NCBI RefSeq assembly: GCF_016859285.1
Contig: NC_053406.1
Location: forward strand, 13,349,026-13,413,025
DNA from: Xiphias gladius
Lineage: Eukaryota; Chordata; Actinopteri; Istiophoriformes; Xiphiidae
DNA length: 64,000 nucleotides
Reading direction: 5' to 3'
A program made the translations under genes and the position numbers. Of this stretch, positions 1-64,000 are shown piece after piece. Each line of letters begins with the position of its first letter. Position 1 is the stretch's first letter. The notes under the pieces were generated by a model, which worked only from the letters and a program-made list of their open reading frames with translations, did not search any database and had not been told where the DNA came from.

Positions 1-1167
1 GACAGTTAACTGTAGTAGAAACCTCAAATCTTGCGTAAAGCCTAGGAGTCATACTCATTTTAGCACACATACACACACACACACGGACAGCAAGAGATAT
101 AATTGCAGACACTCTCGCTGTCCTCATCCTAACCTCCCTTTCCCTCGGTGCTCCCAAACTCTCTCATAGGACTGCAGATAATTCCCTCATCAGCATCCAA
201 CCTCATTCACTTTTAACAGACACAACTGATCCCTCATCAGCAGTAATGCTCAGTGGCAAAGGAAAAATGGAAAAAACAGATAGAGAGAAAAAAAGAAGAA
301 TGAAGAGTATAATGAATTTTATAGACTAGGGATCTTGAGGAATTTTAACACAAGCTTTAATTGAAGTATTGCCACAAACAACACTAAAAAGTGTGTGGAC
401 GTTCATATGATATATATATATATATATTCTTTTTTAATCAACAAAGGGTGTTATAGGGGTTACAATAGTTAAGAAAAGAGGGGAGAGCATTATATAAGAT
501 GGTAAAGGAAAGGAAGAAGTGAATGGGAAAGACAGATAAGGTGAACGTGAGAAGGCCTGGACAATACACACAACAACTTACAAAAGCTAGATGTTGTTGG
601 CATTGCGTCAGATGTTGTCCTGTCAAGTTGGACTTGTCTTGCAGTGGGATGCGAAAGAAGTGAGAAAATATGGGGGAAGGAAAAGGAACAGTCAGTGAAA
701 AGATGTGAGAAGTGAGAAAAAGAGCAGTAGAACTGAGAGGAAGAACAGAAAGGAGGAAAAGAGCGAAGGAAACAAGATGTAGGCCAAGATGGGGGACAAG
801 GAGGACAAAATGGTTCGCAAGAATGAGGGGAAATGGAGGAAAGAAAAGAAGAAGAAATGTTTTATAGTAACATAAACTTCTGCTTTTTGTTCAGATATGG
901 GCCAGCCAGCAAACAAAGTCTAAAACTAATTTTATTCTCCACTGGCTTTTAACTTTTCACCCTTCTGTGATTAATATTAAATGCCCATGCAGGAAAAAAA
1001 GTTTGTAACTGAAAAGATGAGAGACCATTTTCAGCTATTCTGTGTCGGACATAATTAATCTCTATCTTTTTCCCTCCCCCTTCCATTTCCATTTGCCTCT
1101 CTCCTCTCTTTAATTTTCAACTTTGTTCTCCACCCCCCTCCCCCTCAATCACCGTCTCCATATCCAG
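1..1167. other. AT-rich flank or intron upstream of micropeptide copy 1
   Basis: No supportable coding region on either strand. The stretch holds a short (CA)n run at 65-84, a (TA)n run at about 411-428 and a long purine-rich segment at about 640-860 that produces low-complexity ORFs on the minus strand. The last 100 bases become strongly pyrimidine-rich and end in a good acceptor-like CATATCCAG at 1159-1167. At least its 3' end is therefore probably an intron leading into the exon with the first micropeptide. No upstream exon could be identified. Confidence 0.5.
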
Positions 1168-1198
1168 GCGTCGCGCCCTGTGGGGGTGGGGTTCTGTG

Positions 1199-1366
1199 AT
1201 GGTAACCATGGTCCCCGGCAGCCGCTATGTCTGCAGCGCTCACACAAGAGAGGAAGACTCCACGAACGACCGTGAGGAGCGAATTTTAGCCGTGCTGGGC
1301 ATCATCGGAACCATCCTCAATCTATTAGTGGTTATATTTGTCTACATCTACACCTCCGTCACCTAA
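1199..1366 (+). CDS. TUNAR-like single-pass membrane micropeptide, copy 1 (55 aa)
   Basis: A 55-codon ORF, ATG 1199 to TAA 1364-1366. It begins MVTMVPGSRY, has a charged stretch with EED and REER (residues 18-28), then a hydrophobic segment (about 29-51) with the core GIIGTILNLL and ends FVYIYTSVT. The core and tail closely match the human TUNAR/BNLN micropeptide (about 48 aa, beginning MV, acidic N-terminus, one C-terminal membrane helix), which is reported to act at the ER on the calcium pump SERCA2. The start has G at -3 and +4. A pyrimidine tract and acceptor-like AG end at 1167, so the CDS probably lies in one exon behind a 5'UTR intron. The frame stays open back to 1168, so an upstream coding exon is not excluded. 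SERCA regulation here is inferred from similarity. Confidence 0.8.
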   Translation: MVTMVPGSRYVCSAHTREEDSTNDREERILAVLGIIGTILNLLVVIFVYIYTSVT

Positions 1367-2211
1367 GGGTTTTCTTGGACAAGAGACGTTGGCAGTGTCC
1401 CCAACTTCTCTCCACACTACACCCACCCTCCTCTTTAAGTATTCATATACTTCGAGGGTTTGATTATGAAGAGTAAACACTGAGATGTGATGATCATTGG
1501 CAGTGTGTTCAGCTGGATAGTAGCCATATATTTATCTACACCTGCACCACTGCTTATCCCTTATGACAGCTTTGCTCCGTTACCTAAAGACTGCTGCCCA
1601 TCACAGAATAGGAGCTACAGGTGGAATCATCTGCACGTCCATTCACTTTTAAAGTCTTCCTTGAGATTTTTTAAAACAATTTCACGTATCCACGTCAAAT
1701 GACCGCTGACAGTCTGTCCAGTCTGGTAATGTGTCCGTAATCATACTGATCGATGATGGTGGAATAATGTTTCTGTGACTGCTTACACAGCTGCGGTGGA
1801 CCTCTTCTGTGTCTTTGATTTGATGGTGCTCATATTTGACTGTGCTGCATCTGACCTTTTGTCTCATAACTCTGTGAAAGTCTATGGCTTCAGTTGCTTT
1901 TTTTCAACTATCTTGCTCCTCTATGAGTTTTAAGACATTGTCACTGACAGTTAAATTTATCAAAATAGTCTGACAAACACAACACTTTGATTTAACTTGA
2001 CCAAATCAGTAGATGGGGAGGGGTGAGACACTGCTAAAATTATACAAGGGACCAAAATCGCCATTTGAGTTATCAACAGAGGGACCCTTAGGGCTATCTG
2101 CTCCCGGGCACTGTTAAATCTACTTGAGCGGAGCATCAGCACAGATGTACAGGTGATCACTCGTTACTGAAGATCTTCATGTAGTTAGTAGGGTCACTGA
2201 AAAAGTTTTAC

Positions 2212-2334
2212 ATGGACCTAATGAGTCCATACCTGAGTACACCAGAGGAGAGATTCCTGGCTGTGTTAGGAGTCATTGGCATTGTACTCAACCTCCTGCT
2301 GCTTGTTTTCGTCTACATATACACCTCCATCTGA
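2212..2334 (+). CDS. TUNAR-like single-pass membrane micropeptide, copy 2 (40 aa)
   Basis: A 40-codon ORF, ATG 2212 to TGA 2332-2334, 845 bp downstream of copy 1 on the same strand. It reads MDLMSPYLSTPEERFLAVLG, then a hydrophobic helix with VLNLL, and ends FVYIYTSI. Against copy 1 it shares EER-LAVLG, the IG..LNLL core and FVYIYTS, so it is a paralogue rather than a chance ORF. The N-terminus is shorter than in copies 1 and 3. The ATG context is weak (T at -3), and the frame stays open to an in-frame TAG at 2182-2184. The real N-terminus may therefore come from an upstream exon; candidate acceptor AGs at 2183-2190 have only a weak pyrimidine tract. It could also be an alternative last exon of the copy 1 transcription unit. 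Confidence 0.7.
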   Translation: MDLMSPYLSTPEERFLAVLGVIGIVLNLLLLVFVYIYTSI

Positions 2335-4401
2335 TGTGTGCACCTCAACGCAGTATCGGTTATGAGATGACTTGCCACACCTTCAGTAACTGCAGCTCTA
2401 CCTAACAGACGGGGGCTTCCATTGATCATATTGTGCAGCAGAGCATGTTCTTCAACCACACATGTATATATTGTACCTAAGAACACCCTGATTCATAGCT
2501 TATTTGGGATTACATGTTATCTTAGGCCGGTTTCTGTGCGAAACAATATAGTGATATTCTTATAATAGTGGGGAACTTGATGAATGGAAGGTGATGAGAG
2601 AATTTAAATGCAAAAGCAGTGAGCTGTTTACAGACTGGTTTATAATAGAAATACACTTCACAAAATACACTTTTTTTTTCTCAGTTAGTGTTTTTGTAGA
2701 TGAAGTACTCGCTCATCTCATGATGTATATGTGCATCATGAGATGTTTACTTAACCGTATATTGCTATAATCAAATACTCTTTATCATGCTTTGACTAAA
2801 ACAACTGATGTAAAACAAATGCCATCTCTGTAGTTCTACATGCTTAATCACCCAGACATGAAAGTGGATGGTGTTGAAGTTTCAGTCTGTGCAGCAACTC
2901 TGCACATTAGCAAAGATCCCTCTGTGGACAGTTGGTACCACAGCATAACGCTGTATATTCTGGTGTCATGTTTCTGTGATTGGATATGTAATCCAGGCAA
3001 AGGGCAGCATCAGAGAGGGCAAAGTGTCGACCTGAGACAGTGTCACACAAATCAAGACACAGCACTTTTGCAGTGCAACACAAAGGAATTCAATAGTAAC
3101 AAAGAAATCAGGGAGAACCAGTGTGGATTGTCTGAAAAAAGAGGACATAAAACCTCTGCACAAGGCCTCACCATCTGTCTTGAAACTCATGAAGGCACAC
3201 AAATCTCCCTGGGACTGGGTTACAACATTTCCGCTGGAGCTGCATGTCACTATGGATATGATTTTAGGTTCAAACACTGTGCCTCTAATGGAGGAGCAAA
3301 CCTAAATGTAGTTGACAAGCGAGCAGGAAGGACTGGCCTGAATCTACACTTCATCCTTGTCATTCTCTTCTCCACCAACAAGCTTACGCCAGAAAAGACA
3401 TAGTACTGAGAGGACCCACATGAGTCTCTGCTGTCATTTCACATAGCACAATACTTTTATATATATAATGCACCCATACCTGTGAAAAGGACTTCATTTC
3501 ATACACCATCAGTCAGAGGTTCTGGGAAAGGCACAACAAAAAGGACCAGAGGAACAGTTTGTTTTCCAAAAATGAATGACCAGCACCTCTGACTGCTCAC
3601 TTAACCTAATGCAATTTTACATGTTGGCTTCTGTGAACAAGTGCTGAGATTTTGATAATCATTGCATAATAAGATTCCTTGTTACATTGTGTATATATGC
3701 TCTTAGTTTTATTATCAGTTTATCATTGAGTGTTTCATTTGGACAAGCTTGCAAGCAAATCTGAAAGCCCCAATGGCCACATTGGAAAATGTTTGGGATG
3801 AACCTCAAATATTTACGGTTCCACTGGCCACAGTCTATTTTCTACTAAGTGCAAGTGTAGAAGGTGCAGATAAGTATTTCCATGGCAATATCTACAGAAT
3901 GCTGGATGAACAAGTGACCACAATTTCCATGCTGGATTAATTAGCTCTTATTACGAAAAGGGTACATTTTTCAGTTACTTGGACCTACTGGACTTGTTGT
4001 AGTTTTGTGGCTTTCCTGTGCAATGAGGAATTATCAGCAATATTACAGTGTGTTCACTTTAAGTTTTACCTCCAAAACAGACTGGGAGCTAATCTGGCTA
4101 AACTGGAGGGTTGTTTACAACCTGTACAGGTATATCTGACAGGTGTCCCTTGGAGCAATGTAGCTGTGTTCTGAGATGCCAGCACTTACAGTGTTATCGT
4201 AACTGCAGGAAGCAGTGGCTCCAGCCCCGATAATAAAACCCAGATTGTTGCAAACCGTATAATTCCTTAAGCCCCACAATCAAGTTTCAACTGTCAAACA
4301 GCTCTTTAAAGAACTGAAAGCCAAAAGGTCTTCACTTTCCAAAAATGTCCTCGCTTACATCTAAAACTCCTACTGGTCTTCACAAAGATAGAAATACAAA
4401 T

Positions 4402-4442
<41 letters not shown>

Positions 4443-4823
4443 TTCTAGCTACTTGCATCTCTCTTCAAAGGTTTAATTTTACACCATCTTTCAGCACACA
4501 TCAGGAGAGTCTACAGTTAGCATGCTGAGATTGATGTGACTTGCACATTTACTTCCTGTCACATGTAATAAGTGCACAGTGGCGTTTGTTGAGCTAAACC
4601 CATGGTAAGCGTGCACCAAAGCAAAGCATGAGCCACCTCCGGTTGGTTTGACATCAGCTGTCAGAATGTGACAGTCAAAGCATACTTTCAACTTTCGGTC
4701 CACTTTGTGTTGCCTCTAAACGGTCACTTGATGTTAGCAAACAAACAGAATGAACAGGCATGCTCAGCATTTTAGCTCAGGTTTACTTAGATACTGGCAA
4801 AGGTTTCATGGTACCACTGTCTA
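2335..4823. other. Non-coding stretch after copy 2 with one unexplained ORF
   Basis: Probably 3'UTR and intergenic sequence. It holds a perfect 12-bp inverted repeat (2714-2725 with 2734-2745), a 187-codon ORF at 2840-3403 that I do not recognise, an AATAAA at 4232-4237 and a (CA)n array at 4402-4439. The ORF has no recognisable domain or biased composition and may be chance. Confidence 0.4.
4402..4439. repeat. (CA)n microsatellite
   Basis: An uninterrupted CA dinucleotide run of about 19 units, read directly from the sequence. Confidence 0.95.
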
Positions 4824-5277
4824 ATAAGGCACCCTTTATAAAAGGTTTATAAGTTGTAACTAATAGCTTTATTAAGGTTACTAAATAATTAATTAATGCT
4901 TTATAGATCAGTTAGAACCCATTAATGAGAACAACTTTTGGGTTGCACTTTTGTTTATCTCTATGTAATAAGGCAGTTTTATAAAGGATTCATGAGTTGT
5001 CACTAATGGTTTTAGTATTGGTTAATAAACCCTTTGCTATCCTTTACTAATGCTGACACCCATGAGCATTATTTAAGTGATTACCAACATTTATAACTGT
5101 ATTATTACCAAAAAGAAAGAATAACTGCAAGCTAAAGGGATTTCACACAAACCGGCAATCATAAATAAGAAAACAATGATCTCTTCTATTTCATGCATAC
5201 AGCATTTGTAAATGATTTATTAACTGTTGTTAAAGCAATTGGTTATTACTTATAAACCCTTTTTAAAGGGTGCCTTA
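4824..5277. mobile_element. MITE-like element with terminal inverted repeats
   Basis: The left end reads TAAGGCACCCTTTATAAAAG and continues GTTTATAAGTTG. The right end (about 5246-5277), reverse-complemented, reads TAAGGCACCCTTTAAAAAGG and continues GTTTATAAGT. This gives about 30-bp near-identical terminal inverted repeats about 450 bp apart around AT-rich, non-coding DNA. A diverged internal repeat of the end sequence lies at about 4967-5030. No clear target-site duplication was found and no transposase is encoded, so the superfamily is unassigned; this is a non-autonomous DNA transposon remnant. Confidence 0.7.
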
Positions 5278-8200
5278 CATGAATATGATACGAGTTTGTG
5301 GGTTTTCAAAGGCCAACGATAAACCTAATATTTTTAGCTGAAAGACATTTATTTTGTGCCAATATTAAATCTTTTTAATATTTTAAATGTTCCTGCCAAA
5401 ATATTTAAATGTTAATATATATTACAAACTCTATAAGGCAGAGTGAAGAATATGTTTAAAAAATAAAATTAGCAAAGAAATAAAATTAAAAAAAACAATG
5501 GTTATTTATAGACTTTCTGTAGCCTTGGTCAGGGAGAAACCTTCATCATGTCAGCAGTCACAGTATTGACTGATCTAAGATTAAAGTTCATTAAGTTGTC
5601 TTACTGTGTATTCTGCATGCACTTAATTTTTTTGGTTGACACCAGTTAACGTGACAGGCCCACTTCCAAGCAGACCAAGGAGAGGAGAGAGCCCACAGGG
5701 TGAGTCCTGGACATCTGCTTTCCCATTGTACACCCACTATACACTACACACTAAACACAGACACACACACACATACACACACACACACACACAACACAGA
5801 CTTTTCTTAACAATGCAACGCAAATATCTCACCCAGCGTCAAAAATACAAAGCTTTAGATTGTTTGTCATTTATTTAATGCCTATTAATTTGTTTTTTAT
5901 TTTTTATTTTACAGTGTGAATAAGCTAATATGTGCAGAAACCCGATGTTATGGAAATAGTCTTTAATGCCAGAGAATAAACAGGTGCATCAGAGTACACG
6001 TTGGACCCCTAACCAATGCCCCAGGCATGGATTGTTAACACAGAACACTGAAAACAAAAGAGCAATGTTCAAAGACAAGACAGGCAAATGTTCATTCTGA
6101 GACTGGATTCAAAAATGTTCATCCTAATTCTGAGCCAGCCAGCGACTGCGAGACAGATTCTCATGTTTTTTTCATGATTCATGAGCTGAATTGATTTTTA
6201 GCCTGAGTGGGCACATTGGACACACACTGTCACTTTTCATTAAACAGCCAGTTACTTCCTGAGAAGGCAGGACCAGTGATTCAAGCAACTGCCAGGTGTC
6301 AGAGAGAACCAGAAATGATCCATTCACCAGAGGTTTGTGTGACATGCTAATTATTTACTGACTAACATTCCAGCACAGTAGCTGCTACAGTACTAATCAA
6401 GCAAACTGTAGATTTGAAATGGGAGGTGTCCAGCATGACTCCCCTACCCATTATGTTTACTTCTATCAGCAAGTGATGAAGTCATATTGTCAAATGAGCG
6501 ATATGATATCCTCTAGCACTGTGTAAGAGCATTATGTCCATTTTTGATGAAGCTGATAAAGAAACAGTTTGTAACAATCCCTGAGATTAACCATTGAACA
6601 AATGCTGTGAGATCTGGTGTACTTTCATGTAATGTTTATATATAATGTATAGTTATAGTAATGCCAATAAAAATGAAAAACAGCACTTTCAGTGTTTCAC
6701 TGTTTGTTCATAAAAATGGCAAAATTGTACTCCTATATAATCAGTTTTGTCAAAAACTTAAACCGTTGGTATTACAGTCTCAAATCCTATGTAGCCCACT
6801 GCCTGGACTTGATATTATTTTGTAATATCTCTCCAACTACACAGATATATACGACCCACAGGAAAACCAGAGATTAAATGAGGCGGCACCACACATTTTG
6901 CGAGCAGAAAGCGGCTCTCTGTGGGTTCACTGTCACTGAGAATTTTCATGAAAATTGAGCTAAAAGTTTGGGAAAGGCCAATTCCTCCTGAATCCATTGT
7001 AGTTAGTTGTAATCCTGACCAGGCTGGGATGAGGTCAGGAGAACTGGATGACAATCCCAACAAAATCTGACTCAAAAAACATCCGAAACTTCTCTTGTTG
7101 GGATTCTAATTTTAACATTACTTTCACATGTCAAAATAAGTGTTCATATAAAATATGAGACTGATTTTGAGGCATTTGCTAACCGGTGTGTTTTGCACAT
7201 CTTTTTTGTGCACTGCATTTGAATAACAAATGAATGCATCATAATTTAGATCCACCTGCCATTATCTGCATATCATTAGGTATACTTACAACATTTGTCA
7301 TGGATTACATGTAATGTGTAGAAAATGCGTAGATTTCTAGAACATACTTCCCATTTTCATTTTCATACTTGTATCACTGGGGATTTTAATCGGGCTACCC
7401 TGACTCATGCCTTAAAACATATCGTGGAGCCTGAAAGTAAGTTCTTTCAGCTGACAAGATAGTGAAGCCGTGTGCTCATCCTAACTCCTCCAAATTCTGT
7501 TTTCTTATTTAGGGAGAATCACTGAAAGTATTTGGAATAACTAAATTAAGGACTAAAAATTTAATCTAGCTGTGTATTCACAGCTTCACTTTTTATCAGC
7601 CGAGATTCAACTTGAGTGCTTGGTGCTGTCGCTGCCTGTAGCTCCTCTGAGGGTTTTTCCTTGTGTTTATTCTCCTGGGTTGTCAGTGGGAAGCATCCTA
7701 ATTCTGCGTTGTCTTAAATGCACTAGCCGCACGAAAACAAGGTTATCACCCAAAAGAGCCGAGCTCCTTTTAAAGTAGTATAGTTACTTTTGCAGACCTG
7801 TGCTGTTGGGCGCAGCCATGTTCAGCCAGCCAGATAAACTAACAATGTGTCCTCAGGCACCCCGTGAGACAGCCACTGACCTGGCTAATGTGGGTGGCAG
7901 CCCCATGCACACACACACACACACATACAGTATATACACACAAAGACTCATACACACCAGCCTATAGTGTCCAGCATACTGTAGATCTGACTACCACTCA
8001 TATGTATGATTTAATAATCTAGTGTCGCTTTCCTCCCTCCCCGTTCTCCCTTACCCCCTGCACTCTCTGTCCTGCAAACATTTATGTTCTCTCCTCTGTG
8101 CCTTGGTCCATTGTTTGCTATGTTCCTATTTTAGTGTTTAGTTAGTTTGCCAGCTCAAGCATGAACCCCATCCCTGGCTCTGGGCCTCAAGCCACTGTCA

Positions 8201-10105
8201 GTGGAACAAGGAAAGATGTTTTATGTAAACAGTAATATAATGTCCTACTTGCCTGTTGAGTGTAACAATTCCCTCCGAAGTTCACCCAGCCTTGAAGGAA
8301 AATACACACTGAGTCACATCGTTTTTTGCTCATGCTACTTCGGATGCACCTAGATCTCTGTTTAATGCACAAGCTAGAGTGTGTCTGGAAAGATCTGAGT
8401 CATTTACATCACATTCCCACTGGCAGAAATCGGAAACTAGTCTCATGACAATATATCACTAACCTTACAATAAGAACACAGTAAACAGGACACAGATTAC
8501 AGTAAGTAGCATCATTGTTGACTGATATGTCAATTTATACAAATCAAGTAAAAAATCCTTAATATTCTTGTCCAGGAAGACGTAAAGGCTCAAATCTTGT
8601 TATTGAATGTTGACCGCCATTCAGATATTTATACCCATATCAACATTTAAATATATCGTGCTTATGTAAATAGAACAAAGAATGATATATTTCGTAGTAA
8701 GACTTCCTGAGTAATGACAATTAAAACAGTAATTGATAGTTAAAATGCAATTGTATATGCTACTAAAAAGCAGAGATCTACTCAGTAAAATACTTTCAAA
8801 AATGTAAAGTACTATCAGAAATCATATTGCTCGGGTTTTTTCCTTTACAAAAATCGATGGGTTTGCAACTTTACATTTACAGGCCATCAGTATTAAGTCG
8901 TTGATACTGCTATTTGACAGTCAACATGTTGATAGTACCATTTAGTTTCCTTTAGAGAAGAGGATGAGATTATTCAACTGCATGTTTCCATTTTCTGTTA
9001 TTTTAGCTTAATTTCATTATAATCGGGAGTGATTGGAAGGATAGGAGGATGTGCAATAATCATCATCATTGACGTGGTGCTGTTTTTCCTTGTCATTGAT
9101 TACATTGATGTTTCAGTCGTAATGGTGTTTCATTGTTTGCCCTCATTCCAAATTACTTATCACTCAAGAAGCCCTCAAAGCCTGGAGCTCAGTCAGCACG
9201 GCTGGGACTGAGAGATACACAGACAGACACACACACAAAATGGAAAGAGAAACAATAGATATTAGGGGGATTGGCTCAAAAGCTGGTCCCTCAAATGAAG
9301 ATCGCTGTTTCTCATGTCCCGGTGAGAAACAGTGTAATCCAAAAGTCCTGCAATATATCCGACCTTCATTAAGGTTATGATGTTTAGTTTTGTTGAAAGT
9401 GATTTAGAGCGGTGTTTTGGAGGATGCAACAGTATCTTCAGAGATTTGTCATCATTTGGTAGCATGCGCTTTAAAGCAGAGGATGTGAATCTAACTTGTG
9501 TTACAAATGATTACTGAGAGTAGGATTTATAATTTAACCCTCTTATTTCAGTTTGGGGTAGCAGTAATCAGACAATATCCCTTGTGGCTTTGAATGAGCA
9601 TTTTTTTCCTGGACCTAAAGCATATGTTTTCTAAATAATTTACAGGCTAATTAAGTCATGTTATTATTTGCATGGACTAAACCCGTGGTATGAGATGACG
9701 AATGAAGGAGATTCATTACGACCATAACTATCACTTCACCTCTGCCCCGCAGCGTTGCCTATAATGAAGCCTCAGTGGATCTCCATTATCAAGGCTGTCC
9801 AATGGCAAACTCTCTGCTTCTCTGTCTGCTTTAAAAATGATGGATGTGAATTAGCACTGCACTGCGTGGGTGTGTATCTGTTCATTTTAGATTCATATTT
9901 TTAAGATGAACAATGAACAGTGATGTAATATGAAAACTAATTCCCTAAAGTAAATTGGAGTAGTCTGACATGACAGTGTCTGCTAGTTTTAAGTACGATC
10001 AAATTTTTCTTTATCTCCGTAAAGAGATTTCACATTGTCTCCTCGCAGACACCTTCAGATACAAGGGGGCAAATCTTCACTTCAAGACACAGCAATAATC
10101 AGAAT
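5278..10105. other. Intergenic, no gene recognised
   Basis: About 4.8 kb of AT-rich DNA with no ORF that looks like a real protein on either strand. It contains short interrupted (CA)n runs at about 5760-5792 and 7908-7926 and scattered AATAAA. It separates micropeptide copies 1 and 2 from copy 3. I see no RNA gene or clear mobile element in it. Confidence 0.5.
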
Positions 10106-10114
10106 GCGCACACA

Positions 10115-10184
<70 letters not shown>
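10106..10184. repeat. (CA)n microsatellite directly upstream of the copy 3 promoter
   Basis: Starts as CACGCGCA-type sequence and is pure CA from about 10119 to 10184. It abuts the TATA-like and CRE motifs of the micropeptide copy 3 promoter candidate. Confidence 0.95.
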
Positions 10185-10186
<2 letters not shown>

Positions 10187-10210
10187 TATAAGAGGGCGCT
10201 AGTGACGTCA
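10187..10210 (+). promoter_or_regulatory. Candidate core promoter of micropeptide copy 3: TATA-like box and CRE
   Basis: TATAAGAG at 10187-10194 is followed by the full palindromic CRE TGACGTCA at 10203-10210, about 390 bp upstream of the copy 3 start codon. A full CRE suggests CREB/ATF input, which would suit a neural or endocrine gene. If the TATA-like box is used on the plus strand, the CRE lies between it and the start site, which is atypical, so the start may lie elsewhere nearby. Motif evidence only. Confidence 0.4.
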
Positions 10211-10598
10211 CCACAAAGTACATGAGGCCTCTTCACTCCCTCAGTAACATTACCCACTGGACACACACAGATGCAGCTACGAACCAACTATGTGTGACCT
10301 GACACAGAAATAGTTACTGGGCAGCTGAGCAGCTTCTTGGCCTTGTGGGACAATGTGTGCCTTCAGACACACAGCTGAACAAAACAGCATCTCTTTATTC
10401 TCTCATTTATTACAGACCTGTGGTTCTCTGGAGCCCTGAGAGAAGAGGATAAAGAAGACTTAAAACTCTTGAGTGTTAGCAGTGGTGCCTGAAAATTGTC
10501 ATCCCTGTGAATATTTGGATATATTTGTTTTGGGACTGGACAGGATTAAGGTTGAAGTAGTTTTTGACTTCGCTTTGAGCCAGTTGGAGGAGTGAGAG

Positions 10599-11646
10599 AT
10601 GGAGCCCACCACGGCAACAGAACTGAGAGGAAAAAGAAACAGCAGGGAGGTAAATTAAAAAAAAATAAAAAAAATTCTTTAGCTCATCAGAGCAAAGATC
10701 AATTTTTAATTTACTGATTTACTGTATCACTTTATTAGACAGAGAGAACTAAATAAAATAGAATACCTCTCACTATCATGTGTCTGTAAATAATTTAGTC
10801 ATAATTATTATTTATTACATTAGATATAACACATGCTGTATATTACACATATGTACATACTGTATGTGGGACATAAAATGTGAGCACTTATGGACCTAAC
10901 TGCAAATGATGGAACTGAATAGAACAGAGTCAAATAGAAGAAAAAAGAATGCAATGATATATAATATAACATTATCGTAATAATCTCTCACCATGAAGTG
11001 TCTGTGAATTGCACATAACTTGTGCTGCATATCAAATAGTAAAGATTTAATACGTGCAGGATATTGCACATACTTATGTCGTAGATAAAATGTGTGCACT
11101 CACTGTTTGTAGCTGCAAATAATGAACCATAGTAGAACAGAAAACAGTAGAGTATCTCTGACTGTCACCTGTCTGAAAATCAATTAAACATTACTTATAC
11201 ATTACACAGGACATGACACATGTATTAGACGTACTCGTATGCACATACACTATGTGCGCAGATATGGACTCGACTACAGTTGATGGAACAGAATAGAACA
11301 GAACAGAATAGGTTTACTGAGAGGATGCCAGAAGAGTAAAGAGCAGTTTTCTGGGTAATGTCATGTCTGTATCAGTGGCGCCATCTGGTGCGTGAATCAT
11401 GTCAAGACACAAATTGTAACCTAATATCTCCTGCTCTGAGCGCATGACTGTGAATTCTACACGCTGGCCACATGCTTTTCACCTCTCTGTCTTTGTCTCT
11501 TTTAGTCGGCTGATCCTGTAAATGTGCTTCCTACATCAGCCCGATGCAAAGTGGACCCCGAGCACATGCTTGGCATTGTGGGCATTGTTGGAACAGTCCT
11601 CAACCTGCTGGTATTGGTGTTAGTGTATATCTACACACCCGTCTGA
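10599..11646 (+). CDS. TUNAR-like membrane micropeptide, copy 3 (63 aa, two exons)
   Basis: CDS join(10599..10649, 11506..11646). Exon 1 encodes MEPTTATELRGKRNSRE and ends at the donor GAG|GTAAAT (phase 0). Exon 2 starts after a pyrimidine-rich CTCTTTTAG acceptor at 11505, encodes SADPVNVLPTSARCKVDPEH, then a hydrophobic helix (about residues 38-60) with GIVGTVLNLL, and ends LVYIYTPV. The membrane segment and C-terminus match copies 1 and 2 and the vertebrate TUNAR/BNLN micropeptide; the N-terminus is basic rather than acidic. Splice phase and frame agree exactly, which supports a real gene. AATAAA at 11825-11830 is a likely poly(A) signal. The gene is tail-to-tail with bloc1s3. A role as an ER/SERCA-type regulin is inferred from family resemblance. 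Confidence 0.82.
10765..11310. repeat. Three diverged tandem repeats in the copy 3 intron
   Basis: Units share landmarks such as CTCTCACTATCATGTGTCTG, CTCTCACCATGAAGTGTCTG and CTCTGACTGTCACCTGTCTG near 10768, 10984 and 11155, and GGAACTGAATAGAACAG-like strings near 10910, 11124 and 11283. Spacing is about 215 and 170 bp. An old, eroded tandem triplication with no coding content. Confidence 0.6.
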
Positions 11647-12285
11647 CATGTCCACAGACAGGTTACTGTGTGGATTCATGGTAAAGCTGTTCAATGGATG
11701 GATTGACAGGTAGAAGGAAGGGACGGATGTTTGGAACGCACGACTGTGTTTTAGCAATACAACATAACAATACAAAGGCCTTTGTAGTCTTGTAGTCAAC
11801 AGTGGGCAAATTGTTGAGTCTGTGAATAAAAGTGACATATTTTTGCAAATTCCACCTGCAGTTACTGTTCGTGTTATTTACAGCTTCAGTCAGCTTAGCA
11901 ACATTTTTTTTTTCATGCAGGTTTTTTGAAAATAAATTTATATGAATTCCCAATCAGTGAACCATCAGGGCAATTTGTTACTGAGTTTCTTTTATTTTAC
12001 AATTTTAACACACGGGGAACAAAAAAAGAAACTAAAATTAAAATTATAGCATGAGAAACTTCCTACTGGCCTATCACCTTGGACACCAAAGGTAGAAAAT
12101 GATATGCCATATAAAAATCAGCTCAGTGTTTAAGATATTACATTGAGATATACTGACATTTACAGAGTACTGCAGGGGGAAAAAAAAAACAAAACTAAAT
12201 ATTGTCAATTAATTCCTATGTAAAATGCACGCCAAAATGTAATCCTGGAAGAGAGGTGCAAAACATGAGATGACAGAACATGTGT

Positions 12286-12291
12286 TTTATT
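12286..12291 (-). terminator. bloc1s3: Candidate poly(A) signal of bloc1s3
   Basis: AATAAA on the minus strand about 280 bp past the bloc1s3 stop codon. Other AATAAA-like sites lie further along (about 12536 and 11990), so the used site is uncertain. Confidence 0.4.
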
Positions 12292-12569
12292 CCTTGACTC
12301 CTGCTCTTTACAGAAATATCCCCAGAGCTCCAGACGCAGTAACAGACATTACCTGACAGATAAATACATACAGTATGTAGTATGTGACTGTTAAATACAT
12401 GTACTTGTTCATATGCATAGGTATTGCTTGTAAACACTGAAGTAAAGCCAACATGCTATTTTTTACAGCCTGAGTTCAACTCTCTGATATTCACTGAAAA
12501 TTTACCCAAAACGATGTTAAAACATCATAATGATATATTTATTTTTTTTATATAAAATTATTTGTTTCT

Positions 12570-14272
12570 TTAAGGTACAGGAGCCGTGTAATTATTTGGA
12601 TTGCTGATGTTAATATCAGGCAGTATTTGACAGCTGGTGATAATGTCAATCTTCTCGGACACAGCCTTCAGGTCATCCAGAATTAATCTGATGCTGTGAG
12701 AAGCGTTGATGATGGCGCTCTGCGACGTATTCAGCTGAGCTGTTGCACTGCGCACCTTTTACAAAAAAAAAAAAAAAAAATGAAACGCAAAACTAATGAT
12801 GTAAAGTAAATGATTTTTCAAATTTACAAGACTCAGAAACCTTACAGAAAGTTACAAGTGACAAAAGTATCATACTTACTGTATATTGTGTCTAGTCCGA
12901 CAAATCATCATTTCATTTTTCAGTTCTATTCTACTTTTTATCATTTTAAGTCTGACTGCAGCCACTTAAGATGCACCCCTTTTTGACTGGTATGTAATTT
13001 CTATCCATTCTAATGTTATGCTTCTGACTGTACAGGGCCCGCTTACTTTGTCATAGCCATCCTAGATGCTCAATTTAAGACAGGTTTGCATTAAAGTGTC
13101 TTTTGCAGCATTATTCCGATTACTTTTCTTGTATAAAGAAATATGTTTTAAGCTCAAATATTCTAATCCAGTTTCAAAACAGTACAGCATCAGTGCAGCA
13201 GCCTTTGTGGTAATGGTGTAGTACAAAGGGTATTTTGGGGGACTTAGATTATATATATATTAATAATAATAATAAGTTTTGTCAGTCAAACACATCAGCA
13301 TACCTCCCTGGTGGCACCGCCATAAACCTGCCGTAGTGTCTGCAACACGTCATGATACAGCCGGCTGTTAGACTCCTGCAGCTTCTGTTGTAAAAGTGTG
13401 TCCCCTGGAAAATTAACAGATTGGCAGATCGGAGAAATGACTAAAATGTCCTGGCTTTCCTTTTATTTTTCTCTTATCCATGTGATCAAAGCCACCCATG
13501 ACAAAATATTGATGAAGTGTAATGAAAAATTTAACACAAAAAATGAACACCGAATTGCCTGAGAATAAACTGCAATTACTGGTTAAAAGAATGATTATTT
13601 ATCACTATAACTACAACTACCACTCCACGATATATCATCTTAAGCAGGGCTACCTGGATTTTTCATGAATTGCTATAGTTTGACCATGGAGGCTCCTTTT
13701 TGACCTTTGTGACAGGATACTCTAAACTTAGTAGCTTTTTCAGAGCTTTCGACGGCATCTCAAACGCATCAGTTTTGATCTGGAAATGGAGCTGGCTCCA
13801 TTCATACGTGCGCTCATTCATACATCCAGATGATCCATTTACTGATGAAGACTGAGATGTCTGAGCATCTGAAAGCTCCGAAAAAGCCAGTGCGTGGGCC
13901 TTTGAGTTTAGAGCTTTCTGTCACACAGTTAGTATTGTTATTGGAATAATTATTGTTAGAATTATGACTGTCATTCCTCACCATGTGGTCTGTGTGTGGG
14001 GCTTGGCCTGTCCTCCACTATGGACTGTATATCTGGATGGTCTCTGACTACGATAAGAGGAGGCAGGTCTCTCCTATGTATCTGAGCGCTTTCCAGGCTC
14101 ACTGCAGAGGCCCGGTCCGCCTGCTCCTTCTCCTCATCCTCGCTGTCTGTTTCAGACGCCTCCCCAGGAACCTGACAGCATCCAAGATCACAGACAAAAC
14201 AGGTTGTAGATTCATAATAGGAGATGAGGAGTAATGGTATGCCGTGCGTGAACGTGAACGAACACGAACACG

Positions 14273-14349
<77 letters not shown>

Positions 14350-14461
14350 TGGCTCCGACTGAGGCAGTTTGTGGAGCAGAAAGGGAGGTGATGTAGACTT
14401 CATCGTCAGAGTCTGTCTCAGACGCCTCGCCCTGCACCACTATCTGGTACCTGCTGGACAT
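12570..14461 (-). CDS. bloc1s3: BLOC-1 complex subunit 3 (196 aa, four coding exons)
   Basis: CDS complement(join(12570..12755, 13304..13404, 13982..14171, 14348..14461)); all junctions are GT-AG and phases agree, giving 196 aa (human about 202). The protein is a subunit of BLOC-1, which acts on endosomes in biogenesis of melanosomes, platelet dense granules and other lysosome-related organelles. Recognition rests on the paired acidic motifs VQGEASETDSDDE (residues 9-21) and VPGEASETDSEDE (39-51), RRDLPPLIVV in the middle, and the helical C-terminal half with SNSRLYHDVLQTLRQVYGG and IRLILDDLKAVSEKIDI, ending SCQILPDI. Human BLOC1S3 has the same arrangement. Head-to-head with trappc6 as in human 19q13. 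The donor of intron 1 is the first GT of a (GT)n microsatellite. Confidence 0.93.
14274..14347. repeat. (CA)n microsatellite inside bloc1s3 intron 1
   Basis: About 37 CA units. On the bloc1s3 strand it is (GT)n and directly follows the exon 1 codon AAG, so it forms the 5' splice site and fills nearly half of a 176-bp intron. Confidence 0.95.
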
Positions 14462-14735
14462 GGCTGCGCACACACACAGACACCCACACACACATCGAGA
14501 TGTAGCTCCACTGAACCCGAGTATAGATGGTTACTAAAGCTAAATAACGGTAGCAACAACGCTAACGCAAGCGACATACAAGGTCTGCCGCAACTCAGTG
14601 AGAAACTATAGTGTAATGTTGGCTAAACGCTCAATGTCAAAATATACTGAAAAAAATACTGAAATAGATCGAAAAAGTGCCAAACCTTCTCTATGAAATC
14701 ACATGAGCAGTAAGGAAGTGGCTTGTTTTCCAACC

Positions 14736-14770
14736 GTCACGTGTTATATGACGTTTCCTACCACGATTGG
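14736..14770. promoter_or_regulatory. Candidate bidirectional promoter elements between bloc1s3 and trappc6
   Basis: GTCACGTG at 14736-14743 (an E-box matching the core of the TFEB/MITF CLEAR or M-box motif), TGACGT at about 14750, and ATTGG (inverted CCAAT) at 14766-14770 lie within 310 bp upstream of the bloc1s3 start. The two start codons are 975 bp apart and divergent. An E-box of this class would suit a lysosome-related organelle gene. Motif evidence only. Confidence 0.4.
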
Positions 14771-15104
14771 AAGACGTGCCAAGTCATAGAACCAGCGTCT
14801 GTTAGTAATTAAAAACCGGCGTACGCCGAAACTGAACGCACTTTTTTTTTTTTAAATAGGTTTCAGGCTGGCTGTACGCTACGAGCTTTATTGGTGCCCT
14901 CCACTTAAGAACATTATGTTTTATCACTTGATGTATGAGTTCTTTGCACGCACCGTCACCGGGTGCGATTTACACGCTATTTTGGAGGCTGATTCCGGCT
15001 AACTCTGCCTACGTGAATCCAAAGGAGCGTGCGAGTGTTAATATCGAGCGCAACTTAGGAAACAGGCTCGTATTTACTTCGTGTAGCACGCAGCAAATTT
15101 ACAG

Positions 15105-15434
15105 GTATCGTAGATTCAGTTTTCATTTTTTAAATGTATTTCGATCAACTGTATGTATGTGACACACAAACATTGCTTTTTCCTATTCTCTCTCATATGC
15201 CGCGATAGAAAAAAAAATCTAGGTATCACGGCCTGGACAATGTTGCTAGCATACAACACTAGCTATCTGGACCTAACTATGTAGCTAACGCTAAGCTGCG
15301 GCAAAGTGTTTTCACATTTACTCTTGACGTTGTGATTTGAAGCACAACTAACAAGGTTAAATAAAACTTTTTTTTTTTTTTTTTTTTTTAGCTTTGTGTG
15401 GCTGTATAATCACGTGTGTGTGTGTGTTTGTCAG
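15105..15434 (+). other. Possible 5'UTR intron of trappc6
   Basis: TTACAG|GTATCG at 15105 could be a donor. TTTGTCAG ending at 15434, two bases before the start codon and preceded by T21 and (GT)7 tracts, looks like an acceptor. If used, the CDS begins at the very start of exon 2. Confidence 0.4.
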
Positions 15435-15436
15435 GA

Positions 15437-17065
15437 ATGGCAGACGAGGCTCTGTTTGAATTTCTCCATATGGAGATCGTGTCCCATGTTTACAAGGAGC
15501 AGCAACCCAGTAAAGGAGAGATGGACAACAAGGTGCGTTTAATAAAGGCATGAATCAGTCAACATAGTCCCATATAATACACAGAAAACTTGCAACCTAC
15601 ATGACCCACAATACAGCCATTCACAGGACACACCATACCAACACACACATGAAGTTGGTTTTGGTCCACTGAGCGAATAAACCACTTGAGTTTCTTCTCT
15701 TCAGGACAGAGCTGTCTGTGTGTCTGTCCTCGAAGGCATGGGCTTCAGGGTGGGACAAGGACTCATTGAGAGGTAGACGAGCACAAACATACTGTATGTA
15801 CAACAGGAAATGCTGTGACATGCATCCGCACTTATGTCAAGTGTGTACGTGGATGTTTGTTCTGTCCAGGTTGACTAGGGACTCTCCCAGCTTTAAGGAT
15901 GAGTTGGATATAATGAAGTTCATCTGCAAAGACTTTTGGACAAAGGTGTTCAGGAGGCAGGTTGACAACCTCCGAACAAACCACCAGGTAAAATTAAAGT
16001 GTAGAGAAATAATATCTGGACGGCTGCCAAGAATACAAGAAAAAAAAAAGTCTGACTTTGTTTGTGATTGATTATTGTTTATGACATATCACTGAGGCAA
16101 AGATATTACAGTAAAGGTCATATGAGCATAGATTTAAAGGTTCCTTGTGGAGTTGTCTTGTAGAAAAACAGAAGTTATGTTTGTTCAGTGTTAGTCACCA
16201 AAACGGACTGTGTATTCTTGAGGTCTAACAAATGTGTTGAGTGCATTTTCTTCCTCATAAATTATTTGCAAAGCCAGTGCTAATAGAGGTCAAAGACTCC
16301 ACAGTGAACCTTTCAATCCAATTTAAATTCTAGGAAACCTGGTTGGTTAATTAAGTACTGAAAATATATATGCATATTCAGTGTTAGTTGTTAGTTAGTT
16401 GTTCTAATTTGTTACTAGGTTGGCTATTATACCTCTATTTATGATCCACCACAGGGTACCTATGTTCTACAGGACAACAAGTTTGCTCTGCTGGTTCAGC
16501 TCTCCAGCGGAAAACAGTACCTGGATCAGGCTCCTAAGGTCAGTATACACCCTCTCTCTCTCTTTCTCACAAGCACATATGAAGAGACAGTTCTACTGCT
16601 GTTACCTGGGGATCAAATGTCAAATCAGTTAAGGCTTTGTTTTTTGGTGTACAGTGAAAGAAATCAGAATCAGTCGCAGTAGCTATGGCTAATTTGTATG
16701 TGTGTCTTTTCTCTCAGCACCTCGCCTTTTCATGTGGCATGGTGAGAGGAGCACTGTCTAACCTAGGTCTGGACAGTGTGGTGACAGCTGAGGTCTCTGT
16801 CATGCCATCCTGTAAGTACTATCAGTATGCTAATCCATGATTATTGATGATTACTATTGATTACTATTGGAAGGAGTGAGGCGACAAAACGTGCTCAGTG
16901 GCTACCAATAGCAGCCAAACTGCCGTTTCTCATACGATGTGTCCTTGAGCAACATACTTAAATATTTGAATTTTGGATGTATCTGTTAAGGTCCAAACAA
17001 GTGGTTAACCTCGGCTTCATTTTGTTTTGCCAGGTAAATTCCAGGTGGTGATCCAGAAGTTGTGA
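15437..17065 (+). CDS. trappc6: Trafficking protein particle complex subunit 6 (TRAPPC6A/6B type, 163 aa, six coding exons)
   Basis: CDS join(15437..15532, 15705..15772, 15870..15987, 16455..16538, 16718..16811, 17034..17065), all GT-AG with consistent phases; 163 aa against about 158-160 in human TRAPPC6A/B. TRAPPC6 is a Bet3-family subunit of the TRAPP complexes that tether vesicles and activate Rab1 at the ER-Golgi interface. Diagnostic strings are MADEALFEFLHMEIV at the start, GMGFRVGQGLIERLTRD, FKDELDIMKFICKDFWTKVF, NLRTNHQGTYVLQDNKF, LAFSCGMVRGALSNLG, SVVTAEVSVMPSCKFQ and the C-terminus VVIQKL. Parts read closer to human 6B (ELDIMKFICKDFW) and parts closer to 6A (LFEFLH, QGTYVLQDN). The bloc1s3 neighbour points to the TRAPPC6A locus; many fish annotations would call this trappc6b-like. 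Confidence 0.93.
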
Positions 17066-19175
17066 CCCGATCCTCTATGCTACCCTAGTGCTGATGAACA
17101 GGGCCCTGAGGGGCGCTGTTAATCCAAAAGAGAGGATAGCACTTCCTGTCCTCCGACTGAGCAATTCAACCACAGAGGGAATCAAACACCACCCTGACTT
17201 CCACAGTTGGGGCAAACAGGACTAGCCGGTTTTTGCTGATATCCTGGTACCCTTGGCAGGGTTAGCCAGAGCTTACCTTTTATTTGTGGTACTCTGATAC
17301 AGAACAACATTTGTTGAATCCCTTTTGCATCTTGATTTTGATGTAGATGTTTTCCCCACTTGAGCTAAGTAATGTATGATGTTCTCAACTTTAGTTTTAA
17401 CTAAATAAGTGGAGCCTGGCCCGGACTGACCCCACTTAGCCAGGCTTTGAGAAGTATTGTCTGTCAGTGGCTGTGAATACAATAATGTGAATGTGAATGT
17501 ATTGTTAATGACAAGGTAATTTAATTTCCTTTGTAATGTGTTGCAGTGTTGAGTCAGACTGAGTGCTTACTAAGAAAAAATTGAAAAAGAAAAAACTTAA
17601 GGCAGAACGATCAGCAGAATCTTGGATAAGACATCACTTTAGATGATATTGTGAACTATCAACTGCCAAACCATTTCGTTTAGCATCCATCCGGATATTA
17701 GCTAATGAGCCTTTGAAAATCTACAGAGCCCCCCTAGGGTCATGTGAGAAAAGAAGAAAACCATGTGTAAATCTGTGGTAAACAACTTCTTTCTTCTGAG
17801 AACAAGGAATGGAGCATTTTGACAGCGACCGCATTTGCCAAGTCAGTCTAATTTATCTAGATTGAAGGGTAGATTTGATGCTACATTGTCTTTTGCATTT
17901 CGTTCCACATCTATCATTGTGTAACGATGTATTTATTGTGCTTTTCACGCCAAAACCTGAAGAAAGAAGTCGTTTACAAATCTGTGGGCCCGGATTACGA
18001 ATCCGAGAGGACGGTTCATTACCCATGCGAAAGGATTTGTATATGACGAGTACAGATTTACAAATGCTGTTTTGTTTTGTTGTTTTTTTTTTTTTTTGTA
18101 TTCTCAGCTGACCCTAGACGGGCTCCGTAAAAATCATTACACCAGACACATCAGATTCATTATTCAGCACTTGTTTCTCTGTAACCAGCACCTGGTGCTT
18201 TGCTCTGCCTTGTAGCAGATTGCCTTTAGGAGCTGGGTGAGTCATATATGCTGGCAGTCATTTAAATATCTTTTCAATATAAGGCAAATTTTTAATCCAG
18301 AGTGAGTCATTAGTACAGCAATTTCAGTTTAATTATGTTTGATATATTATTAGATGTGATAAGTTTCTAGGCCCAGCTTTTCTACGAATGAAAGTGGAAT
18401 GACAGCTGCTTGTGAAGCATCACTCTCTTCCTCTGTAGTGATGTCTCATTTCAAAGCTGACCACTCAGACTGGGTTTACAGGTTTTTTTTCTACTAAGAT
18501 GTACATTTTTGTCCTTTTATACAACATTGATATACAAATGTATATTACTGAGATTTTCAAACTATACAGTAAGCTACAAATGAGTCATGTTGTAAGGCTT
18601 TGAACTCAGTTTACATGGATTTCTGGGTGACACCTTGCTTTGCATAAAAGTCTCCTCAAATATGAGTCTTAGAACAGCTTAACACAGCATAAGCCGTAAG
18701 TGTGTGGTGTTCTTGTTATTTATTTTTTATTCTCAATTAAACATTTTGTTCAAATGGAATAATAATGTTCTGACAAAAACAACAAGGCCTGTTGAAAAAA
18801 GAAAAGACGAAGAAATTCACCTCTCTGGTTGATGTAGTTGCCTCTTTGTGCCACTAGAGGGACACATAAAGCTGTCATTATTCTCATGTCTGTTGCTTTA
18901 CCAGTTTACCATGTTACCAAGTTACGTCCAGTGTCACCTTGTCTGCTGTCCCTTGTTGTCTCAAATCTCCAGTTTATCGTTTTGTACTCCCAGTGTATGT
19001 GTGGGAGCAAGGAGAACGCATAGTTGAACAAACTTGGCTGTAAATTGCCATGAAAACACCCCTTGTGTATTTGCATGATGTGTCTTGTGTCAAAGAAATC
19101 TTGAACAGCAAAGAATCATCACAGTTTCTTCCATTAAGTCTTCAAATATTTGTTATTGATACAATTAACCTGTGA

Positions 19176-19208
19176 TTGGTATGTGCACATAAGATGTGCA
19201 CATACCAA
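19176..19208. repeat. Perfect 15-bp inverted repeat (hairpin)
   Basis: TTGGTATGTGCACAT at 19176-19190, spacer AAG, then its exact reverse complement at 19194-19208. Confidence 0.9.
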
Positions 19209-22200
19209 CTGCACATCCTTTTTTTTCATTCATGGTGTGTTAATTCTTAAAAATAATCAAAATAAATTGTCACATTATTGACTTGAAAAAAGGAACTAAA
19301 AGATCATGTTGCAACAAGAAAAATTATGCCAAAAATTCAGAACTTGTCCACGTTTTCACGGCACTGTAAAGATCAGACAAAATGCACATGGAGGAGAACT
19401 GTTTGGTTTTATTGTTCTACTGTAAACTGATGTGTTACCTTCTCTCTTTATTACTCCTCTACTTAACAACACATTTCACAGTGTGCACTAGCAAAAGCTG
19501 TTCAATCTACCATCATCCCTGCTTAAGTTATAAATATTTATCTCATGTTTCTGATCCATATCATGAGCTTGGTATTAGGAGGTTCTACTGTATGTGAGTG
19601 CACTGCACTTCTGAGGTATTCATTTTAAAAGTTTTGTCCCAGCAGGCTCAACTCTAACTTTACATTTACAAGAAAATCATGGTCAATCGTAGCTCTAAGT
19701 TAGCATTCACAATGAGCTCAACCAGGTTCAGTCAAATCCATCATCAGATTTGGTACATATATTTTAAAGTTTGGGTATTAGCCCTCTGGGTTTTCGTTAT
19801 AGTTGTGTTTTGGTATGGGACCACTGACATTATTGCGCTAGCTGGATTATGTTGCTCACTCTGCTGTTACTTTAGTCTCTGCTCTGATAAAGTATCCCTG
19901 GCTCTGTTCCAGTATTCCACTGCCATCAGTGTAATAATTTGAAGAATTAGAGGTCTCTACATGAAACTTTATCCATTAAATGTGCCCCCAACGTGTCTGT
20001 CGCTCAGGCGGGGACCTGAAAAACTGCTGCGGATGCTTCATTCCCATATTTGCTCTTACTGCTGTGTCATTACAATCCATATTAGACCCAACTTGGAAGT
20101 TGTATTTTCCCATACAAGGAGAAACCCCAGCCTCAGTATTTCATTGAATATTTGACACAATGGTGCTAATAAGGGCTGTCAGTAGCGTGGGGCAAAATCA
20201 TGCTCACTAGCCAGTTAATTTAGATCACCTCATGCACATATACGTTTAGGCAATAGTGCATAAATCTAAACATGCTTTCTTTTTAAAACACAGTAGATGA
20301 TAAACAGATATCCTAGAAAGCATAGCCAAAGTTTGGCTGTGTTAATGGCAACGATAAAAATTTAAAAGTTTTGTTTATATCGTAGTTTTGAAGGTTTTCA
20401 CTCCTGCAAAAATGTTTTTCGTAATAAAGTAACAAAAGTATGTGCTGACCATTTCTGTTGTCCCTGCTTTACACAAATGCTTCGCAAACGTTTGCAAGTC
20501 CTCCAGCTTCAATGAAATGCAATGCTACATCGCTGTAGTACCCCTTTAATATATTCTTAACTCTGTTTTGTCTTAAATTTTGGGTTAGTACTCAAGCTGG
20601 GTCGTGTCCTTATGTCAGTATGGAGGCCCTCAAGACAAGAGTACTTGAATGAGCTTAAGAGTGCAAGAAAAGTTAAATAAGATCCCTGGTTATAAGTAGA
20701 CTGAAGCTCTACCCCTGCTCATCTGCGTAGTGCATCGTACGTGAACACGTCAAAATGTGTGGTTTTTGGAACTTCTATACAATTGTACGAATGCTGTGAG
20801 AGAAGAAAACAGTCAGGAAACTTGAGTTAGGCGTCTGCCTAAATGTGCAGCACCTGACTATAGCCCACTCTTTTGCCCATTTGTTGCAACCCATTAAACA
20901 CTTAGCCCAAATCCTCTCTGCAAAGAAGAAAAAAAATCAGAAGGAGGGATTAGAGAGAAGGCCTGGGGGGGGGTGGAATTTTAGAAAGTTGGTGGAGGAG
21001 GAGATTGAGAGTGGGCAGGTGAAAATGAGATGGAGAGAATGAAGCGCCTCTACGGGAGGCTGCAGGGAAACGAAAGGTAGAAAGAAGTTTATCAGACGTG
21101 GGGGCGGAGAGGAAGCAGTGTAGAAAAAATAGAAAGATGAAGGAGGTGTTATAGTGGGGAGAGGAATGGGTGAGGGCGTGAGAGTTTTCTTCTTCCTGTA
21201 CCTAAATGTCTCACAAAGAGTATGAAGGGAGGGAACCTGGAGACTTGGGACAGCAAAACTGAGAGTTGGCCGTGAGGGTTCAGCAACAGCTGTTTTGTGC
21301 TGCTCTTACACGGCTTTGCTCTGCTTCCTCCTGCTCCAGCCTGCATCACAATGTCACCAAGACACTCACAAAGAGGAATGGTGAATGGAGAAAGGGAGGG
21401 AGGGAGGAGGAGGAGGAGGAGGAGGAGGAGGAGGGGAGTTGTAGACCAGAAGAAAGAAAGGGTGTGTTGGGGGTGTGCAAGTAAAACCAGCATTCATTCT
21501 CTCAAACTGATGACTTACTACAATTCAGTAACACTGTCCACGTAGGCTGGCTAAAGTCTTTTGTAGTGTGAGAAATTGACAGAGACTACTGATCCGGGTT
21601 AGGTTGCCTGAAAGCAGTTCACTTCAGTTTAGTCTGTTGGAAATCACCAGTTGCAATTCAAAATCATCGTTGAACCCTGACAATTTGGTAGTAGCCATTA
21701 AATTAAAATCAAATACTAAATTCCCAAACAATGTAAGCTCACTAGTACAGATGCATAACATCCATATGTCCAAAAAAAGCAGGTATTTGACGCTACCTGG
21801 ATGCTAAAAGAAGGATGCTATCAACGAAGTATGCTGCGGCTGAATATATAGTTATTTCATATTTAAACTTATTTATCCTTTAGTAGTTAAGTAGCACTTA
21901 GCTAGGTTAAGTAGCAGTAGCACTGTAATCATCAAGCCGATTCAGCTAGCATTAACATGGGTGGTTGGTGGACTAGTAAACAGGTACCTGCTAGCTAAGC
22001 TAAAAAAAGAATCTTTTGTGTTACATTAACTTAGTCAACAAGAAGTAACGGTTCATTATGAAAGCTGTGACCAAACTCCGACATTTTTTTTTAAATGTTT
22101 TTCTTCTTGATTTTATCTACTTGGATGTTTTATTCCTAAATGAATTGTAGTATACAACACTTTCAGAAGAATAAAGTAACGGCCTCAACAGGCAAGTCTT

Positions 22201-22718
22201 ATTCCAGAGCATCTGAAGAAATCTGCAGAAGACCAAGTTGCTGTATTTCACAACCTGTGTGATCTCACAGGATGCTGCCCATTTTCAGTCTCTCAAATTG
22301 TCACCACCCCTTCTTTATCTCACAGCTTCTTTTCCACAGCTTTTTTTTCTCTCCTGCCCGCACTATTACTTCTTTTTTTACTTCTCACCTACCTATTCAA
22401 CTTCCTCCACTCATGCATAGTTAAGACTGAGATTCTCTGTCTCTCACACACACAAACACAAACTTTGTCTCCCGGGGCCATATGTTGACCCGCGGTGGAC
22501 CTGAATACAGCCATCTGCCTGCCTCTCCTATGTCCCACAGGGCAAGAGTGTGGGAGAATGTCTATCAGGCACAATGCAACACACACACACACTCACACAA
22601 ACACACACACACTCACAGAAACCATACGAGCACACACATGCCTTTAACCCCTTCACAGCCACTAATCACTCCCAGACAGTCAGGCCATCTCATGTCGAAG
22701 GTGACAAGATAATAGCTC

Positions 22719-22719
<1 letters not shown>

Positions 22720-22768
<49 letters not shown>

Positions 22769-22850
22769 ATGACAGGGAGATTCCTGGAGGGTCAGCCATG
22801 CATCTTTAGCCCTCTCTCTCTTTTTTTTTTTTTTGGGGGGGGGGGGGGGG
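22720..22850. repeat. (GT)n array and T14-G16 homopolymer junction
   Basis: A (GT)n run at 22720-22767, then 53 bp of ordinary sequence and a (CT)n tract running into T14 (22821-22834) and G16 (22835-22850). Confidence 0.9.
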
Positions 22851-24332
22851 CATTAACAATGGAAACACCAACTTTGTGTTTAAAGCAGATGAAACTACTA
22901 CTTGCAGGGTAAACAGGGTTTGTCCCATTGAGGGACATGTGAGGGGATGTAACTGAAGCAAAGGAGAAGAACAAAGTGAAAGGGGAAGGATGGAATCATT
23001 GGAGGCAGTGAGGGAGAAGGGAAATGGGTGGGAGCCTAGGGTTGGTAAGATTAAAACCCAAACAAAAGACTTCTTATCTCCACATGAAATCTTAGAGGCA
23101 TGACAACACACACCCACACGCACACACACATATGTACACCAGTGCCCTGCTATCCTACAGAACAGTGGGCGGGGACAGGCATGAGTGGGCGAACTGGCTT
23201 AAATCAATTTTGATTTGCAAATTTTGAATCAGAAAATGTGTAACTGGCCCTGACCTTTTAAAATGCAAGACCACATCGTAGCACATTTCTTATTTTCATA
23301 ACCTTTAAGACCTCACATTAGTCGGCAGTGTCCATGGTTTGCATTTGCTTAATTATTCATACCCTTTCCTCCTGCCTCATTTGGGAAGACGTGGAAAGCT
23401 TGCTAAAGCCTTAAGGTTTAAAAACCTGCTAAGATTTTTATTGACCCAAGGAGCAATCATCAACATTGGGTTGTAAGCACAATCTTCAGGCAGAGGCTGC
23501 ATCATGGAGGAATTTAGTGAATAATTTTCTGCTCCCCGGTGCAGTCTCACCTGGAAATATGTAGGGTCTGTTGTGTTTCAGTTCTGTAGTGTAACTTGTG
23601 GATGAAAATAGAGGTTTCTAGTGTCTGAATACACACTAGAATAAACTAATTAAAATTCACACTAAAGGAAATTTTTAAAGCTCTCTTTCCAGTGCAGCTA
23701 TCCAGTGAAATCCATGTCCCAGTATCTGATGATTTTTTTAGGTTTTCAGATAATGAATCTAGTCACTTCACTTGAGTCTCAACCTAATAACAATAATAAT
23801 AATAATAATAATGAAGAAACTAAACACCTGCCATAAAAATCAATTAAATTCTTAAAATTCACAGAGCTCAAAACAATACTCATTGTCTTATCACTCACTA
23901 CACCCCTGGTCTGAGATATCAACTTCAGAGTGAAGCGTATTAGCTTTATCTTCAGTTTTGACATTGTGTGCAGATACAGGTAACCTCATCTGTACTGGGC
24001 CACTGGTGAAGTAGGATCTAAAATGAAAACCATAAATGACAGTTCAGTGGTTTCATGCTTGGTTCCTTCCTGCCTGCAACTTGCATCTAAAACGTCACAA
24101 ATGAGTTAACATTGTTGCAAATACACTATAACAGCATATTCTACAGGGAAGGAAACCTACAAAAGCCTCGTAACTTCTGCATTGCTGCATCAGCACCGCA
24201 ATACAAGGTTTCCGAGCAGAAGTGCCTGTATGTGCATGGATTTTACCTCTACAGGATGTAGTAAAACCCTGAGAAGGTGAATATATAAAATAAACTAAAA
24301 CAGTTGATTAAAAAAAACAAAAAAAACAAAAC

Positions 24333-24338
24333 TTTATT
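24333..24338 (-). terminator. Candidate poly(A) signal of the ZFP36-like gene
   Basis: AATAAA on the minus strand followed by T-rich sequence, about 1.9 kb past the stop codon at 26258. The interval carries several minus-strand ATTTA pentamers (for example near 24508, 25265, 25274, 25374 and 25460), consistent with a long AU-rich 3'UTR. Confidence 0.5.
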
Positions 24339-26257
24339 TCCAGTACAAAAAAAAGCAAAAGAAACCCAAATATATTAAACTTGATACAAGCATAAACAAC
24401 TCAAAGTCCTCTATAAATACGTTAAAATAAATTAAAGAAATTAATTTACTAAAGATTATCACCTTTAACACTGAACAGGCCTCAAACATGTTGATGAAAA
24501 GGCAATTTTAAATAGACCAGTAACAGCACAGTGTCTGCTCATCTAACAAACTACATCATAAACACACAAAACAGCCAAGTAACATTTCTAAAACACTAAG
24601 CATACATACCCTAACCCTACAGTATGCTGGATCTAGCACAGTAAGGCAACAAACCCGGGGGCACGGTATACATGTAACTGTGCTTCACATTTGTAACAGT
24701 ACAAAGTCGTAACAGGAAGAATTAATACTGAATGACAGAGAGATGGAAGATGGTCAGGTGAGAGTCACAAAAACATGAATATTCATCAAAAATGTAACAC
24801 CAGTGCTGCCTGTGGACAAGGTAGGAAAAAAAAAAATCCCACTCCTGGGAATGTTTGTGTTTAAGATAATCTAAAAACACACATTAGCGCAACAAGTCTT
24901 CTTGCCAAAGGTAAAAAAAAAAAAAAAAACAGCATTTTCATGAAGTAGTAATTTGACTTGACTAAACTTCTGTGCCAAGTGCCTTGAAACCCAAGCTATG
25001 CTCACACCAACAGATGGCATCTCATTTAGGTGTTTGTCCATCTTTGACTCCCAGGTTAGATGGATTTCTGTAAAGCCTGCGTTTTGTGCTGGCACACTTC
25101 ACATATCAAAGCCCATAAAATTTGCATCTCCTGTTTTCCCAGCTGACAAGTCATACAGATAACATTATGTCATTACCATGGGATTTGTAAAAGTATGATC
25201 AAGCCCACTTGGCTTTTGTTGTAAGCTCAAACTGAGTACCTCTTCTTCCTCTTGTAGGGCAGGTTAAATTTGGTAAATTTGGCATTTTACTGGTGGCAGC
25301 CTGTCAACAATGCACAACAGACAGAAGAACAACATCTTAACATAGAGACCTGAACTCACACTAGCTTATGTGACTAAATTTAAAAAAAGATTCACAACCC
25401 CTCCACACATCTCTCTCCCAAAACACCTAGAAATCTTGGTTCAACACTAACATGACCTGTTAAATAACGCTACAGGCACTTCAGTTGTTTAAAAACGTAA
25501 CATTCAGGTTCAAGGCCATTGATCTAAACATAACCTCAGACTGTACAGTTATCGGGGGGGCGGGGGACAATTTCACCAGCTTATTAAAACACAATACTGT
25601 GTATAGTTAATGGAAAAACAACAACTCCTGAACACAGGTCATATTGTGTGTTTGTCCCACCATAATCAAAAAGTCTGAGCTACAAACAGATGTCTTTGGC
25701 TTTATCACATTCTTTAGATCAATCTGAAGATACTGATAAAATGTACATATGAATGGAGTGGTTGGACTAAACAACAGGTGGCACTGAGGCCAATCACAGT
25801 GATTACAATATGTTTCTCACAATCTGCCATCTCAACATACTTTTTTGATAAGGCGTCAAACACTTCCATCACTATTAGACTTCTATCTTGATATGTACTC
25901 TGTTTTGGTGGCAACACACATTTTAGTTTCAGCATCACTGTGGCTTCCCTTACGCACGACAGCGGCATTTATCCACCAATATCTAACAGGTGATCTCTTT
26001 CAGCGTTCTGAGTCAGTTACTAAAGTCTTTGTTTCCTTTGACGCCACACAGGTGCAAAGAACGTGTGAGGTGTCGGTCCAGTGGCTGTGTGTTAGAGGGG
26101 AATCTGAATTTGTATGTGTCAAATGTATGAGCATTATGTGTGCTTGAGCAGGGATGTGTGTGCTGCATATATTGTGTCTAAACAGACTCTCCAGGGTCTG
26201 TATGTCTGTGTCTGAGTGTATGTAAATATGTATGTTTGTGGTCCAGCACAATGCAGC

Positions 26258-29200
26258 CTAAAGGCAGAACCCAGTAGCATCCTCAGGAACAGAGAGCTGA
26301 CTGAATACAGCCAGGCGTCTGCCGCTGCCTTCATTAATGCCACCGCAAGATTCTGAGCCACTGAGTGAGCTAGCAGAGCTGCTTCCATCTTGGTCCTGAT
26401 CTGACAGAGAGGTGTAGGACAGGGATCGGGCACCCAGTGGCCCTGAAAAGACCCCAGTAGCACTGGGACTCTGCCTCAGGGAAGGGGAGTCAGTCGGAGA
26501 AAGCCCACATGGAGAGCAGCCGGAGTCTGGGGAAGGCAAGAATGGAGACCGGGGATCTGTTGCATTGGCCTGGCCCACTGGGGGTTGGTGCTGAGGGGAA
26601 GGGGAGGCCTCGAAGGCAGAGTCCATCTCCAGGAAGGCATGAGAGAGGAGGTCAGTGATGTCAGCGCAGGAAGGAGGAGAGGCTGAGGGAGCAGATGTGA
26701 AAGAGGCGGTGGCAGGAGGAGGATGAGCAGTGAGGGCATGCTGAATGGCTTGCTGAGGAGCAGAGGGAAACCCAGCAAAGCTGAAGCTCTGTCTGACGAG
26801 AGGAGGTCTGTGTGTGTGAGAGGAGCAAGGTGGCTGCTGGGGAATGCTTGAGGAGGAGGAAGAGGACGAGGAGGAACGAGAGAAGGAGTGCTTCTTTTCT
26901 TCCTCACTGTTGTGGACAAAATGGCAGCGGATCCCATAGGGGCAGAAACCGATGGTGTGAAACGTACGACACGGCTCAGTTTTGTATTTTGGATGCCTGC
27001 TAAGATCCCGCAGCTCCTCTGGCCCGTGAGCAAACTGGCACTTCCCACCATACTTGCACAACCCATTCTCGGTGAAAGAACGGCACAGTTCAGTCTTATA
27101 GCGTGATGAGGAAGAGGAGGTGGAAACAGATGATGTGGATGAGGAGGAGCTAGTGTTCAGTGCAGTGGGGCTGATGTCTCTTTGGGAGTGCTTTATGTCA
27201 GTCCCGGGCCAGCCTAGACTTGCTGCTGCAGTGCTGCTGGTCTCTACCATGCTGACGGAACGCTGGGCAAGGAAGCCTGACTTTCCCCACTGGGAGGAAT
27301 TAGCTAGCAGGGAGGGCAGCGGGCTCTCTGACTGCTGCCCCCATTGGCTGGAAGTCAGAAATACACTGTCTGAAGGGTCAGTGGGGAGACAGGAGAGAGA
27401 CGAGAGGGAAAACGATGTGTTGCCACGTGGCTGACCGATGTAACCTGGTGTTCTCATAGCCAGACTGAGGGATGGTAGCGGTCTGTTTGACTCCCTCAGG
27501 TCGAGACTGAGTAACTGCTGTATAGACAGACAAGAACAGACAACAACACAACATTAGCCCATAACTTTTACAATGAATATCCGGTGATTCATTTTCAAAA
27601 ATCACTGCGGGATGTTCTTTGTCCAGTGATTGCACTTGTCTATTAACTGACATGTGTTGACAGAAACTACAGAACAATTGAAACACAGTTGTGCTTTTTT
27701 TTACATAACATTTTATGTTTGTGAGTGTGATTTCTGGTAGGTATTACTTGAAATATGAGGGTTTTTTTTGTGTCTGGCACCCTGAATAAATTTATGTATA
27801 AAGAACTGAATTTAATGGATACTAAATATTGTTGTACAAGAATATACGAAAAATGTGAACTTTTGCCAAATGTTCAATTTTTGTGAACTTCTGTCAACCC
27901 CTACAGTGTTTTGTTTTGTTTTTTGTCATGTGATACAGACGCAGATGAAGTTAGCTATAGGTACTTCAGTCAGCAATATGTACAGTGTGACCCACCCTCT
28001 TCTGTTTGTATTTTGATCATCTTAATGTTGTCTAGTATAAATTTCCTCTCAGGGCCTAACAGGCATCGATTGTCTTATGCAAACAGCCATAAGACAAAAA
28101 TGAAGATTCAGAAATAGATAAGAGCACACTCTGATGCAATACTCAAGGCAGAGCAGTAACGCTGTAAAACCCAGTGTGGTAAACCTTGACTGTACAGTAC
28201 TGTATTGGCAGAGGAGTAGTTAAAACCCTGATGTGCTTATCTCGGTGACCAGCTATAGGACTGTTCAGACTGGCCACAACAATAAGCTGAGTTGAAAATT
28301 GAAACAACAACAACAACAACAACATCTGAATTGCTGCTACACAGCTGCGGTTCTTTTAAAAACTTGCCAGATGCATTTGCAGACTAACAGCTAACCACCC
28401 GTAATTCCTGCACAAACTGTATCAAAATCCAGCAACAATCTTTCCTACCTTTTTAAATCCACACTTAACAAGACCTCCAAGGTTCAACCTGGCATCCTAC
28501 ACATACTTGCATCTTCTATTGAGATGAAAACAGGTAAGCACGACTTACAGCATGCTGCTATACACCGCAGTATAGTACAGTTAAAGCCCTCGTCATCATA
28601 AAATAATGATAATAATAATAATGGTAATAATAAGGATAATAATAATAGCATTGCATTACTTGCTTTAATTCCCAGTTACAGAGTTAAACATCTCCTTGCT
28701 GTCAGCGCAGCCTGACAACTGCGACTAGCAACTTTTGGTTGTTTTTAAGCACAAAAAGTTCCGGTTGTTTACGGGGGTGTTTTGATTCAACCTGTTGGCG
28801 TCGTCTACCGTTTGCAAGCCACCGATATCACTTGTAACCTGCCAGGTCACCAGTGGTGGCAGATTTCTAGCTAAACTAGTTCAACTCAGACTCAACGACC
28901 GGGCTGGCTAATAAGTAGGCAGTTTAATGGGCCCATGCTGCGATGAACTGTAACACCAGCCTCAACGAGGCTCCCACTTTGAGACAAGTTATCCTCGGGT
29001 CCGGACTAACTTTCAAATCACATAAAACCCTCGGGGGCTCGATTAAGCCCCTGGTTAACAACAAACAGTTAAAACACCGCAGCTAGAGACTCAGCTAAAA
29101 GAAGGTGACTGGAACAGATGAAGAGAGCAAACAAGCGTAAAGTTAGCAGAGTAGCTAGCTAAGCTAACATTAACCCCTCCACTGACCTAGCCGATTTTTG

Positions 29201-29297
29201 CTCCACTCTCCGCTCAACTTTCTTTGCGCTTTTCGTTTACCTTGCACATCATCTCTTCCAGGTCAGCAAACTGGTTGAGTTTGGGGTAAGATGGCAT
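26258..29297 (-). CDS. ZFP36/tristetraprolin-family mRNA decay activator (438 aa, two exons)
   Basis: CDS complement(join(26258..27517, 29241..29297)). Exon 1 encodes [19 protein letters not shown] with donor AAG|GTAAAC; exon 2 resumes in phase 0 at [10 protein letters not shown]. Two CX8CX5CX3H zinc fingers (about residues 158-221) have lead-ins RYKTEL and KYKTEP and bind AU-rich elements; the second contains [10 protein letters not shown] as in ZFP36L1/L2. MK2/14-3-3-type sites are QRSVSM before the fingers and [12 protein letters not shown] at about 261-272. The C-terminus [14 protein letters not shown] matches the family's CNOT1-binding motif. Serine runs flank the fingers. These proteins recruit CCR4-NOT to cytokine and immediate-early mRNAs in the cytoplasm. 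The acceptor is a NAGNAG (ACAGCAG), so one Gln may be optional. It is a paralogue of the gene at 52321-54211; which named member (zfp36l1-like or a fish-specific TTP duplicate) needs a tree. Confidence 0.92.
27518..29240 (-). other. Intron 1 of the ZFP36-like gene
   Basis: A 1.72-kb intron bounded by GTAAAC (donor, 29240 downward) and CTATACAG. It holds a (CAA)n run at about 28303-28324 and AATAAT-rich sequence near 28600-28650. No other gene is seen in it. Confidence 0.75.
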
Positions 29298-31082
29298 TTT
29301 GCTGAGTTATGAAAAGCTTCGTCCGATCCCGTCTGCCCCCGCAGTGATAAACGTGGGCAACTCGCTGGCATGAGTTGGCTCGAAGTTTCCAGCAGCGTCT
29401 GCGGTGCCAAACAAGCCCAAGACCCGGACCACGTGTGGATTTAAAACCTAAAACTTGCGTTAGCCACTCCCACGCCCCTGAGAGTCAGCCCAGAGCTGTT
29501 TTCACCAGACCCAGCGGTCCTGAAAACTGCGTGAGGGCCCCCCCAGGCTCGATGGAAAATAGTTTTACCTGCAATATTTAATTCCCGTGTGTGTGTGTGT
29601 CATTCTTAGCTTTAAAGTTAGCTTAATGATTCAAGTGGCTCAGTACAGCAAATTTCCAACAGGCACTTCTGTGTGCAAGATGTTCTAAAAGGGTGGACAT
29701 TTTGATTGGACCTTTTCCAGACAATTTTTAAAAAATATATGGTTTTGAAATACTGTGATCAGCTGCTGCAAAGTGAATACATGAAAACAGTGAAATTATT
29801 ATTTTTTTTTTTTTTGCCACACTCGTCTGTATGTATACATATAAAATAAGTATAAAGATATCAAATTCTTTTGAGCCAAATAATTACGATGTGGAGGAGG
29901 TGGAGGGGCTGTCACTGGTAGTAGCTAAAAGAAATTAAAGAAAGGTTATAAAACAAAGGGAGCCACAAGAAAAAGACAGAAAGCCGAGAAATACAGGTGT
30001 TTGCAAACTAACACCCACACGACAAGGCAACCACAAAGAAAAAGGAACACAGGCAGAAAAAAAGGAGAACTGAACATTTGGGTACAAAAGACAGTCTGGA
30101 GACAGCCTAGCCCTATGAGACAGACAGAGAGGAGCGAAGGCTTTGATTTCAAAGGTAAAGGTAGATGTGTGAAAAATTCCACTGCAGAGCAGAGCCATGA
30201 GAGTATCTGACAGTCCCTCTCTCACAAAACACAGCCACAGACACAGGTTTGTTTCCATATCTTTGCAAGGACCGACAATGTTAAAGCAAACATTTATTTC
30301 CCTAAACTCAAACCTTAGATTCACCTAAAACCATAGACTAATCTCAACCCAATTTATAACCCCAAACCCAAGCCCGGAGAAATCAGCGAATCACTGACAG
30401 AGAAGGTCTCATTCTCCTACCATCACTGGTAAGACATTTGGTCCTCACAAAGATAGAACTTCGAGAACCCACACCCAAACAGGTCGGCCAGGAGTGAAGT
30501 TGTCACACCTCTGGGATTGTAAGGAGCATTGCAACGGCATGCCCAGCGGCCTGACGAACTGGCAAACAGTTGGCTGCCACTTCAGGGAGAGAAACAGCTT
30601 TCAGTTTGTTCTATACAGTTCAGTGCTTCTAGTGGCCGGATATAAGGGTTTGATTCCCCCTGGGGAAGGTCCTGCTAAAACTGAATGCATGAGCACGTAT
30701 GTTTAGAACAAAAGCAGCGAGTAGTTTACATAAGAGATATTCTCTTTTTTTTTTTCTAGCTTTGAAATGTACCCTTTTAATCATTGCATATACTAGAGTT
30801 AGTTTAATGTGTTTTTAATGAGCTACCGACCTACTGAGGTGCAACACAGAAGAAGTAAGTAATGCCCTCTGGAAAAAAGAAGAAACTACAGAAATTGCGT
30901 GAAAAGATTGCAAAAAATAAATATTTAGAGTGTTTGGCCCCACTCTGAAGAAAAAGTCTGATAGTTTTGGAAAGCAGCTCATAACTCTGAGCCCCCTTTA
31001 CAAAGATGAGTTCAGCTGAGAACAAAGCATGCCGAAAAGCTTTGTTTTGGTCCAGCCAAGTGGTCACCGTTAAGTGTGTGCA

Positions 31083-31085
<3 letters not shown>

Positions 31086-31150
<65 letters not shown>
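31086..31150. repeat. (GT)n microsatellite
   Basis: About 32 GT units read directly from the sequence, ending in GTGTATACATGC. Confidence 0.95.
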
Positions 31151-31154
<4 letters not shown>

Positions 31155-32479
31155 CATGCATGCCTGCGTTTGACAGAGGGTCTCAATCCCCCTACCTCCC
31201 CTGAGTATTGTGATGACGTAATGGTATAGGTACATTCTACCACTCTACAGCCTGAGGGTTGTCTGAGCCAGCCGTGTTTTGACTTGTGTGATTCGTATGT
31301 GAAGCTGAATTGGTGCCCTTACTCACATTCCTGTGGTGTCCTGATGTCCATCATGTCTAGGACATGTGCCGTGTAAACATGACTCCCTATATGAGTGATA
31401 ACATTTCTTCTCTCTTTGCTCTGTCTTTCAAAATGACCACAAAGCTATCTCCCTAAAGAAAATGAACATTCATTCCTTGTCACTTCCCCTGAAACCACTT
31501 TCTCAGTCCTATCATGTAAAGTTTAGATGCAGTATCCTCCAGATATATTAGATTGTGTCGAGATGCAATTAAGATGGACTGGCAGTTCTCACCTGGCATC
31601 AAAATGCATTCCCAATGCATCTCGAGTGACCTTTTGTTATCGGATTTCACTTCCTGACTCAACTTTGATCTCATCTTTAGGAAACTCACTGCATTTTAAC
31701 AGAAAAAAAACTACACATTGAACATTGCCATAGTTACTTCATATCTTCCTTGCATTACAAATAAAAAAAAAAGAAACAGGTACATTTATTTCACATAGGT
31801 GAATCAGCTTTTTTTTGAGTTTTGTTGTAGATTATGCACAATTGGCTATGGTTGAAAGGGGACGAACGACATGTGGAAATCAAGCCACCTTGCTAACCAC
31901 CGGGACACCACAACGCCCCACATATGTGGACAAATTTCCAGACCACCTCCAAATATGGTTGTTTCTGATAATACGACCCAAGGTGCATTTAATGCAAAGT
32001 GTGAACAAGTGCTAATTATATTGCGACTGACCTTCGGGTGCTAACCCAGATATGAGATACTTTAAGAGGTTGCAACCTGAGATGAAGACCACCACTGTGA
32101 ACAACAAGCAATTAGCAAGATGTCAACAACATGAGTGCCTTGAGGTAAGCAGGCCATTCTGTTAATTTGGATAAGTAAACAAATGTTATCTATAAAGAAG
32201 CTATTTGGTCAGCAAGTTGAGTTTACTTCTATAAACAAATCTCTTTTGGGGGAGTTGGGGATTACTGAGCGTGTGTGTGTGTGTGTGTGTTGGGGGGGGG
32301 GGTGGTTGCTTTCTGAAGGAAAGGGGGAGGGGAGAAGGGAGGAGAGGGATTTGAAAGAGAGTTCTGGCTTCGTGTTGAGTCCAGCTGGGCTAGAGGACCT
32401 TTGGAGCACAATGAGCTCAATGAGCTGCAGAACCTACTAACAAACTAATGGCCCGCCCTCTGCGACTCTACCCCCAAAG

Positions 32480-32480
<1 letters not shown>

Positions 32481-32545
<65 letters not shown>

Positions 32546-32548
32546 ACA

Positions 32549-32611
<63 letters not shown>
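32481..32611. repeat. Long (CA)n microsatellite
   Basis: About 130 bp of CA repeats, interrupted near 32541-32552 by GACACACACAAA. It generates several low-complexity ORFs. Confidence 0.95.
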
Positions 32612-32614
<3 letters not shown>

Positions 32615-33927
32615 CTCGGTGGAAATAACAGAGGGTGGTGAATGGGTGAGATAGAAGGGCTTGTTAGAAGGAAAGAAATGGGGGTGAGGAGAGGAATGAA
32701 GGGGCAGGATTGGGGACTATTAAGAAGAAACAGGAAATGAGAGAGAGAAAGAGAGGAAAGTGTTGAAGGATTGAAGGTGAAGCAAAAGATGGTTGGTAAA
32801 ACTTGCCCCATGCCCAAAGTTGTTTATGTACAGATTTGGTATTAATCAACCAGATACATAGTATTCCAATGCTTTGTCAAATAATCTTCCTACAGTGGAA
32901 TAATTAGCCAAGTCATTAGAAACACATTTGCAGATTCAACATCTGTTTGATATTAAAAGAAATTTACAGAGGTGACATGGCAGTGTGGGGTTGCCTATGA
33001 CGTCCTACTTTATTGTGCCACTGTTCAACAAAATGTTTTTGAAGAAACTGATAAAATAAAATAACTGAGCCGTACATCTTTTCTAAAAAGAAGAATGCCC
33101 AGTGAGAGCCAGTGTGGAGTGAAACATTTGTGTTGCAGCAATAGTTGTATGTGCTTGTGCGTGCGTGTGTATGTGTGTTACAGAGAGGGAGACACACACG
33201 CACTTGCGCACTCAAGCTATTGAAAGTCTCATGATTAAGTGAAGTCATTCCTCCACAGCTTCTTCAGATAAGAGGCTACCATTACCAGTGAAATAATAAA
33301 AGGACGGGAGGAGGGGTTTGTAGACCTGATGAACATCTGCTCCGCTTTTCCTCCCCTTTCTTCACCCCCTCCTCAGCACCGTCCTTCTTTCACAATGTAC
33401 CCCCTGCCCAATTCGCTTCTGTGCGTGTGTGCGCATTTGTGCGTGTTTGTGCCTACAGAGGGTGTTTGGGATCCACAGAGTGTGTGGGATTTAGGAAAAG
33501 ACGTTTCCCCGACAGTGGGATTTTATCAAATGCAGAGGTGATACCCTCAGTGTTAGTATTAAGTGATGTAATCGAAAGCAAACTAACACCACCTTTTCTG
33601 CCAAACTTAGCATCTATTTTATGATACTGTGTGCAAGAAAATTTTGTTAACAGTTTGTCATTTATGGGAGCATCATCCTGAAATCCATTTAAGTTTTTTA
33701 GAATTGATACTTTCTGTGAAGCAAGCTTAGCAAGACTGAAAAGATAACACCGACAAAGAGAGGAGAACAGTTAAATGATGTAAAATATGTATATTATACT
33801 AAACCTTCAACGTAAAGATGTGACTGCTACCTCATGAATAAACATGATGACCAGAGTGGCTGCACTGGAATGTTCATTTATGCATAAATACATAACAACT
33901 ACGACTCTCTCTCTTATTTCTGTTGAA

Positions 33928-33928
<1 letters not shown>

Positions 33929-33996
<68 letters not shown>

Positions 33997-34030
33997 GCAC
34001 ACACGCACGCACGCACACACGCACATACAC
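33929..34030. repeat. Compound (CA)n/(CACG)n microsatellite
   Basis: Pure CA with a TA interruption, grading into CACGCACG-type units at its 3' end. Confidence 0.9.
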
Positions 34031-34413
34031 ATGCTCACACATCCAGAAACGCCGCACAGTAGGGTTCTACTCACAGGGCAAAGGTCATAACCTAACCTTT
34101 GACCTCTGACATCACCACCTCCCTCTCCTCATCTTTTGCCCACTGGAATTCACTCCTGTGGATTCAATTAGAAAGCTAGAGAGGAGGAGAGCGAGAGGAC
34201 GGCGAAGGTTGAAAAACGAGATAACAGTGACAAATGTCTGAAGACAGACCAGCATGGAGAAGGAGACAATTATTCAGGGTGGAGAGTGTGTGACAGTGAT
34301 GGGGGAGAGTTGAGACATTAGTTCTTTGGGCGCATTTGTTTTTGCAAAAAAGCAGTCAGCTGTGCTTGTGTTTGTGAGTACATCTGATGTCCAACAGCAG
34401 ACATACTGGGGTA

Positions 34414-34905
34414 CACCATATGGCCAAAGGTATGAGGACACTGATCCCATATTTTTTGTACTTTTTTCTGGGGAAGTTTTTCATGGTTTAGGCCTGGCCG
34501 CTTAGTTCCAGTTGAAGGAACTCTTGCTACAATATACAATGATATTTCATTGGTACTCATCTGTCTTATTATTTTTTAGCTTATTCTTCTTTTTAAATCC
34601 CATTTATGTGTGTCTTTTTTTATTGCATTATGTTTCTTTTATATCGTGTCTTAATACCTTTTGTGTCTTATGTAAAGCTCTTTGTATTGCCTTATTGTTG
34701 AAAGGTGCTATACAAATTGACTTTCCTTGCCTTGATTTTTTAGACAATAGTGTGCTTCCAACATTTGGGTAAGAATTTGGGTAAGGTTATCTGAAATGTT
34801 TTGGAGGAATGTAGAAACTTGAATGGGCTGCACAGAGCCCTGACTTCATACCCATTCGACATCTTTGGGATGATCGCCCAACAGTAGAGTCTTCCCAGAT
34901 GGTTA
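34414..34905 (+). mobile_element. Decayed Tc1/mariner-type transposon with a nested insertion
   Basis: After a TA dinucleotide the left end reads CACCATATGGCCAAAGGTAT and continues GAGGACAC, matching the terminal repeat of a Tc1-like family widespread in fish. Transposase-region remnants follow: CTTAGTTCCAGTTGAAGG (about 34502) and, after an insertion, GACAATAGTGTGCTTCCAAC (about 34742) and CACAGAGCCCTGACTTCATA with CATCTTTGGGATGA (about 34830-34873), which corresponds to the transposase QSPD-HLWD region. Large parts and the right terminal repeat are missing, so it is inactive. Confidence 0.75.
34546..34736 (+). mobile_element. L2/SINE-like retroposon tail inserted in the Tc1 remnant
   Basis: The Tc1 remnant is interrupted between GATATT (about 34540) and TTTTAGACAATAG. 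The insert ends in GTAAAGCTCTTTGTATTGCC and GAAAGGTGCTATACAAATTG, the 3' tail typical of fish LINE-2-type elements and their SINEs. Approximate flanking repeats GATATTT and GATTTTT may be the target duplication. Confidence 0.6.
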
Positions 34906-34961
34906 AGGCTGATTTATAGTAGCATATTTATGTCCATTGTTTTGAAATGAGATGCTAAACA

Positions 34962-34963
<2 letters not shown>

Positions 34964-35057
<94 letters not shown>
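34964..35057. repeat. (CA)n microsatellite
   Basis: About 46 uninterrupted CA units, immediately before the retrotransposon fragment. Confidence 0.95.
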
Positions 35058-35060
<3 letters not shown>

Positions 35061-35095
35061 AACATCTATATAAAGAAAAAAAAAAAATCTCCCTC

Positions 35096-35935
35096 TTCGC
35101 TCTTCTGGACAGAGACCTCAGATGTTGTACCCAGAATCTTTTCTAGCTCCTCTTTCAGCCCTTGGTATTTTTCGATCTTCTCCTGTTCCTTCTTCTTGAT
35201 GTTGCTGTCGCTTGGGATCGCTACCTCTATCACTACTGCCTTCTTCTGTTGTTTGTCGATCAACACGATGTCTGGTTGGTTAAGCCATCACCAGTTTGTC
35301 AGTCTGGATCTGGAAGTCCCACAGGATCTTGGCTTGGTCATTCTCAACCACCTTAGGAGGTGTCTTCCATTGTGACCTTGGGACCTCCAACCCATACTCA
35401 GTGCAGATGTTCCTGCTCACTATGCCAGCCACTTGGTTATGGCATTCCATGTACGCTGTTCCTGCCTGCATCTTACACCCTTCTGCTATGTGCTGAACTG
35501 TCTCAGGCGCATCTTTGCACAGCCTGCACCTGGGGTCCTGTCTGGTGTGGCAGATCCCCACCTCTATTGATCTTTTACTGAGTGCCTGTTCTTGTGCTGC
35601 CATGATTAGTGCTTCTGTGCTGTCCTTCAGTCCAGCCTTTTCCAGCCACTGGTAGGATTTCTTGATATCAGCCACTTCTTCTATCTGTCGGTGGTACATG
35701 CCCTGTAGGGGCTTGTCCCTCTATGATGGTTCCTCCTACTCTTCTGCATCATCGGGTTTCTGGTGCCTGAGGTATTCACTTAGCATTTCATCTTTGGGAG
35801 CCATCTTCCTGATGTATTCCTGGATTTTGGTTGTTTCGTCCTGGACAGTGGCTCTGATGCTCACCAGTCCTCGGCCTCCCTCGTTCTGCTTAGTGTACAG
35901 TCTCAGGGTGCTGGACTTGGGTTGAAACCCTCCAT
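35096..35935 (-). pseudogene. Non-LTR retrotransposon C-terminal fragment (degenerate)
   Basis: Minus-strand reading from about 35935 gives GGRGLVSIRATVQDETTKIQ, then IEEVADIKKSYQWLEKAGLK, a zinc-knuckle-like CRLCKDAPETVQHIAEGC (CX2CX7HX4C), YMECHNQVAGIV, KILWDFQIQTDK and KAVVIEVAIPSDSNI. This is the C-terminal region of a LINE-type polyprotein common in fish proteomes. The CCHC and following acidic/lysine motifs suggest a restriction-enzyme-like endonuclease class (R2/R4/Rex6-like), but that assignment is tentative. Two in-frame TAG stops lie near 35722-35740, and about 30 residues seem deleted between EELEKI and LGTTSEVSVQKS. No reverse transcriptase domain is present. Dead fragment. Confidence 0.75.
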
Positions 35936-35942
35936 GCAGATG

Positions 35943-36055
<113 letters not shown>

Positions 36056-38675
36056 TCATATATGTACATTTATAGTAAAATTTACCAATTTTCACATGCT
36101 TTGTTTGGGTGACCTCATTTTCGTGTAATTGAATGTTCAAGCCAAGAAAAGAGCAAGGCTGACTGTACAGTTGGTCATAGTCATTGGAAAGTAGTATTCT
36201 TTTATATTTACAACCTCAGTAGTGACACGACAAAAATTGTTAGAGAATACAGTGCCTTTAAAAGTTGAGCTCACATTGTTTGGAGGTGACACAGAGGCAG
36301 AGGACAAACTGTATATTTACATCCTGTGTGATTACACAGGTATCCTGCTGGTATTTGCTGCATTCTACTGCCCACTGCTGGATTATATCTGCACCATGGC
36401 CACTGATGGTGTTGGCATCTACTCTGCACAGTGAGCTCATTAGATCGAGAAAAGGATTATATCACAGGCCAGCCTTTGATGTATTATAATCATTAGATAG
36501 CTGCTGTGCTCTGATGAGACTGGTTCTGATGCAATGTAGACTCCATACACACAACTCTCTTGATTTAAGTTAAAATGTGGTTCATCTCTGCTTTGAGATT
36601 TATTTTTGCTTAGACAGAGGGACACGAGAAATCAAGGAGGGATGGAAGGAATAAAGTACATATGCAGATGTGGAGTTAAAACAATATCCCTCCGACAGGT
36701 TCTTAAATGGTATTACAGCAATACATCAAAGTTGTAAAAGATCATGCAACATGATTTAATTGCCAAAAAGCTGCTGTGTTAAAGATTTCATAGTAGAATT
36801 GTGATTGGTGATGCGTATATATGTAAAGAGATTATGTTGTCATTGTTCATTAGAATGAGTTTCATGAAAAACATGTATACCTCTACAATTTACAATTCTT
36901 CTGTTGGTCTGAATCACCAGTGAGGGGAGCTGTTGCACTATTTCCATGTTAGTTCTGATGGACTTCACGGAGTGGATTAGATCAATTTGGCTTATTCAGA
37001 TTCCAAATAAGGAAATGAGAAACACCATCTGCATCTGTTACCTTAGGCTTTGCATGTGTATTTTTTCATGTCTGTGTGCATATTTACTATACACATGAAA
37101 CAAGTGGATCTTTTGAGCCACACAGGGAACAAAAGAGGCCAGAGCTGGCAGTGAACAGAGAGACTCATAGACAGGTGAACTTTCACAACCCTCTTCCCCA
37201 GAAGCAAGCCTCACAACAGTGTGTGTATGTTAAGCAACAGTTCCTGGAGTTCCTAGAGGAACGGTTTATCCCTTTGTTTATCTCAGCCTCGTGTGATCAG
37301 AAGAAGCAACAGAGAGTTAAAAATGTCTTTCATTCAGGAAACAGAAAAAAAAACCCAACAACAACACACAAACAAAAAAAGCAAACGCTGCAATTCAGAA
37401 GAAATTCATTTGGATGAGAGGGAAAATAGAGTCCAGATGTTTTAAATCAATAGCAGGAACATGATGAGCCAGAGAGGAGAAGAGAAAGAACAGCAAGAAA
37501 AATAGGGAGAGAAGTGGATTTCAAATATTACGAGAGACACTTAATTTTAATTCGAACAGTTTGTCCCGGTGATGTCATAGCTGATTTAATAGAAAAATCC
37601 TGCCTAAAAGTGACTTTACTTAACTGAGATGTCAAGCATAATTTGTACAAATTCACTTTGGTAAAATCTTATAAAGGGATTTTTTTTTTTTGTAATTACC
37701 ACACACAGCTGACATTAGTGTCAGAGAGGAACAAGATCACTGGCGTAGTGGCGCATGCAGACTGATGTCATGTGTTTGGAGGCTGAAGCGCAGCCAATTG
37801 TAGAACGAACGTCATAAGGAGCTGGTTTGCCACATATTTGTTTACTGAAGCTGTTTAAAGAGGATTACCGACAAAATACCATTACTCTGCTACTTTGCCT
37901 TGTGTCAGACATTTTTGTGTGTAAAATTCCCAAGATATTTTGATGTTGGTTTATTGGTTTTGTGTTGAAGACGAGGAAATCACAAACTTATGACATCATC
38001 GAATTTGTATTTTCTGTGCCCTGGAACGGGAACGTTGAATGTTCAAGATACTGTCGTTGAAAGATGTTTAATCCAGTTACTGCGATAATGATGAGATGAT
38101 GGGAATGCATGTTCCTTATCAGATTACGTGTAATAACAGACATGTCTCTGTGCCTCAGTCTGTAAACATGCAGTTTGAGGACGTGTGTTGAATCCCTGAA
38201 GCCAACATTTATTTTAAACTAAAAAAAAAACCCCCCAAAAAACAAAAAAAAACTTCTTAAAACAAAGTCAAGTACATTAAAAAAAAAAAAACAGGAGCAA
38301 AAATCTTTCTATTTGGCTTGTTTTGTTGTTCCTGCTGCACAGAAATATTTGTGCACAGATAATGAGGTCCCTTGTGCAGTCAAAACAATGAATCCTTAAA
38401 CTGCTTTTCTGTTTATTTCTACTTTTACAAAATGAACCTAGTAGTAAATGGCCAAATCATGGAATGATATTATTCTATATGAATTTAATGTAAGCGATGT
38501 GCGTTCATCAAGTAAGACATTTACATCATAATATATAAGAAAATGTATTGACAGGGTCTTAACGTGTGTATCTGAAACATTATATGCTTCAAAACTATTA
38601 GTGTTTATGTTGTGTTATGTATGTGTGAAGCTTATGTGGTTTGATCGTCATGAGGCTAACTTGGGCTAAATTAGC

Positions 38676-38677
<2 letters not shown>

Positions 38678-38713
<36 letters not shown>

Positions 38714-38726
38714 GTGTGTGTGTGTG
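38678..38726. repeat. (GT)n microsatellite
   Basis: GT dinucleotide array with one GC interruption near 38708. Confidence 0.9.
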
Positions 38727-40525
38727 GTACCAGTGTGTTTATGTATACATACTTCCGTGGATCTTTTCAGTGTGCTGACCCTGTCCCCATATAGACACTT
38801 CTGTCTAGAGGCTTGGCAATTAATTTTCTGCTGGAACTGTATTTTCATAACTTCCCCAGAGCAATGTATTTTGCCGGAAAGTGTTTTTTAAATTTTACTT
38901 CCATCACATTCAAACGTCTATTCATGTTGTAGACCCTCTTTCTACCTTCATTTTACACTATGAGAACTTTGCGTGTACAAGAAGTTCTCTGTACATAATG
39001 GGGATCAAGTATGTGCGTGTATGTTTTTATGTTTAAAAAATCCTCTAAAGGGAAAACATTTGATCCGTTAACCCGAGCCGAGTAGGAGTAATGCTATAAG
39101 AGTAGCCGATGTGCAGATGGGAGTGTCAGTGCTTGCGTCTGTCCATGCAGCTGAAGGTGTGCCAAAGCATGATTCCCGGTCTGTAAGTTCCCACACTGCG
39201 CTCATCCAACTGTATCCAGGCAACAGCTCATAATATTGATCAGTATGTCTGATCAGAGGGATATTGATGGATCTGGAGCCTCATATCAAATGACGTCTTG
39301 TATGTTGGTATCTAGGAAACTTGTAGTAATCAGTATAGGATTAGGGATGGGTTTGCCCATGTCTGCACGTGCATCCCTGTGTATGTGTGTGTGTGTGTGT
39401 GTGTTATTCCAATATGTGAGATTCTGTGTGTGATGGGAAGTGTCTGTGCAACACTGTTTCCTGTGCCAACTTCCCCCAGTAGTTTCCATGTTTTGTACCA
39501 GCCGGCATGTCTGTGTATAACCGTAACGACGCTGCAAATTGCTTCACAATGTTAGTGTCCTTACAAGAGTCCCTCTGTTGTCACTGAATTCCATGTGTAG
39601 ACCAAATTCCTTACTGGTTGCTGTATGGTATAGAATATGATGTCCAGAGTTGGACCTAGAGGCATGAAGTAAAGATTTCTTTTATGATCACTAATATTAT
39701 TATTCTTGAAATGATGTTGCTTTTTAAAAACTTAAATATGTCAAAGACACACGTAATGCGTGACAGCCTAGAGGGATACACACTCACTGTCATTTCTTTC
39801 CAGTATTCATATATTGCTTGCACTGTGGTCTTACAGATCAGACACTCCATATAGTTTATGCCACTGGGAATTGCAAACCAGTCTTCTTTGGTTGGGGAGT
39901 TTGCCTGCAGTCATTTCTGTACGGTAGCTTCCCTAAGTATTTTGACAAAATATTCACTATATACCACTATAAGTTTATCTACGATTTTATGTATAATGTG
40001 ACAAAGGAATAATCAACCATGATTCCAAATATTTTTAGTTGCTTTTAATTTAGGATTGTCCCAAAAAATATAAAAATTGTGTACTCAGCCATTTTTACCA
40101 CACCACCACTAGCCGTCCATAGTTATCTCCAGGCCTAATTTTCTCTCCCATTTGGTTGTGATACAGACTTTTGAACACATTTTGGAGTAGACTCTATAAT
40201 CGTGACATTAAATGTTTGTTTTCTTTTATCTTGTATGAAATTATGTTAATTATATTACCATATCTCAATGTCAGAACCAGAATTCTTTGCTTTTACAGCA
40301 AATATTTTAATGAGATGTCCCCCTGTGGAAATGGCCAGATGTACATGTTAACTGTTACATTACAGCCTCATGAACATAACATTATTGTAGGTGCTCATTC
40401 AAAACCATCTAGATCAGTAAAGGCTGCTAATTAGACCTTGCAGCGTCTCCAGGTGATGTGGTTCTGTCTCCTGAGGGCCATTCTACCCAGATTCATGTAA
40501 ACATTATGTCATGGTGAATAGTACA

Positions 40526-40537
40526 TGTGTGTGTGTG

Positions 40538-40569
<32 letters not shown>

Positions 40570-40601
40570 TGTGTGTGTGTGTGTGTGTGTGCGTGTGTGT
40601 G
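40526..40601. repeat. Compound (GT)n/(GTGC)n microsatellite
   Basis: GT repeats with an internal block of GCGT units. Confidence 0.9.
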
Positions 40602-42177
40602 AAGCTTTGGTAAAGGCACACCCAGAGACAAGGCTACATTCTCCTGGGTACAAATTGCAGAGGAGAGAACTCACACCTCTGGCAATCAACCACCACAAGT
40701 CTGCCAAGCGTCATGAGATCCCATGCTTCCTCTTTTTACAGCCGTCAGTACCTCTAAACTACCTCACACAACAAGTGACTTCCCGAAAGCTCATGTCGTC
40801 TCTATGTATGCATGCACACAGCAGATGTACCTTACTGTTCGTAACTTCCCAGTATGAGCTGTATCAGTTCAGAAACACATGTGGTTGACTGCCGTACCTG
40901 CATGTTTTTTTTGTGTGTGTAATGGTAATTTCTTGATTAAAGTGCTTTCTGACAATGATAGAATGCTGCTTACTGCTTGAGAAATCCCAGTGGGATATAC
41001 ATTAAGTATTACATATACACCAAGTCTTGAACAATTGCATAATATAGTGTAATCTAATACAAAACTCCTAAAACAAAACTGTGTATGTGTGTGATAGGTA
41101 ACCCTTTCTAATATCATACACCCCATAACACCCTATAATCATAATAGGGTTAATATACTAGAGAGGAACACAGAAGTCTATTCTGATTTATGGATCAGTA
41201 TACGACTAAATATTTATAAAGTTCAACTCAAGATGTACCAGCCAGCTTTTTCTGAGCCTTCAGCTACATATCATGGTCTTTGTCAGCAAATTGGTGATCG
41301 CATTTCACACTTTGTTACCATGTGACTGACCTGTTAACACTTGGGTCGTATGACAGTGTTAATTTTGTCAGCTATGAAAGCTATGTTGAAAAATGTTTGT
41401 TGAGGACCTATTTTTCATGACTAAACGAGTACTCTGATGAAATACATTCCATTTTTTGTCGAACAGAAACTAAATGATAATGTGAAAGACAGACGAATGG
41501 ACAAATGAACTAATTACTGTTTTAACTGATTTAAAGAAAAGTGTCCTTCAGCGGCCAAAACATCTTTATTTCAGAAGTTGATTCAGAAGTTGTACTTCCT
41601 GGAAACAGCAACTGTCATAACTTCTCGCAACTTGTGTGCCTCTCCAGCCTTCTCCCAAGCTTCCTTGACGGCATTTCTTTTTTTTGCAAAAAGAATCTTG
41701 TTTTTAACTGTAATGTTTATAAGCTCCTTGGTTTACATTCAAATGAGCATCTGCCGTTTTCTAGACCAGAGAAGGGTGTACTTGATCCCAAATAGATGTA
41801 ACCTTAAATTGTTAACCTCTTTATGATTAAGTGTCTATCTTAGTTTGAGCAGTTTACAAGCAAATGTACGGGTTCCATGAGAAACACAGCACAAGTGCTG
41901 CATGTGGTCAGTAAGTCAGCATCGATGTGGAGTTGCCGTTGGAAGGTTTTATAACCCACTTCCACTCCCTGCTAACTGGTTTTGGGATGGCACTTAATGT
42001 GGTGGACACTCCACGGGAACGTGTGGATGGAGTGGAAGAGGGTAGGGAGAGGGTGTAGGGGGTGGTTTGAAAAAGTGGACACCTAAGAAGCTTCTATTTG
42101 CTGATGAAGACCGTGAGATATGGTTCAATCCTCAGTGCATTGTATTTGCATACAATTTTGTTCTTCCCCTGTCTTTA

Positions 42178-42240
42178 TCTCCTCTCCTCTCCTCTCCTCT
42201 CCTCTCCTCTCCTCACCTCTCCTCTCCTCTCCTCTCCTCT
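42178..42240. repeat. (CTCCT)n pentanucleotide tract
   Basis: About 12 units of CTCCT/TCTCC with a single A interruption at 42215. A pure pyrimidine/purine strand asymmetry that could form triplex DNA. Confidence 0.9.
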
Positions 42241-42381
42241 ATGTTTCCATGATGCTTATTTTCATAAGAAGGAATTCTGCTGGTCTCGGCACTGCTAGTG
42301 TCACTGTGGTATGTATTCTTGGGAGGGCAGCCAAGGCTAAACACACATATGCCATATCCATTCCTTTCCTTTCAATAACCA

Positions 42382-42401
42382 AACACACACACACACAGAC
42401 A

Positions 42402-42482
<81 letters not shown>
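42382..42482. repeat. (CA)n microsatellite
   Basis: About 100 bp of CA repeats, with CAGACAGA near the start. Confidence 0.95.
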
Positions 42483-42484
<2 letters not shown>

Positions 42485-45418
42485 CACTAACCACTTCATT
42501 TTCTGCCCACCTGTTTAAACATAGCAGTGTGTATATGTGCGTATGTGTGTGAGCGCTTCCGCACAGAGAGGCCTATTGTCCTCCAGGCTAAGATGTGTGT
42601 GCTGTGTCATGAATTGGCTCGGCAGCCACAAGCCCACTGCTGATTTTAGCTTAAAACTAAAACACTGGACCTAAAATAACATGTCCACTGACAAGAAGTA
42701 GCTGAGCTATAATACTGCTCCCTCAGCATCACGCCTTTTATGGTTCTGAGGATCAGGACAAAGATCACTGTATCCTGAAAGGTGTGTCAAAGAAAATATT
42801 GTCACACAGTGGAAAATGAGTATATTGTCTGCTGAAGTGATGGCAACTTAGAGAAGAGACTATTATTGTGAATATTTAAATGGAAAAGGAGAATAAGGAT
42901 GACTAACAATAGGCAGGAAATATTTTTTTGTGTTTTCTCATGACACTGTATATAATTTTTTGTTTTAAATCACTAACGTTTGTGTAAATTCTTAAATAAT
43001 GATCTGATTAATAAAACAAACAAACAAAGAAATTTATCTAGTTATATTTACTTATTATATTGGTCAGAAATAGACAGGAGGGTTGTGCTTTTTGAGGAAC
43101 TGTACTATTTTTTCAATTTTAGTCAGTATCTGTCAAACTCACAGATGCCTTTTCGTGTCTCTGTGCAGCCAGGAAGTGTTAATTGTGAGATGAGCTTAAT
43201 TTATAACATAGTACGCCCAGTATGGTCTATATGTTTTCCTTTGAGGAGACAGTAAAGTTGCAGACCATAAAACCAAAGCATTGACAGGCTAAAATGCTCT
43301 GTAGAGCTGAAGCAAGCTGCAGAGTCGGTAGTAAATCTCTGTGAGTATGTCACCATTATCCAACCCCTTTCACATTACAGATAGTCCTTTGATTAACTGT
43401 TAATATAAAAGTACTGATTATAGCAGCCTAAAACTGAATTCTGAGTCACAGCATCCCTGATGCTCTACTTTGAGTCTAAGTAAACCGAAAAAGGACAATT
43501 AATCTTAACCGAACTTTGAATTGTTGCCTCATAAGCTATTAAGACCAAAAAAGGAGTCAAAACATGGATTTTGATGACTCCACACTTGGTGATGTCTTAA
43601 TGGGCTTGGTTCCTACAAAACGAGAGTGTAACTCTTACCAAAATTGGTTTCAAACTGACAAAAGACACTACTTTACCATTTATAATCGGTATTAGTATTA
43701 GTATAATATTAGGATTAGTTTACACTCTTCCCTTGGAGTGCCTAACCATGAAATTATTGCGTCCGGGTGAAAAAAAAAACACAACACTAACCATAGTCAA
43801 TCATACTAATTGTAATGCAGGCCTTTTAATGACATATACATGATATAAACAGATGTGATTTATGTACTACACAGTTTAAAACCTCTCCTCTGCTGATCAG
43901 AGGAGCTGCTATCATTCTCATGTGCAGGTCACACATCTGTTGTTAATAAACACACTGAAACACTGCTAATTTATTTCCATACCACATTAAGAAAAGGACA
44001 TAAAAACAGGAAGTGCGAGGGCTAAAAGGAGAAGCATGTACTGAGTGTGAACATGAACAGGAAGCGTGCAATGAACATGTATGGGCCAGTCTGTTGTGAA
44101 AGATGTGCTTTAATAACACAAACAGATGTGAAACTGTCTGAAGGGACTTTTTTCTTCTGCCCAACACCCTGATGTAACTGATAACAAAGGGGACGCAGTT
44201 CTAAAAAAGTCTAACAATTCTGGCAATAAGAGACAAAACTAATATCCAAATATGATCTACTATACGAACAAGCCCTACAAGCTGAACAACCACGTAGGCT
44301 ATTTGTCCTTATCCTCTCTTCAGTTCAGGCAAAGTGTGTTCAGAAAGTAAAATGAAATGTGAAATGAAATACATCTTTTGTTTACACAACAGAAAGTCAT
44401 GTAAAAATGAAATGAAACATGCTGCTCGTGTTCTTGATAATGTCAATAGAATATATTCAGTTTGGCTTGTTGTTATACTAATTTTCTCAATATTATTATT
44501 GGTTTAGAAGAATAAGATGGTTTGGTGGGATGGCATGATTCCTTTCTGCTTCCAAAACATCTGCCTTGGAGAATGTTATAGCATCTATAGAAACATTTGT
44601 ATCACTGACAATTGAATTGATTTGTGTGAATACAGTATATTGATACACCTTTAAAATGTATAACTTTTACAGATCGGTGCCATCAAAGTTATGAAACAAG
44701 GGGGGGCTGTTTCTGCTTTTCAGATTAGTTTTTACAAACTCATCTAGATTCACTTCCTTTTCTGTAAAATAGGAAAGTCACAGCAATTAAATTATAGCAT
44801 ATGTTTGAGCTGTTCTTGCGGGTGGGTACATCATATGGTTTTCACCTTGGCAGTCACATCGGTAATAATGTACATTTTTCAGATTTTGTGTAAGACAAGC
44901 AAAACTCTCCATATATGACACTGATTCGAAGGATGGGGATTCTTTAACGTTTTTGAGTTAAAATCTAAATAATATTTTAGCATTAAAATGTGAGAAGCTC
45001 CCCTTTGAGGCCTTTCTGAGAGTAGCAGGGGTTTTCAAGACATTTTGAAACTTAATGAATAGTGCTCCTGTGAATCGGAAATAGAGCACTTTGTCATGAA
45101 TTCCTCCAGGTCTACCTGCAGTGCCGAATCAGTCCAACCAGTGAAAGTAAAAGTTGAGAGAGGAAGAGTGGCGTGAAAGGAAAAGAGAAGCGGTCAGGAG
45201 GGCTAGGAGCAGGGGGACTTTAGGGAGTTTTTCTGCCTCCTCTCGTGTAGAGTTTACCAACTTCTATCCCCCTCCCTCCTCCTCCTTCTCCTCCTCTGTC
45301 TCCTCCCCCTGTTCCCTGCGTTGGCGTCACAGCAGTGAAGTTGGACGAAATGAGGGCAGGAGGAGGAGGTGGATTGAGCTCTGTAGCTGAGGAATGTTGC
45401 AGAGAGAGAGAACATGGC

Positions 45419-45428
45419 TATAAAAGGA
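45419..45428 (+). promoter_or_regulatory. Isolated strong TATA box, no associated gene recognised
   Basis: GGCTATAAAAGGACAG gives a near-consensus TATA box. Upstream within about 130 bp are GGCGTCAC (CRE-like) and GAGGAATG (TEAD-like). Downstream the sequence is pyrimidine-rich. No ORF with a plausible product follows on the plus strand. It may start a non-coding RNA or be a promoter whose coding exons lie elsewhere. Confidence 0.35.
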
Positions 45429-48400
45429 CAGCACTTCCACTGTGATGTCAATACTCAAACATTTCCTCCTTCCTTCCCTTCTACGTCTGACTTACTGACG
45501 CTGCTATTTCTCCTTAATTTCTCTGGATCTCTACACTGTCACTTCCAGCTAAATAAGTAGGCAACTATGTAGGTTAGCAGGAAAGAAGGATGTTTGTTTT
45601 GGTGCTTGGATGTAAAAAATCATAGCATCACACGAACTATACTACATTCTGCTTTGTCACTTATGAGGCCTGGCCTTTGTAATTCATTAAAACATAAAAA
45701 CGTTGTAACTTGCCCATTTCAGTCTATAGCTGTGCATATGAAGTACATGGAAATAGATAAAACGCTTAGTCATCTCGTATATTCAGTTAACTGATACTCA
45801 GTATAGTCATGCTTGAGTCATACTAAGTATTAGTCACTGATTTGGTGGTCTGCACTGATAAAACATAATGAGATTGACAGATTCTATCAATAGCTTCCAA
45901 ATATTTTAAAGTAAATTTTTATTATATATTCACACAAAATATTACCCAAATATATCTGGGGAAAAAAAAAATGAATAATTAGTAGTTCATTTACACAGAA
46001 ACTCTGAATTTCAAGCAGTGTCTGGTATTCAAACTGAGGGCAAGTGCAACTTTAGATTTAAAAAAAATAATGAAAAAATAAAGGTTAGCCAAGCTCAACG
46101 AGAATCGTTGATGAGAGCCAGTATCAGTCAGTCAAAGGAAGAAATTTCTTCCTTTCTTACCAAATGCTTACTTTCCTCAGTTATCCAGATGTAACTGTTA
46201 ACCACAACTACACATACCAATTCTGTGTCCCATTTCTTAGCCCTCCACCCTCTGATTGCACGTGAATCTGAATCATAGTGGTGAGCTCAAGAAAAGTTCA
46301 TCACTAGCACCGCGCTAAGTATCATGGGAAACCCATAACATCTTGAACAGTAGAGGGCAGTAATGCAACATTAAAGTCAGCGTGAACTGAACTGCTTTAA
46401 AAAACACACGTAGAGGGAGAAAATATAGATTCTTTCAGTCCGGCCATATTTCTGCTGGTTTCTGATCGTCAGCTTTATCTGTTTCAATGGTGCTGTCAAG
46501 TTAGTTTACCACTCTTTTTCAAGGCCACTTCAAATTACTGGAAACTCCCAAATGAAGAGGAGGTTTTGCGGATAGTGTTGGGACAAAGCTCAAATGACCT
46601 ATTTCTTATTAACATTACAATAACCCTTCAGGCTTTTACCTTTTCCAAGGGAATAAAATGTAGCGCTTTCCAATGACCTAGTTAGTAAAGGAACAGTTAC
46701 ATAATGTACTCCGTCATTCTCTGAATGGTTGACGAAGGTTTAGGGTTGAAAGATTACTCAACCATAATGCTTAATCTGCAGGTTATGACAGAAAAGCGAG
46801 GGAGGGAAGGAGGGAGAGGTTTTTAGGAGATGTAGGAAAATCAAGGCTGGAAGCTGAAAGTGCTTAGATATACACAAGGAAGCATGCAAACACACACAAG
46901 CGCACACACATAAGTACATTTTGCAGGTAGAAATGTCTTGTTTCTGGAAAAATCTATCCAGCAGCAAAGTTGACAGATTACTAACAGAAACTCCTCCTTT
47001 TACCTGGTGTTAAGGCCAAATTCACTCTCTCCACCAAAAATTAAAAGTTTTTCCCAGTAGAGTCCCCTTTTAAATATTTATTTCTTACACTTTTCCCTGA
47101 GTTGTTCTGCCATTCACTTCCCTATTCAAGTCTGTTTTCAATTATGACTCGCATGAATGCCCGTTTTGTCCTTCTGAAACTGCAGAGAATATCTCTCTAT
47201 CTCCTTTTGACCTTTACACTACATAATATGTAATTGGTTTAATAGATCTCCACTCAGGTTTGAACGTTATCTCTAAGGTGTGTGTGCATAAAGTGCTCAG
47301 GATCAGGTGACTTGGGTAAAGACAGTTTTGACAGCAGCAGCTTTGTGGTTAATCATTAACAGTTTCACAGAAAGTGCTGGTAATGTTAGTGTTGTGTTAA
47401 GAATGACCTGTTGCAGTCGTTAGTTCATGGGGTTATAAGCTGATATGAAACAAAAATGAACAGAAGTTAAGAAAAGTTTAGGTGAATACTTAAAGTGCTC
47501 CCCAGAAAATTAAACTGTGATGCCAACATTGGCCTGTTTGATGTGAGCTAGCTCAAAGGCTTAATTAATAATATTTTTTTTCTAATAAAGTTGAGCTTGA
47601 TTCCATGTTGTCAGTACTCTACAAAAAATTACTTTTCCATAATGTCTAGCTGATTCTTTGAGCACATAGTTTCACATAAAGTTTGGTCGACAAAAGACAA
47701 TACATTCAGCCTGGTTGCCATGCTGCTTTAGCTCTACAGTATTTTGTTGTGTAAGAGCGGTGCAGTTTGGTGAACTTTAACCAGTCTGCTCCGATAGAAC
47801 AAGCTGGGAAGTTAATATTTGTGAACACACAAACACACACTGATCCGTTCTTTTTGTCTGTGCTGTTTACACTTTGTGGTCATTGTCCATCGCCATAGCA
47901 ACACTGGTCCAAAGGGGAACAAGGTTTGAAGACACAATGTATAGTAGTAGCCAACTTCCATGTACCAGGTGCAATAAAGAAACTAAGCCAAAAGGCTGCC
48001 TTAAAAAACAATTTCTGATCACAGGACACCTGTATGTCTGTATATCGATTTTAGGTGCACAGGTGTTTACACTGGTGTAGAAGAATAGATAAATAATACG
48101 CAGTGGACATTAAAATGGTTGAAAGCACCCTTAAGGGTATAGTTCGGCTCCTTGGTTTGCACTACAGCAAAACATTGCATGCATTGTTCCATTTACGTAC
48201 TGATATATTTTGTGTTAACGCTGTCTTATTATAAACAAACTAGTAGTGAAAACATGAATTCACATGGACCAACATGTTACTCATTCTTTGTACAAATTTT
48301 GTGACTGTTACCCGGTCTTTAATTTTCCACTTTCAATCATAGTTGACATGTACAATACTGTATGTATGCTATTGTATGTGTGTGTCTGCGTATGTTATTT

Positions 48401-51190
48401 TTGTTACATTACTCTCATGCAGACGGTTTGAGCATACTACTTAGGTAAAGTCTTACTCACTTCTTATTGAAAAATCTGCCAAAAGTATGACGCTATGGCA
48501 CAACACACCTTTGTTTAATCCCTGCTTATTGGGAAAATCCCCACACTCACAACTCGACATGCTTACATGTTACCACGGTTACCAAAAGATCCTGGGTAAT
48601 TGCGGTATGTAGCGGATAGGACAGCATACAAATTGTGCAAATTTGCTTATTTTAGCTTTTCAATTCATACAAGTGTCACATATCCACAGACGCACAATCC
48701 TGTGGTTGGGCCACCATGTGTTCTCACCACAAACAAACCACACCAGAGTCTGTGTTGAAGTGGATCGAGACCAATGACACTGCTGAAACCAGCCTAAATG
48801 GACCAGACCCAGCGGGCAAAAATACTAGAGTTTATTTGAACTGAACCAAACAGCTGAGGTATAAAACCAGATCTCCACAATATGCTTATAATGGAAAAAA
48901 ATAAATAAGAGAGAGTACAAGTTACTAGCCACAGAGTAGCACTGTAAATAAAAACTCCCCATGCCCATTTCTTAGGTCTTAAATTTTTAAAAAATCAGCC
49001 TCCACATGGTCCTTGGTTATCTGATTCAAAAGACCTTCCACAAACAGAGACTTCCGGAGCCACATTTATCTCAACAAACAAACACAAATTGTGCAAATTT
49101 GGCTTGTCAATCCATATCTGGCAAAAGTTACTCTGAAATGTCTGTTGCAAAGTATCATCTGCTGAAACTTCAGTCAAGAAACTGAGCGGCAAAATTGTGA
49201 TCATGCACAGCAAACATTAGCCATTGTTGTACAATGTTGTAAGTGCAACACATATAAAACGTCTCAAACTATTTCACACTGATACAACATCATCGCCTAA
49301 TTTTTCAAAAGTTCCTTCCGTTTCAGTCCGCTTTCTCGGTTACTGTGAGCCTTTACTGTAACTTTTCTTGTTACAGATTGCAGCCTTGCTACACAGAATC
49401 CAGTGCTTTGACAGTATGAGGGGTGTTGGCTGGTTGCTCAACACAAGATCTCTCTGGGAATATAAAGAGGAAATTGCAACAGGGTATTTTCATGATATTT
49501 TGCTTAACTTGTAAATGTGCCTTACACAATCCCATGTCCTAAAGAGGTTCTATCCTTTTGGCCCTGAACCATGGTAGACTAACTGACCTCAGGAATCAGA
49601 GGTGATCAATCAAATTGGATGAAACCTGGAAGTGACGGCAGATGTAAATTTCCAGTGTTGAGAGCACATTATGTGTAACCCCATAACTTTATTTACCTAC
49701 ATGTTATGGTCCAAAAACTCCATATGGGTTAACTGTTAACTGGTTACACAAAAATATGTCAGATGAGACATTTTTCCTAGGAAGCCCTTTTGGCACTGAT
49801 TACAGCTGATTACAGACTCTTTGCAGATACAATAGTTGTATAGATTTAGATTTGGGAAATTTCCCCTATTCCTCTCCATTGTTTTACTCAAGCTACGCCT
49901 AATGAGTTAAATGGGGAGTGTCTGTCAAGGATTAAAGTCAAGTCATCCCAGGTCTGTAGTCAGGTAGGCTATTTTCAGCCAGGACCCACCTGTGAAGTCA
50001 TTTTTTGTTTTAAAAAAAAAAAAAACCTCATGTTTTTTCACAGACCGGAAACTGCATGATATAGGCTACTTAACCGGGGAGATGCTGGCATCAGCAAGTA
50101 TGGTCAAATAAGTTTGACCATAGTTTCTGGCAGGAAGATTCTGGCGGGAAAAAGCAGAATTCGATCCTCCTGATGTCAGATTTCTGGGTTTTTATTAAGT
50201 GGCTTTCTTATGACATTTAGCCCAAAGAAGAATTGTCTGGAATTTCCATAAGGTTTTGGATGTCTCAATCATAGGACTTTGTAACCTGCTCTTGACCCAT
50301 GTACAGCCAGCTGAGTTTGACACAGGTAAACACTGATGTATTTGTTACAGATCCTAAAGGCATTTTGTCACACGGACTTGGAGTATCATTGAAAACAGCT
50401 CTCATAACATTGCAGCTTTTACCTGGGAATGAAGAGCTGGGTGATGGTGTGCGTACGTGAGGTGATCTAAATACTGTGCTGTATACACAACAAAGGCACT
50501 GTATGACACAAAACACAGTAGGAGAGAGAAACTGAGAAGGACAGGCACTCCACATGCAGTAGGTTACGCCTCGCTTTCTGCTACTTGTAATACCATAGAA
50601 TAGTTATATAAATACATGTGGACTCTTATATGTAAAGTGCAGAAACTTTCCTAAGTCCTGGCCTTATGCATATCAGTATGAAGCTGACGTATGATGTCCG
50701 AAATAGTCTTAAACCAATTCACAACCTTCAGGTGAAATCATTGTGAGTTAAAGTAACCTAGTAATGATCTTCTTCCACCAATTAAAGAATGCTGTTTGAT
50801 TTAGGCTCAGAAACGTAGACAGATTACTTGAGAGGCTGAAAATGATTACTTTTCTTAAACCCAGTTACTGTTTACAGCATACTGTTGACTGCATCAATCC
50901 AATTTTACTGTGTGTTAGTATTAATAACATGCCCCATGCAAGGCAAAGTATACCTGTAACGATACTCTTGCTGTTACCCTTAAATTTACCCCAAATGTCG
51001 GAAAGGTACAATGGAGGAGTAAGATTCTAAATTGTACATGTGAAGATGCAAGTTAAAATGAATGTGTAATCTTTAGGTTATGTGAGTGGCCTATATGTTT
51101 TGCTCAGAAGGCATTCCTCGAAGGCAAGATGAGCAAGCATCCAGTCCTCACAGAATAACAAATGAGGCAAAAAGAAAAGCATACATTCAT
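45429..51190. other. Intergenic, no gene recognised
   Basis: About 5.8 kb upstream of the zfp36 poly(A) site. AT-rich, few repeats, and only short unconvincing ORFs. Nothing further supported. Confidence 0.5.
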
Positions 51191-51193
51191 TTC

Positions 51194-51199
51194 TTTATT
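51194..51199 (-). terminator. zfp36: Candidate poly(A) signal of zfp36
   Basis: AATAAA on the minus strand about 1.1 kb past the zfp36 stop codon. Confidence 0.5.
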
Positions 51200-51302
51200 C
51201 AGAAATCTATTTTGTCCCTTTCAGGCAATTAAAAATATAAGATTCTCTTTTTTACTGCTTTTTCTCACATTGGTATTTCACAGACCTTGAAATATTTCTC
51301 CA

Positions 51303-51361
51303 TAAATAAAGTACAAAATACACCTTTTTTTCGTTTAACACAAATAAATATCATAATAAAT
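51303..51361 (-). promoter_or_regulatory. zfp36: AU-rich element cluster in the zfp36 3'UTR
   Basis: On the minus strand, ATTTA pentamers lie at 51303-51307, 51345-51349 and 51357-51361, including ATTTATTTG and ATATTTATTA contexts, just before the poly(A) signal. This is the class of element that ZFP36 proteins bind, and mammalian TTP is known to destabilise its own mRNA. Confidence 0.55.
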
Positions 51362-51685
51362 ATATTAGTTTAAGTTAAACAACACTAGGCAACCAATAAC
51401 CAAAAGGAATACTGTGGTGTTAAAGTCCCTGAACCAGGTTGTCAAACAAACATGGGACAATAAAAGATGGGGTGTAACTTACAAATTAGCATGCAGAATG
51501 TTTTGCAGAATCAAATCTGATAACATGTGTCAGGATACAGATATTAAGGTCTAAACTCACTGACGTACATTTTTCTATTAGCACACTTTGATCTTTCAGC
51601 ATTCTGAAACTTATTTGTGCTTGCACCCCAGATCTCCAATGACAAGGTTACACACATACACCCACACGTGCATATATACAGACAC

Positions 51686-51698
<13 letters not shown>

Positions 51699-51766
<68 letters not shown>
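51699..51766. repeat. (CA)n microsatellite in the zfp36 3'UTR
   Basis: About 33 CA units; on the zfp36 transcript this would be (GU)n. Confidence 0.95.
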
Positions 51767-51769
<3 letters not shown>

Positions 51770-52320
51770 CAGAGTGAAGTATGAAGCTTTGGCTGAATGC
51801 TACTGGGAGATTTGACAGTTTCTCCCTCTTGAATTAGCTGTAAAGTGCATATCACAGATAAAATGGGATCAATGACACATGTCAGGTCTCACTGATTAAG
51901 GCTTATGAATCAAACATACTGTTCGTAGCACTGAGAGTGAATAGCCTATGAATCTTTAAGGCACTGGAATTAATGATTATCACTAACAATTGAAGGTAAC
52001 TACAAACCAGACTACTTGCTGGTACTGTCAAGACCTGCAGAGGAGTTAGCTCTTATGGAAGACCACATACAAAGGTCTAATAGGCTACACATTATTAAGT
52101 ATAAAAATAGAGTCTGATAACATTTGAGTACTAATCTCAGCATGTGTAGTTTTTCCAAGACAAGTTCCATTTTTACAAAGATAAATTAAGAACTTTTAAG
52201 TGTTACTGTGTCATCTAAAGCGGACTTGTCCTGATAAGTTCTGGTTCTGAAGTAAGTCCAGACAGACAGACACAGTTAACTAAGTGTCAGTTCTCTTCTG
52301 TTCTTTCCCTTTGGATCCAC

Positions 52321-54211
52321 TTAGTCAGACAGGGACAGACGTTCAAACACAGTGAGCCTCTTGGTTGCCGATCCATCGAACGTTGGAGACTCGGTTCCAC
52401 TGGAACCTCCGCTGGAGCTGCTGTAGCTGTCCTCCAGCGAGTCCTCAGACGAGAAACGCTGGAGTCCAGCAGGCTTCATGAATGCTTCGTGGCCTCCGGT
52501 ACCAGGAAACAGCATGCTGCTGTCCTGGTGGTGCCCATCCTCCTCCATGCTGGTGAAGACTCTGCTGTTGTTGCTGTTAAAGTTATTTCCATGGCCACAC
52601 ACACAGCGGGAAGCCTTTGGCTCCAGGATGAGAGGAATGTTGTGGATGTCTCCAGTGCTGGCACGGGTCTGATGGTTGCCAAACTGGAATGCTGCTGCCT
52701 CCCGCTGCAGGGAGTCAGCAAACACTGGGGAGAGGAGATCAGCGGGGGGTGGAGAAACTGAGGGAGCACGGCTGAACCCCAGGTTAGGATCATTGAGGGA
52801 TGATGGGAATGATGGAGGAGATGAGCTGCGTGAAGAGCCCAGGAACCCAGCAAAGCTGACACTCTGGCGGAGCTGGTGGCGTGGATTCTGGCCGCTGGGA
52901 GCTGTGGGAGTTGGCTGCCGCTGATTAGGGAACTTGGCAGATGGTAAAGGACCTCCGCTGATTTTCTCCTCATGGATGAAGTGGCAGCGTGAACCGTAGG
53001 GGCAGTAGCCAAAGTTGTAGAAGGTTCTGCAGGGCTCTGTCTTGTACTTGGGGTGGCGATACAGTCCTCTCAGCTCTGCCTCGCCGTGGGCAAACTGGCA
53101 CTTAGTGCCATACTTGCAGCTTCCGGTCTCCTGGAAACCACGGCACAGCTCAGTCTTATAACGGTTAGAGGACAGCACCGGTGGGACCTGGGCCGCGAAG
53201 GTAGATGAGGGAGGGAAGCCTGGCGGGGGAGCCACAGTGGTAGCAGGGACAGAAGGAAAAGCCTCCAGGTTCTTCAGCTGTGCGAAGGAGGAGAGCAGGC
53301 TGCTGCTGGACTCGGTCAGGCTCATGGAGCGGTCGGGCCTGAAGGGGAGCTGTTTCAGTTTGGAGACGGGCGCCTGGCTCCAGATATTGGATGACCAGAA
53401 AGGGCTGCCATTGTCGTCACTGTTAACATGCTCGGTGCTCAAGCTGTGGCTTGAGGATTCGGGAGGGGAGGGGGGAGAAGAAGGAGGCTGACCGGTTCAG
53501 CCGACTCTGCCCTGGGACTTTGATTTGAGGCTGTGTCGGGAGTAAGGCATCATCCAGGGCCAGGTTCAGAAAGTTCTGTGAAAGATGATTGAAGAAGGAG
53601 TTACTATACAGACATCCATACTCCTTATTTTGAACTAGATTTGTGGAATATTCATCATTTTCCTTTTAGCAATAGATAACTTATTTAGATAATAGGTTCA
53701 TATTTAACGTCTTTAAAATTTTAAATTAAATTTTTCCTTTAACTTAAAAAAGGGGAAATTTTCAGAGAATCCTTGCATCCAAAGATGTAAAACAGTCATT
53801 AAGATGATAAAAATCTGTACTAGATGTTATAAAACCTTTATCTTCCGTTTACATGCAATCATAACATACAAATGAAATGTAGGTAATTGCAGACTTTTCT
53901 ATTTCTCATGAATATTCTGACAGTGGAAGATAGGAATTCAAGAAAAGAATTCATTAGCTCTTTAAACTAAAGGAAGCCTCTTGTGGCTACACGGAGTTTA
54001 AAAGGAGATTCTCTGTAAAATGTGCGATTCACAGAGGAATAAAATGAGTCAACAAAAAAAAAAAAAAAAAAAAAACATTTTGGGAAAAGAGTTACAGAGC
54101 TAAGCCACTTCAACCTCATGAAGCCTTTTTCTTTCCAAAACAAAAGAAAAAAAAAAAACCTCCTAAACTTCGACTCACCTTCGTGAAGATGTCGTCAAGC
54201 ATTTCGGACAT
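52321..54211 (-). CDS. zfp36: ZFP36 (tristetraprolin)-type mRNA decay activator with apparent 1-bp frameshift
   Basis: Exon 1 (54179-54211) encodes [11 protein letters not shown] with donor AAG|GTGAGT. Exon 2 (52321-53575) follows a TTTCACAG acceptor and starts in phase 0 with [13 protein letters not shown], then [12 protein letters not shown]. That frame stops at 53423-53425 after 61 aa in total. The rest of the protein is in another frame: [25 protein letters not shown] (MK2-type site), two CX8CX5CX3H fingers with [10 protein letters not shown] and [28 protein letters not shown] and the C-terminal CNOT1-type motif [12 protein letters not shown]. Spliced length is 3n+1, and the shift maps to 53461-53496, most simply the C6 run at 53470-53475. 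Without the extra base the protein would be about 428 aa. It binds AU-rich mRNAs and promotes deadenylation. A sequencing error is a live alternative to a true lesion; the first in-frame ATG after the break (53325) would give 334 aa with both fingers. Confidence 0.88.
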
Positions 54212-54322
54212 GCTGTACCTCTTTGGCCAGAAGAAGAATTGTCAGCTCTGATCCACGGTTGGCTGCTCGCTACCTGTGTCCAGACTTAAGTCAAGTTAAC
54301 TTTCTGACCCGCTGCCTGGGCC

Positions 54323-54358
54323 TTTATAGAAGCCTCCGAAACCTGGGAGGAGTTTCCA
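54323..54358 (-). promoter_or_regulatory. zfp36: zfp36 core promoter: TATA box and kB-like site
   Basis: Minus-strand CTATAAAGG (TATAAA at 54323-54328) lies about 110 bp upstream of the start codon, predicting a transcription start near 54295. Just upstream, TGGAAACTCC at 54349-54358 is one base from a RelA-type kB site, and Sp1-like GGGCGG lies near 54419. This layout fits an inducible immediate-early gene; the kB call is motif-level inference. Confidence 0.5.
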
Positions 54359-57300
54359 CTCGCCAAGTTCCCGGATGACCCGCCCTCCGGCTCAGGTTTC
54401 ACAGTGAGCTCAGAGATGGGCGGGCAGTAAAACAACAACAAAAAAAAAAAAAAAAAAAAGAAAAGAAAGAAAGAAAAGAAAGAAAGAAAAAAGAAAAAGA
54501 ACAAGAAGAAACAGCGGTGTATTTTTAGCTTGCTGGGTGATGTGTTTATATGTTTATAGGTATTTGAAATCAAAGTGGCTTATTTACGCAGCTCTCATGT
54601 ATGCTCACTATTTGTTTTAAATGTTCTTTTTTTTTTTTTTTTTATGTTTATTCTCAGTCTTTACATGTTCATTCCCGTTCTGCAGAGAGTGATAAATCAT
54701 TGCAGCTCCGTAATATTTTTCAGGATCAGAGGCACCCAGATTTCGTGAAGTGGGAAAGGGTGGTTGTTTGTTTAGACCTGACCTTTTTCACCCCCCCCCC
54801 CCCCATTAAAAAGTAGAACTGGGCTTTTCTGTAGTAAACACCTAAACATGTACCGAGGCACATAACCATACGTTTACAGTATATACATTCCCATGACTAA
54901 TGGTTGGGTGTCAGGAAGTGTCAGAAATCACCTGTCCCTGATCACATACTGTGCTATAGTTTCTGAGTGTTTTTACCCACAAAGAGGAGAGAATATGTTA
55001 TTGCACATTGTTGTTTACCAGAATACATACAGCTACATTTCCCCTTAGTTCCTTCAGTTTCTGTTATGATTACACAAGGACTCCAATATTCTACCAGAAT
55101 ACTGAAAGAGTCTTTAAGGCCTTCCACTAATCAATAGAGGTATTAATTAGTGGAAGGAAGTGAGTACAGATAAACAACAGGGCCAAATAATCTAAACAGA
55201 ATCACACTAAACTATAGAGTCTCATTTGCTATTTGTACACTAGAAAATACATATTTGAAATGTTTTTTGTATTTATGTGGACCTCTTGTGATTTCACTTA
55301 ATATTTCAGCTCTGTTATTTGTCACATACCTTCACATGTGTTTTTGAAAACATTTTTACGGAAGATTCACACCCTCATCCCACTTTTAACTTTATTGCCC
55401 ACAATGGAAATATGGCTGTCACTCTTCATTATGTCAAACGTCAAATAAACCTCACAAACAAAAATCAAAGATGTTATTACCAGAAGATTATTGTCAGTAA
55501 CTGATGTTTTTTTTCCCCTTTCCCTTTCCCTTTTTTTTTGGTTTTCTGTTTTTACCACTGGTTTCTCTGGTGAGCGTTGCAGCTGATATGTTTTGTTTTG
55601 TTTTTTTAATTTGTTTGCTTTTCCTTCTCATAGGAATTCAGAGGAGCATGGTGGCTCTTCCCCCCACGAGAACGTTTTACAGTAAGATAGTGAGCATGTG
55701 TCAGTATGTGTTATGTGATCCTGTTTTATTTTGCAAGTGTACACACACTTACTAAGGGTTATTTCCTAGACTCACACACTACAAGGGCTGTTTTGACCCA
55801 GTGTCATCTGACTTTCAAGTCTATAAAAAAAATGTCACAAACTCTTTTCTTGCAGCCTATAAATATACTTATAGCACATTAAATCAATTATACAGCTTAT
55901 GATCGCTTTATTATCTGAACAGAGCTGTGTCGCTGACTCGATTTATTTGACCAAAATTGTATTGCTGCGTGTGTGCATGATTATCATCATTAACTAGATT
56001 ATAAACTTGACGAATATAGAACGACAAGAGATTACTGTGGTTCAGCAGTGAGACATGAAGGAAAACGGGGCTGAGAGTGAAGCAGAAAGATTAAAGAGTG
56101 CCTCGACCTGGTGAAACTCTAATAAATGAGCATTGCATAAATACTTTATCTGATGTTAGCTTATGTATAAGATTCCGTACCGTTTCTACAAGTCAGTCGT
56201 GCTGATATCAGCAAATCAGGAGACTACATTATTTTCTGCACTGCTGCTGCATGTGTCACCTACTTACATGAGTCATATTCAATCCTGGCAGTGACAGCGC
56301 CTACGTTCTAATAAATGTTGAGCAAGAGCAGAAATGTCTCTGCAACATTAATTACTAAGTGGTAACGTGAGGCAACAGTAAACAGACGCTGGGTTCCGAC
56401 AGAGAAACCGCCAAAGTCAACCTGAGGCCAAAGCACAAAGTACACAAGAATTCTCAAGCTGTGCACAAAGGCGCACAGATGTACATTTCCTAATATTTCA
56501 AAGTCAAACACAGTGTTACTTGTCTTACTAAAATGTTGTGTCAAATTTTGTTTTAGGTTATGGAAATGTGATCCAGCTAGTGACTTAATCAATTTTGCCA
56601 GAGTTTGACTTGTAAACAGTAGTTCAAAAAGTATTACAACCATTCCACATTAAGCACATCCTTCGCTTATTAAATAGTGTGTGGAAGTACAAGTAGTAGT
56701 AGTTGTGCTCAGACTGTTAAATTGTTGATGCATTAGTAAGTATTTTAATGTTGTAGGTGGCTCAGGCAGCTCTGTGGGTCTACCTGCTTCCTATACTCCA
56801 TTTATGAGATCATCTTTTGAAAAGTATCTACAGCTATCACTCAACTCTACTGGACTAAAACTACAAAGCTTAACAAAAAGGAAGTACACAATTGAAGCAA
56901 TATAATGTGAAAATTAAATACAATACATTAGGAAATATCATAAATGTCCAAAGTTCCCCTACTTCTGCTTAAAGAAACACTGAGGTATGAAGCAACCGTA
57001 GTGTCACTGCAACATACCACCAGAGCACATCCATGGTCTCCCCATTCTGTATCCCCACATAATACACTCTCCAACCATGTGTATTTTGTCTCACTATTGA
57101 CATTAGAGCCTTGACTTTGCACACACTGAAATACCATTTTTGTATGAACTAATGGTTCCAGTGTCTGCCGCTCAAAAGGGGAATATCCTCACTTTTATTT
57201 GATTGACCAGTTCATTTTCATTTTTTAAAATTTCTTTAAATCTTGTTACTAACCTGCTGATTTAACTGAACAACTGAACAAAGAGGGTTTAAAAAAAAAA

Positions 57301-58924
57301 AAAAATACGTAATGTAGCATTTCAAGTTATCTTGTAAGGGACAAAAGACTGAATATTTACTTGTGTATGTAAATGTAAGAAGCTTTCAGTAAGAATTACA
57401 CTCATCGCCAGAGCTCAGAGGGCTCTTACGCAGGCAGACAGACTGACACACTGGCTGGTTGACCGAAGCCAAACAGGCCTCTCATGTTCAGCTTTTAATA
57501 ACCGCAGCTAGATATAAATAATTTACCTAAATATAAACCTGACAGCATCAGATAATCTGGAAAACATATTATGAGGTCGTCTAAAGGTTGTGGAAAATCC
57601 TCCCTTTCTTTCTAACTTTTCCTCAGATTTTCCTCAAACTGGTGCAGCGGTAAGGGAAGCAAAGGGCCTCAGTGACATGTGTGTTTGTAGTATGTGTTTC
57701 TGTGCTTGCTTGTAAGTGTGTGTGTGTTGTGGTTACCTCACTCTGCTTGTTTCTGTTCTGTCTCTGCCTCAGTTGCATGGAAAGTCACTTTTAACAGGGA
57801 GGGGCACACACACACATACATGCTCACACAAACACAAGCTTAAAGGAGTATTCCTGCTGACGGTGGTTCCCAAGTTGTTGTGGTGTATTTTTTTTTCCCT
57901 TGGTGACTAAGTGAGTGAGTGTTCAATGCCAAGTTTTCCACTGGGGTTTTTTTAAGTGACATGCCAGCGTACATTCAGCTTTCTAACGTGTTTGGACATG
58001 ATCACACAACGCTGCGTCAGTTATGTTTAAAAAAAGAATGTAAAGTATGAGTAGATTGCGGGAAAATCTGTAATACGAGAAACGGAGGCAATAGGCTGCA
58101 AGGCTGGGAATGATCCATACAAAAAATAAACTCGGACAATGGTTGAAGAGCTCAGGTTTTTAAAATCTTAAGCTAAAATCTCTTATCTTATAAAAACTTA
58201 TAATAAATTACGCCTATTTTTTCATGAAAATGTTTAGGGATGGCATAGTATAGGAAGACCGTTCCTCAGCAGGAAAGCCCAGGCCACAAAGCCCTTGATA
58301 GCAACTATTCACTACGCCTAATTGAATTGTCAATAAGGATGAAGTCGATGCAGAGAAGTTCCAGCTTATCACGTGACCCTTACTATGAAAGTCTTGTCAT
58401 TCCTTAGTATAAAACCAAATTGAATCACTTTGTTTTGCTGTCTTCCAGTGTAAGGAAATGTTAATTTTTCTTTTAAATACCTTTACATTGTAAAAACCAT
58501 GCTACAAATGACCACGTAAATAAAGGAAATGAACATACTGTCTTTACTGCAAAACATTAAACAAAAATGCTACCACAGGACATACAGAATATATCCCACA
58601 TCCCTATAATGTGAGTCTGTGCACTGTGACTGTGTAATGTGACAAGGCTGTATAGATGGATCATTAACTCAAATAGGCCTGTGTGTATCGACCATGTAGC
58701 ATTACATTGAACAGCATCAGGAGACTAGATCAGTGGTTGAAAACATATAGAACGTCAGTTCAGTTCCTCCTCGGTTACTTTTAGATACTGGTGGCCTCTT
58801 AAATGATGATTAACATTAGTAAAATTGTCTCACTGGTGGATAAAACTATTTAACATTAATACAAATTACACTTTTATTTTGGACATCAATTGAATTCTAT
58901 TGTTACTGATGGTTCTGATTAGTG
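54359..58924. other. Intergenic, no gene recognised
   Basis: Starts with A-rich tracts (54430-54500), then a C14 run (about 54790-54804) and a 12-bp inverted repeat (55120-55131 with 55146-55157). No ORF has recognisable content. Confidence 0.5.
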
Positions 58925-59396
58925 GTGAAGCAAATAGTAAAAAGTAAAAGGAAAAGTAGCAATAGCACAATCCAAATCTTAATTAAGTAAAAGTACAGAA
59001 ATATAATCAGCAACTTGTACTTAAAGTAGCAAAAGTAAGAGATTTTGTTATGCAGACAAATGTCCCCTTATTATTACTGATGCATTATTACAGAAGTAGC
59101 ATTTTACTGTTGTATATGGTCGTGCAGGAGCTAAATTAAACTACATTATATATTTTTGGGAAGTTTAATTTGTAAAAACATGTTATATTTTTTAACCCGA
59201 TCATATGTTCTGTATGTCAAATCTTAATCAACTCAAGTCACTACTAAATCTAGCTGAAAAATAAATGCGGCGGGGTAAAAAGTACAACATTTCCCTCTGA
59301 ATTAGTGGAGTCTGGAGTAACATAAAATGGAAATAGCTGAGTAAAGTACAAGTACTTCAAAACTGTACAGTATTTAACTAAGCGTACTACATTCCC
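58925..59396. mobile_element. Interspersed repeat of the AGTAAAAGTAC type
   Basis: Contains AAGTAAAAGTACAGAAATAT, CTTGTACTTAAAGTAGCAAA, GCATTTTACTGTTGTATATG, GGTAAAAAGTACAACATTTC, CATAAAATGGAAATAGCTGA and GTAAAGTACAAGTACTTCAA in order. I recognise this as a high-copy interspersed repeat found across percomorph fish, probably a non-autonomous DNA element. The class is from memory, and no terminal repeats were resolved here. Confidence 0.5.
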
Positions 59397-62300
59397 CCTT
59401 TATTCTATTGATATTGCAAAAGTGAGCCCCAATCTGCCTCCTGAATAATGGGAATATATCCGTTCAGAGTTACATCTATATATTACATGTTGTATTATGT
59501 TTAGAAATATACACTAGTTCAGATTATTAACGGCAGGTTCAACTGTGCTGAGGTCCTCCTGTTCAAAACAGTTTAATAATTTCTCCTACGGTCCGCATTA
59601 TGAATTTTGTAACAATGCTGAAAGGAAATTGTCTTTATTGTGCTGGTGTGTTTTCATCCCTGTGGGTTTCCTTTCCAAAGCGACAACAAGAGCTATTCTG
59701 CGCCAATAGGAGGGGAACTGAGGGGAACTTTTCCTGAGGTTGACTCACCCTGGACGGCTGCAAACTGCCAAGTCATCATCATATGGCTCATGATGACAAC
59801 CAGGTGAGGTCTAGTTCAGCAGAAGACGCCCAGGGGCCACTAAGGTTTCCATTATGCTGAAAGAAAATTGATACTGATGACTGGTATAGGTGGGAAAAGA
59901 TGTGGTGTTCATAACTTTGATTTTAAAATGGAATTAATGGATTGTTGTTATCTTTTGAGATTTTATTTTGGAAATATGTGATCTTTTTAGTGGCAGACTT
60001 CAGAATTTACAAGTACACAACTCTCATTATAACACTCTCCTCTCATTTAGTTTCTATTGCCTTTCTTTTTTAATTTCCTTTATCTCTCTATCCAGGGACC
60101 TATTTCCTCTAAAGCCCCTGACAGATACAGTTTGACCAGCCTGTGCCTCTAATAAGTGATACTTTGCAAATATTTAACCTTGCCCTCCATAACATTGCTA
60201 TGGTGACTTCCCAAACATTGCACACATAAGCGGGCACAGGTTCAGCAGTTACTTAGCAACAGCCGTGGAGCAGGTTTTTAGAGCTACCATGGCTGCCACA
60301 GAAATGTGATGGGTCCAGGCGGCTCATGCCTCTGAATTTACCAGGTGATTCATCAGGACAGAAGGAAAGAGATGGAGGCATGGTTGTGCAGGATGCGGAG
60401 GGGGGGAAGAGAAAGTAAGTAAGTGGTTTACACCCATGTTGACATTATGATTGGGGAAAGTACCTGACTCTCCAGATACAGCACATGGAGAGGACGGTAC
60501 ACAGTGTCTCTATCTTTATCGCATATATGTCATGTAACAGATAAGGATGTTTCTATATAGGACCGTTTGTTAGTGGCTGTGGACTTTGGAAATCATGCAC
60601 CGAACACACACTGCACTACACTGCACTGCGAAGGAACAAATTCTCGAGCTCCGAGGGCACAGATTTCTGGCTAAAGTGACCGAGTAAACAGCACTGCCTT
60701 CAAGCAGTGGAGGTGCTGCAGTGGATGGTGTACGCCGTGAAACTGAATCTTGGTTCACTGAACAATGTTAAGTTTCAAATGGATTTTGGGTCATAGTAGC
60801 ACTGAATGATGTACGTGCCTCCCTCCGACTCTGGCATGCTGCATAATGTTTTTAGGACTTAACTGTGAGGTCCTCTGCAAGCTTATTTTTATTATTTGTT
60901 TTATTAATTTATTTGACAGAAACGATGCCTCTTGTCCCTGGCCAGATGTTAAAAATGGCACCCGAAAACACTATTAAACAACACATTTTGGAAAAAATAA
61001 TATATTCAACAAAATAAATATGCACAAGATAGTATACTACACATCCCCGAATCACTAATGCTATAGTATAACACTTGGTTAGATATATTACTTCACAAAA
61101 TCAATTAAAAAAACGTACTATTAAAGTTACACACTGTTTTCCCTGTGGCGGTACTGTATGCTATAGCAGTGTGGTGCTCGGAACTTTGAGAAATCCCCAC
61201 ATGTTGTAACAATTGCCTGTTTCTCTGTTTACATCAGTCCATATGCTGAGTATATTGTGAACACCATTGCCAGTAATCAGGCAGGTCAATATGCAGTAGA
61301 TGATGACTGGTCAAAATTTTTTGTGTATGTGTCAGTGCTGAGGGGTAACACGGAAACCTGAAACTGTCATTTGGCAATCCTTGTCTGGTGTTTTCCTTTC
61401 TCAAGCACTGTATTGAACCTTTTTTCCACAAATCAGTCATTTAACCAAGCCTGTTTCCTGTTTTATTATCCTTTCTTCTCTCCGACTGTGCACATTTATC
61501 ACAATTGTTTTCTGTTACGTTCTTTTCTAATTTTGCTTTATCAAGATTGACTCTTGTTAGACATCAAATAATTGGGTTATTATTCTGAAATTAGGGTGTT
61601 ACCGTATATAAAAAGTGTGGGGTTATGACACCAGGCATGATTAAACGTACTATATGTAGGAATGTGAAGCAATTTGCATGTATTAATCACTTTTTTATTG
61701 GCAATGTGTGAACAGATTGTAATGTAACTTAAAAAATGAGACCTTTCTCTACATTCTTGGTTGCCTATAACAGCCTGTGGACTGATTTCTATGTATAGGG
61801 CTTGGAAGTAAACCAAGGAATGAAATGAATTTTCCAAGAAAATTCAAAGGATGTGAAATTTATGCTCGCTGCCGAGTGCCTTGCCTCAATTCCCCTCTTT
61901 CGCTCCCCTACAATTCTTTATAACCTGTTACTTTGTAGATTTTACGTGCATTGTCTCCAGTCTAACGTTACTCATCCCACTCCTATCATCTTTTTATAAC
62001 TTACATTAGTTTAGGATTATCGTTGTCTCAACCCACCGCCAGACCCATGGCAGCAACATGGTGCTGACTGCAGTTCACTTAACGGCCACCGGTGTCATTA
62101 ACAAGGGGTTTTCTGAATGTTACATATAGTACCTTTAATAGAGTAAATTGATGGCACTTAAGATCTACTTTTACCTCGTTTTATGCAATTTCAATGAGTC
62201 CGTGAGGAAAGCCAGGGCAAGTAGCGCAGGCAGGTGGGCCCTCTTTGAAGTAGTGGGTGATTACTGTGGCCAGTGTTCTCAGCTCCCACTTCACTTCACT

Positions 62301-64000
62301 CCAGCTGATTTGGATAGCAGTAGTATATTATGAATGATCTTTGTACAGTTCATTTCAAAACATCAAACATTCAATTTTTTTATATAACTAGTTAGAGAGC
62401 CTCATACAGAAGAAGAACGAAGGCATGGAGCATCAGAGGAAAAGCGGAATGAGAGAATAATAGGGAGAAGAAATAAAGACAGATGATAGAAGACCAAAGC
62501 AACTTGATACATTCTTAAATTAGGAATGATGACCACTACATGAATAAAACATTACGAAATTATCTATATGTATATAAAAAATCTTGGAGACAAGCATGAA
62601 CTCTAGTTGACTTAATTGCAAAGGTCACCTTTCAGTTTTAAGCTTGGACCTTCCACTCTGAGAGGGGCCCAGTCGGAGGATGTCAGAATGGGAACAGGGT
62701 TAAAGATGTACGCAGCACTAAGGTGTAGCCTGTGGCACAGATAAGCATGACGCTGGACTGCTTAAACTTCTCTATGCAGGGTTTTTTTTGTCAAGGCTTG
62801 ATCAGGCATGATGCAGCTAAACACTCAAAGGCAATAGTAAAAAAAAGTGCAAAATGTGCAAAATACACACTTTATTGACTTGCAGCACTTGTTGAGAGCT
62901 CCCATTAAAATTTCTATTTCACTATTTTAGAAAAAAAACCAAAACATTTTTGAGCTCCCCATTCTTTCTTGTTTTTTTGTTGTTTTTTTTTTTTGATTTT
63001 TTTTTTTGCACAGCTCATAAATAATGAGGAAATACCTCTCCTGCTTCCTCTATCAATGCAGAAGTGTGGTTTTGGAGGAATTTTTGCTGTGGGCAAAACT
63101 CTGTCAAAAGACAGATGTTGAAATAAAAATAGAAATAATTAATATTCTGTGCTAAATTTTTACTGTGTCTGCAATCTAGGATGATATTACAATTAATGCT
63201 TGTGTTTTCCAGCATGGAACTTAAAAGTTGTTTATCAGCCTTTTAGCCTCAGGGGAGTGGTGGTTTCTTGTAACAGAGTGAAATCTGGAGTGTGTATGTG
63301 TGAGTGAGTGTGTGTGTATGCACATGTGTTTCTATTCTGAAAGGGTGTTTTCTCTGCAGAGTTATACATTTCTCATCCACATCCCAAACAAATTTCTCAG
63401 TGTGGAGTTTTTCCCCCTCAGGAACAAACAGGCACTTAACAGATGTGGAAAAAAGAAAATCTCACATCAACTTTATGCCACAATCCTTCACATTGACCAT
63501 GAAGGATTGTGGCATGAAACAATTTTAATTCTGTTGTGCAACTGATTTGCTCTTTTGATCTGTAGACACACTGAAGCACATCAGGACTTTTTACTTTTTG
63601 GCCAGTCATAAAAATGCAACAGAAAGTGAAAAATCAGTCCTGTTTACAGGTCTTACAGGTCAACTCGTGAGGATGCAGCAGATGTACCTTACCAGTATAG
63701 TTGGGGGAAAACAAAATAGAAAGTGAGAGAGAAAAAAGGAGTGGAATGACTGGTGAGATTTTGTTGTGCATGAGAAAATGATCTGTGTTGTGTTGCAAGA
63801 TGGAGCTTTTTGAGCAGTTTTGCAACAACTGTCCCAGTTATGAGTCATAGTTAAAGCATTCAAACGTTCTGTGTCTGTTTTTGCACAACATCTACTATTT
63901 TGTGTACCAGTACTAAAGTTCCAATTAAATTAGCTGAAGTTGTTTGGCTTCAGCTTTGGCTGAGTGAAAAATCTGACTATATTTCCTACTTACAAATACT
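59397..64000. other. Intergenic, no gene recognised
   Basis: About 4.6 kb, AT-rich, with a perfect 16-bp inverted repeat at 63475-63515 and poly(T) runs near 62975-63006. ORFs are short and unconvincing on both strands. Confidence 0.5.
63475..63515. repeat. Perfect 16-bp inverted repeat (hairpin)
   Basis: ATGCCACAATCCTTCA at 63475-63490, a 9-base spacer, then its exact reverse complement at 63500-63515. Confidence 0.9.

Follow-up and report, generated by a model that had tools for sequence, protein, structure and literature searches.

A likely tandem trio of TUNAR-family micropeptide genes away from the canonical locus in swordfish

Introduction

The TUNAR micropeptide, also called pTUNAR or BNLN (Pfam family PF21954; 48 aa in human), combines a C-terminal membrane helix with a short VYIYT tail. 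Excerpts of PMC8758570 describe mammalian pTUNAR as a peptide located in the endoplasmic reticulum (ER) that interacts with SERCA calcium pumps, activating SERCA2 and reducing uptake by SERCA3. The regulins, listed in part of PMC8396278 as phospholamban, sarcolipin, myoregulin, endoregulin, another-regulin, DWORF and the sarcolambans, are also short single-helix membrane peptides, and pTUNAR is likewise SERCA-binding, but in the same excerpts it is said to lack the xLFxxF motif common to the regulins (PMC8758570). In zebrafish, the TUNAR-family gene megamind (linc-birc6) is stated, in a section of PMC5300904, to be orthologous to mouse Tunar. A different point of comparison is provided by the Drosophila peptides Sloth1 and Sloth2, which, according to portions of PMC9681215, are two small peptides encoded on one bicistronic transcript and target mitochondrial complex III; here they are compared with the swordfish peptides by transcript organisation alone.

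We describe three TUNAR-family copies, all on the plus strand and within 10.4 kb, in a window of swordfish DNA, by which we mean the whole 64-kb stretch analysed.

Results

All three copies scored above the curated PF21954 cut-off of 27 bits, both in the window search (56.9, 40.0 and 34.5 bits for copies 1, 2 and 3, respectively) and in the search of the genome (55.7, 37.8 and 33.7 bits). The matched stretches covered profile positions 17-47, 20-47 and 21-46, such that none of the copies reached the full 48-aa match including the N-terminal part, whereas the TUNAR-family gene on another chromosome, C10, spans positions 1-48; this partial match is relevant to orthology, not to family membership. 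When the 21-aa core was run against all six frames of the window, the copies scored 89.0 (copy 1), 86.7 (copy 2) and 87.0 (copy 3), far above both the next best unrelated stretch and the top score in the reversed sequence (27.3 each), which excludes chance resemblance. A microbial origin was also rejected, since none of the 594 matching stretches found in a scan of genome contigs with copy 1 encoded a relative. Thus, the kinship of the three sequences with TUNAR, proposed in the original prediction, is firm, with amino-acid-level constraint weakest in copy 3.

Each peptide carries one membrane helix, which lies towards the C-terminus and terminates in VYIYT, with Kyte-Doolittle 19-residue maxima near the C-terminus of 2.83, 2.99 and 2.72 for copies 1, 2 and 3. 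The helix and tail are those of TUNAR, whereas the N-termini, with 28, 15 and 38 residues ahead of the helix, lie outside the profile match. These N-termini had been described as completely different, with that of copy 3 basic; in fact, copies 1 and 2 have EER-x-LAVLG in common at the helix start, and the pre-helix charge (K+R minus D+E) is -2, -2 and 0, respectively. The idea that the copies differ in how they regulate one common membrane partner is plausible. The proposed assignment to the regulins was rejected: LF..F is absent from all five TUNAR-family peptides of the genome, and the label is therefore unsupported by sequence, as it is for pTUNAR, which lacks the motif as well (PMC8758570, excerpts). 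A profile built from the three copies and searched against the PDB up to E 10 returned 5 weak matches, none of them a regulin; the best (E 0.0038) were cadherin-1 entries.

Copy 1 is an intact ORF of 55 aa (1199..1366, plus strand; PF21954 2e-15), with another in-frame ATG at 1208. Its coding exon is predicted to start at an AG acceptor 31 nt upstream of the ATG (1168..1198, plus strand). This acceptor ranked 23 among the 816 AGs of the first 12.5 kb of the window, and a stronger-scoring AG is present at -304. In the TUNAR-family genes on C10 and on a further chromosome, C11, the top local acceptor lies 39 nt ahead of the ATG; a position just before the ATG is thus shared by all three genes. 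Copy 2 is an intact ORF of 40 aa (2212..2334, plus strand; PF21954 3.6e-10) with a weak start context (T at -3) and no good acceptor closely upstream, the top score being 1.1 at 2192.

The original prediction was of three plus-strand ORFs of 55, 40 and 63 codons sharing helix and tail. All three have this shared end, but only copies 1 and 2 are uninterrupted ORFs; copy 3 is split. Its 63-aa peptide comes from a predicted phase-0 splice of exon 1 (10599..10649, plus strand; 17 codons) to a helix-encoding exon 2 (11506..11646, plus strand; 46 codons and the stop), the spliced peptide matching PF21954 at 1.8e-8. The putative GT..AG intron (10650-11505) has a donor at 10650 that ranked 4 among 705 GTs and an acceptor that ranked 8 among 816 AGs. 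All ranks come from a simple score based on consensus frequencies, applied to the first 12.5 kb of the window. The apparent intron within the coding sequence sets copy 3 apart from TUNAR, and AATAAA signals at 11825 and 11931 (11825..11936, plus strand; pattern scan) may mark its 3' end.

To assess constraint at the protein level, base changes were placed at random in 20,000 simulations over 27 aligned codons. The changes between copies were concentrated at third positions. None of the simulations was as conservative as the comparisons of copy 1 with C10, C11 and copy 2. For copy 3, 1, 43 and 62 simulations were as conservative against copy 2, copy 1 and C11, respectively, and 1,025 against C10, a sign of weak constraint. 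The codon patterns thus show selection on the protein, with clear evidence in copy 1, good evidence in copy 2 and weaker evidence in copy 3. Similarity between the loci was limited to the coding sequence, save for matches that were short or fell in simple repeats and, in a single comparison, about 9 nt beyond the stop codon. No similarity was found between the DNA flanking the window copies and that of C10 or C11, and a young duplication carrying shared flanks was accordingly rejected.

TUNAR had been regarded as usually a single gene. The genome-wide PF21954 search (691 Mb) instead identified five TUNAR-family places among 14 scored candidates, on three chromosomes and without internal stops in any of the five. 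Three are the window copies, on the chromosome designated C7, which bears out the predicted cluster of three at one locus; the others lie on C10 and C11 and look canonical, so that the window represents a different locus. Human TUNAR presumably lies at 14q32.2, near bradykinin receptors. Judged against this human order, the linkage is held by the C10 gene, with a bradykinin-receptor gene about 77 kb away, and not by the window copies; no bradykinin receptor was seen among the window ORFs. The C11 gene lies about 39 kb from BIRC6 (placed by family search) and is the likely counterpart of zebrafish megamind, whereas the window copies are away from BIRC6. Three stretches that by eye resembled BIRC6 or neighbouring exons had no Pfam match. 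In a tree of 30 alignment columns, human pTUNAR and the C10 and C11 copies grouped together (96/99) with the window copies outside. Copy 3 has a long branch and shows the greatest divergence, differing from human at 15 of the 30 residues.

Elsewhere in the window, there are coding exons of two ZFP36-family genes on the minus strand. The first, with the tandem CCCH zinc finger (26258..27553; zf-CCCH 1.1e-19), has Butyrate response factor 2 as its closest solved relative (1rgo, 5.5e-34); the second (52321..53496; zf-CCCH 1.9e-20) has relatives at 7 genome places, itself counted. ZFP36-family genes are found on each of C7, C10 and C11, and also on C4 and C12. C7 further carries MED29 and PAF1, and we take human 19q13 to be the region of PAF1, MED29 and ZFP36. 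This combination suggests an ancient sister locus matching human 19q13, with synteny at the chromosome level only because MED29 and PAF1 lie 2.3 Mb and 6.2 Mb from the window, respectively. A SUPT5H domain, sought as a third 19q13 marker, was found neither here nor in 14 control genomes. Correspondence of the window to 2p21, which we assume to be the THADA/ZFP36L2 region in human, was dropped because five THADA-type matches lie on C11. The strongest THADA-type match, however, maps to C19, which, like the ZFP36 relatives on C4 and C12, weighs against the sister-chromosome account. ARAGORN detected no tRNA in the window.

Discussion

We consider it likely that the window contains a tandem trio of genuine TUNAR-family genes off the canonical locus, probably descended from a third copy left by the early vertebrate duplications in a 19q13-like region and then duplicated locally, and encoding ER peptides that would tune SERCA. 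A third TUNAR copy would have come to lie on a chromosome corresponding to human 19q13, with sister copies on a 14q-like TUNAR chromosome and a 2p-like megamind/linc-birc6 chromosome, and would later have tripled in tandem. The age of the split between the TUNAR branches is itself inferred in this account.

The main competing origin seems to us rather unlikely: here the copies would have split from the canonical gene recently, within teleosts alone, and would have reached C7 through an ordinary duplication. Fast change after duplication might equally push the copies out of the TUNAR clade, and the distance of MED29 and PAF1 leaves room for such an origin; yet C7, C10 and C11 each pair a TUNAR-family gene with a ZFP36-family gene, as sister chromosomes would, the flanks are dissimilar to C10 and C11 DNA, and copy 1, unlike a retrocopy, retains its acceptor just before the ATG. 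It is very unlikely that at least one copy, copy 3 being the likeliest, is a decaying gene that has lost translation. Its divergence, its reliance on a predicted splice and its weak constraint against C10 would fit decay, but the helix exon is stop-free and preserves its hydrophobicity, the splice signals are good and in phase, and the comparisons with copy 2, copy 1 and C11 indicate constraint. Least probable by far is a long non-coding RNA with incidental peptides. TUNAR/megamind was itself originally described as such an RNA (PMC8758570, excerpts), but among the stretches compared the coding sequence alone is conserved between loci, and the whole window gave no Rfam match at gathering scores.

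A separate matter is whether the helix stretches all belong to one transcription unit, either as alternative 3' coding exons, with splicing joining different N-termini to a common helix, or as cistrons that follow one another. Sloth1/Sloth2 would be the model for reading copies 1 and 2 from one mRNA. The shared strand and close spacing fit this organisation, as do the plausible acceptors ahead of copies 1 and 3 and the position of copy 2, which starts 845 nt past the copy 1 stop codon and has no good acceptor of its own, with no AATAAA or ATTAAA ahead of 4232. However, each copy has an ATG to itself, which for copy 3 lies in a first exon predicted for that copy alone. The lack of poly(A) signals is within chance (1.9 expected, P 0.14), and there are 15 ATGs between copies 1 and 2. 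We therefore regard a single unit as unlikely, and as a little less likely again the combined proposal of a third TUNAR lineage of early-vertebrate-duplication age, kept in fish as a triplet, with copies 1 and 2 made from one mRNA. A corollary of that combined proposal is that megamind and human TUNAR would be sister genes, related as ohnologs and not as orthologs.

Returning to the tandem trio of genuine genes, each product would cross the membrane once through its only helix, at the C-terminal end, with an N-terminal stretch that diverges between copies before it and a short VYIYT-x tail after it. By analogy with pTUNAR, the peptides, if expressed, would insert into the ER membrane, where the conserved helix would bind SERCA-type pumps and adjust calcium uptake, the differing N-termini and transcript structures setting tissue and strength.

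If this account is true, TUNAR would be a family of three old branches with five members in the swordfish genome. The stated orthology of megamind and Tunar (PMC5300904, in part) would then have to be rechecked, because BIRC6-linked and bradykinin-receptor-linked genes coexist here. Family redundancy could also partly explain the zebrafish megamind mutant, from which no function was reported in the available part of PMC6347452. Finally, N-terminal variation over a near-fixed helix would provide a natural set of peptides for studying the direction of the pump effect, SERCA2 versus SERCA3.

TUNAR-family coding regions in the window

The window sequence (64,000 bases, zero N) carries on its plus strand three coding regions, copies 1, 2 and 3, each with the common helix and tail at its C-terminal end. 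The original prediction of three open reading frames held for copy 1 (1199-1366, 55 aa) and copy 2 (2212-2334, 40 aa), which are plain ORFs, whereas copy 3 requires splicing of two predicted exons (10599-10649 and 11506-11646) across a predicted phase 0 intron (10650-11505), yielding a 63-aa product. Among the 705 GTs and 816 AGs of the first 12.5 kb, the copy 3 donor and acceptor ranked 4th and 8th, respectively, by a simple splice score built on consensus frequencies. Numerous (CA)n/(TG)n repeats, at 10104-10202 and elsewhere, read as His-Thr or Cys-Val ORFs and are not genes.

In a six-frame scan of the window, the 21-aa core scored 86.7-89.0 at the three copies; the next-best unrelated window and the reversed-sequence maximum both scored 27.3. 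All three copies exceeded the curated cut-off (27 bits) of the Pfam TUNAR profile PF21954 (2e-15, 3.6e-10 and 1.8e-8 for copies 1, 2 and 3), aligning to positions 17-47, 20-47 and 21-46 of 48, respectively, with the match limited to the helix, the tail and the residues immediately N-terminal of the helix. The N-termini had been described as completely different, that of copy 3 as basic. However, copies 1 and 2 are not wholly unrelated there, because both carry EER-x-LAVLG, and the copy 3 N-terminus is not basic overall, its pre-helix net charge (K+R minus D+E) being 0 (-2 in copies 1 and 2). In the accessible parts of the open-access literature on TUNAR, paralogs and SERCA, no TUNAR paralog was described, and neither a TUNAR cluster nor a second vertebrate TUNAR locus came to light in the open-access literature searched; automatic pipelines may already have predicted such genes.

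Genome-wide search and coding constraint

The window corresponds to C7:13349026-13413025 of a 691 Mb assembly (1,298 contigs), whose size and gene content point to a teleost. A PF21954 search of this assembly scored 14 candidates, of which five places, none with an internal stop, lay above the cut-off. Besides the three window copies on chromosome-scale contig C7, these were one gene on C10 (C10:16510375, plus strand; 88.5 bits, profile 1-48, 48 aa) and one on C11 (C11:27651242, minus strand; 65 bits, profile 11-48, 49 aa); C7, C10 and C11 each measure 27.9-29.4 Mb. In both the C10 and C11 genes the top nearby splice acceptor lies 39 nt 5' of the ATG. Copy 1 has an acceptor 31 nt before its ATG, with another, higher-scoring AG 304 nt before it; the acceptor just before the ATG, common to all three, supports the prediction that copy 1 is a gene of similar build.

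Copy 2 starts 845 nt past the copy 1 stop, and only a bold reading would place both on one mRNA. Copy 2 has no good upstream acceptor by splice score, and a pattern scan found no AATAAA or ATTAAA between the copies 1-2 region and 4232, which together would permit a shared 3' exon; that gap is not significant (1.9 signals expected, P 0.14), and 15 ATGs lie between the two copies.

Over 27 aligned codons, base changes were concentrated at third positions. For all 10 pairs, the observed amino-acid changes were set against 20,000 simulations in which an equal number of base changes was placed at random. The simulations with no more amino-acid changes than observed numbered 0 for C10-C11, C10-copy 1, C11-copy 1 and copy 1-copy 2, 1 for copy 2-copy 3, 43 for copy 1-copy 3, 49 for C10-copy 2, 74 for C11-copy 2, 62 for C11-copy 3 and 1,025 for C10-copy 3. 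As judged from sequence, copy 1 shows clear protein-level constraint; the signal is good in copy 2 and weaker in copy 3. Between window copies, only 4 of 9 dN/dS estimates returned values: NG86 gave dN 0.13 with dS undefined for copies 1-2 (YN00: dN 0.16, dS 1.9), dN 0.32 and dS 1.7 for copies 1-3, and dN 0.35 with dS undefined for copies 2-3. DNA similarity among the copies covered the coding sequence and extended at most 9 nt beyond the stop, other matches being short or simple repeat; matches to the C10 and C11 genes were confined to coding sequence.

Origin of the cluster

In a 30-column tree, human pTUNAR and the C10 and C11 genes clustered together (96/99), apart from the window copies, which differ from human at 8/30 (copy 1), 13/30 (copy 2) and 15/30 (copy 3) residues. 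Copy 3 forms a long branch, and the tree leaves open the branching order among the window copies. This topology fits an earlier split of the C7 lineage, which a tree of 30 columns cannot prove; a fair case can be made for a separate ancient locus.

About 77 kb from the C10 gene is an ORF that has the B2 bradykinin receptor as its best solved relative (4.1e-81); human TUNAR likewise adjoins bradykinin receptors, at 14q32.2. By eye, C10:16580000-16609999 contains at least five 7TM-receptor-like ORFs in a row, one bradykinin-receptor-like by solved structures and two others matching 7tm_1. The C11 gene lies ~39 kb from the sole BIRC6 place found in the genome (C11:27611854-27612826, 2 exon matches in the family search), like zebrafish linc-birc6, also named megamind, which is described as the mouse Tunar ortholog (PMC5300904). 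Since two canonical-looking TUNAR genes, one BIRC6-linked and one bradykinin-receptor-linked, coexist in this genome, megamind and human TUNAR may be sister genes and not orthologs.

C11 also carries five THADA-type matches (22.93-22.95 Mb) and a ZFP36 relative (23.04 Mb), an arrangement also present at human 2p21; the best-scoring THADA-type match is on C19. The only places found for MED29 and PAF1, which adjoin ZFP36 at human 19q13.2, are on C7 at 15.69 and 19.58 Mb; at distances of 2.3 Mb (MED29) and 6.2 Mb (PAF1) from the window, they make the synteny chromosome-level, not gene-by-gene. The SUPT5H domain, as a third marker, had no match here or in 14 control genomes. Relatives of a window ZFP36-family gene occupy seven genome places, itself included: three on C7 (the query, the other window gene and a place at 29.16 Mb) and a single place on each of C11, C10, C4 and C12. 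A ZFP36-family gene is thus present on all three TUNAR-bearing chromosomes, which fits the putative origin of the C7, C10 and C11 regions as three sister regions of the early vertebrate duplications. On C4 and C12, a ZFP36-family gene is present but no TUNAR gene was detected. The two window ZFP36-family genes (26258-27553 and 52321-53496, minus strand), ~25 kb apart beside the TUNAR-family cluster, share only distant similarity (39% where they align). A retrotransposon-like fragment at 35280-35720 (minus strand) matches zf-RVT weakly, at 20.6 bits against a cut-off of 27.5.

Predicted function

According to PMC8758570 and the review PMC12733331, mammalian pTUNAR resides in the ER membrane, co-precipitates with SERCA2 and accelerates the clearance of calcium, while SERCA3 and reduced re-uptake were reported by another group. 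One E, followed by L, G, G, L-N-L and V-Y-I-Y-T, is fixed in all five TUNAR-family peptides of the genome; these residues would be the best candidates for pump contact, and the divergent N-termini would likely be the regulatory part. The original prediction placed the window peptides in a regulin family. Unlike regulins, however, pTUNAR lacks the xLFxxF motif (PMC8758570), and so do all five peptides here, so membership is not supported; that the window peptides work like a regulin may be true. Both function and expression of the three copies are predictions from sequence. In the window, a known microprotein family has genuinely, and somewhat surprisingly, expanded.
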